Shown piece after piece: positions 1-38,021 of a stretch of DNA of 38,021 nucleotides (position 1 is its first letter; each line of letters opens with the position of its first letter). Where the stretch lies: NCBI GenBank assembly GCA_016342715.1, contig JAEINW010000021.1, positions 1-38,021 on the forward strand, given 5' to 3'. A model generated the notes under the pieces. It did no database searches, was not told where the DNA came from, and worked only from the letters and a program-made list of their open reading frames with translations. Both the position numbers and the translations under genes were made by a program. The DNA comes from Salinivirgaceae bacterium (lineage in GTDB: Bacteria; Bacteroidota; Bacteroidia; Bacteroidales; SZUA-534).

Positions 1-76
1 AGTGGCAGCCTTTGACCGGAATCAGTGGCAGCATATCATCGGAATGAGTGGCAGGGTTTGCTCCGGATTATCCACA
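1..76. mobile_element. Terminal end of an IS21-family insertion sequence (partial, window edge)
   Basis: The octamer AGTGGCAG occurs at 1-8, 24-31 and 47-54, exactly 23 bp apart, with a CCGGAAT or CGGAAT block between copies. Read on the minus strand the segment begins TGTGGATAATCCGGAG at about position 76. Multiple spaced terminal repeats with CCGGAAT cores and a TGT...ACA tip are characteristic of IS21-family (istA/istB) ends in Bacteroidota. The transposase genes would lie to the left, outside the window. The tip falls inside a siaC-like coding frame, so it marks an insertion junction. This is motif recognition; the target duplication cannot be seen because the other end is missing. Confidence 0.6.
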
Positions 77-386
77 TATCTTCATCGTTATAAAGATAAT
101 ACCAGTGAATTTCAATAGTATGACCACTCTTTTTAAATTCTTCGAGTTTTACTAAAAAACGTAATAGAACTTTTGCTGAGGAAGAATTAAAATAATCAAG
201 CTTAAAAATAATGATAGTTTCGTTATTCGGAAATTTGCAATAATCATCAAACCATTCAAATATGGGTTCAAAAAAGCTAACAGCATTTTCAGGTCGCGAT
301 TTACCCGAAAATTCAAAATGATTGGCTTCTTTATCTAATGATACTTTTAAAGTGGTACTTGTACCTTCTCTAAATAATGGTTTCAT
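36..386 (-). pseudogene. SiaC-like (DUF1987) regulatory phosphoprotein, 3' end removed by an IS
   Basis: The ATG-started frame has the N-terminal and central pattern of DUF1987/SiaC proteins: a short start followed by 'GKSRPENAVSFFEPIFEWFDDY' type sequence, a 'KLDYFNSSSAK' segment that carries the phosphorylatable Ser/Thr in this family, and 'HWYYLYNDEDM'. Family members normally continue past the acidic DEDM with a short conserved tail. Here the frame runs at about residue 103 into the IS21-like terminal repeats and ends in 13 foreign residues. SiaC proteins are substrates of a PP2C-type phosphatase and a kinase in partner-switch signalling, in Pseudomonas controlling a diguanylate cyclase. 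About 103 of the usual 120-130 residues are native, so residual function is possible but unlikely. A good -7 box lies 27 bp upstream. Confidence 0.7.
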
Positions 387-412
387 AATAATGCATTAAT
401 AATGTATAAACT

Positions 413-420
413 CAAATATA
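413..420 (-). promoter_or_regulatory. Candidate -7 box for the siaC-like gene
   Basis: Minus-strand TATATTTG matches the Bacteroidota sigma-A -7 consensus TAnnTTTG exactly and sits 27-34 nt upstream of the ATG at 386. The -33 region about 20 nt further upstream (around 441-445) has only a weak CTG, so the call rests on the -7 box and position. Confidence 0.4.
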
Positions 421-508
421 AGAAATAATATAGTATCAGTATATGCTTTTTGTTGGGTAATTATATGATACACGTTTTAATTTACAAAACACATTCAAAT
501 AGTTTCTT

Positions 509-1762
509 TTAGTATTTTTCAATTACAAATTCAACACGTCGGTTAATAACTCTACTCTCCTGTAAAGTATCGGTTAAAATAGGTTCTGTTTTGCCTTTAC
601 CCTCAATTTTGATTCTTTCGTTATGAATTCCTCTTGCTACTAAATATTTTTTAATAGATGTTGATCTTTCTATAGATAATTCCATATTGTATAATTCTGA
701 ACCTACATCATCGGTATGACCAATTAATGTAATATTCAAATCAAAATATTGCATCATTATTTTTGCAAAATAATCAAGTGAATAAAAATATTCATCAAGT
801 ATTTCAAAAGAATTAAAATCGAATTGAATATTGGAATGTATATATGCTTTATCATCAATGATTTTATAGGATTCCATATTTCCATCCAACTTAAATTCAT
901 TTAATTCTTTTTTTATTAAATCAACAAAAGGTATTTTTTCACCTTTACTTTTAAATGATTTGGCTTTTAAAAATACACCCGAATCATACACATTATCTCC
1001 AACATCGGCAATGGCAAATTTCAATTTATAGGGCTGATATGGAATTACATGCATAGATGCTTCAAGCAGCGTAGTTAATCCATCAAACTGGAAAGAATAT
1101 GATAATTCCAACTCACTCAACTCCCCTTTTAAGTTATCGCTACTCCATAGTCGATTTGCTATAAAATACTCACTGTTCTTATGTTCATTTACATGATCAA
1201 CAGTTACCGGATCGATTAAATTAGGAAGCATAGCTAAATTTATTTGACCATCAATTCCCGGCCCGGAAATAAAAAATGCAAAAACATCGTTTACCCCATG
1301 GTTCACAAATTCTGGGTATTCTTCGGAGGCAAAAAAATAGTTAAAAGAAATTTTGTCAGTATTTGGGTAAAAAGTAAATTCTAAAATAGCTGCATCTGCC
1401 GTATTGTTTTTTGCAACTTTTTCTAAATCGGGGTCACCCGGTGTAAATCGCATACTTCCCATCCCATTAGAATCGTTTGGGCCATCAATGTTCTCGGCAA
1501 TACCTGTAGATAAAACAACTCCTTTTGTTATGGGTAAAAAATTGGTGGCTGAATAAAATACACCAATTGATTTATCCGATCCAATATATTTAACATCTGT
1601 AATAGAAATTCCACTGGTGTCGGCAAGTAATATTTTTTTAATAATCTCGCTTGGTGACAATTCATTTTTAACAATTATTTGCGAAAATGAACTTTTCACA
1701 AACACCAAAGTTATTAATACAACGAGAATACGAAACCTAAATAAGAACCTATTTGCTTGCAT
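509..1762 (-). CDS. Choice-of-anchor L / OmpA-family outer-envelope protein
   Basis: Predicted envelope protein of 417 aa. It starts with a signal peptide (Arg-rich stretch, then a hydrophobic segment ending SSFS). Residues ~25-275 fit the 'choice-of-anchor L' domain of Bacteroidota surface proteins (GVVLSTG, FFASEEYPEF and DVFAFFISGP motifs). The C-terminal ~110 residues are an OmpA/MotB peptidoglycan-binding domain with ITLIGHTDDVG, the ERS..I..YL helix and the IKIEGKG strand. It probably tethers an exposed domain to peptidoglycan. The longest frame starts with TTG at 1807; the ATG at 1762 is preferred because it leads directly into the signal peptide and overlaps the upstream synthase gene by only 14 nt. 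Last gene of the panB-synthase-ompA run. Ligand unknown. Confidence 0.8.
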   Translation of the reverse strand: MQANRFLFRFRILVVLITLVFVKSSFSQIIVKNELSPSEIIKKILLADTSGISITDVKYIGSDKSIGVFYSATNFLPITKGVVLSTGIAENIDGPNDSNGMGSMRFTPGDPDLEKVAKNNTADAAILEFTFYPNTDKISFNYFFASEEYPEFVNHGVNDVFAFFISGPGIDGQINLAMLPNLIDPVTVDHVNEHKNSEYFIANRLWSSDNLKGELSELELSYSFQFDGLTTLLEASMHVIPYQPYKLKFAIADVGDNVYDSGVFLKAKSFKSKGEKIPFVDLIKKELNEFKLDGNMESYKIIDDKAYIHSNIQFDFNSFEILDEYFYSLDYFAKIMMQYFDLNITLIGHTDDVGSELYNMELSIERSTSIKKYLVARGIHNERIKIEGKGKTEPILTDTLQESRVINRRVEFVIEKY

Positions 1763-2444
1763 TTTTTTCAAAGTATTTCCAAAGCTCATCATTGGGTACA
1801 GGTGCAATAATATGAATCGGTTCTTTTTGTACGGGATGTATAAAAATCAAACTACGAGCATGTAAACTTATTCCAGAATCATCGTTCGAACGAGCAAAAC
1901 CATATTTTAAATCCCCTTTTATAGGGCATCCAATATTTGAAAGTTGGGCTCTTATTTGATGATGACGACCTGTTATTAAATTTACCGAAAGCAAATAATA
2001 ATGGTCGGAATGTTGTATGACTTTATATTCTAAAATGGCTTGTTTGGCTCCATTTGAATCTTCGGCACACACAAACGATTTATTCTTTATCGCATTTTTT
2101 CGTAAAAAATTTGTTAGCCGATCTTCTATTTTTGGAGGTTTATTTTTAACAATAGCCCAATAGGTTTTCGATAAATCATCCTTCTTTTTAAATTGCTCAT
2201 TTAGCCGTGTTAAAGCCTTACTTGTGCGAGCAAATAAGACCACACCTGATGTGGGTCTATCTAATCGGTGAACCACCCCAACAAATACATTCCCCGGTTT
2301 ATTATACTTTTGTTTTAAATAAAGGGCAACTTTTTCACTTAATGGAGTATCGCCTGTTTTATCTCCCTGAACAATATCAGAAACCTTTTTATTTACAGCA
2401 ATTACATGATTATCCTCAAATAAGATTTCAAGATTTTCAGTCAT
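1749..2444 (-). CDS. RluA-family pseudouridine synthase
   Basis: 231-aa RNA pseudouridine synthase of the RluA/RluC/RluD family, which isomerises specific uridines in rRNA or tRNA. The catalytic motif HRLDRPTSG is present with the nucleophilic Asp at residue 62. The conserved 'TGRHHQIRAQL' segment and the 'LHARSL' motif follow in normal order. There is no N-terminal S4 domain, so this is the short catalytic-only form, common in Bacteroidota next to panB. It starts with ATG 8 nt after the panB stop codon, and its last codons overlap the following OmpA-family gene. Which RNA position it modifies cannot be told from sequence alone. Confidence 0.9.
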   Translation of the reverse strand: MTENLEILFEDNHVIAVNKKVSDIVQGDKTGDTPLSEKVALYLKQKYNKPGNVFVGVVHRLDRPTSGVVLFARTSKALTRLNEQFKKKDDLSKTYWAIVKNKPPKIEDRLTNFLRKNAIKNKSFVCAEDSNGAKQAILEYKVIQHSDHYYLLSVNLITGRHHQIRAQLSNIGCPIKGDLKYGFARSNDDSGISLHARSLIFIHPVQKEPIHIIAPVPNDELWKYFEKNASK

Positions 2445-2452
2445 AATTAAGG

Positions 2453-3268
2453 TTAATATTGTTCCTTTTCATTCGGAAAATCTACCGCTCGAACATCAGC
2501 AATGTAAGATTTTACAGCTCCATGAATTTCAGCAGATAAATTATGATAACGACGTAAAAAACGTGGCGAAAATTCTTGAGTTATTCCAAGCATATCGTGT
2601 AAAACTAATACTTGACCATCGACTTGTGAACCTGCTCCAATACCAATAATTGGAATTTTCACCATGGCTGCAACCTCACCTGCAAGTTTTGCCGGAACTT
2701 TTTCAATAACCATTCCAAAACATCCAAGTTCTTCTAACAATTTTGCATCCTCTTTTAGCTGTTTTGCTTCTTCCTCCTCACGCGCACGGACAACATAAGT
2801 GCCAAATTTATGAATACTTTGAGGAGTCAAACCCAAATGTCCCATAACTGGAATTCCTGCCGACAAAATCCTTATAATAGATTCTTTAACCTCAAATCCT
2901 CCTTCTAATTTTACCGCATGAGCACCTGTCTCTTTCATAATTCGTATGGCTGAATTAAGCGCTTCTTTTGAATTCCCTTGATAGGTTCCAAAAGGCAAAT
3001 CAACCACAACCAAGGCTTTAGATACAGCTCGAACAACCGAAGCTGCATGATAAATCATGTTATCGAGTGTAATAGGGAGCGTTGTTGCATGTCCAGCCAT
3101 TACATTCGATGCCGAATCGCCGACTAATATCACATCAACCCCAGCCTGATCAACCAAACGCGCCATGCTGTAATCATAAGCAGTTAACATGGCAATTTTC
3201 TCACCCTTTAACTTCATTTCACTCAATATATGAGTGGTTATCATTTTAACATTATTATGTACTGACAT
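2453..3268 (-). CDS. panB: 3-methyl-2-oxobutanoate hydroxymethyltransferase (ketopantoate hydroxymethyltransferase)
   Basis: Catalyses the first step of pantothenate/CoA synthesis: transfer of a hydroxymethyl group from 5,10-methylene-THF to 2-oxoisovalerate, giving ketopantoate. The 271-aa length is typical. Recognisable family motifs are '[14 protein letters not shown]', '[14 protein letters not shown]' (Mg-binding Asp), '[11 protein letters not shown]' (second Asp), 'AVKLEGG' (Glu), '[12 protein letters not shown]' and '[12 protein letters not shown]' with the catalytic Glu. Cytosolic TIM barrel. It is the first gene of a compact minus-strand run with the pseudouridine synthase and OmpA-family genes. 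panC and panD are not in the window. ATG start; no strong promoter seen in the 113-bp upstream gap. Confidence 0.96.
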
Positions 3269-3381
3269 TGCAAAATATTTTAATCAATATTCATAAAATG
3301 GATAATGAAAAAATCCAATTGCAAATTTGAAGAATAAATTGGAGAATTCTAGTAAAATAATGTAATTAATGAAGTTTTTTG

Positions 3382-4647
3382 CTAATTCAATTGTTTTATT
3401 CGAATGCCTTGAACAACTACAACAAATAGTAATACTACAAAAACAAGAGAAAATGCAATCAACAATAGGTTCATTTTTTCTCTTAACTGCTTAATTTCTA
3501 AACGTAACACCAAACTCTCTTCGTTAATATCATTTTCATTTTTAACAACTTTACCAGTCATATTATTAAATAATGAATCGCGCAAAGTCACATAATTCTG
3601 ATAATAATTTAATGCTTGTTTTGAATCGTTTTCAAGATAATACAATTCATACAACGATTTGTAATTATCCATTTCAGTTAACTTATACTCATTTTTAATA
3701 GACATTTTTAAGCTTTCTAAAAAACTTTCTTGTGCTTTCTGAAAATCACCTAACTCCTTATAAACATTACCCATTTTATTAATCGATTGGGCAATTACAA
3801 TGTCATCACTTAATGAATTATGAATAGATAAGGCTTTTTTATAATAATTCAATGCCATTTTATAATCTTTTTGATCAAAGTATAATGCGCCAATTATATT
3901 GTTTATTTTAGCTATTTCTAAAAAATTCGAAAGCTCAGTATTAGCTTCCAAAGTTTTAGAAAACCACTTTAGAGCCTCTTCGTAATTTTTTAATTTATAA
4001 TAGGCATATCCTTTTAAATAATTCAAATTGGCAATTGAAGGATAATGATCAAGATTTTTATAAATATTTAGCGCCAAATCATAACTCCCAATAGCTTTTT
4101 GGTATTCTTTCCAATTTATATATATTGACCCAATACTTGTATAAATTTCAGCTTCTCGCATTGGGAACTGTAATTCTTGAAAAATTTTTAAGGTTTGTTC
4201 AAAATACAATAGTGATTTTTTATACTCTGATTTATTAAAAAAAACAATTCCAATTTTCTGCATTAAATTGGCAATTTCCTTTTTATTTCCAATGCGTAAA
4301 ACCAACTTCAATGACTTTTGATAATAGTTTAATGATTGATCGTAATTTCCAATATTATAATAACTATTTCCTAAAAAATTTGTGACTTTTGCCTGATCTA
4401 AAACCTGATCAAATTCTTCAGCCCATTTGAGTCCAACCTCGGCATACTCAATTGCCTGAAGACTCGACAATTGCTGAGACTGTTGTAATTTTTGCAATAA
4501 CAAAGCAACTTTTTCTTCTTTTGGCACATTGGCCAAATCTGACAGAATACTATCTCCTGGCTGAATTTCACCACTTGCATTTATTGCAAAAAACAATAAA
4601 AATAAAAGTGCAAGAAATCTTACTTGAAATTTATCACGGGTAATCAT
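3382..4647 (-). CDS. Periplasmic TPR protein with C-terminal transmembrane helix, no output domain
   Basis: 421-aa protein with a signal peptide (cleavage near INASG), about seven tetratricopeptide repeats of ~40 residues (residues ~60-350), a short coiled segment 'LRLEIKQLREKMN', and a hydrophobic helix at ~393-413, ending five residues later in 'IKQLN'. This is the architecture of Bacteroidota TPR sensors cut off exactly where a kinase, phosphatase or LuxR output domain would begin. The frame beyond the stop reads about ten residues to another stop and does not resume an output domain, so there is no sign of a recent frameshift. It starts 11 nt after the TPR histidine kinase and is probably co-transcribed with it. 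It may act as a co-receptor or a dominant-negative partner; the role is unproven. Confidence 0.75.
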   Translation of the reverse strand: MITRDKFQVRFLALLFLLFFAINASGEIQPGDSILSDLANVPKEEKVALLLQKLQQSQQLSSLQAIEYAEVGLKWAEEFDQVLDQAKVTNFLGNSYYNIGNYDQSLNYYQKSLKLVLRIGNKKEIANLMQKIGIVFFNKSEYKKSLLYFEQTLKIFQELQFPMREAEIYTSIGSIYINWKEYQKAIGSYDLALNIYKNLDHYPSIANLNYLKGYAYYKLKNYEEALKWFSKTLEANTELSNFLEIAKINNIIGALYFDQKDYKMALNYYKKALSIHNSLSDDIVIAQSINKMGNVYKELGDFQKAQESFLESLKMSIKNEYKLTEMDNYKSLYELYYLENDSKQALNYYQNYVTLRDSLFNNMTGKVVKNENDINEESLVLRLEIKQLREKMNLLLIAFSLVFVVLLFVVVVQGIRIKQLN

Positions 4648-4658
4648 AGTACAATATA

Positions 4659-7478
4659 TTAGTTGTTAGAAAATTTGGGTAAACTAAAATAAAAAATAGT
4701 TTGCTTATTTTCTAGACTTTCGGCCCATATTTTACCTTTATTAATAGAAACAAATTCTTTGCATATTTTCAAACCCATTCCAGTACCCAATTCATTGAGG
4801 GTACCACTACTTGAATCATTAGGTTTATTTGATAAGATCTGTTGCAATTGTGTTGGATTCATTCCAACCCCATTATCCTCAACCCCCACCTGAATGTAAT
4901 TATTAATTTCATATGCAAAAACTCTTACTTTACCTCCTTCATATGAAAATTTTATGGCGTTGGTAATCAAATTCCTAAGTAATACCATTAGTGCATTTTT
5001 ATCAGCATACACTAAAAGATCATCAGGTATCTCCTTTTGAATTTCGATCTTTTTATTTTTTGCAATTACATCAATTATTTCTAAACATTCACCTAAACTA
5101 TCATTTACATTAATTGCTTCAGGCTTATAATCAATAAGTTCACTTTGTGTTTTCGACCAATTTAACAGGTTATCTAAAAGTCCCATTAATGATTTGGTCA
5201 TTCCATCCATATGATTAATAATGGTCTTTTTTTCTTCTTCATCAATCGTATTTTGTTCACCAGAAAGCAAGTGGCTCATATTACATAATGTTGAAACCGG
5301 ACTTCGCAGGTCGTGAGCTATTACCGAAAATACATTCTCAAGCATATGATGAGCTTTGCGCTTATTTTTAAGCAAAATATATAATTGAATAGCAATAATG
5401 ATAGTAATGACAAAGAAAACCCCCAGAATAATGCCTAAACGCTGCTGGTATTTAATCCTCAAATCGTCAATTTCCATTTGTTGCTTTAACTTCTGAATCT
5501 CGTTTTCTTTTCGTGTAGTTTCATATGCAACTTGTAATTCTGCAATTTTTTTTGAGTTTTCTCTATTTAATATACTATCCTTTTGTGCAGCATAAACTAA
5601 ATAGTGTTCCAAAGCCTTTTTATAGTTATCCGATTTCTGAAATAAATTATAATTTTCAAAACTGGCGGTTTTAATTAATTCTCCTTCGTTTGTTTTCATC
5701 GCAAGATTAAATCCTTGTCCCAGATGTTTTTGAGCTTTGTAATAGTTATTCTCTTTCAAATATAATTGGCCAATATTTATATGAGTAATAGCTAAACCCC
5801 GAGTATTATTCAATTTCTCACGTATTTGTAGCGCTTGGTTAAATAATTTATGAGCTTGAGAATATTTGTCAAATTTAACATATACATCTCCCATATTATT
5901 AAGCACATTTGCCTTCCCACTCAAATTTTCAATTTCCTTATATAAATCCAATGCATTGTTATAAAAGTCGATTGATTTATTAAAGTCATTCATGTCGCGA
6001 TAAATCAAACCAATATTGTTTAACGAAGAGGCAACAGCCGCCTTATCGCCAATTTCTTCACGTAAGCGTAAAGCGGTTAAATAGCTATGTAATGCATTCT
6101 TTAACTCACCCATATTCCAATAAACGCTCCCCAAATAATTATGAGTTACGGCCATTTGAATTTTATTCCCCAAAATAGAATAAGCCTTTAATGCCTTTTC
6201 ATGATATTCAATGGCTGTTTTATAATTTGAAATTTCTCGATAAATAATTCCCACATTATTTAATGATACCGCCATATTTGCTTCGTCATTCAATTCGTCC
6301 CTAATCTCTAAAGAACGTATGTAATAATTTAGTGCATCGTGATACTTTGCTAACTTTAAATATATTCCCCCAATATTGTTTAGCGATGCTGCAATTGAAG
6401 TTTTATCTTCTTGTTTTTCACGTATATCTAATGCTTTTTTGTAAAAATCTAAAGCCTTTTCATACTGATTTAATGCTTTATAAACATTACCAATATTATC
6501 GTACGATTTTCCAATATTAGCCTCATCACTTAATTGCATTCTAATTTCCAATGCATCGTTATAATATTCTAATGCTTCGGTATATTTTCCTATTTTCCAA
6601 TATACATTTCCAATATTGCTAAGGGTATAAGCTTTATTTTTTAACGATTTGGTATTGGCATAAATGCTTAATGCTTTCGCATGATACATAATAGATGAAT
6701 CGTATTTACTCATATCCTTAAAAAGAATTCCAATGTTGCTATACGAGGAAGCCAAATTATTGTAATCATTTAATTGCTTTCGTATTTCTAATGATTTTTT
6801 ATAGTTTTCTAAAGCATTGGAAAATTGTCCTAATTTCCATTGCAAACCTCCAATATAATTTAATGCTGAGGCTTTAATATCATAGATATTATTTTTTGAT
6901 GCTATTTCAAGTGATTTATAAAAATACTGAAGTGCTTTATCGTTTAAACCTTGATCTCGATAAACAACACCAATAAACAGGTAGGTTTCAGCTTCTAAAT
7001 CTTTTCTATTAATTCGCTGATGCAAATCGATGGCTTTGTTATATTCTGCAATGGCTTTAATATATTCTTCGTTTTTCCAAAAAATATGAGCATTGAGCTG
7101 AATACAATAGCTTTCCATTTCTTTGTTCTTTTCATTCTTAAAGTTTTCCAGCGCTTTTTCAATTTGCTCCTTAGAATGAAAAAAGTCGTTCTTTCTGTAA
7201 TAAGCCTTTGCCTGTAAATAAACTACTTTGTTTCTAATATCTATTGCATTTGCACGAACTGCAGTACTGTATGCCTCTTTTGATAGTTCAATACTTCTAT
7301 CAGGATTCACATCTAAATATGCCTCCATTAAAAGAATTAGTGTATTGGCTTTTTCTTTTCCTACAACTTTGGTAATTCTATTTTCAAGACTATCTATTAT
7401 ATGCACAGTATTTTGAGAATAAACGGAAGTAATAAAGAAAATAAAAAGGAAAATTAGATTATATTTTAATCTATTCAT
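4659..7478 (-). CDS. TPR-containing sensor histidine kinase
   Basis: 939-aa membrane histidine kinase. Signal peptide (residues 1-21), then about 13-14 tetratricopeptide repeats of 40 residues to ~640, a coiled segment, a transmembrane helix near 680-700, and a cytoplasmic kinase. The H-box is 'SVIAHDLRSPVSTL' (phospho-acceptor His near 724), the N-box 'LLRNLITNAIKFS' (~838), and the G-boxes 'VEDNGVGMN' and 'GTGMGLKICKEF'. All are intact, so an active HisKA/HATPase_c kinase is expected. No receiver domain or response regulator gene is fused or adjacent, so its partner is unknown. The TPRs alternate between two types (see findings). It lies between the TPR-SpoIIE gene (102 bp upstream) and the output-less TPR gene (11 bp downstream). 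Confidence 0.92.
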   Translation of the reverse strand: MNRLKYNLIFLFIFFITSVYSQNTVHIIDSLENRITKVVGKEKANTLILLMEAYLDVNPDRSIELSKEAYSTAVRANAIDIRNKVVYLQAKAYYRKNDFFHSKEQIEKALENFKNEKNKEMESYCIQLNAHIFWKNEEYIKAIAEYNKAIDLHQRINRKDLEAETYLFIGVVYRDQGLNDKALQYFYKSLEIASKNNIYDIKASALNYIGGLQWKLGQFSNALENYKKSLEIRKQLNDYNNLASSYSNIGILFKDMSKYDSSIMYHAKALSIYANTKSLKNKAYTLSNIGNVYWKIGKYTEALEYYNDALEIRMQLSDEANIGKSYDNIGNVYKALNQYEKALDFYKKALDIREKQEDKTSIAASLNNIGGIYLKLAKYHDALNYYIRSLEIRDELNDEANMAVSLNNVGIIYREISNYKTAIEYHEKALKAYSILGNKIQMAVTHNYLGSVYWNMGELKNALHSYLTALRLREEIGDKAAVASSLNNIGLIYRDMNDFNKSIDFYNNALDLYKEIENLSGKANVLNNMGDVYVKFDKYSQAHKLFNQALQIREKLNNTRGLAITHINIGQLYLKENNYYKAQKHLGQGFNLAMKTNEGELIKTASFENYNLFQKSDNYKKALEHYLVYAAQKDSILNRENSKKIAELQVAYETTRKENEIQKLKQQMEIDDLRIKYQQRLGIILGVFFVITIIIAIQLYILLKNKRKAHHMLENVFSVIAHDLRSPVSTLCNMSHLLSGEQNTIDEEEKKTIINHMDGMTKSLMGLLDNLLNWSKTQSELIDYKPEAINVNDSLGECLEIIDVIAKNKKIEIQKEIPDDLLVYADKNALMVLLRNLITNAIKFSYEGGKVRVFAYEINNYIQVGVEDNGVGMNPTQLQQILSNKPNDSSSGTLNELGTGMGLKICKEFVSINKGKIWAESLENKQTIFYFSLPKFSNN

Positions 7479-7580
7479 GTTACTATAAATATGGGTTTTA
7501 AATGACTCTAAAATTAGCCAAAAAATTAGGTCACCCCAAATATTGTTATTAACACATAAAGGTTAATATGTTTAAAGGAA

Positions 7581-10211
7581 CTAAATTCTTACACCAAGTA
7601 CAATCACATCATCAATTTGGCGATTTTTGCCTTTCCAATCGTCAAACTTTTTACCTAATAATTCTTTTTGTTTAGCTAACTCATCCTGATGTATTTCAAT
7701 TAAAATTTCTTTGAAATTTCTTTGAAATAACTTTCTACCTTTTTCCCCTCCAAACTGATCGTAATATCCATCGGAAAACATATAAAGCATATCATTTTTC
7801 TGAATTTTAATAAGGTGGTTTACAAATGGTGCTTCGTGTAATAAATGCACACCAATTGGCATTCTATCGCCTTGATATTCAATTAATTCTTTGTTTCGCA
7901 TAATTACCAATGAATTATTTGCTCCAGCAAAATGCAGCTCACTTTTTTCGTAATCGATAACACATAAGGAACAATCCATTCCATCCGATGTGGAATCTTC
8001 ATACTTACCGGTTTGGTGCAAGGCAAGTTTCACATTTTCACGCAATAGGTTTAAAATATCTGCAGCATCATTAAATGCAATTTTATCAATTATTTCAGTA
8101 AGTAAAGTAGCTCCAAGCATACTCATAAATGCGCCAGGCACCCCATGTCCGGTGCAATCAATTGCTGCAATTACCGATAAATTACCTGCTTTTCGCATGA
8201 AATGAAAATCACCACTAACAATATCGCGCGGACGTAAAAATACAAAATGACTGGGAGCCACCTCATTACAAATATCTTTTGGTGGCATTACTGCATTTTG
8301 TATCCTACTTGCATACTCAATACTATCTGTAATTTTTTGTTTTTGTTCTTCAATGGCATCGCGCTGAACAGCAATTTCTTCTTTTTGTTGAAGTATTTCA
8401 TGATTCTTGATCGCAAGCATTTCATTGGCATGCTTTACTCTCCTATTTTGTCGGTACAACAGCATACTAAAAATACTTATTAAAGATATTAATGAAACAC
8501 CAAAATAAATCCAATTTTTTTGACGTCGATTTTTTTCTTTCTGTGTAAGTAATTGTATGTCTTTTTCTTTTAATTCCAATTCTTTCTTTTCTGTTTCGTA
8601 CCGAATTTGCATATCAGCAATTTTTTTAATGCTTTCAACGCTAATAATTTTATCTTTTAATTCAGTAAATCGGGTATAATAGTCAAAGGCTTTTGCAAAG
8701 TTCTTTTGTTTTGAATACACCATTGCAAATGCATACAAAACATCTTTTTCAAGGTTTGTATTTTTTAATTCTTTCGATATCCACAAAGCTCTATCAAACA
8801 ACGATATAGCTACAATGTAATTCAATTGCGAAACATGTACTTTCCCCAAATCGAGGGCTGAATAAGCCTCTCCATTTAAATCGCCAATTTCTTTGCGCAT
8901 ATCTAAAGCGATATTAAAAAACTGTGTAGCTTCGTAAATCTCATCGAACTTTAAATGCAAATTCCCAATGTTATTTAAAATATTGGCAACATTTTTCTGA
9001 TCACCTATTTCCTTATAAACCGATAATGAATTTTGATATTCAATTAAAGCACTATCTCTTTCGTTCATGCTCTTATAAACCAATCCTAAGCTATTGTGTG
9101 ACCGTGCAATGTATTTTTTATCACCTACAAGCTTCCTTAAAGCTAATGAACTAAGATAAAAATCTCTTGCTTTTTTATAATCGCCCGATTGCCAATAAAC
9201 CCCGCCAATAAAATTTAATGCATTGGATTCTAAAAACTTATCTCCAATTTTTTGATATTGTTCCAGTGTTTTCTCATAATATTCTAAAGCTTTTTCAAAA
9301 TTACCCAAATCCTTATAAATTAAACCAATATTATTCATGGTTGCAGCAATCGGTCTTGCATCACCAATTCCTTCAAGAATTTCAAGTGCCTTTAAATAAT
9401 TTTCCAATGATTTTTTATATTCTTTATTCGACCAATATACTCCACCAAGGTTATTGTAATTTGTAGCTAATTGCGATTTATTGTCAATTTTGTAAAGCAA
9501 GTCATTCGATTGTTGCAGATATTTTACTGAAGTAGGAAAATCATTTTGATTTTTATACAAAGTGGCCAGATTATTCAAAATAGAAGCTATTGCTAAGGTA
9601 TCTCCCAAATTTTGGCGTAAGGTTAATGATTTCATGTAATAGGTTAATGCCGAATCCTGATCGTTTTTTGCCAAAAATACGTTTCCTAATTGATTAAGTG
9701 TTCCAGCAATTTCTCCCTTATCGCCTTCTTGATACCAGCATCCAAGGGCTTTTGAATAATACTCAATGGCTGTTTCGTAATCACCCAAGCTTTTACTTAC
9801 CAAACCCATATTATTATAAATCTGCCCTTTTTGATCTGTATCATTTTGCTGTTCTCTAATTTGCAAAGCCAGGCTAAAATAATGCATCGATTCATCGTAG
9901 TCGTTTTTACGCCAATAAACACCCCCTAAGTAATACAATGTTTGTGCTTGACCTTCTACAACAATTTCTTCTTCGTAAATATCTAATGCTCTATAATGAT
10001 AATCAATAGCAATATCTAATTTTCCAGCATCACGATATTTAATTCCAATTTCATTAAGAATTTGAGCCTGCACCAGTTTTGAATCTGCTTTTTTAAGTTC
10101 ATTTTCTAACTCATCGATAGTTTTTGAAAACGATAAACTAACAAACAAAAGTGATATTAGTATAAGAAAAACTCTTTTAATTGGCATAGTAATTTGGTTT
10201 TTGAGAAACAT
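7581..10211 (-). CDS. TPR-containing SpoIIE/PP2C-type serine phosphatase
   Basis: 876-aa protein: signal peptide, about twelve 40-residue tetratricopeptide repeats (to ~545), a coiled linker, one transmembrane helix near 575-595, a long charged coiled coil (~600-640), and a C-terminal SpoIIE/PP2C domain (~655-876). Metal-binding and catalytic motifs are all present: 'VSGDFHF', 'AAIDCTGHGVPGAFMSMLG', 'MLYMFSDGYYDQFGG' and the terminal 'QIDDVIVL'. It should dephosphorylate Ser/Thr on a partner-switch protein, for example an anti-sigma antagonist or a SiaC-type protein. A second ATG at 10187 (MPIKRVFL...) would give a more typical signal peptide and more room for a possible promoter just upstream, so it may be the true start. 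Paralogous in its TPR part to the two genes downstream. Confidence 0.92.
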   Translation of the reverse strand: MFLKNQITMPIKRVFLILISLLFVSLSFSKTIDELENELKKADSKLVQAQILNEIGIKYRDAGKLDIAIDYHYRALDIYEEEIVVEGQAQTLYYLGGVYWRKNDYDESMHYFSLALQIREQQNDTDQKGQIYNNMGLVSKSLGDYETAIEYYSKALGCWYQEGDKGEIAGTLNQLGNVFLAKNDQDSALTYYMKSLTLRQNLGDTLAIASILNNLATLYKNQNDFPTSVKYLQQSNDLLYKIDNKSQLATNYNNLGGVYWSNKEYKKSLENYLKALEILEGIGDARPIAATMNNIGLIYKDLGNFEKALEYYEKTLEQYQKIGDKFLESNALNFIGGVYWQSGDYKKARDFYLSSLALRKLVGDKKYIARSHNSLGLVYKSMNERDSALIEYQNSLSVYKEIGDQKNVANILNNIGNLHLKFDEIYEATQFFNIALDMRKEIGDLNGEAYSALDLGKVHVSQLNYIVAISLFDRALWISKELKNTNLEKDVLYAFAMVYSKQKNFAKAFDYYTRFTELKDKIISVESIKKIADMQIRYETEKKELELKEKDIQLLTQKEKNRRQKNWIYFGVSLISLISIFSMLLYRQNRRVKHANEMLAIKNHEILQQKEEIAVQRDAIEEQKQKITDSIEYASRIQNAVMPPKDICNEVAPSHFVFLRPRDIVSGDFHFMRKAGNLSVIAAIDCTGHGVPGAFMSMLGATLLTEIIDKIAFNDAADILNLLRENVKLALHQTGKYEDSTSDGMDCSLCVIDYEKSELHFAGANNSLVIMRNKELIEYQGDRMPIGVHLLHEAPFVNHLIKIQKNDMLYMFSDGYYDQFGGEKGRKLFQRNFKEILIEIHQDELAKQKELLGKKFDDWKGKNRQIDDVIVLGVRI

Positions 10212-10219
10212 TAACTGTA

Positions 10220-10248
10220 TAAATTTACCAAAAATTCAGAATCTGCAA
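10220..10248 (-). promoter_or_regulatory. Possible promoter of the TPR-SpoIIE gene
   Basis: Minus-strand TTG (10246-10248) and TAAATTTA (10220-10227) are separated by 18 nt, resembling the Bacteroidota -33/-7 pair (TTTG / TAnnTTTG) with one mismatch in the -7 box. Transcription would start very close to the ATG at 10211, which favours the second ATG at 10187. Weak evidence. Confidence 0.25.
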
Positions 10249-10374
10249 GAGTTTTATTCAACTAAGGTGGTTTTTTTATTACTTAAACTTTGATGAAGGA
10301 AATGTATTTGCGATTAAAATCGCTAATTTTCGATTGAATAATAATGAAAAATCGGGACGATCTCTGAAAAAAAA

Positions 10375-11754
10375 TCAATCGTTAATGTTTGTTACTTCAC
10401 TTTCAAAACTACCCGAATTCAAAGTCACTTTAACACAATCTCCTTTTTTAATATGTTTTGAATGGCTTAAGACTTTATTATTATAGCTAACAATGGCGTA
10501 ACCTCTTTTAAGAATATTTTTAGGGTCAATTAAGGAAAGTGTTTCTTGTAAACTATTCAGCTTATTATTTTTGATAATAATATAATTATTACTCCATTTA
10601 TTTATTCTAATCTGCCTTATCTTGCAAATTTCTGCTTCTTTTGAAAAAAAACCTTTAGTAAAGCTTTTTAAATCGCGAGTATAATTAACCAACTCATATT
10701 GCTTGTTATCACCATATTTTCTGATCGCACTTGTAAGTATAATTTTATTTCTTTCTAAGCGATCAGAATTCTTTTGCAGAATAAAATTTAGTGCTTTATC
10801 TAAATTATAAACAGATTGACTTAATCTATCGCTAGCATTCTCAATTATTATGGCATAAGCTTCTTCTAAGCTATTTTTTAATTCTTGTAAATGATCATCT
10901 AAATCGATGAATTTTGCGATTAAAAACTCGGCAACAGCCGTTGGTGTTTTCAGTCGTGTGTGAGCTACTAAATCGGTAACTGTATCGTCTCGTTCATGAC
11001 CAATACCGGTTATTATTGGTAGCGGAAATTGGGTGATAAAATAGGCCAAATCGTAATTATCAAAACAATTTAAATCTGATTTTGAACCTCCGCCTCGCAT
11101 AATGGCTACCAAATCAAAATCATCTATCCTGTCAAAAATCAAGTTTAAACTTTGGATAATAGACTCCGATGCTTTTTCCCCTTGCATAATAGCTGGGAAC
11201 AACTCTACTTTAAAATAGTATGCATTTTGATTGGATTTTAATTGATCGCAAAAATCGCCATAGCCTGCTGCTGTTTCTGACGAAATTACTGCAATTCGTT
11301 GTGGCAAAGTAGGAAAAGGAATGCTTTTATTCATTTCAAGCACCCCATCATTATCTAAGTGCTGTATTATTTCTGCTTTTTTTCGAGCCAAATCGCCCAA
11401 AGTATATTGAGGATCAATATCCTTAACATTTAAACTAAAGCCAAAAACTTCATGAAATTCAATGGAAACTTTTAGCAATACTTTTAATCCCGATCTTAAT
11501 GTTTCACCCGTGCTAGTTTCGAAATAGGGTTTTATGGTCCTAAAAGCAAAGGCCCAAATGGTGGCTCTTGTCTTAGCTATTATTCGATCGGAAATGGTAT
11601 CTTTTTCAATAAGTTCTAAATAACAGTGCCCACTTCTGTTTATGTTAAGTTCGCTTATTTCGGCAACCACCCATAAAGGTAATTCATAAGCCGATTGAAG
11701 ACTTAACTTAACATCGAAAACCAATTGTGATAAACCTACCGGATCTTTTGCCAT
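10375..11754 (-). CDS. xseA: Exodeoxyribonuclease VII large subunit
   Basis: 459-aa large subunit of exonuclease VII, which degrades single-stranded DNA in repair and recombination. Residues ~1-105 form the OB-fold (GLSQLVFDVKLSLQSAY, 'HCYLELIEKD'). The catalytic domain follows with 'RIAVISSETAAGYGDF', 'DLVAIMRGGGSKSDL' and 'GIGHERDDTVTDLVAH'. A long helical region and the C-terminal 'DPKNILKRGYAIV' domain complete it; length is normal. The longest frame starts with TTG at 11769; the ATG at 11754 is preferred because it lies one nucleotide beyond the stop of the upstream subtilase gene and gives the standard N-terminus. The small subunit gene xseB, usually next to xseA, is not present: only 163 bp separate xseA from the next gene. 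Confidence 0.95.
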   Translation of the reverse strand: MAKDPVGLSQLVFDVKLSLQSAYELPLWVVAEISELNINRSGHCYLELIEKDTISDRIIAKTRATIWAFAFRTIKPYFETSTGETLRSGLKVLLKVSIEFHEVFGFSLNVKDIDPQYTLGDLARKKAEIIQHLDNDGVLEMNKSIPFPTLPQRIAVISSETAAGYGDFCDQLKSNQNAYYFKVELFPAIMQGEKASESIIQSLNLIFDRIDDFDLVAIMRGGGSKSDLNCFDNYDLAYFITQFPLPIITGIGHERDDTVTDLVAHTRLKTPTAVAEFLIAKFIDLDDHLQELKNSLEEAYAIIIENASDRLSQSVYNLDKALNFILQKNSDRLERNKIILTSAIRKYGDNKQYELVNYTRDLKSFTKGFFSKEAEICKIRQIRINKWSNNYIIIKNNKLNSLQETLSLIDPKNILKRGYAIVSYNNKVLSHSKHIKKGDCVKVTLNSGSFESEVTNIND

Positions 11755-11755
11755 T

Positions 11756-13408
11756 TTATTTTTTAACAACTATTGATGTAAGTACACCGGTATTTGTGTA
11801 AACAGTTAAAACATAAGCACCTCTTTCTAATATATCAAGACCTTGTATCTTAATTTTTGCAGTAGAAGTTGTATTCAGCACTTTACTTTGTGAAAATAAT
11901 TTATTTCCTAGTAAATCAAATAATACAATATTTATGGTTTGTTCTTTATCGATATAAAGATTAAAGCTAAGATCAGATACTAATGGATTGGGATAAACAT
12001 TTAAAATCTGTGACTTAGTATTATCCTTGATAAATGTATCATTCATCATATCTATGGCATAAGCATAATCGGGAATTCCGTAACCGTAATAATTATTTGG
12101 ATTGTCATAACTATCGGCACAAGACCTAATTAAATCCAATAATTCCATATTAGATAAATCGGGAAAAGCCTGCCACAAACAAGTTGATAAGCCTGCAATT
12201 AAAGGGCAGGAAAAAGAAGTTCCACTGCCACTACCATCACTACCATCAGGATTTACCAATATCGTACCTGCTCCTACCCCGCAAACATCAGGTTTTACTC
12301 TTCCGTCGGCGGATGGACCCTGACTACTGAAATATGCAATTGATTCCTCTTGGTTTACTGCACCAATACACATTATATGTTCACCATCACTTGGAGCTGT
12401 TAAATATTTCCAGGAATTTCCTCCCTCATTACCTGCACTACTAACAACAAAAATTCCTTTTGAAAAAGCTTTTTCAGCACCTTGGGTAATTCTTGTGGTT
12501 TCACCATCCATATCGGCATAAACATAACTCATGTCAGCATCATCAAAAACACTATAACCCAATGATGTTGTTATAACATCAACACCAGCACTATCGGCAA
12601 ATTCAGCGGCAAAAATCCAATTCTCCTCTTCAATTGGAAATTCAGATGCATCATCTTCCGATCGCAACAACCAATAAGATGCTTTTGGGGCTGTTCCCAT
12701 TACCAGACCGGGTATATTTGCAGCCAAAATTGACAATACATTCATTCCATGATAATGATCTTCGTAGACAGATGTTTCATTTTTTACAAAATCGTAAGTG
12801 CCAAGTATTCTATTGTTTTGAAACAAACTATCAAAACACGATACTTCATCAGCATTCTTAAAACCAGCATCTAATACAGCAATTTGCATCCCTTGACCGG
12901 CATAACCTTGATTATGAAGCACCTGCCCGTTACACATGGCTATTTGATCATAGGATTCGCCATAATCAAAATCGGCAGGCATACTAATATTGTTTTCTGA
13001 CTGGAATTTATTTTTATTGGTTGAACTTTTTAATGAGAAATTAGTATAAACCAAACGAACATTTTGCACAAAACTAATATTTTGCACATCCTCATTAAAT
13101 GCTGAATTATTGGTATAATAAACAGCAGAATTAAACCATTTTGATGAATTGTGAAAAACACCACTATAATATTTTAAACTATCAACATAAAAATCATTTA
13201 CAGGAAAATCGTTGTCTGTAATTGCAATATCATATTTTTCTCTTCTATCAATAGCTCGTTGCGACAAAAACTCTAAAGGATTATCGACACTATATGCAGT
13301 TTGATTTTTATCAGTAAACTCAACTAAAAATGCATAAGAATAATCTTGCGAAAACGCAGTTTGAAAACAAAAAAGAATACCTAATAAAAATCCACTAATC
13401 CGTACCAT
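11756..13408 (-). CDS. Subtilisin-like (S8) serine peptidase with type IX secretion sorting domain
   Basis: 550-aa secreted protease. Signal peptide (1-20, ending TAFSQ), a propeptide-like segment (~21-140), then an S8 catalytic domain with Asp in 'QIAVLDAGF' (~179), His in 'DHYHGMNVLSIL' (~220) and Ser in 'GSGTSFSCPLIAGL' (~398), so the triad is complete. The last ~80 residues start with 'VYPNPLVSDL' and end in 'GVLTSIVVKK', a type-A T9SS C-terminal sorting domain, so it should cross the outer membrane by the type IX system and be anchored or released. ATG start overlaps the lipoprotein gene upstream by 14 nt, so the two are probably translationally coupled; xseA follows. Substrate unknown. 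Confidence 0.93.
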   Translation of the reverse strand: MVRISGFLLGILFCFQTAFSQDYSYAFLVEFTDKNQTAYSVDNPLEFLSQRAIDRREKYDIAITDNDFPVNDFYVDSLKYYSGVFHNSSKWFNSAVYYTNNSAFNEDVQNISFVQNVRLVYTNFSLKSSTNKNKFQSENNISMPADFDYGESYDQIAMCNGQVLHNQGYAGQGMQIAVLDAGFKNADEVSCFDSLFQNNRILGTYDFVKNETSVYEDHYHGMNVLSILAANIPGLVMGTAPKASYWLLRSEDDASEFPIEEENWIFAAEFADSAGVDVITTSLGYSVFDDADMSYVYADMDGETTRITQGAEKAFSKGIFVVSSAGNEGGNSWKYLTAPSDGEHIMCIGAVNQEESIAYFSSQGPSADGRVKPDVCGVGAGTILVNPDGSDGSGSGTSFSCPLIAGLSTCLWQAFPDLSNMELLDLIRSCADSYDNPNNYYGYGIPDYAYAIDMMNDTFIKDNTKSQILNVYPNPLVSDLSFNLYIDKEQTINIVLFDLLGNKLFSQSKVLNTTSTAKIKIQGLDILERGAYVLTVYTNTGVLTSIVVKK

Positions 13409-14105
13409 AATTTAATATTTTTTGATAATAAAATGTTCCTACACTAACTCTATCTTCTACCGGAACTCCAGGAAAAACATCACTACTATATAAATCAATC
13501 TGTTCTTTATAAATTAAACCTACTCCATATTGATATTTTTCAATAAAGGAAATTTTTTTTATTTTATTTGAGTCGTATTTTTGGGTAACTGTTACCACTT
13601 GGTCAAATAATATTTCATTGTAAGTTTCCACACTATCAAGAGTGGAATATTTATATAAAAAATTATTCAAAGTATCTTGTGAATTGTATGCATTTCCATT
13701 CCATTCTTTTCCAATACTAATTGGAAATAACATTTTAACATACTTAATATTTTCCTCAATTTGAATGGCTTTTGTTTCTTTTATTCCTGCTTGCCATACA
13801 CCTAAATTTTCCCATTTATCATTTAAACTATCTCTTTTATATCGCTCAATAATTATTAAAGAATCTCCAACTGCATCAACATACCAACCCTTATTAATCT
13901 CTTTAATTTGATAAGTTAAAGTATCGTGCAAATTGGTTGGTTCATCAATAGATATAAAAGTAACATCGAAAATTTTCCATGAATTTTGTTCCATTGGAAA
14001 ATAATTAGTATCAAAATCAACTGGAACTTGCTCAATAATTGGTTTTTTACAAGCAGTTAAAATACATACTAAAAAAACAATGAAAATGAGTGTTTTTTTA
14101 TTCAT
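13395..14105 (-). CDS. Hypothetical lipoprotein
   Basis: 236-aa protein with a clear lipoprotein signal: Lys-rich N-terminus, hydrophobic core and the lipobox LTAC with Cys at ~20, followed by KK, so it is probably an outer-membrane lipoprotein. No domain recognised. The body has alternating beta-type sequence with many Asp and Tyr ('EQNSWKIFDVTF', 'LFPISIGKEWNGNAYN'), resembling generic Bacteroidota lipoproteins that describe a value 'FP...G..W'. Its stop overlaps the start of the T9SS subtilase, which suggests joint expression and perhaps a shared envelope function. No function assigned. Confidence 0.7.
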   Translation of the reverse strand: MNKKTLIFIVFLVCILTACKKPIIEQVPVDFDTNYFPMEQNSWKIFDVTFISIDEPTNLHDTLTYQIKEINKGWYVDAVGDSLIIIERYKRDSLNDKWENLGVWQAGIKETKAIQIEENIKYVKMLFPISIGKEWNGNAYNSQDTLNNFLYKYSTLDSVETYNEILFDQVVTVTQKYDSNKIKKISFIEKYQYGVGLIYKEQIDLYSSDVFPGVPVEDRVSVGTFYYQKILNYGTD

Positions 14106-14169
14106 TGGGTAAAGATAAAAAAAGTAGAAGCTAAGCCATTAATAAATATATATTTTTTTTGACAACTCA

Positions 14170-14580
14170 CTATTCTACATGAATAAGATTTAATTGTTGC
14201 TCCATTTTTACATTTAACACCTTAAACTTTCTTTCCCCTATAATAAGGAGTTGATTTTCTATATAAAAATGCCAATTAATATCAAACTCAACATTTTCAA
14301 TGCTACAATCACCTGTTTCATTTAAAAAATAACCTGACTCAACAGTTGCACTTGCATTTGGGTACAAATGCATTTGAAAATAACATGTTTCCATACTATC
14401 TATTTCACCAAATTGAAGCCTCAATGTATCCCCTATTTCTAATTCATTTATTTTTATAGTGTGCCATATACCCACAAAGTCGTCATGAATATTTTGACAT
14501 AAAGAATTATTAACGGTTCTTACTAAAATAATAAAAATTATTACTCCAATTTTTAAATATTTGCACTTTACTGTTTTCAT
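14170..14580 (-). CDS. Hypothetical small secreted protein (lipocalin-like?)
   Basis: 136-aa protein starting at ATG 14580 (the longer frame starts with TTG at 14619 and lacks a sensible N-terminus). Residues 1-31 form a signal peptide ending near 'NSLCQ'. The mature part begins 'DDFVGIWHTIKI', has about eight short beta-type segments and ends 'LNLIHVE'. A G-x-W near the mature N-terminus followed by beta strands is seen in lipocalin-like domains, but the match is weak. It lies upstream of the lipoprotein gene (64-bp gap) and downstream of the terminator of the VWA-protein gene. Function unknown. Confidence 0.55.
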   Translation of the reverse strand: MKTVKCKYLKIGVIIFIILVRTVNNSLCQNIHDDFVGIWHTIKINELEIGDTLRLQFGEIDSMETCYFQMHLYPNASATVESGYFLNETGDCSIENVEFDINWHFYIENQLLIIGERKFKVLNVKMEQQLNLIHVE

Positions 14581-14650
14581 ATTTATGAACGATCTATTGA
14601 ATAAAAATTCAAAATTCAATAATTAGGATATAATTTAAAAAATAATCCAT

Positions 14651-14677
14651 AAAAAAACCCAACAAAAAAAGTTGGGT
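14651..14677 (-). terminator. Rho-independent terminator of the VWA-protein gene
   Basis: On the minus strand, ACCCAAC (14671-14677), a T7 loop, GTTGGGT (14657-14663) and then a run of T: a 7-bp perfect stem followed by a T tract, 30 bp past the stop codon at 14707. Confidence 0.85.
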
Positions 14678-14706
14678 AATTTGCAATACATAAACAGCTA
14701 TATTAC

Positions 14707-16617
14707 TTATCGTTGTGCTGAACTTTGTTTCATTAATTCTGCACTTTTCATTAATCGAAGCAACTCTGCACGATATCCTTCTTCATCGGCTCCTTTTGCT
14801 CCTTTTGCTAAACGAATAGCCGTATTATAAGTGGTGGTTCCTTTAAATTCCGAATCGCGTAAAAGCATTCCAAATTCAGCTATGGAAGCCGAAAAACGAA
14901 AATTATTTGACGTTTCATCGATAGATATTAATTCTGTTGTAACTGCTTTTGCAATTAGCTTACTTTTAAATCCATCAGGCTCTTTATATCGTAATTTCAA
15001 AGTTATTAGATCGTTACTTTTAAGAGCTTCCTCAGTTAAACTAGTGCTTTGATATTTTAGTTTCGAATCATTATTTTCTTTTGTTGCAGGAACAATTTCA
15101 TACAATGCTGTTACCGTATGACCTGCGCCCATTTCACCAGCATCTTTTTTATCGTCTTCAAAATCTTCTTCGTTTAACAAACGGTTTTCATATCCAATTA
15201 AGCGGTATTCCTTTACCTTAGCCGGATTGAACTCCAATTGAAATTTCACATCTTTAGCAATGGTAAAAAGAGTTCCTCCAAATTCATTCACCAATACTTT
15301 TTTTGCTTCCTGCAAATTATCAATATATGAGTAATTCCCATTTCCTTTGTCGGCAATAATTTCCATTTTATCATCTTTATAATTACCCATTCCAAAACCA
15401 AGTACTGAGATAGCTATTCCTTTTTCACGCTCTTTTTCAATTAAGCGTTCCATTTCGGCATTGCTCGACTGTCCTACATTAAAGTCGCCATCAGTAGCCA
15501 AAATAATTCTGTTGTTTCCCTTTTCCATAAAATTTTCTTCGGCAACTTTATAAGCCAATTTTAATCCTGCGCCACCGGCCGTTGAACCACCAGCATTTAA
15601 ATGGTTTAAAGCAGATTTAATTTCATTTTTATTTTTTCCTGATGTTGATGGTAAAACCAAACCAGAACTACCGGCATAAACAACAATAGCAACTCTATCT
15701 TCGGCTCTCATTTGGTCTACCAACAACGATAGTGATGATTTTAAAAGTGGTAACTTATTATAATCACTCATTGATCCTGACACATCTAATAAGAATACTA
15801 AGTTTGATGGTGGCAATTCATCGGTTGCAATTTTCTTTCCTTGCAACCCCACATGTAATAAATAATTGTCTTCATTCCACGGGCATTTTGCCAATTCTGT
15901 ATTTATGCTAAATGGTTTATCTCCTTCAGGTTGCGGATAATCATAAGTAAAATAATTAATCATTTCTTCAATACGAACAGCATCTATTGGAGGTAAGGAA
16001 CCACTATTAATATATCTACGTAAGTTACTGTAGGATGCGGCATCTACATCAATTGAAAAGGTTGAAAGGGGGTTTAGTTTTACATCTTTAAAACCATTCT
16101 CATGGATGGCAGTATAGCCCTCGGTATTATGAACAGGTGCTGCTAAATATTCCATATCACATGCAATATTATTTCTGCCTTTTCCGAATAATCTTTTGGC
16201 ATTTGAGCCAGACATTTGGGAAATTTGTTCGGAAGCAACTGTTCCACAAGAGTACGTAATAGCTTTAGATTCCCTGCGAATTCCCAATGCAGTTACAACT
16301 ACTTCATCGATTCCAACAACATCAGCTTCCAAAGCAACATTAATAGTAGTTCTACCTTTTAGCTCCACCTCTTTGGTTTTCATTCCAACAAAAGCAAAAA
16401 CTAAAATATCTGAAGCTTTATTTACATTAATAGAATACCATCCATCAATATTTGTAATGGTTCCTATTGTTGTTCCTTTAATAGATACTGAAACTCCGGG
16501 AATTGACATTCCATCGTCACTACTTGAAACTACACCGCTTATGGTTTGGGCTACTAATTGACTTACTGAAAAAACAGTTATCAATAAAATTGTGATAAAT
16601 AATTCTTTTGTTCTCAT
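14707..16617 (-). CDS. CarboxypepD_reg / SusC-plug-like N-terminus fused to VWA (YfbK-type) domain
   Basis: 636-aa envelope protein. Signal peptide (1-24), CarboxypepD_reg-like beta-sandwich (~25-105: 'ISGVVSSSDDGMSIPGVSV', 'GTTIGTITNIDGWYSI'), then 'IDEVVVTALGIRRESKAITYS', which is the signature that opens the plug of SusC/RagA TonB-dependent receptors. Instead of a barrel, a YfbK-like N-domain follows ('FSIDVDAASYSNLRRYIN') and then a von Willebrand A domain with a full MIDAS: DVSGSMS (~280), a Thr in the GGSTAGG loop and 'ILATDGDFNVG'. A C-terminal DUF3520-like part ends 'LLRLMKSAELM'. Metal-dependent adhesion or scaffolding at the envelope is likely. Divergent from the ECF sigma gene, 137 bp apart, which is the usual company of this family. 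Ends in a strong terminator. Confidence 0.85.
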   Translation of the reverse strand: MRTKELFITILLITVFSVSQLVAQTISGVVSSSDDGMSIPGVSVSIKGTTIGTITNIDGWYSINVNKASDILVFAFVGMKTKEVELKGRTTINVALEADVVGIDEVVVTALGIRRESKAITYSCGTVASEQISQMSGSNAKRLFGKGRNNIACDMEYLAAPVHNTEGYTAIHENGFKDVKLNPLSTFSIDVDAASYSNLRRYINSGSLPPIDAVRIEEMINYFTYDYPQPEGDKPFSINTELAKCPWNEDNYLLHVGLQGKKIATDELPPSNLVFLLDVSGSMSDYNKLPLLKSSLSLLVDQMRAEDRVAIVVYAGSSGLVLPSTSGKNKNEIKSALNHLNAGGSTAGGAGLKLAYKVAEENFMEKGNNRIILATDGDFNVGQSSNAEMERLIEKEREKGIAISVLGFGMGNYKDDKMEIIADKGNGNYSYIDNLQEAKKVLVNEFGGTLFTIAKDVKFQLEFNPAKVKEYRLIGYENRLLNEEDFEDDKKDAGEMGAGHTVTALYEIVPATKENNDSKLKYQSTSLTEEALKSNDLITLKLRYKEPDGFKSKLIAKAVTTELISIDETSNNFRFSASIAEFGMLLRDSEFKGTTTYNTAIRLAKGAKGADEEGYRAELLRLMKSAELMKQSSAQR

Positions 16618-16754
16618 GGCTAGTAAATTTTAATTTAATAATTTGCGTTTCTTTATTACAAGCATGCATAAAGCAAATAGATTCCATAAAAAGAAGAAAA
16701 AAAAGATTAATTAATTTTACTAACAGTTGAATTCCAAGGAATTAAAAACAACAA

Positions 16755-17315
16755 ATGTCAGAAAAACTAAAGGAAGACCAATTAATTTTAAGTTATAAGA
16801 AAACAAAAAACCTTAATTTCTTATCAACATTATATGCTTCTTATATGCCTTTGGTTTATGGGGTTTGTTTAAAGTATCTTAAAAATAGAGATCATGCTCA
16901 AGATGCTGTAATGGATATTTTTGAAAAGCTAACTTTAGAATTGTTAAAACACGATGCACCAGAAAATTTTAAAATTTGGTTATATGTAGTAACAAAAAAC
17001 TTTTGCTTAATGAAATTAAGAAAAGACAGCTCTGATAGTAAGGCTTTTAAAAAATTATCGATTGAATTTATGGATAATGGATATGAGGTGCATCCTTTGG
17101 ATGAAGATGAAGATTTAACTCCTCAACTAATAGAATGTATGGAAAAACTGAAAGAAAAACAGCGATTATCCATTGAGTTATTTTATTATAAAAAACTATG
17201 TTACAAAGAAATAGCCGATAAATTAAATGAATCGGAGAAAACGGTAAAAAGCAATATTCAAAATGGCAAACGAAACTTAAAAATTTGCCTTGAGGGAGAA
17301 ATGAAGAATGAATAA
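16755..17315 (+). CDS. ECF-type RNA polymerase sigma factor
   Basis: 186-aa sigma-70 family protein of the ECF type. Region 2 covers ~20-60 ('YASYMPLVYGVCLKYL', 'DHAQDAVMDIFEKL'); region 4 covers ~130-180 ('KQRLSIELFYYKKLCYKEIA', then the recognition helix 'SEKTVKSNIQNGKRNLK'). Cytosolic; directs RNA polymerase to an unknown regulon. The membrane anti-sigma factor gene follows 119 bp downstream, the gap being filled by a degenerate CAGT-type repeat. The divergent VWA protein is the likely envelope partner. ATG at 16755; TAATTTTA about 35 nt upstream is a weak -7 candidate. Confidence 0.92.
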   Translation: MSEKLKEDQLILSYKKTKNLNFLSTLYASYMPLVYGVCLKYLKNRDHAQDAVMDIFEKLTLELLKHDAPENFKIWLYVVTKNFCLMKLRKDSSDSKAFKKLSIEFMDNGYEVHPLDEDEDLTPQLIECMEKLKEKQRLSIELFYYKKLCYKEIADKLNESEKTVKSNIQNGKRNLKICLEGEMKNE

Positions 17316-17344
17316 TTAGTAATGAACAATAAAGGTGAAAAATA

Positions 17345-17406
17345 GCAGTAGAAAACAGTAAGCAGTAAACTGATGACTGGTGACTGGTGACTGAGAACTG
17401 AGAACT
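17345..17406 (+). repeat. Degenerate ACTG-rich repeat between sigma and anti-sigma genes
   Basis: Tandem, imperfect units such as GCAGTAG, AACAGTAA, GACTGGT (twice) and GACTGAGAACTGAGAACT fill the gap between the two genes. This is the reverse-complement orientation of the repeats at 23797-23877 and 31092-31117 (AGTTCTCAGTC). It reads as an inserted intergenic repeat rather than coding or regulatory DNA. Confidence 0.6.
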
Positions 17407-17434
17407 AACAACAAAAAATTGAGAAATCGAAAAA

Positions 17435-18805
17435 ATGGATAAAAAGCCAAAATATAGCGTGCAACAAATCCTTAATTATTTAAAAGATAAATTAGTAAAT
17501 AAAGAAAGGTATGAACTGGAAAAGGATATTGCTAGTGACCCTTTCTTATCGGATGCGATGGATGGTTTTTCAATGTTAGAGATTAATGAATTAGAAAATG
17601 ATTTTGACACACTTAATAATAGCTTGCAACAAAAAATTAAACCTTCATACAATATTAATCCTCTATTTAAAATAGCTGCTACTATTGCTTTATTTTTAAC
17701 CATTGGTTCTATTACATATTTTTATGTATTCCCAAATTTATATCCTGAAAAAATTGCACAGCAACATTCAAAAACTGAAAAACAACAAATAAATGAACCT
17801 AGTACATTAAAAGAAGCTTCTGAAATTACAATTCCTGTGGATTCAGTAATCATTAAACTAAATACCAATAACGCTAAAAAACAGAGGAAAACTGAAGCAA
17901 AAAAGAATACAATTTCTAGCGGTACTTTTACTAAAGAAACTATTACTTTAGAAAATACACCTATAGCTTCAAAAGAAGCTCGAAATATTACATCTGTTAA
18001 AAAAGAAACACCTAAAGAAAATATTGCAAGTACACAAACTATTGATAATGCTCAAATGCTTGAAAAAGTTGAAGATTGGGAAGCTGAAAGTCAGCTAATT
18101 GAAAAAGATGAATTTTATATCACAGAGCAAGCAATAGCCACTGCAACAGCAAAAAGTCAAGGCAAAATAATTCTATCTGAAAATAAACCTGAAGCGCCAT
18201 CAAAAAGCTTAAAAAAGTTAAATAAAAGGAATCAGGCTCAAAAGGCCTCTATGGAAGCCGAATTAGCTCTTGAGGATTTAAACATAGTAACTGGAACTAT
18301 TTTAGTTGAACATGGAAATAAGCCTTATCCTGGAATCCACATTATCACCTATAGCGAGCAAAGTCAAACATATACTGATGAAAATGGTAATTTTGAATTA
18401 ACCATGAATGAAGACTCCATTGTTATAATTAATTTCGATAATCTTCCTCCTATTGAATACAATATCAATAAAGATCCCTTGCCAATACTGCTCAAATTAA
18501 AAACAATTGAAATAACATTTCCATCGGAATTTCAAAAACACGCAGAAGCGGAAAATGGAATTGAAAATCTTAAAAATTATATTCTTGAAAAAAAATCTCG
18601 CAGAACAGGCAATCCACACCCAGTAACTATTGCTTGTACAATAAATGAAAAAGGTGAATTTATTTCCTTTGTGATTGAAGGTTCGGAAGACGACATTTTT
18701 GCAAATCAGCTAATAAGGCTTTTAAAAGAAGGCCCTAAATGGATTCCTGCTGAAAATGAAGGCGAAAAAGTGAAAGAAGAAATTACAATTACCGTAATTT
18801 TCTAA
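17435..18805 (+). CDS. Membrane anti-sigma factor with CarboxypepD_reg and TonB_C-like domains
   Basis: 456-aa partner of the upstream ECF sigma factor. The cytosolic N-terminus has the Bacteroidota anti-sigma pattern ('YSVQQILNYLKDKLVNKERYE', then 'DPFLSDAMDGF'). A single transmembrane helix lies at ~75-97. A Lys/Thr/Glu-rich, low-complexity periplasmic linker follows (~105-275), then a CarboxypepD_reg-like fold (~285-350: 'GNKPYPGIHIIT', 'TYTDENGNFELT') and a C-terminal TonB_C-like domain (~375-456: 'HPVTIACTINEKGEFISFVI', ending 'EEITITVIF'). The periplasmic part probably senses an envelope partner, perhaps the divergent VWA protein that carries the same type of domain. Stop codon is 6 bp from the convergent mnmA stop. 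Confidence 0.8.
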   Translation: MDKKPKYSVQQILNYLKDKLVNKERYELEKDIASDPFLSDAMDGFSMLEINELENDFDTLNNSLQQKIKPSYNINPLFKIAATIALFLTIGSITYFYVFPNLYPEKIAQQHSKTEKQQINEPSTLKEASEITIPVDSVIIKLNTNNAKKQRKTEAKKNTISSGTFTKETITLENTPIASKEARNITSVKKETPKENIASTQTIDNAQMLEKVEDWEAESQLIEKDEFYITEQAIATATAKSQGKIILSENKPEAPSKSLKKLNKRNQAQKASMEAELALEDLNIVTGTILVEHGNKPYPGIHIITYSEQSQTYTDENGNFELTMNEDSIVIINFDNLPPIEYNINKDPLPILLKLKTIEITFPSEFQKHAEAENGIENLKNYILEKKSRRTGNPHPVTIACTINEKGEFISFVIEGSEDDIFANQLIRLLKEGPKWIPAENEGEKVKEEITITVIF

Positions 18806-18811
18806 TTTTGA

Positions 18812-19906
18812 TTAACTCTCAACCCTATTTATTACACCTCCACCAATTATATAGTCATCTTGATAAAATACAGCTGATTGCCCAGGCGTTATTGAATCAA
18901 CCGGATTGTAATATTCCACGCGAAGCATATCGCCATCTTGTGAAATTCGTGCCGGACCGCCATTATTTCTGTATCGAATTTTTGCAATAACCTCAATTTC
19001 ATCCTCAATTTTTTTGTAGCGCATTAAGTTCGATTGCTCCACATAAAAAACCTTACTGCTAACTTCATCTCTGGTACCCAAAACAACCGTATTCGTGCGT
19101 GGTACAATTTTAGTAACGTAAAGAGGATGTCCAACAGCTATCTCTAATCCCTTGCGTTGACCGATGGTGTAATTTGGATAGCCTTTGTGTTTTCCCAGCA
19201 CCTTGCCAGAAGTATCCACAAAGTCACCAGGGCCGAATCTATTTGCAAAATCAGGAACACGCTCCCGTAGAAACCTGCGATAGTCGTTATCAGGAATAAA
19301 ACATATTTCTTGTGATTCACGTTTTTTCGAAAGTTTCACAAATCCTTTATCGAAAGCAATTTTACGAACTTCATCTTTGGTATATCCGCCCAAAGGGAAC
19401 ATGGTTCTTCGCAAATTTTCCTGTGTTAAAGTCCATAAAAAATACGATTGATCTTTTGTACTGTCTTTTCCTTTTTTTATGAACAAGCGATCATTTTCCT
19501 CAATAATCTGAGCATAATGTCCGGTTGCAATCATATCACAATTTAGTTCATCGGCTTTTTTTATAATCTCACCCCACTTAATATCTGAATTACAAACCAC
19601 ACAAGGATTCGGAGTGCGACCTGCCAAATATTCACTCACAAAATTTTCAATTACTGAACTTTCAAATTGTTTACGGATATCTAAAATCTGATGATTAAAG
19701 CCAAATTGGTCGGCAATGGCTTTAGCTTCAAACATAGAATCAACGCTACAGCAACCGGTTTCTTTATCCATACAAGCTTGCGAAACTTGATCCCACGAGC
19801 GAAAAGTAACACCCTCTAATTCATACCCTTGATCTATTAATAACATGGCCGCCACTGTACTATCAATTCCACCGCTCATGGCCATTAAAACTCTTCCTTT
19901 ACTCAT
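18812..19906 (-). CDS. mnmA: tRNA-specific 2-thiouridylase
   Basis: 364-aa cytosolic enzyme that thiolates U34 of tRNA(Lys, Glu, Gln) at C2 using ATP and a persulfide donor. The PP-loop 'MAMSGGIDSTVAAMLL' lies at ~8-23; the catalytic cysteines lie in 'PNPCVVCNSDIKW' (~102) and 'SQEICFIPD' (~200). 'GHYAQI', 'KDQSYFLWTL' and 'YTIGQRKGLEIA' are also intact. The open frame extends upstream to a TTG at 20005, but the ATG at 19906 directly precedes the PP-loop, as in the family, and leaves a 74-bp gap to the upstream gene. Tail-to-tail with the anti-sigma gene. Confidence 0.96.
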   Translation of the reverse strand: MSKGRVLMAMSGGIDSTVAAMLLIDQGYELEGVTFRSWDQVSQACMDKETGCCSVDSMFEAKAIADQFGFNHQILDIRKQFESSVIENFVSEYLAGRTPNPCVVCNSDIKWGEIIKKADELNCDMIATGHYAQIIEENDRLFIKKGKDSTKDQSYFLWTLTQENLRRTMFPLGGYTKDEVRKIAFDKGFVKLSKKRESQEICFIPDNDYRRFLRERVPDFANRFGPGDFVDTSGKVLGKHKGYPNYTIGQRKGLEIAVGHPLYVTKIVPRTNTVVLGTRDEVSSKVFYVEQSNLMRYKKIEDEIEVIAKIRYRNNGGPARISQDGDMLRVEYYNPVDSITPGQSAVFYQDDYIIGGGVINRVES

Positions 19907-19980
19907 TCTACTACAAATCAATCTATTTTCAAAAAATCTAATCTTGCCTATAACAAGCCGCATGCAAAAAGGTTGGAAAA

Positions 19981-20790
19981 TTATCTTTTTCCGCCTCTCA
20001 ACCAATCCAAATCATTGGCATTTGATGGCCCATCATACTTATCTTTTCCCTCTTCAATTTTACGCATAAATTCGTCTTTCTCCTTTTCCGATTCCGGAGA
20101 AGTTCCTTTTTTATATTGATAAACTTTTTCAAGATTTCCAGTTTCATTATATTTTAACCAGCCCCCTTCCATATAGTCATTCACATATTTTCCTTCGCGA
20201 TACACTTTCCCATTTTTAAAATAAGCTTTGGCATCACCTTCCAATTTTCCATTCACATAGTTGGCTTCCCACATTAATTTGCCATTGGTATAATTTTTTA
20301 TCCAGGGCCCATGTTTTATACCCTCCTTATAATTCGTTTCTTCAATGCATATTCCTTCTGATGATAGTTGTTTAAACTGACCGTGTTTTATGCCTATTTT
20401 ATAGGATTCCTGTAAGTATAGCTGTCCTTTTTCGTCATAATATTTCCAAATGCTATCTTTTATTTGTCCGTAATATTTACCAATGGCCGCATATTTCCCA
20501 TTATTGTGAAAAAAGATGGCCGATGCATGCAAGCCTTTTTCATCGTAATTTAAATGTGCATACAAATCGCCATTTTTATCGTATCGCTTTAAAGCTCCCA
20601 CCGGTTTATCATCAACAAAATAGGCTTCAAATTTAAGCGTGCCATCATTGTAGTTCTTTTTCCAAAACCCTTGTTTAAAACCGTTTATATCGGAATAATT
20701 AACTAATGTATCGCCTTTCTGCCCCACATTTTGAGAGCTTGCAATAGTTACCGATAAAACTAATATTGAAACTATAAGTATGTACTTCAT
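19981..20790 (-). CDS. YwqK-family (MORN_2 repeat) secreted protein
   Basis: 269-aa exported protein. Signal peptide 'MKYILIVSILVLSVTIASSQ', then about eight MORN_2-type repeats of ~23 residues with the core 'G.w..Y...G.l..e..Y..Gk..G' (for example 'NGKLMWEANYVNGKLEGDAK'). Databases usually call these 'toxin-antitoxin system YwqK family antitoxin', a name with no support here because no toxin gene is nearby. The repeats probably form a beta-solenoid surface; function unknown. A longer frame reaches an ATG at 20871, but the start at 20790 is chosen because it begins a clean signal peptide and a consensus -7 box lies inside the extra stretch. The C-terminus is Lys/Asp/Glu-rich. Upstream of mnmA by 74 bp. 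Confidence 0.8.
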   Translation of the reverse strand: MKYILIVSILVLSVTIASSQNVGQKGDTLVNYSDINGFKQGFWKKNYNDGTLKFEAYFVDDKPVGALKRYDKNGDLYAHLNYDEKGLHASAIFFHNNGKYAAIGKYYGQIKDSIWKYYDEKGQLYLQESYKIGIKHGQFKQLSSEGICIEETNYKEGIKHGPWIKNYTNGKLMWEANYVNGKLEGDAKAYFKNGKVYREGKYVNDYMEGGWLKYNETGNLEKVYQYKKGTSPESEKEKDEFMRKIEEGKDKYDGPSNANDLDWLRGGKR

Positions 20791-20806
20791 TTTAAATATT
20801 TTTGTG

Positions 20807-20814
20807 CAAAAATA
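20807..20814 (-). promoter_or_regulatory. -7 box for the YwqK-family gene
   Basis: Minus-strand TATTTTTG fits TAnnTTTG exactly and ends 17 nt before the ATG at 20790. The -33 area is T-rich (TTTTTTT). It supports the shorter start codon. Confidence 0.4.
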
Positions 20815-20879
20815 CACGTTCAACCCGATTAAAAAAACACTCCTTGAATAATATACGTGTTTACATGACATAATCGTAT

Positions 20880-20907
20880 AAAAAAAGTGATCCCTCTTGA
20901 ATCACTT
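20880..20907 (-). terminator. Rho-independent terminator of the glucanotransferase gene
   Basis: On the minus strand, AAGTGAT (20901-20907), a 9-nt loop, ATCACTT (20885-20891) and then a T run. A perfect 7-bp stem located 32 bp after the stop codon at 20939. Confidence 0.85.
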
Positions 20908-20938
20908 ACCTTGCTATTCCCATGTAATCGATGGTATT

Positions 20939-23665
20939 TTAATCTATTTTCCTACCCGACTCGCTTACTATATTCTCAACAAGCTTATTAAAATCATTTG
21001 CCTTTAACAATTCTTCCATAGATACATGCAATCTATATTTCCAATAATGTCTAGGGTTAGCAGGATCATTAATTCGTTCGCCATTAGTATCTTTCGAACG
21101 CAATTTCTCATCCATGGCTAATAAATCCTGAATGGGAAAAATGGTCCACATGGCTGGTGAATGTAAATGTTGCACAATTATTTCTTTACACAACCAAGGT
21201 TCTGCAAAATATGGCATTTCACCCCAATTACCCATTTGTTCCTTATAAAACACTTGCATCTCATCACGACTTTCTTCCCACCAACCTCTAATAGTTGACA
21301 TATCATGTGTAGAGGTTGTGCAAACTGACATATAGGGTGCATCTGCCGGATGAGCAAAAGTTTTCTTTGGGTCTTTTGGCATTCGTTGAATCTCCAAGCT
21401 TAAAATATTGAATTGGTTCATTACCTCAGGAACCGATGCTGGTATCATTCCTAAATCTTCGCCACAAACCAACATATTTGTTGCATCAACTAAAGCTGGC
21501 AATTTTTCAAGTGCTTGTTGTTTCCAAAATTCCTCATGACGACGATAAAAATAATCTATATATAATTCATTAAAGCGTTCTTTTCTAACATCATCCAATT
21601 CCTTAAATGAATAGGTATCATGCATCGAAATTCTTGGATGATAATTATCAGTAAGTCCATCGGCTGGTAGTAATAGAACCTCAGCAGCCAAACGAACTAA
21701 GCCCCACATAATTGTCTTTTCCTTCTCTTTTAAATCTTCGGGTCCACCTTCACCAACAAAAAAGTCGTATATTTTTCGTTGCGTGGCATATGACTCTCTT
21801 AATTCAAAAATATTATATTCTTTTTCAACTAAATATTTTTCAATTACTTCCTCTGTGTAGCTATTAAAAATATCGTATAAAAAATGCCCTCGAATATATG
21901 GTTTGCAGAATCTGTTGTAATCAACCCAAACTCCTTTCGATTCCAATTCATGAGCTGAGAAAGGCAAATCGGGTCTAAAATGACCTAATATTCCCTGAAC
22001 CGCATGAAATGGAATTTCCCAAATTCTAAAAAAACCAAGAATATGGTCAATTCTATAGGCGTCAAAATATTCGGCCATTTTTGTTAATCGACCTCTCCAC
22101 CATTGGTAATTATCCTTGGCCATTTCTTTCCAATTATATGTTGGAAAACCCCAATTTTGACCATCTTCTGAAAAATCATCGGGTGGAGCTCCAGCCTGTC
22201 CATCAAAGTGATAAAGCCTAGGTTCGTACCATGCATCTACACTATATCTACTAATTCCAATTGGAATATCACCTTTAAATGCAACTCCTTTATTTTTACT
22301 GTAGCTAACTGCTTCCTTCAATTGTTTATCTAAATAAAACTGCACAAAATACCAAAAGGATATAGATTCGTATTCTTTAGATTTTGTATCAATTAATTTT
22401 TTAATTTTTGCTGCACTATACTTTTTATACTCACCCCATTTACTAAAATCGCTGGTTCCATATTCATCACGAAGAAAAGAAAAAGCAGCATATGGAATTA
22501 ACCAAGAACTATTGTTTTTAAAGAATTCAGTAAAGGCTTTGCTTTTTAAGAAGGTATTTTTCTTTTCCTTAAATAGGGTTTTTAAATAGTTAACTTTTAG
22601 TTTTAAAACCAATTCGTAATCAACATCAGGCTTTTTATTTAAATCCTTTTGTAGTTTTTTATATTCTGTAGCTAATTTTTCATCTTTAAGTATCCCTACC
22701 TTAAATATATTGATATAAAGCGGATGCAAAGCAAAAACTGAAATGGCCTTATAGGGATAGGAATCAAGAAATGAATTTGTTGATATGGTATCATTCACCG
22801 GTAAAACCTGAATCATTTTTAAACCAGTTTTCACACTCCAGTCCACTAGTTTTGTGAGATCTGAAAATTCACCTACACCAAAGCTATCGTTGGTACGGAT
22901 AGAAAATACGGGCAAACTAACCCCCGCCCCTTTTAAGTCATCGTTGGGGTAACGAAACAAGCCTTCGTTTATATGATAATGACTTTTCTCAAAGACATCG
23001 TCTAAATATACAAAGCGGTTACCTTGAGCCTCCCAGACAGTTAGCTCTCTGGTTTTCTTATCAAGTAAAAAGTATTTGTATTCGATAAGCTTTGGAAGAT
23101 GAGCGGCATTTATAGCAAGCTTCCAAACAGGAAAATCACTTGCGTTTAAAAGCAAGGCCTTTTTCTCATTCCAGGAACCCAGTTCTTTGCACGAACCAAC
23201 AATAGCTAACTGCTGATTTCTTCCTACTCTAGGTGCATTTATTTTGAATTCAATAATACTTTCTGCTTTTGCAGGCAACACATAAGGTTTGACATCTTCA
23301 TTATCGCGCTTGAATATAACATCAGAAAAAGCTGAGGTTTTCCAGACATGTTGCACACCAGGATACGACCAAATATCTTTTATGTGTATATTTTCAAAAC
23401 GTGCAGATCCATCTGAAAATTCTCTATCTTTAACAAACTCCCATTGAATAAAACCCGAGGATTCATCTTTTAAGAAAAACTTATAAGAGAAGGTTTTTTC
23501 AGCTGTTCCAGTTAATTTAATTTCTGTTTTCCATTTATTTGGAGCAATGCAATTCAGGGCTATCGCTTTTGAGTCATCCCAGCTTCCTAATTCTTTAAGT
23601 GATCCAATTACAAACAAATTCTGTCCCCATTGCGACGGGCAATAACACTCGATAGTAATAATCAT
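20939..23665 (-). CDS. malQ: 4-alpha-glucanotransferase (GH77) with two N-terminal CBM20 domains
   Basis: 908-aa amylomaltase/DPE2-type enzyme that transfers alpha-1,4-glucan segments in maltodextrin, starch or glycogen metabolism. Two starch-binding CBM20 modules lie at ~1-115 ('GQNLFVIGSLKELGSWDDSKA') and ~125-240 ('GRNQQLAIVGSCKELGSW'). The GH77 barrel spans ~250-890 with 'LPVFSIRTNDSFGVGEFSDL', the nucleophile Asp in 'DAYRIDHILGFFRIW', the acid/base Glu in 'CGEDLGMIP' and the transition-state Asp in 'TSTHDMSTIRGWW'. An ~130-residue Lys-rich insertion within the barrel is typical of the plant DPE2-like and Bacteroidetes forms. No signal peptide, so cytosolic. Single-gene unit ending in a terminator. 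Confidence 0.95.
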   Translation of the reverse strand: MIITIECYCPSQWGQNLFVIGSLKELGSWDDSKAIALNCIAPNKWKTEIKLTGTAEKTFSYKFFLKDESSGFIQWEFVKDREFSDGSARFENIHIKDIWSYPGVQHVWKTSAFSDVIFKRDNEDVKPYVLPAKAESIIEFKINAPRVGRNQQLAIVGSCKELGSWNEKKALLLNASDFPVWKLAINAAHLPKLIEYKYFLLDKKTRELTVWEAQGNRFVYLDDVFEKSHYHINEGLFRYPNDDLKGAGVSLPVFSIRTNDSFGVGEFSDLTKLVDWSVKTGLKMIQVLPVNDTISTNSFLDSYPYKAISVFALHPLYINIFKVGILKDEKLATEYKKLQKDLNKKPDVDYELVLKLKVNYLKTLFKEKKNTFLKSKAFTEFFKNNSSWLIPYAAFSFLRDEYGTSDFSKWGEYKKYSAAKIKKLIDTKSKEYESISFWYFVQFYLDKQLKEAVSYSKNKGVAFKGDIPIGISRYSVDAWYEPRLYHFDGQAGAPPDDFSEDGQNWGFPTYNWKEMAKDNYQWWRGRLTKMAEYFDAYRIDHILGFFRIWEIPFHAVQGILGHFRPDLPFSAHELESKGVWVDYNRFCKPYIRGHFLYDIFNSYTEEVIEKYLVEKEYNIFELRESYATQRKIYDFFVGEGGPEDLKEKEKTIMWGLVRLAAEVLLLPADGLTDNYHPRISMHDTYSFKELDDVRKERFNELYIDYFYRRHEEFWKQQALEKLPALVDATNMLVCGEDLGMIPASVPEVMNQFNILSLEIQRMPKDPKKTFAHPADAPYMSVCTTSTHDMSTIRGWWEESRDEMQVFYKEQMGNWGEMPYFAEPWLCKEIIVQHLHSPAMWTIFPIQDLLAMDEKLRSKDTNGERINDPANPRHYWKYRLHVSMEELLKANDFNKLVENIVSESGRKID

Positions 23666-23681
23666 ATAGCAGAAAGTTTAA

Positions 23682-23689
23682 CAAATTTA
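23682..23689 (-). promoter_or_regulatory. Possible -7 box of the glucanotransferase gene
   Basis: Minus-strand TAAATTTG matches TAnnTTTG, 16 nt upstream of the ATG at 23665; no convincing -33 element is seen, and the leader would be very short. Confidence 0.3.
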
Positions 23690-23796
23690 ACAACGGGGGA
23701 ATTGTCTGACTAAAAGTACAAAAAGATTATAAAATTGCAAGAAGTGTTTTGTAAAAAAGAGGGCGTCAAAAAAAAATGTTTTCTCCACAAAGCATC

Positions 23797-23877
23797 CAGT
23801 TCTCAGTCAACAGTTCTCAGTCTTCAGTTCTCAGTCCTCAGTTCTCAGTCTTCAGTCTTCAGTTCGCAGTCTTCAGT
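23797..23877. repeat. CAGTTCTCAGT / CAGTCTTCAGT tandem repeat array
   Basis: About eight imperfect 7-11-bp units (CAGTTCTCAGT, CAACAGTTCTCAGT, CTTCAGT) run in tandem. The surrounding 23666-24078 gap (413 bp) also holds the possible promoter of the glucanotransferase gene at its left end and the trxB terminator at its right end. I see no gene in it: a 68-codon frame on the plus strand is simply a translation of the Ser/Gln-coding repeats. The same units occur at 31092-31117 and, inverted, at 17345-17406. Confidence 0.75.
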
Positions 23878-24017
23878 GTACTACCTTCCTGCTCTCGAAC
23901 TATCCATTTTTCCATCCTTCATCCATAAACACTTACTCTGAAATACGAAAAAATATAAATATAAAGAACTCAACGATTAGAATATCAAATAATTGAAGGT
24001 TCCAAAAAGTGAACTAC

Positions 24018-24052
24018 ATAAAAAAGCCATCAAATTAAAATTCAATGGCTTT
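24018..24052 (-). terminator. Rho-independent terminator of trxB
   Basis: Minus-strand AAAGCCAT (24045-24052), a 14-nt loop, ATGGCTTT (24023-24030) and then a short T run. An 8-bp perfect stem 27 bp after the trxB stop codon. Confidence 0.8.
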
Positions 24053-24078
24053 AGTAAAAAAATATTTTAAGAATTTAT

Positions 24079-25077
24079 TTAGTTTTCAGCCAAATAACGT
24101 TCAGCATCTAAAGCGGCCATACAACCCGAACCTGCAGCTGTAATTGCCTGACGGTAAATATGATCTTGAACGTCGCCACATGCGAAAACCCCCGCAACAT
24201 TTGTTTTTGACGATTTTCCTTTGGTAATAATATAACCCGTTTCATCGGTTTCAACATAAGGTTTGAAAACATCGGAATTTGGGGTATGACCAATTGCTAA
24301 AAAGAATCCATCCACTTTAATTTCAACTTCGGCTTCGTCGGCTTGGCCTTTACGTTTCAATAATTTCACGCCTTGTACAACACTACCGTCTCCAAGAACT
24401 TCTAAGGTATTGTGCTCAAATAAAACCTCAATATTTTTGGTGTTAAAAACACGCTCCTGCATGGCTTTTGAAGCACGTAAATGGTCTTTTCTAATAATTA
24501 AATAAACCTTTTTACAAAGGTTTGCTAAATAAGTAGCCTCTTCTGCAGCAGTATCTCCTCCACCAACTACAGCAACATCTTTTCCACGATAAAAGAATCC
24601 ATCGCAAGTTGCACATGCCGAAACACCTCCACCACGATAGGTTTCTTCCGATTCTAAGCCTAAATATTTAGCAGTTGCTCCGGTTGAAATAATTACAGAA
24701 TCAGCAGTAATAACTTTTTCTCCATCAACCACAACTTTATGAACTTTACCAGAAAAATCAGCTTCGGTTACAGTTCCCCATCTAACTTCAGTTCCAAAAC
24801 GCTCTGCTTGTTTTTTCAAATCTTCCATCATGGCAGTTCCATCGGTTCCTTCAGGATACCCTGGAAAATTATCAACTTCAGTAGTTGTTGTAAGTTGACC
24901 TCCGGCTTGCATTCCCTGAATCATTACTGGATTCAGATTTGCTCTGGCTGCATAAATAGCAGCAGTGTATCCAGCAGGTCCAGAACCAATTATTAAACAT
25001 TTTATATGCTCAGCTTCGCCCGTTGGAACTTTATCAGTTTGCCCTTGTGGCATATCCATCTTTTTAAAAAAATCCAT
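24079..25077 (-). CDS. trxB: Thioredoxin-disulfide reductase
   Basis: 332-aa flavoprotein that reduces thioredoxin with NADPH. FAD motif 'IIGSGPAGYTAAIYAARANL' lies near residue 30; the redox-active CATC in 'SACATCDGFF' lies at ~153-156; the NADPH-binding motif is 'VAVVGGGDTAAEEATYLANL' (~165), and 'GVFACGDVQDHIYRQ' binds FAD near the C-terminus. Compared with E. coli it has a short extra N-terminal leader of ~24 residues ('MDFFKKMDMPQGQTDK'), common in Bacteroidota. Cytosolic. Stand-alone gene with its own consensus -7 box and terminator; the thioredoxin gene is not in the window. Confidence 0.96.
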   Translation of the reverse strand: MDFFKKMDMPQGQTDKVPTGEAEHIKCLIIGSGPAGYTAAIYAARANLNPVMIQGMQAGGQLTTTTEVDNFPGYPEGTDGTAMMEDLKKQAERFGTEVRWGTVTEADFSGKVHKVVVDGEKVITADSVIISTGATAKYLGLESEETYRGGGVSACATCDGFFYRGKDVAVVGGGDTAAEEATYLANLCKKVYLIIRKDHLRASKAMQERVFNTKNIEVLFEHNTLEVLGDGSVVQGVKLLKRKGQADEAEVEIKVDGFFLAIGHTPNSDVFKPYVETDETGYIITKGKSSKTNVAGVFACGDVQDHIYRQAITAAGSGCMAALDAERYLAEN

Positions 25078-25124
25078 AATATTATTATAATTGTTAAAAG
25101 TCTCTAATCTATTTTAAGTCCTGA

Positions 25125-25132
25125 CAAAATTA
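25125..25132 (-). promoter_or_regulatory. -7 box upstream of trxB
   Basis: Minus-strand TAATTTTG matches TAnnTTTG exactly, 48 nt upstream of the trxB ATG. The rest of the 312-bp gap 25078-25389 is AT-rich, with one 8-bp perfect inverted repeat (AATAAGCT at 25257-25264 and AGCTTATT at 25270-25277) that could be a weak terminator for the permease gene, although it lacks a T run. No gene is seen in the gap. Confidence 0.45.
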
Positions 25133-25389
25133 TATAATTAAATATAGATTTATTCAGAAGTTATCAACGAATTATCAAAAATGAGTCCTTAATTAACACT
25201 TGTCCTGTTTTTGAATGGTTAATATTGTGTGCAAATTAGACTTGTAATTCAGTATTAATAAGCTATTAAAGCTTATTAAATATTCATTTATATAGATATA
25301 TTAATTTACATTGAATTTTTTGATAGTTATATAATCAATCTTTATAGGAATATTTGTCATGAAAACACTACAAAAATTGTCAGTTTTCT

Positions 25390-28300
25390 TTATTCTCTTC
25401 GTAACGATTCAATTAAATTATCTTCCGTTGATAGAGCTGTAATAGCAATCCAGAAAATTCCATTTAATAAAATAGCTCCTATTAAAAGACTAATAAAAGC
25501 AATAGGAATTGAAAAAGAAGGTGAAATAATAGAAGGAATTATTCCCACAAAAGCAGAAATCACACCCACTGCCAAGCCAATTAATAATAAAATTAAGTGC
25601 TCTTTGAAAATCAAAACAAAGAGCTGTTTTTTCTTAATACCAATAGCGGTTAATAAGGCTAATTCGTGTTTTCGTTCCATTTTGTTTCTTAGTAGGACAA
25701 TTCCAAAACCTATGGTTCCAATAATAACACCCAATCCACCCAATAGCATAAATACATTTAAATAAGTATTTGTAACAGAATTAAAGTTGTCTAATCTCTG
25801 GGTAGTTAATTCATAATCAACGCCATAGTCTTGAAAATAAAAATTTAACAATTCCACGATGCCTGAAATATTATCCTTATTGCCATCAATAAGCATTATT
25901 TTTGACCCTGCTGCATTTGGAAAATGTTGTTTGAAATATTTATCGGCAATTAATACATTTCCCTGAAAAATAGAACTATTCAACCCTCCTGCAATTAGCA
26001 AATTCAAGTTTTCACCAAACTCATCTTTGTAAATCAGCGTATCACCAACTTTTTTCATTAAACCCCAGGTAATAACTGTTTGATCCACGTAGGCTGGAAT
26101 AGTATTTTCATTATATTTCTTATCTAATTCCAACCAAGGATTTTTTTCATCAATGTCATCCAATAAATTGGCAAAGGAGAAAGCCTGACTACTAGAAAAA
26201 GCTTCTGGTTTTATAGCCAAAATTTGTGGCTGTTGTACCTGATTCAAATTTAAGCAACTGGCATCATCCCCAGCTAAAGTTAACATTTGAATAAATTCGA
26301 TGGAGTCCAAAATAGCTTCATCATCCATATTGAATATTTCTTGCCCCGATTTTGAGTTTAAATCATTAACAATGGGCAAACTATTCTCAACCCAATATAA
26401 AAATCCGCCAGTACCAGACTGCCTGTTTTCATAAGCATTGTAGAAAGTTTTTCGATTAGCCCCGGTAATAATCACACTAAATGTACCCAAAGCAAGCAAG
26501 GCAATTGTCATTAAGGATCGAGCACGTTGACGGCTTAAATTTTTCAAAGCCAATTTAGTTACTGTTAATGAAGAGCTTGAAAAATTAAGCAACTGTTTCT
26601 TAAGGAACAACGCCACAAAAGAAATTAATGCAAAAAGAATAATTCCTCCCGCTGATAAAAACAACGCTGCATTTTGAATTTGATTTGTAGCTATTGAATA
26701 AACAACTATAAAAAAACCAATTATTAAAAATGTAAATGCACTAATTCTATTTCTTCTTAAATGCAAATTGTCAGTATGAATCAGTTTAACCGACTTGGTA
26801 ATGGTTTGCCGAACCTGTTTGCGAATCACAAAAAATATAGAAATAAAAGCAATAAAAACACCACTAACATAGCCAATTATCAAAGTTTTAGGTAAAACTA
26901 AAATTTCCAAGGCATTGGTTCTAACTGCATCGTGCCAAACGGAATTCAAACCTTTAATTAGGGCTCCATTATAAAAAACACCCAAATCAACACCAATTAA
27001 TCCGCCAATTATTATGGTAAACAATGATTCCAATAAAAATAAACGGATAATTTTATTTGGTTTAAAACCAAGTGCTGAAAGCACTCCAATTTCTGACTTA
27101 CGCGAAATAATATTTAATACATAAAGTAAGATAAGCAGTAAAACACCTGCAGCTATTACAAAAAAGCTTAAACTCAAAAACAGCTCGCCAAAGTCAACCG
27201 AATTTACAGTTGCCTGAGTTCCCGATTCTTTTACATTTACAAAATGCAATCCAATGGTTTTTGGCTTTATTAATTTTGATAAATCTTTTGAAAAGTTACT
27301 TTGATCGATTTCATTTTTTACAATTCGAAGTGCGGTAGTTTCCCCAAAGAGATTTCCCCACATTTGTTGAGCCGATTCCAAACTTACCAAAGCTTTTGGA
27401 GTAGCATTGTAAGCATCCCAAAAAGCTTCATCCTTATCCCGAATTTTATCTAAATCAATAGGCACGCCCGTATCCCATTCACTGCAACTCTCCGCATCAT
27501 TAAAACCTGGAAAGTTGGGTGTTAATTCTTTTATAAATAATCCGCTTTGATTTTTTTGTATAGACTTTAGGATGAAAGATTTCGACCTTGCTTCTAACTT
27601 GCGAAAAGCTCCAATCACATAATAATTTAAGCTTACCGAATCTCCAATTGCAACTTCCAAATCATTGGCACACCAATCATTTAAAATAATTTCATCTGAT
27701 TTTAGATCCGATGACAACAAATCTTTTGAAACCCCGGCAGTAAAAGAATAGGGTGTGGAATTTTTATTAGTTGAAATAGAGTTTACCAAATAAGTTAAAA
27801 CTCCTTGGGTAGAGAAATTTGCATTAATAGCATCAGAAAATACCTCATCAATAAATATGCGGTCAGAAGTTATTTCTATAGATTTGGAATTACTTATATT
27901 ATCTACCTTTAAACTAGCGTCTTCAGGTGTCCAAAGCTTTTCAAAGCTTTCGTCAATTAATTTTTCAGAATAATTATTTTCTTTATCAGTTATTAAAACC
28001 GTATTTATTTTATTAGTGAGTGCTAATTTTTCCCACAACAGCGATTTTTGAATCCATATATTGAATGGAGCCTTTTGATCAGATTTTAAGCTAAATCGAC
28101 CAAACTGTTCATCGCTCAAAATATTTTTTACGGTAAGCCGAAATGCTACTGTTGGAGTTTTTTCCTGAGCAAAAGGAGCATTTACAGGAATAACATCTAA
28201 TTGTTCAACACGCAATAAAACTTCATCTCCAATTGATAATTTAAGCCTGTTGGCTGCATTTTCATTTATCAATACTTCATCATTTGCAAAAACAGGGAAT

Positions 28301-28665
28301 TCACTATCAGTCATTTGTGAAAAAGCGACGTCAACACCCAACACCTGAATATTATTTAAGCGGGTTTCAGCCTCATTATTAATGGCAATTCCATTTAGTT
28401 TTAACAAGCCTGCAACAGGACAATCTAATTCTTCCTGAAGGTTTTTTGCCAGTGTATTGCTAACCAAGCGATCGCCAGTTTCTAAAGCATAAACAACATT
28501 GGCCAAGCGCTTTCCAACTAGTTGCTGTAAGCTGTATTTTACTGAATCGCCGACAATTAATGCACCCGTTAAAATAGCAGTGCTAATAATGGTTCCAATT
28601 AAAATGGCAGCATGTTTATTCTTGTAATATTTGAGGCTTTTGAGAATATATTTGAGTGTTGTCAT
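25390..28665 (-). CDS. FtsX-family ABC transporter permease (LolC/E-MacB type, double FtsX domain)
   Basis: 1091-aa integral membrane subunit of a type VII ABC system. N-terminal transmembrane helix at ~18-40 ('AILIGTIISTAILTGALIV'), a large periplasmic MacB-type core (~45-480), a first FtsX block of three helices (~490-630), two middle hydrophobic helices and an amphipathic 'LALKNLSRQRARSLMTIALL' segment (~700-735), a second periplasmic domain, and a last FtsX block (~955-1085). About ten helices in all, which is the long single-chain form rather than separate LolC and LolE. It likely works in mechanotransmission or lipoprotein/lipid export with the ATPase encoded upstream. A 178-bp gap containing inverted 25-bp-period repeats separates the two genes. 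Confidence 0.88.
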   Translation of the reverse strand: MTTLKYILKSLKYYKNKHAAILIGTIISTAILTGALIVGDSVKYSLQQLVGKRLANVVYALETGDRLVSNTLAKNLQEELDCPVAGLLKLNGIAINNEAETRLNNIQVLGVDVAFSQMTDSEFPVFANDEVLINENAANRLKLSIGDEVLLRVEQLDVIPVNAPFAQEKTPTVAFRLTVKNILSDEQFGRFSLKSDQKAPFNIWIQKSLLWEKLALTNKINTVLITDKENNYSEKLIDESFEKLWTPEDASLKVDNISNSKSIEITSDRIFIDEVFSDAINANFSTQGVLTYLVNSISTNKNSTPYSFTAGVSKDLLSSDLKSDEIILNDWCANDLEVAIGDSVSLNYYVIGAFRKLEARSKSFILKSIQKNQSGLFIKELTPNFPGFNDAESCSEWDTGVPIDLDKIRDKDEAFWDAYNATPKALVSLESAQQMWGNLFGETTALRIVKNEIDQSNFSKDLSKLIKPKTIGLHFVNVKESGTQATVNSVDFGELFLSLSFFVIAAGVLLLILLYVLNIISRKSEIGVLSALGFKPNKIIRLFLLESLFTIIIGGLIGVDLGVFYNGALIKGLNSVWHDAVRTNALEILVLPKTLIIGYVSGVFIAFISIFFVIRKQVRQTITKSVKLIHTDNLHLRRNRISAFTFLIIGFFIVVYSIATNQIQNAALFLSAGGIILFALISFVALFLKKQLLNFSSSSLTVTKLALKNLSRQRARSLMTIALLALGTFSVIITGANRKTFYNAYENRQSGTGGFLYWVENSLPIVNDLNSKSGQEIFNMDDEAILDSIEFIQMLTLAGDDASCLNLNQVQQPQILAIKPEAFSSSQAFSFANLLDDIDEKNPWLELDKKYNENTIPAYVDQTVITWGLMKKVGDTLIYKDEFGENLNLLIAGGLNSSIFQGNVLIADKYFKQHFPNAAGSKIMLIDGNKDNISGIVELLNFYFQDYGVDYELTTQRLDNFNSVTNTYLNVFMLLGGLGVIIGTIGFGIVLLRNKMERKHELALLTAIGIKKKQLFVLIFKEHLILLLIGLAVGVISAFVGIIPSIISPSFSIPIAFISLLIGAILLNGIFWIAITALSTEDNLIESLRRE

Positions 28666-28683
28666 ATTTTTGTTTTTATTCCT

Positions 28684-28835
28684 CGCTAAGAACGTGAAGT
28701 ATTTTTTACGCTAAGAACGTGAAGGTGTTTCCTATATTTTTTTTTATTTAAAGTCAATATTAGTATTCAAATTATCAAAATTTAATCCTTTCTACTTTGC
28801 GCTCTTTGCGTTTTTTACTCTTCGCGATCTTTGCG
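28684..28835. repeat. Two pairs of 16-bp repeats in inverted arrangement (25-bp period)
   Basis: CGCTAAGAACGTGAAG occurs at 28684-28699 and 28709-28724. Inverted counterparts CTTTGCGCTCTTTGCG (28795-28810) and CTTCGCGATCTTTGCG (28820-28835) follow. Each pair has a 25-bp period with a 9-nt T-rich spacer. The consensus is CTTnnCGnTCTTnGCG. It lies between the ABC ATPase and permease genes, with the right pair 8 bp from the ATPase stop codon. Confidence 0.75.
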
Positions 28836-28843
28836 TGGATTTT

Positions 28844-29527
28844 TTACGATATTTTATTCAATTGTCCGTTAACCAACCTATATGAATCTTTCATTTTTGC
28901 AGCTAGTTCCAAGGAATGTGTTACCATAACTACCGCTATATTCTTTTCAATATTAATTTTAGTTAATAAATCAACCATATTTATGGCTGATTTTTCATCC
29001 AACGAGCCCGTGGGTTCATCAGCTAAAATTACTTCTGGTTCATTTATTAGTGCTCGAACAACTGCTGTGCGTTGGCATTCGCCTACAGATAATTGACCTG
29101 GCAACTGTTTAATTTTATCAGTCAGACCTACTAATTCCAATAATTCCATGGCTCGTTTTGCTGCTCCTTCTTTTTTTTGTTTGTCTTTTTCAACCATTGT
29201 TGGGATCAAAACATTCTCCAGCAAACTTAGCTGCGGAAGCAAAAGATGCTGCTGAAATACAAAGCCAATATGTTGATTTCGAATATCAGCTAATTGATTT
29301 TTGCTTAGTTCGCCAATATTCTGATCATTAAAAAAAACATTCCCAGAAGTGGGTTTATCCAGCGATCCCATAATATTTAGCATCGTACTTTTCCCCGAAC
29401 CTGAAGGCCCTACAATCGAAATAGAATCTCCTTTAGAAACAGTAAAGTTTACATCATTCAATACTTCTCTTAAAATTTCATTGGAAGCATTTTGGTAATT
29501 TTTGGTAATATTTTCGAGTTTTAACAT
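28844..29527 (-). CDS. ABC transporter ATP-binding protein (LolD/MacB family)
   Basis: 227-aa nucleotide-binding subunit. Walker A 'GPSGSGKSTMLNIMGSLD' (~40-57), Q-loop 'HIGFVFQQHLLLPQLS' (~88), signature 'LSVGECQRTAVVRAL' (~145), Walker B 'EVILADEPTGSLD' (~160) and switch His in 'VVMVTHSLELA' (~200). The signature reads LSVGE rather than LSGGE, a substitution that occurs in this subfamily and should not abolish activity. It powers the FtsX-type permease encoded next on the same strand. Cytosolic, membrane-associated. Confidence 0.93.
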   Translation of the reverse strand: MLKLENITKNYQNASNEILREVLNDVNFTVSKGDSISIVGPSGSGKSTMLNIMGSLDKPTSGNVFFNDQNIGELSKNQLADIRNQHIGFVFQQHLLLPQLSLLENVLIPTMVEKDKQKKEGAAKRAMELLELVGLTDKIKQLPGQLSVGECQRTAVVRALINEPEVILADEPTGSLDEKSAINMVDLLTKINIEKNIAVVMVTHSLELAAKMKDSYRLVNGQLNKIS

Positions 29528-29615
29528 AGTTTAAAAGTATCAAGAATTTAAGTATTTTAAAAAACAAACACTAACACCGATGATCTCTAGTAGTCAGTTT
29601 TCTAATTATTATGAC

Positions 29616-29665
29616 ATTCATCGGATGACTAACTCATTAATAGTCAATAAAGTCATCCGATGAAT
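29616..29665. repeat. Perfect 15-bp inverted repeat with 20-nt loop
   Basis: ATTCATCGGATGACT (29616-29630) and AGTCATCCGATGAAT (29651-29665) are exact reverse complements, 50 bp past the stop codon of the glycosyltransferase gene (29717, minus strand). There is no T run, so it is not a textbook terminator; it may be a bidirectional one, a protein site or a small palindromic mobile remnant. Confidence 0.7.
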
Positions 29666-29716
29666 AATGCTACGGTATATAATGAACGTTCTACTAGAAA
29701 TGCAGATTTTATAGTC

Positions 29717-31033
29717 CTATTTAATTTTATTTCTTCGTTCTCCATCCTCCATTGCGGTTTCATAGCCTTTTATCATTTTTTGAATAAGCTGTTTCATATT
29801 GAATTTTTCCTCCACCGATTTTCGTCCGGCACTTGCCATTTCAATAATTCTTTTTTTATTAGATAATACTTCGTGCAACTTTTCAGCTAGAGCTTCTGAT
29901 GTATTTGGTTCAAAGATAACTCCGCCTTTTGTTGCCTCAACAATTTCAGGGAAAGCACCCAATTTTGGTTGAACTGTTGGTGTTCCTGAGGCCAAGGCTT
30001 CCAATTGATATAAACCAAAAGCCTCACCATTCAATACTGGAACAGTTAACAAAGTCAAGGAACTTAAAAATTCTTTCTTCTTATCTCCTTCGTAGGCATT
30101 TACAAATTCAACATCTTCTCTAATATTGTTTCGTTGTAATTTGCGTTTTTGCTTTTTTATAAAACGTACATCATCGCCTGTATAACCACCCGTAACTTTT
30201 AGTTTAACATTTTTATGCTCAGGGTTTTGCTTTAATTTGATAAAGGCATCAATAACAATTTCAAATCCGTTTTCTTCGTTTAATCGCGATAAATAACCAA
30301 TGGTTGGATGCTCAACATCTGGCTCTTTAAAGGTATATAATTCGGGTTCAACTCCTACATAAATAATCTGCATTTTTTCATCAGGAATTTGCATTTTAAG
30401 CTGCATTAACTTGCCAAAATATTCGCTTACCGCAACAAATCCATCCACGTCTTTAGCTTTTTCGCTCATTAAATTCCAGACCTTATCCACATAATTAGGA
30501 TGCATGGCGTCAATCCAAACATCTTCATCTTGAAGCGAACATATTACAGCACAACCCACATCCTCCTTAATTTTCTTTGCTAAACCCAATAACAATGCAT
30601 TGGATAAGTGAATTACATCAGGTTTTGCATGATTTTTCAAATAGTCTATTAATTGTTCTAATTCTTCTTTTTGATATCCATCATGGCCATCAAGCATCGA
30701 AATTGTCATTTCTTCCAATCCTTCAGCACGTGTAGAACCTGCTTTTTTTGCAGCATATCTTAAAAAGACATCTGCATTAAAAAACTTCTCCAACCAAAGT
30801 GGCATTCCACGAAAAATCTTGTAATTCTGTTTTAAATAGATGCTAATGGCTCCGTAAAAAATTGGAGTTCCCTCTTCCCTATCCACATGATCCATAGAAA
30901 GTGGCAAATAAATTGGGAGCGTATGTGCCTCATGACCATATTCTTTCAAGGCACTCACATAACCACTATCGCGCAAGCAATTTCCACAATAAAATGTACC
31001 TCCAAATCCGGGAACTATGTTTATGATGTTCAT
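29717..31033 (-). CDS. Glycosyltransferase family 4 protein
   Basis: 438-aa GT-B fold glycosyltransferase. The N-terminal domain starts 'MNIINIVPGFGGTFYCGNCL' with the Gly-rich acceptor-side loop; 'DVIHLSNALLLGLAKKIKED' and 'GFVAVSEYFGKLMQLKMQIP' follow. The GT4 C-terminal domain has 'IGYLSRLNEENGFEIVIDAF', 'KLKVTGGYTGDD' and the EX7E-type nucleotide-sugar motif 'GEAFGLYQLEALASGTPTVQ'. Retaining enzyme; sugar donor and acceptor are unknown. No signal peptide or transmembrane helix, so it acts on the cytosolic face, probably in polysaccharide, glycolipid or storage-glucan synthesis. It stands among unrelated genes, with CAGT-type repeats upstream and an inverted repeat downstream. Confidence 0.88.
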   Translation of the reverse strand: MNIINIVPGFGGTFYCGNCLRDSGYVSALKEYGHEAHTLPIYLPLSMDHVDREEGTPIFYGAISIYLKQNYKIFRGMPLWLEKFFNADVFLRYAAKKAGSTRAEGLEEMTISMLDGHDGYQKEELEQLIDYLKNHAKPDVIHLSNALLLGLAKKIKEDVGCAVICSLQDEDVWIDAMHPNYVDKVWNLMSEKAKDVDGFVAVSEYFGKLMQLKMQIPDEKMQIIYVGVEPELYTFKEPDVEHPTIGYLSRLNEENGFEIVIDAFIKLKQNPEHKNVKLKVTGGYTGDDVRFIKKQKRKLQRNNIREDVEFVNAYEGDKKKEFLSSLTLLTVPVLNGEAFGLYQLEALASGTPTVQPKLGAFPEIVEATKGGVIFEPNTSEALAEKLHEVLSNKKRIIEMASAGRKSVEEKFNMKQLIQKMIKGYETAMEDGERRNKIK

Positions 31034-31091
31034 GTTTTTCTGTTTAACTATATACCAATATTATTAATTCTCCTTCATATTATAAAAGTCA

Positions 31092-31117
31092 TCAGTCTCC
31101 AGTTCTCAGTCTTCAGT
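31092..31117. repeat. Short CAGT-type repeat
   Basis: TCAGTCTCCAGTTCTCAGTCTTCAGT-type units in the same orientation as those at 23797-23877, placed just after the stop codon of the four-helix-bundle gene. A more degenerate stretch of the same kind (31507-31543, with CTGAATACTGCTTACTGAC) lies on the other side of that gene, so the gene is bracketed by the repeats. Confidence 0.55.
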
Positions 31118-31119
31118 AA

Positions 31120-31485
31120 TTAAGAAAACTTATCTGGATTATTTATCATAAAGTTGATTAACTTACCTATTTCTTCTGATTTCTCAATAAATAAATCGTA
31201 TTGTTCTTTATCAATGTATTTAAGACTCAATGCAAAATCTAACCATACTTGTGTTTCTGTATTCTCTGCATCACTATCGGTTAATTTACTAATAAAATGC
31301 TTTGGATACCTTCTTTTACGATATGCTTCGCCAATATTGGCGCAAACCGAACGTGACGATCTTCTAATTTGATCTGTTAATGAATAAGTTTCTTCCTTAG
31401 GAAATTTTAAAGAAATCTTATGAATATCCAATGCCAGTTCAAATGCCTTTTTATATGCCAATAAATCTCTAAAACTTTTACTCAT
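31120..31485 (-). CDS. Four-helix bundle protein (23S rRNA-intervening-sequence type)
   Basis: 121-aa protein of the S23/IVP family: 'FRDLLAYKKAFELALDIHKI' opening, 'FPKEETYSLTDQIRRSSRSV' and 'NIGEAYRKRRYPKHFISKL' in the middle, and 'WLDFALSLKYIDKEQYDLF' near the end. The family was first found inside intervening sequences of 23S rRNA genes, but stand-alone copies are common in Bacteroidota. No rRNA sequence occurs in this window. It is thought to form a pentameric helical bundle; biochemical role unknown. Flanked on both sides by CAGT-type repeats, which fits a small mobile or hitchhiking gene. Confidence 0.88.
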   Translation of the reverse strand: MSKSFRDLLAYKKAFELALDIHKISLKFPKEETYSLTDQIRRSSRSVCANIGEAYRKRRYPKHFISKLTDSDAENTETQVWLDFALSLKYIDKEQYDLFIEKSEEIGKLINFMINNPDKFS

Positions 31486-31533
31486 TATTTTTCAATTTAT
31501 TATCAATACTGTTCGCTGCCAACTGAATACTGC

Positions 31534-32661
31534 TTACTGACTACCAAAACAATAGACTCTTCCATCCTGAGCTCCAATTATAATTCTATCTTTTACTACA
31601 GCAGGTGAACTAAAAATAGGACTTCCAACTTCGTAGTCCCAAACTTTTTTACCAGTTTCAATATCCAGTATATAAATTCTACCATCACCTGATGTAATTA
31701 CTACTCTATCATTTGCTATAACAGGAGAACTATCAACTTTTCCTAATGTTTTAAATTTCCATGCAAGAGCTCCAGATAATCTATCAAAACAATAAACTGT
31801 TTTATTTTGCGAACCAATGATTGTATATTTATCAGAAACCGCAGGTGATCCAATAATTGAACTGGCTGTTTGTTTCCAAACTATTTGCTTGGTTTTGATA
31901 TTTGCACAATAAAAAATGCCATCGTAATTTCCAAAATAAGCTTTATTGTCTTTCAATGCGGCCGATGATGCAATGTAGGTGCCAATATCAATGGTATCTT
32001 TTAATTGGCCTGTTTTAGGGTTTAGTACGTATAAAAAACCATCGCAACCACCAAAAACAGTCATATTATTTAAGATGGAAGGCGCTCCGTTTATATAATT
32101 GTCTGCTTCATATTTCCAAATTACTTTACCTGTTTTAGCATTCACACAATGTAAAAAGAAATCATAGCTGCCCGTTAAAATATACTTCTCATTGTTTTCT
32201 CCCAATACCCAATTAGACGATCCTGAAATTTGGCCATCAGTAACATATCGCCAAACTTCTTTTCCAGTATCTTTATTCAAAGCAAACAAGACGCCTTCTA
32301 GCGATCCAAAAACCACCAAGTCATCTATTATTAATGGCGTTGCCTCAATGGAAGTTTCTGCATTAAATTTCCAATTCAGTGCACCATCTTTTGAAATGGA
32401 ATATAAATATCCGTCATTGGAGCCAATGAATATATTTCCATCGCATAGGGTTGCTGATGATTTTATGATATCTGTAGTTTTAAAACTCCAAAGAAGTTTA
32501 TAAGGTTCTTTAATGGTCACATTTGCATTCCCGGTTAGTGCCTGATTCCCCTGAAAGGATGTCCAGCAGTTTTTGGTTTGTGATGAAGAAACCAGACTTC
32601 CAATAACAAATGCAAATAATAGCAAAGTGTGTTTAATTATCATTTTTACATTTCGTTTCAT
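31534..32661 (-). CDS. Exported PQQ-like beta-propeller repeat protein
   Basis: 375-aa protein with a signal peptide (hydrophobic ~9-25, ending SLVSSSQ) and seven to eight WD/PQQ-type blades. Each blade has the pattern 'G.iy..n..tG...W.f' (for example 'LFALNKDTGKEVWRYVTDGQ' and 'RIYILDIETGKKVWDYEVGS'). It is related to BamB-like and quinoprotein beta-propellers, but no quinone-binding catalytic residues or attached enzyme domain can be recognised, so it is probably a structural or binding propeller. An alternative ATG at 32643 would shorten the signal peptide by six residues. Next on the strand comes the four-helix-bundle gene, 48 bp away. Confidence 0.87.
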   Translation of the reverse strand: MKRNVKMIIKHTLLLFAFVIGSLVSSSQTKNCWTSFQGNQALTGNANVTIKEPYKLLWSFKTTDIIKSSATLCDGNIFIGSNDGYLYSISKDGALNWKFNAETSIEATPLIIDDLVVFGSLEGVLFALNKDTGKEVWRYVTDGQISGSSNWVLGENNEKYILTGSYDFFLHCVNAKTGKVIWKYEADNYINGAPSILNNMTVFGGCDGFLYVLNPKTGQLKDTIDIGTYIASSAALKDNKAYFGNYDGIFYCANIKTKQIVWKQTASSIIGSPAVSDKYTIIGSQNKTVYCFDRLSGALAWKFKTLGKVDSSPVIANDRVVITSGDGRIYILDIETGKKVWDYEVGSPIFSSPAVVKDRIIIGAQDGRVYCFGSQ

Positions 32662-32719
32662 GATATATTCATTTTTTTAGTATCATTTCTACTTGAAACG
32701 ATTTCTGTTTTGTTAGTTT

Positions 32720-32866
32720 CTTGGGGCCTTGCCCCAAGTTGAAATATTTAAGCCTTTCAGGCTACTCCTAATTTATTCTTAGAAAACACCCTTTTACCTT
32801 CCAGCTGTCCTTATCCCTAGAGTAAGATCTAACCCGCTTTTAGCGACAGGCTTCCCCTTTAGGGGA
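32720..32866. repeat. Hairpin array A (modular palindromes, rearranged order)
   Basis: The 253-bp gap between the FAD/Fe-S gene and the propeller gene contains CTTGGGG-CCTTG-CCCCAAG (32720-32738), AGCC-TTTCA-GGCT (32751-32763), CGCT-TTT-AGCG (32835-32845) and TCCCCT-TT-AGGGGA (32853-32866). The first two are the same modules as in arrays B-D but closer together and in different order; the other two are unique to this array. Confidence 0.7.
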
Positions 32867-32914
32867 TAGAGAGGTGAGCGCTGAAAAGGTCAATTTTAAA
32901 TCGTTTTCTAATAG

Positions 32915-34480
32915 TCAATATTTCAAAGAAATAGCTCCCGTTGGACAACTTTCCGCACATTTTATGGCCGTTTTTTCTAAACTTTTTTGTAAGCTTTCGT
33001 TAAACGGAATTCCAATACGAACATCAAAACCACGTCCAATGTAAGTTAATCCTGTTAATTCTTTTTCTTTTTGTGTTATATCCACACACAATCCACATCG
33101 TATGCATTTCTCCACTTCGTAAACAATGGTTTCATGTGTATAGATCTTTTGTACCAATTTTCTTTCACCAAACTGATATTGCTTTTGTTTAGCACCATAT
33201 TCATCAGCATAAATTCGAAGTTTGCAAGTTTTTGGCTTTCGGCAATCGCAACGCAGACAGCGTTTTGCTTCTTCAATTGCCATTTCATTTGCAAAACCAT
33301 CGAGTTCCTTATCTGGTTCAAAGCGATTATCCGATATTGCCTCTTTCAAATATTCAGAATACTCCTCGGTTTGTAACTTTCCAAATTTAGAATTGAACAT
33401 CCTGTATTCTACTTTTTCTTCACCTGATTTTAACAGATTGCTAATAAAATAAGCAGCAGCTTTTCCTTGTGACAAAGCTCGAACGGCCATCTTCTGAACT
33501 TTAATGGCACTTCCACAAACAAAAACATTTGCTTCCGAAGTAGTAAAAAATCCATCTACCACTTCAAAGCCTGTATTTTTTGCATTTAGTTTTAAGCCAA
33601 AGCTTTCTTTTAAATCAGCGTTAAATTCTCCTGACGCAATAATCACAGCACCGTAATCAAGTTTTAATTGAACTAAAGATTTACTATCGATATTTTTATT
33701 TAACTGAAATTCAATGCCGAATTTTTCAAGAATACTTATCTCTTTTTCAAGAACTTCAGAAGGTAGCTCCTTGGGTTGATCAGTATTTAATAAGGCTCCT
33801 CCAGCTTTTTCATTTTTATCGAATACTGTGCAAGCAAATCCACTTTTTGTAAGGTGGAATGCCGCCGAAAGTCCTGCAACGCCAGCCCCAATTATTGCAA
33901 TTTTCTTTCCTGTACTTATTTCCTTTTCAGGCAGGTAAGCAGTATCAGAATTTGCATCGGCTAAAGCCACATGCTTTTTTAATTGACAAATAGAAACCGG
34001 ATTGTCAATTGCTTTTCTTCGACATGCATTTTCACATGGAGCAGAACAAACGTAACCCAAAACCAAAGGCAAAGCAATTTCTTCCTTAACTAGCTTTAAC
34101 GCTTCAATGGACTTGCCTGCAGCAATCAATCGGTTCATTTCAGGAATATCCATAAAAGCCGGACAAGCAATTCGACATGGAGCCTCGCAATCTCCCACAT
34201 GATCGCTTAATAGTAATTCCAATGCATCTTTTCTCGATTCTCTTACTTCGGCATCATTGGTAATGATTTCCAAACCTTCTTGTGCTGGATAAGCACATGA
34301 TGGATGAAGCTGCCCCGTTTTTTTATCCTTAACCATACAAAGCATACACGATGGATGATTCCCATAGCCTTTCAGGTAGCACATGGATGGAATATGAATA
34401 CCCAATTCCTTTGCTGCTTCAAGAATTGAAGTTCCTTTAGGAACCGATATTTCTTTATTGTCTATTTTTAGTTTTATCAT
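32915..34480 (-). CDS. Chimeric Fe-S flavoprotein: NuoG-type [2Fe-2S] + GltD-like FAD core + NuoG-type [4Fe-4S]
   Basis: 521-aa electron-transfer subunit. Residues 1-80: plant-type [2Fe-2S] domain as in NuoG/HydA (four Cys in 'CYLKGYGNHPSCMLC' plus 'HPSCAYPA'). Residues ~85-175: Fer4_20 domain as in GltD/DPYD ('GDCEAPCRIACPA', 'YVCSAPCENACRRKA'), probably two [4Fe-4S]. Residues ~190-375: FAD domain ('KIAIIGAGVAGLSAAFHL', 'GGALL', then 'EANVFVCGSAIKV'). The NADPH-binding insert of GltD is missing. Residues ~440-521: N4-like [4Fe-4S] domain ('EKCIRCGLCV', 'GRGFDVRIGIPF', 'ESCPTGAI'). It should take electrons from the NuoEF fusion encoded upstream. ATG 34534 is possible, but 34480 starts the fold directly. 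Final acceptor unknown. Confidence 0.85.
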   Translation of the reverse strand: MIKLKIDNKEISVPKGTSILEAAKELGIHIPSMCYLKGYGNHPSCMLCMVKDKKTGQLHPSCAYPAQEGLEIITNDAEVRESRKDALELLLSDHVGDCEAPCRIACPAFMDIPEMNRLIAAGKSIEALKLVKEEIALPLVLGYVCSAPCENACRRKAIDNPVSICQLKKHVALADANSDTAYLPEKEISTGKKIAIIGAGVAGLSAAFHLTKSGFACTVFDKNEKAGGALLNTDQPKELPSEVLEKEISILEKFGIEFQLNKNIDSKSLVQLKLDYGAVIIASGEFNADLKESFGLKLNAKNTGFEVVDGFFTTSEANVFVCGSAIKVQKMAVRALSQGKAAAYFISNLLKSGEEKVEYRMFNSKFGKLQTEEYSEYLKEAISDNRFEPDKELDGFANEMAIEEAKRCLRCDCRKPKTCKLRIYADEYGAKQKQYQFGERKLVQKIYTHETIVYEVEKCIRCGLCVDITQKEKELTGLTYIGRGFDVRIGIPFNESLQKSLEKTAIKCAESCPTGAISLKY

Positions 34481-34625
34481 TTTCAACTGTCGTTGATTTA
34501 GTTCTGATTTAATTTCTTTACAGTTTCGTTGCATGCTAATTTTCTATTTCAAATTAAAAAACTGCTGGCAACGATGCTATAGTGTTTCTTTAACCCAGAG
34601 TTGAAACCGTAGGCTATATTATTAA

Positions 34626-34759
34626 AGCCTTTTAAGGCTATTTCTAATATTTTTCATTCATTCAATATGTGTTAATAAAGGCTGAAAGCCTTTTATATCA
34701 AAACTTGGGGCTTCGCCCCAAGGCTATTAACCCAAATTGATTCACCCTGTAGGGGTGAA
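34626..34759. repeat. Hairpin array B
   Basis: In the gap between the NuoEF fusion and the Fe-S flavoprotein gene: AGCCTT-TT-AAGGCT (34626-34639), AAGGCT-GAA-AGCCTT (34678-34692), CTTGGGGC-TTC-GCCCCAAG (34704-34722) and TTCACCC-TGTAG-GGGTGAA (34741-34759). Distances between the last three (26 and 37 bp) are identical to arrays C and D. The last palindrome ends 7 bp before the NuoEF stop codon. Confidence 0.85.
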
Positions 34760-34765
34760 ACCGTA

Positions 34766-37114
34766 CTATACAATTTTAACCGCATCAACGGGACAAATTT
34801 GTCGGCAAATATCACATTTTACACACAATTCATTATCTATACTGTGAATCTCATAAGGTTCACTTTTAATAGCATCAACTGGGCAACGCTGGGCACATTT
34901 TGTACAACCAATGCAAGAGTCTTCAATTTCGTATTTTATAATATCCAAACACTTGCCTGTTGGACATTTTCCCTTTATATGTGCCTCATATTCGTGCCTG
35001 AAATACTTTAAGGTTGATAACACCGGATTTGGAGCTGTTTTGCCCAAGCCACAAATACTACCTTTTTTAGTTTGATACGCCAATTTTTCTAGTTTATCCA
35101 AATCATCCATAATCCCTTTACCAGATGATATTTTTTCCAGAATTTGTAACATTCGTTTGGTTCCAACCCTACAAAAAGTGCATCTTCCACATGATTGGTC
35201 TTGAGTAAATGACAAGAAATATTTTGCAATATCAACCATACAATCGGTTTCATCTAATACAATTAAACCGCCCGATCCCATCATGGCACCCACTTCTTTC
35301 AGCGAATCAAAATCGATGGGTGTATCCATTAATTCTGCTGGAATACAACCGCCAGAAGGACCTCCAATTTGAACGGCTTTAAATTTTTTCCCATTGGGAA
35401 TTCCACCTCCAATATCTTCAATAATTGATCGAATGGTCACGCCCATAGGCACTTCAATTAACCCACCACGATTAATTTTTCCGGCCAATGCAAATACTTT
35501 AGTTCCTTTGCTTTTAGCAGTGCCAATGGCAGAAAAACCTTCAGCTCCATTTTTAATGATCCATGAAACCAAGGAGAACGTTTCCGTATTATTAATCAAG
35601 GTTGGCTTTTCCCACAAACCGCTTTCTGCCGGATATGGCGGACGCATTTTTGGTAAGCCCCTATTTCCTTCAATGGAAGCGATTAAAGCTGTTTCTTCTC
35701 CACAAACAAAGGCTCCGGCTCCTTCAAACACTTCCATATCAAATGAAAAGTCTGAACCTAAAATATTATTTTCCAGCATTCCTTTTTGCTTGCAAATTTC
35801 TATGCCTTCTTTTATTCTTGTTACTGCCAAAGGATACTCAGCCCGAATGTAAAAATAGCCTTTGCTTGCTCCAACTGCAAGACCTGCAATAAGAACACCT
35901 TCAATTACTCTGTAAGGATAGGATTCTAAAAGCATCCGATCCATAAAAGCACCAGGGTCTCCCTCATCGCCATTACAGATAACATATTTTTTCTCAGCAT
36001 GTGCATCTTTAACCAATTGCCATTTAATGCCCGATTTAAAACCTCCACCCCCTCTTCCTTGCAAACCACTTTCATTAACAATATCAATAATTTGCTGTGG
36101 CGAATATTCATTTATACATTTTCTCAAGCCATCAAATCCACCCAAATTAATGTATTCATCAATATCTGATGGATTAATTTCACCCCTAAATTCGGTTGCA
36201 ATACTCACTTGACTATCAATAAATTCAGAAATCGGTGAAGACTTTTCATCTGAATTATAACGTTTAATCGATTTAGGCAAGTCGCTAATCACATAATCCT
36301 CAAAAGAACTTAGCAACTTTGCTTTTATTTTCTCAATAGGTTTTTCGGATTTAAAATGATGATAAATAATCTGACTTACTTCATCGGGTTTTATTTTAGT
36401 ATAAAAAGTGGTTTTTTCATCTGGTTTATGAACTTCTAACATGGGAACCTGATTGCAAATTCCCACACAACCCACATGTTTTACATCTACATTTATTTGA
36501 CTTGAATTTAAGGTGCTTTCCAATGCTTCTTTAACCTCTTTACTGCCACTGGCCACACAACATGAGCCTAAGCCAATTCGTATTTCTCCTTGAACTGCAC
36601 TATTTGTTTTTTTGATGTTTGAAACCTTAGTTGCTAACTTTTTGTCTTTCGATTTAAAATCCTTTATAATATCACCAACTTTTTCGGTGGTTACATGCCC
36701 ATAGGTAACTTCATCAATTTGAACAACTGGAGCAATGGTGCAGCAACCCAAGCATGCTACTTTTTCAACCGTAAATAATTTATCAGTATCCGTATCGCTG
36801 GCTCCTTCAATTTTTAATTCTCGTTTAAAGGCATCATAAACCTGCGTTGCTCCTTTTACATGACAAGCTGTGCCAATACATACTTTTATAATATGTTCAC
36901 CAACCGGACTGTGCCGGAATTGCGAATAAAATGTAGAAATACCTGTTAATCTTGATGCAGAAATATCGGTGGTTTCGGCAACTCTTTTCAGCGCAACTTC
37001 AGGCAAATATTTAAATTCATTCTGAATAGCTTGAAGAATAGGAATGGCATGATTTACCGAGCTTCCAATCTCTGTGATTATTTGATCAACTTTATTTATA
37101 ATTTTCTGGCTCAT
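34766..37114 (-). CDS. NuoE-NuoF fusion: NAD(P)H dehydrogenase subunit with extra ferredoxin domains
   Basis: 782-aa soluble diaphorase. Residues ~1-155: NuoE/HydC-like [2Fe-2S] thioredoxin fold ('CIGTACHVKG', 'ACLGCCTIAP'). ~170-270: a second thioredoxin-like [2Fe-2S] domain ('GLGSCCVASG', 'CVGICNQVP'). ~285-640: NuoF core with FMN/NADH motifs 'GLQGRGGGGFKSGIKWQ', 'ICNGDEGDPGAFMDR' and 'GAGAFVCGEETALIASIEG', and the N3 [4Fe-4S] ligands 'SCGRCTFCRVGTKR' plus 'SICGLGK'. ~715-782: two ferredoxin-type [4Fe-4S] clusters ('CIGCTKCAQRCPVDAI', 'CVKCDICRQICPVDAV'). This matches the HydB/HndC-type NADH-oxidising subunit of hydrogenases or formate dehydrogenases. Paired with the Fe-S flavoprotein gene downstream; no hydrogenase or dehydrogenase catalytic subunit lies in the window. 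Confidence 0.93.
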   Translation of the reverse strand: MSQKIINKVDQIITEIGSSVNHAIPILQAIQNEFKYLPEVALKRVAETTDISASRLTGISTFYSQFRHSPVGEHIIKVCIGTACHVKGATQVYDAFKRELKIEGASDTDTDKLFTVEKVACLGCCTIAPVVQIDEVTYGHVTTEKVGDIIKDFKSKDKKLATKVSNIKKTNSAVQGEIRIGLGSCCVASGSKEVKEALESTLNSSQINVDVKHVGCVGICNQVPMLEVHKPDEKTTFYTKIKPDEVSQIIYHHFKSEKPIEKIKAKLLSSFEDYVISDLPKSIKRYNSDEKSSPISEFIDSQVSIATEFRGEINPSDIDEYINLGGFDGLRKCINEYSPQQIIDIVNESGLQGRGGGGFKSGIKWQLVKDAHAEKKYVICNGDEGDPGAFMDRMLLESYPYRVIEGVLIAGLAVGASKGYFYIRAEYPLAVTRIKEGIEICKQKGMLENNILGSDFSFDMEVFEGAGAFVCGEETALIASIEGNRGLPKMRPPYPAESGLWEKPTLINNTETFSLVSWIIKNGAEGFSAIGTAKSKGTKVFALAGKINRGGLIEVPMGVTIRSIIEDIGGGIPNGKKFKAVQIGGPSGGCIPAELMDTPIDFDSLKEVGAMMGSGGLIVLDETDCMVDIAKYFLSFTQDQSCGRCTFCRVGTKRMLQILEKISSGKGIMDDLDKLEKLAYQTKKGSICGLGKTAPNPVLSTLKYFRHEYEAHIKGKCPTGKCLDIIKYEIEDSCIGCTKCAQRCPVDAIKSEPYEIHSIDNELCVKCDICRQICPVDAVKIV

Positions 37115-37140
37115 TTTATATCATTTCACTGTTATGTTTC

Positions 37141-37342
37141 AGACTTTCAGTCTGATTTAGGTGCTTTGCTCCTTTCTAGGGGTTTCACCCCTAGTTTTGC
37201 TGTTGCAGCCTTTCAGGCTACGAATTCTTTCTAAAACATTAAGTTTTACAAATCATTAGAAAGGCTGAAGGCCTTAAACAATATAACTTGGGGCAACGCC
37301 CCAAGAAAATCTGTAGTAATACATTCACCCTGTAGGGGTGAA
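37141..37342. repeat. Hairpin array C (six palindromes)
   Basis: Fills the 231-bp gap between the RAYT-like gene and the NuoEF fusion. In order: AGACT-TTC-AGTCT (37141-37153), CTAGGGG-TTTCA-CCCCTAG (37176-37194), GCAGCC-TTTCA-GGCTAC (37205-37221, central AGCC/GGCT stem), AAGGC-TGAAG-GCCTT (37261-37275), CTTGGGGC-AAC-GCCCCAAG (37287-37305) and TTCACCC-TGTAG-GGGTGAA (37324-37342). The last sits 4 bp from the RAYT stop codon; the first lies 27 bp upstream of the NuoEF start codon. Confidence 0.9.
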
Positions 37343-37345
37343 ACA

Positions 37346-37801
37346 TTAATTCCAAAAATATTTTGCATCGTACTCAATAATATCATATCGACTTATAAAT
37401 TCTTCAATCTCTTCTTTATATGTTATCCTTTTGTGATGTTCCTCTTGATTTTTAATATAATTCTTAACTGTCTCTAATTTTGAACTACTAACAGAAAAGG
37501 CTCCATATCCTATTTGCCATGTAAACTTTAAACTTCCTCCTTCAATCTCTTTCATCCATTTTGAAGAAGATTTTTTTATTTCCTCGACAATCTTGGCTAA
37601 AGTAAAATTCTTGGACAAGCGAAATAAAACATGGATATGATCAGAAACAGAATTAATTGTTATTGCTGAACTTTCATATTTTTTAAGGATACCAGCCAAA
37701 TAGGCATGTAATTGATCTTGTATTTTTGGAATAATAAAAGGATACCTCTCCTTAGTTCCAAATGTAAGATGTACATATAATTGTGATAAAGATTGCCCCA
37801 T
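37346..37801 (-). CDS. IS200-type (Y1) tyrosine transposase, RAYT-like
   Basis: 151-aa single-domain HUH/Y1 transposase. The HUH motif is in 'SDHIHVLFRLSKN' (~55-65) and the catalytic Tyr in 'ETVKNYIKNQEEHHKR' (~116). 'GYGAFSVSSSKLE' and a C-terminal 'YDAKYFWN' are typical of the small IS200-like proteins of Bacteroidota. It cleaves and joins single-stranded DNA at hairpins in characterised relatives. There is no tnpB, and no ordinary IS200 left/right end is visible. Instead the gene is flanked on both sides by near-identical 200-bp hairpin arrays, as RAYT genes are flanked by REPs. All catalytic residues are present, so the protein is probably active. Reading frame intact, ATG start. Confidence 0.9.
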   Translation of the reverse strand: MGQSLSQLYVHLTFGTKERYPFIIPKIQDQLHAYLAGILKKYESSAITINSVSDHIHVLFRLSKNFTLAKIVEEIKKSSSKWMKEIEGGSLKFTWQIGYGAFSVSSSKLETVKNYIKNQEEHHKRITYKEEIEEFISRYDIIEYDAKYFWN

Positions 37802-37817
37802 AATTTACTTTTGTTTC

Positions 37818-38020
37818 AGACTTTCAGTCTAAGTTATATGTTTTTCACTTTATCTAGAGGCTTCTCCCCTAGTTTTACTGTTGCAGCCTTTCAGGCTACG
37901 ATTTCTTTCTAAAACATTTAGTTCTACAAATCATTAGAAAGGCTGAAGGCCTTAAACAATATAACTTGGGGCAACGCCCCAAGAAAATCTGTAGTAATAC
38001 ATTCACCCTGTAGGGGTGAA
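37818..38020. repeat. Hairpin array D (second copy of array C)
   Basis: Same six modules as array C: 37818-37830, 37854-37872, 37883-37899, 37939-37953, 37965-37983 and 38002-38020. From the second palindrome onward every position is exactly 678 bp to the right of array C. From about 37881 to the window end I count three mismatches in ~140 bp against array C; the first third is more diverged (the second palindrome is CTAGAGG...CCCCTAG, with one unpaired base). The first palindrome is 17 bp upstream of the RAYT start codon. Confidence 0.9.
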
Positions 38021-38021
38021 A

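Follow-up and report, generated by a model that had tools for sequence, protein, structure and literature searches.

The Locus

We analysed a window of 38,021 nt (the whole stretch of DNA under study), whose last base is also the end of contig C352 in an assembly of 5.54 Mb and 358 contigs. Close to this end lies a gene for a 151-aa Y1 (HUH) transposase, set between two arrays of six palindromes, C and D, the latter stopping at the contig end (table 1). The arrays adjoin the transposase as a 169-nt direct repeat (37175-37343 and 37853-38021; spacing 678) that is 96% identical. Seven of the 169 nt are mismatched, three of them in the last 141 nt, the outer 43 nt of the arrays are 79% identical, and the copies also differ by one indel. 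Five of the six palindromes are offset by exactly 678 bp and the outermost by 677. The first-pass annotation, which had described C and D as direct copies with five of six palindromes at 678 bp and about three mismatches over the last ~140 bp, is borne out on both counts. Within 37114-37155, the last hairpin of array C sits in the leader of a large dehydrogenase-like gene (34766-37114), whose expression it could influence.

Table 1. Transposase gene, hairpins and repeat units in window coordinates; UP and DN denote the two ends of the putative element (UP-gene-DN)
Feature	Position	Strand	Remark
Gene-less b-c unit (CTTGGGGC hairpin, 12-nt linker, AGCCT hairpin)	32720..32768		
Gene-less DN-type unit	34677..34760		75% identical to DN end of element
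Array C	37132..37343		Read as tail-to-head junction; in gene orientation DN end (a'-b'-c'), then UP end (c-b-a)
C, UP hairpin a (TCAGACT/AGTCTGA)	37139..37155		~25 nt before start codon of gene 34766-37114
C, UP hairpin b (CTAGGGGT/ACCCCTAG)	37176..37194		
C, 12-nt linker of UP unit (gcaacagcaaaa on - strand)	37195..37206	-	
C, UP hairpin c (AGCCT-gaa-AGGCT on - strand)	37207..37219		
C, AT-rich segment of the putative tail-to-head junction (GTTTTAGAAAG-type inverted repeat)	37220..37261		Element ends putative
C, DN hairpin c' (AGGCT-gaa-GGCCT)	37262..37274		
C, 12-nt linker of DN unit (taaacaatataa)	37275..37286	+	TAA last before hairpin foot
C, DN hairpin b' (CTTGGGGC-3-GCCCCAAG)	37287..37305		
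C, DN hairpin a' (TTCACCC/GGGTGAA)	37324..37342		Adjoins transposase stop codon
Y1 (HUH) transposase gene, TnpA_Y1 subclass 1.2 signature (DHIH, WQ, Y-x3-Q-x2-HH)	37346..37801	-	151 aa
Array D	37809..38021		Read as same junction type as C, 678 bp further on; stops at contig end
D, UP hairpin a	37816..37832		14 nt from transposase start codon
D, UP hairpin b	37854..37872		Degenerate
D, UP hairpin c	37885..37897		
D, DN hairpin c'	37940..37952		
D, DN hairpin b'	37965..37983		
D, DN hairpin a'	38002..38020		Last 20 bases of contig

Classification of the Transposase

The Pfam Y1_Tnp match spans the whole domain (E 4e-26) and the catalytic motifs, HUH (DHIH) and Tyr115, are intact, in line with the complete HUH/Y1 domain claimed at first pass. 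The accompanying label "RAYT-like" does not stand. The protein scores above the cut-off with the IS200 model NF033573 (62 bits against 55) and below it with the RAYT model NF047646 (25 bits against 80), while its Tyr motif, YIKNQEEHH, is of the class-1 form Y-x3-Q-x2-HH in place of Y-x3-NP. Model failure and the absent Y-x3-NP together rule out a RAYT or TnpA_REP (class 2) enzyme. Residues H55, H57, W95, Q96, Y115, Q119, H122 and H123 are invariant across 22 sequences (the window transposase and 21 relatives). The best solved relatives of the transposase profile are TnpA of IS608 (8e-13) and TnpA of ISDra2 (5e-11; named by entry code), and the transposase chains among the PDB profile matches are all of IS200 type. 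Judged by its sequence, the window enzyme is a class-1 Y1 transposase with the signature of TnpA_Y1 subclass 1.2, and no RAYT. That signature was defined in a survey as DH[IV]H, WQ and Y-x3-Q-x2-HH, for a subclass reported as low-copy, occurring for the most part in Cyanobacteria and Bacteroidetes, usually lacking the terminal structures of IS200 and with REP given as "no" (Quentin et al. 2018, PMC6006769).

A Three-Hairpin End Design in Relatives

We compared the flanks of 80 named relatives, mostly from Bacteroidota and PVC with some from Acidobacteriota, Fibrobacterota, Calditrichota and Ignavibacteria. Their 300-nt flanks hold 10.1 hairpins per kb, against 0.93 in shuffled sequence and 1.86 in intergenic DNA more than 1 kb away at the same loci. 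A hairpin lies beside the gene in 80 of 80 loci and on both sides in 67, and hairpins also abound next to the transposase gene in relatives from the same order. Most loci follow a single design, in which hairpin c (5 bp, loop mostly GAA, AAC or AAA) is followed by a 12-nt linker, hairpin b (8 bp) and, ~20-28 nt further on, hairpin a near the gene, the whole being mirrored on the opposite side. When linkers of 0-39 nt were allowed, the length was exactly 12 in 27 of 31 two-hairpin motifs of the host genome (0 in shuffles); forward matches in the flanks of 111 genes numbered 76 at 12 nt, against 14 at 11 and 11 at 13, and no other length had more than 4. Motif density falls from 1.13 per kb within 500 nt of the gene to 0.008 per kb beyond 1 kb, a 136-fold difference.

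The linker ends in [TC]A[GA], with A24 present in 63 of 63 units, R25 in 62 and the foot pair C26-G44 in all 63, letters that were no selection criterion; GTAG stands at the hairpin foot in one unit of 63. Stem sequences differ between genomes with pairing kept, although the covariation counts show only free variation of stem sequence, because stem pairing was itself a selection criterion. UP and DN units are more alike within one element (identity 0.75) than across loci (0.55), a difference reached in 0 of 5000 permutations, and the more similar two proteins are, the more similar are their units (Mantel r 0.42). The window and two loci from different families (L107 and L108), with proteins 62-65% identical, have near-identical b hairpins of the CTTGGGGC type, and hairpin a is common to the window and L108.

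The strict motif is absent at 44 of the 131 genes in the tree, which fall partly in a sister clade and partly have degraded or divergent ends. Nearly all of 20 sampled weaker homologues form this sister clade, flanked by hairpins of another kind, and none of the 20 has the strict 12-nt design. The clade (L245-L264) has the Y-x3-Q-x2-HH motif and carries simple short palindromes, often in tandem, such as ACCGCgtaGCGGT with a period of ~26 at L254. As a separate observation, the protein of L209 is ~90% identical to those of L174 and L192 across MAGs labelled Deltaproteobacteria and Verrucomicrobia/Akkermansia, reflecting either recent transfer or a binning error.

Copy number of the units tracks the gene, a relation that the first-pass annotation had singled out for checking. 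We trained a covariance model (R1) on the named loci and searched with it 198 genomes of the order, partly non-independent and with known gene status, a close homologue being defined by E below 1e-33 and "without" by none at 1e-12. Units occurred in 29 of 30 genomes with a close homologue (median 13.5 among the matches listed, up to ~32 per genome) and in 19 of 100 genomes without (median 0; Fisher p 4e-15), with 34 of 68 for genomes with weaker homologues only. Some genomes have many units and no detectable Y1_Tnp gene (at least 22 units in G196, 13 in G163 and 8 in G124); these may be orphan repeat populations, or the gene may have been lost in assembly. Overall, the observations support that the arrays belong to the transposase.

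Repeats Elsewhere in the Host Genome

The complete 141-nt core of C and D occurs at two places only in the host genome, with ~40 other partial matches, mostly of ~45 nt and mainly of the c-b part. Related elements are dispersed in this genome; the complete core, whose copies the first-pass annotation proposed to count, is not. Counts for the host rest on ~1 Mb of stretches, a 0.63-Mb unbiased subset and model searches (matches listed). The hairpins are no product of chance: strict ones occur at 0.66 per kb in non-coding and 0.02 per kb in coding DNA of the host sample, the Markov-shuffled non-coding control giving 3 in 151 kb and the composite motif 0 matches in the shuffled host genome. The unbiased subset holds 4 strict and 9 relaxed units, which extrapolates to ~35-80 per genome.

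Other host repeat families (TATGGCT/CTTAGGGC, and AAGGCT/CTTGGGGC with a long third hairpin) obey the same hairpin grammar. In two abundant families (L007-L030 and L066-L085), c, the 12-nt linker and b are joined by a long third hairpin, GCGATGCA...TGCATCGC or GGGTGCA...TGCACCC; no intact cognate transposase was identified for either family. A second intact transposase lies on contig C77 and three pseudogene copies on C70, C83 and C114. The pseudogenes (L033, L034 and L035) have the same stops and an insert in common, as well as hairpin ends, and stand in different contexts; they end in GTGATCC, as does one of the two abundant families. Since the same stops and insert recur in different contexts, this dead subclass-1.2 gene multiplied after its inactivation, a hint that it was mobilised in trans or inside a larger repeat.

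Gene-less Elements, Deletion Derivatives and Tandem Copies

Gene-less six-hairpin elements of ~280 bp occur at unrelated sites in genome G128, each with c-b-a followed by a'-b'-c' between AT-rich terminal stretches that are inverted relative to each other. In two elements of G089 (L277 and L278), a deleted transposase has left its first codons, its last codons or both between UP and DN. When L192 and L209, from different MAGs, are compared, homology around the gene extends from -92 to +90 and the remaining context mostly differs, the pattern that a UP-gene-DN unit would leave. Searches for a clean filled and empty site pair for gene-less elements among Flavobacterium, Ignavibacteria, other pairs and the genus mates of G128 returned none.

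Where a gene has a further copy within 3 kb, the two stand head to tail (8 of 8 cases, 6 loci). At L202, two identical genes with an exact period of 676 bp are joined by a'-b'-c'/c-b-a, and the same junction stands again before host DNA. The window arrays, in gene orientation, have this order too (period 678), opposite to the c-b-a/a'-b'-c' of gene-less elements, and UP-gene-DN-UP is also seen in unrelated assemblies (e.g., L108, L117 and L202). Because their order matches that of the L202 junction, we read C and D as probable tail-to-head junctions of a 678-bp tandem element; a further gene copy would be expected beyond the contig end, which falls where the next copy would begin. The array as the mobile or maintained unit, proposed at first pass, was dropped on account of the opposite hairpin order of the gene-less elements; what stands is that the arrays belong to the transposase, the basic unit being the three-hairpin end, two per dispersed element. 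Nor is the ongoing conversion once invoked for the identity of C and D needed, given the tandem reading.

A Proposed Single-Strand Element

HUH/Tyr transposases bind hairpins on single strands, use guide bases at the hairpin foot and form single-strand circles whose junction abuts both ends. In this context, we put forward that the gene and its arrays probably form one small mobile element (at roughly three chances in four), which on the sequence comparisons would be a single-strand transposon related to IS200, with inverted ends of three hairpins each, and would spawn REPIN/MITE-like repeats. The proposal draws on direct observations, namely the end design and its conservation, the linkage to the gene, the dispersal of gene-less copies, the deletion derivatives and the tandem junctions. 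Each end would comprise c (5 bp), the linker of constant length (12 nt) with [TC]A[GA] last, b (8 bp), ~20-28 nt and a, and the opposite end would carry the same composite inverted. If it works like TnpA_IS608 and TnpA_REP, the HUH/Tyr enzyme would bind these hairpins on single-stranded (lagging-strand or displaced) DNA, with the [TC]A[GA] bases at the foot of hairpin b as the putative guide. The element might then be cut and rejoined via a single-stranded circle, and insertion beside an existing end would give head-to-tail multimers, UP-(gene-DN-UP)n, in which the window arrays, spaced by 678 bp, would be two of the DN-UP junctions. Copies that lost the gene by internal deletion would be left as UP-DN six-hairpin elements, possibly moved in trans, which would accumulate as intergenic palindrome families.

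Intact gene copy number is low, plasmid carriage amounts to 2 records and no phage carriage of the transposase gene was found. Present activity may be low, since intact genes are few, plasmid carriage is rare and phage carriage was not found. The same scarcity could be read otherwise, as a domesticated RAYT/REP-like system inherited vertically, in which the gene is nearly immobile and the repeats are maintained by the enzyme, to the benefit of the host or to their own, as proposed for RAYTs/REPINs. One or few intact genes per genome, a conserved genomic position in Flavobacterium (L146 and L153), the absence from phages, the rarity on plasmids and two inverted units resembling a REPIN/BIME layout all agree with such a system, which we consider possible if unlikely. 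However, the identical tandem genes of L202, the internal-deletion derivatives L277/L278 and the confinement of L192/L209 homology to UP-gene-DN speak of a transposon-like past, and the enzyme is of class 1, not class 2.

It is rather improbable that the transposase is a passenger and that unequal homologous recombination between older dispersed arrays duplicated C and D. Such recombination can yield direct array repeats on both sides of a gene, and tandem periods do vary between loci, from ~676 to 1104; yet it leaves the cognate inverted ends, the 12-nt rule and the dispersal at unrelated sites unexplained, although it could still aid tandem growth. We hold it very unlikely that C/D near-identity is an assembly artefact, a false duplicate of one array. 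Array D does end exactly at the contig end and repeats often break this assembly, but C and D disagree at 7 of 169 positions, an indel separates them, their outer stretches are only 79% identical, and UP-gene-DN-UP recurs in the unrelated assemblies mentioned above. Least credible of all is a regulatory role for the host, with the arrays acting as bidirectional terminators or mRNA stabilisers and lying beside the gene by chance. This would suit strongly intergenic, GC-rich stem-loops and the place of array C within the leader of gene 34766-37114, but not the 136-fold enrichment beside one gene family, stems specific to each transposase lineage or the lack of any Rfam match, a terminator function being rejected on T-content (of 63 units, only 2 have at least 5 T among the 8 nt that follow hairpin b).

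Relation to Known Systems

Returning to the mobile element as the favoured reading, its closest solved enzymes are those of IS200/IS605 (IS608 and ISDra2), with which it has a single-domain class-1 Y1 transposase in common. IS200/IS605 elements have hairpin ends with guide bases at the foot, form circle junctions, transpose through single-stranded circles and insert 3' of a tetra- or pentanucleotide. They carry one subterminal imperfect hairpin per end, on the same strand and not inverted, whereas here there are three per end, inverted, and no tnpB. The nearest published ideas are REPtrons/REPINs and TIRtrons, both with class-2 enzymes. RAYT/REP systems (REPtrons, class 2 TnpA_REP) and REPINs likewise combine an HUH/Tyr enzyme with cognate inverted palindromes, flanking the gene and dispersed, and with a short motif at the 5' foot of the hairpin. 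In contrast, the present enzyme is of class 1 without Y-x3-NP, each end has three hairpins and a 12-nt linker, gene copies occur in tandem, and the foot motif is [TC]A[GA] rather than GTAG/GTGG. In TIRtrons, a Y1 gene (TIRYT) is bounded by terminal inverted repeats, as here, which form moderate repeat families and occur as dimers or clusters (Di Nocera et al. 2013, PMC3733652). TIRYTs, however, are RAYT homologues (class 2), unlike the window enzyme; many TIRs carry GGGGWSAS and no three-hairpin, 12-nt design is described there (PMC3733652).

The window enzyme resembles TnpA_Y1 subclass 1.2 in motifs, length (~150 aa), low copy number and occurrence in Bacteroidetes (PMC6006769). The three-hairpin design in subclass 1.2 relatives of many phyla, with hairpins at 80 of 80 loci, contrasts with the survey table, which gives neither REPs nor typical IS200 ends for the subclass, as a description and not as a criterion on sequence; members are moreover found in PVC, Acidobacteriota and other groups. 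In the open-licence literature, we met no account of repeats in subclass 1.2. On balance, we lean toward a separate class of single-strand transposons that crosses phyla, in which Y1 transposases of class 1 go with inverted ends of three hairpins at the 12-nt spacing and [TC]A[GA] at the foot would be the guide. Such elements would make six-hairpin non-autonomous repeats and account for many intergenic GC palindromes of Bacteroidota and PVC.

Subclass 1.2, described in the survey without repeats or IS properties, would thereby gain a candidate recognition substrate and a testable mechanism. The rigid hairpin-12-hairpin layout with its invariant foot amounts to a direct prediction of how the enzyme reads single-stranded DNA, and hairpin order distinguishes an element (UP-DN) from a multimer junction (DN-UP) in raw sequence. 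The elements also offer a possible origin for the palindromic intergenic repeats of Bacteroidota and PVC genomes, which break assemblies as well. In the host, contigs often end within 300 nt of a unit, and the repeats fragment the assembly.
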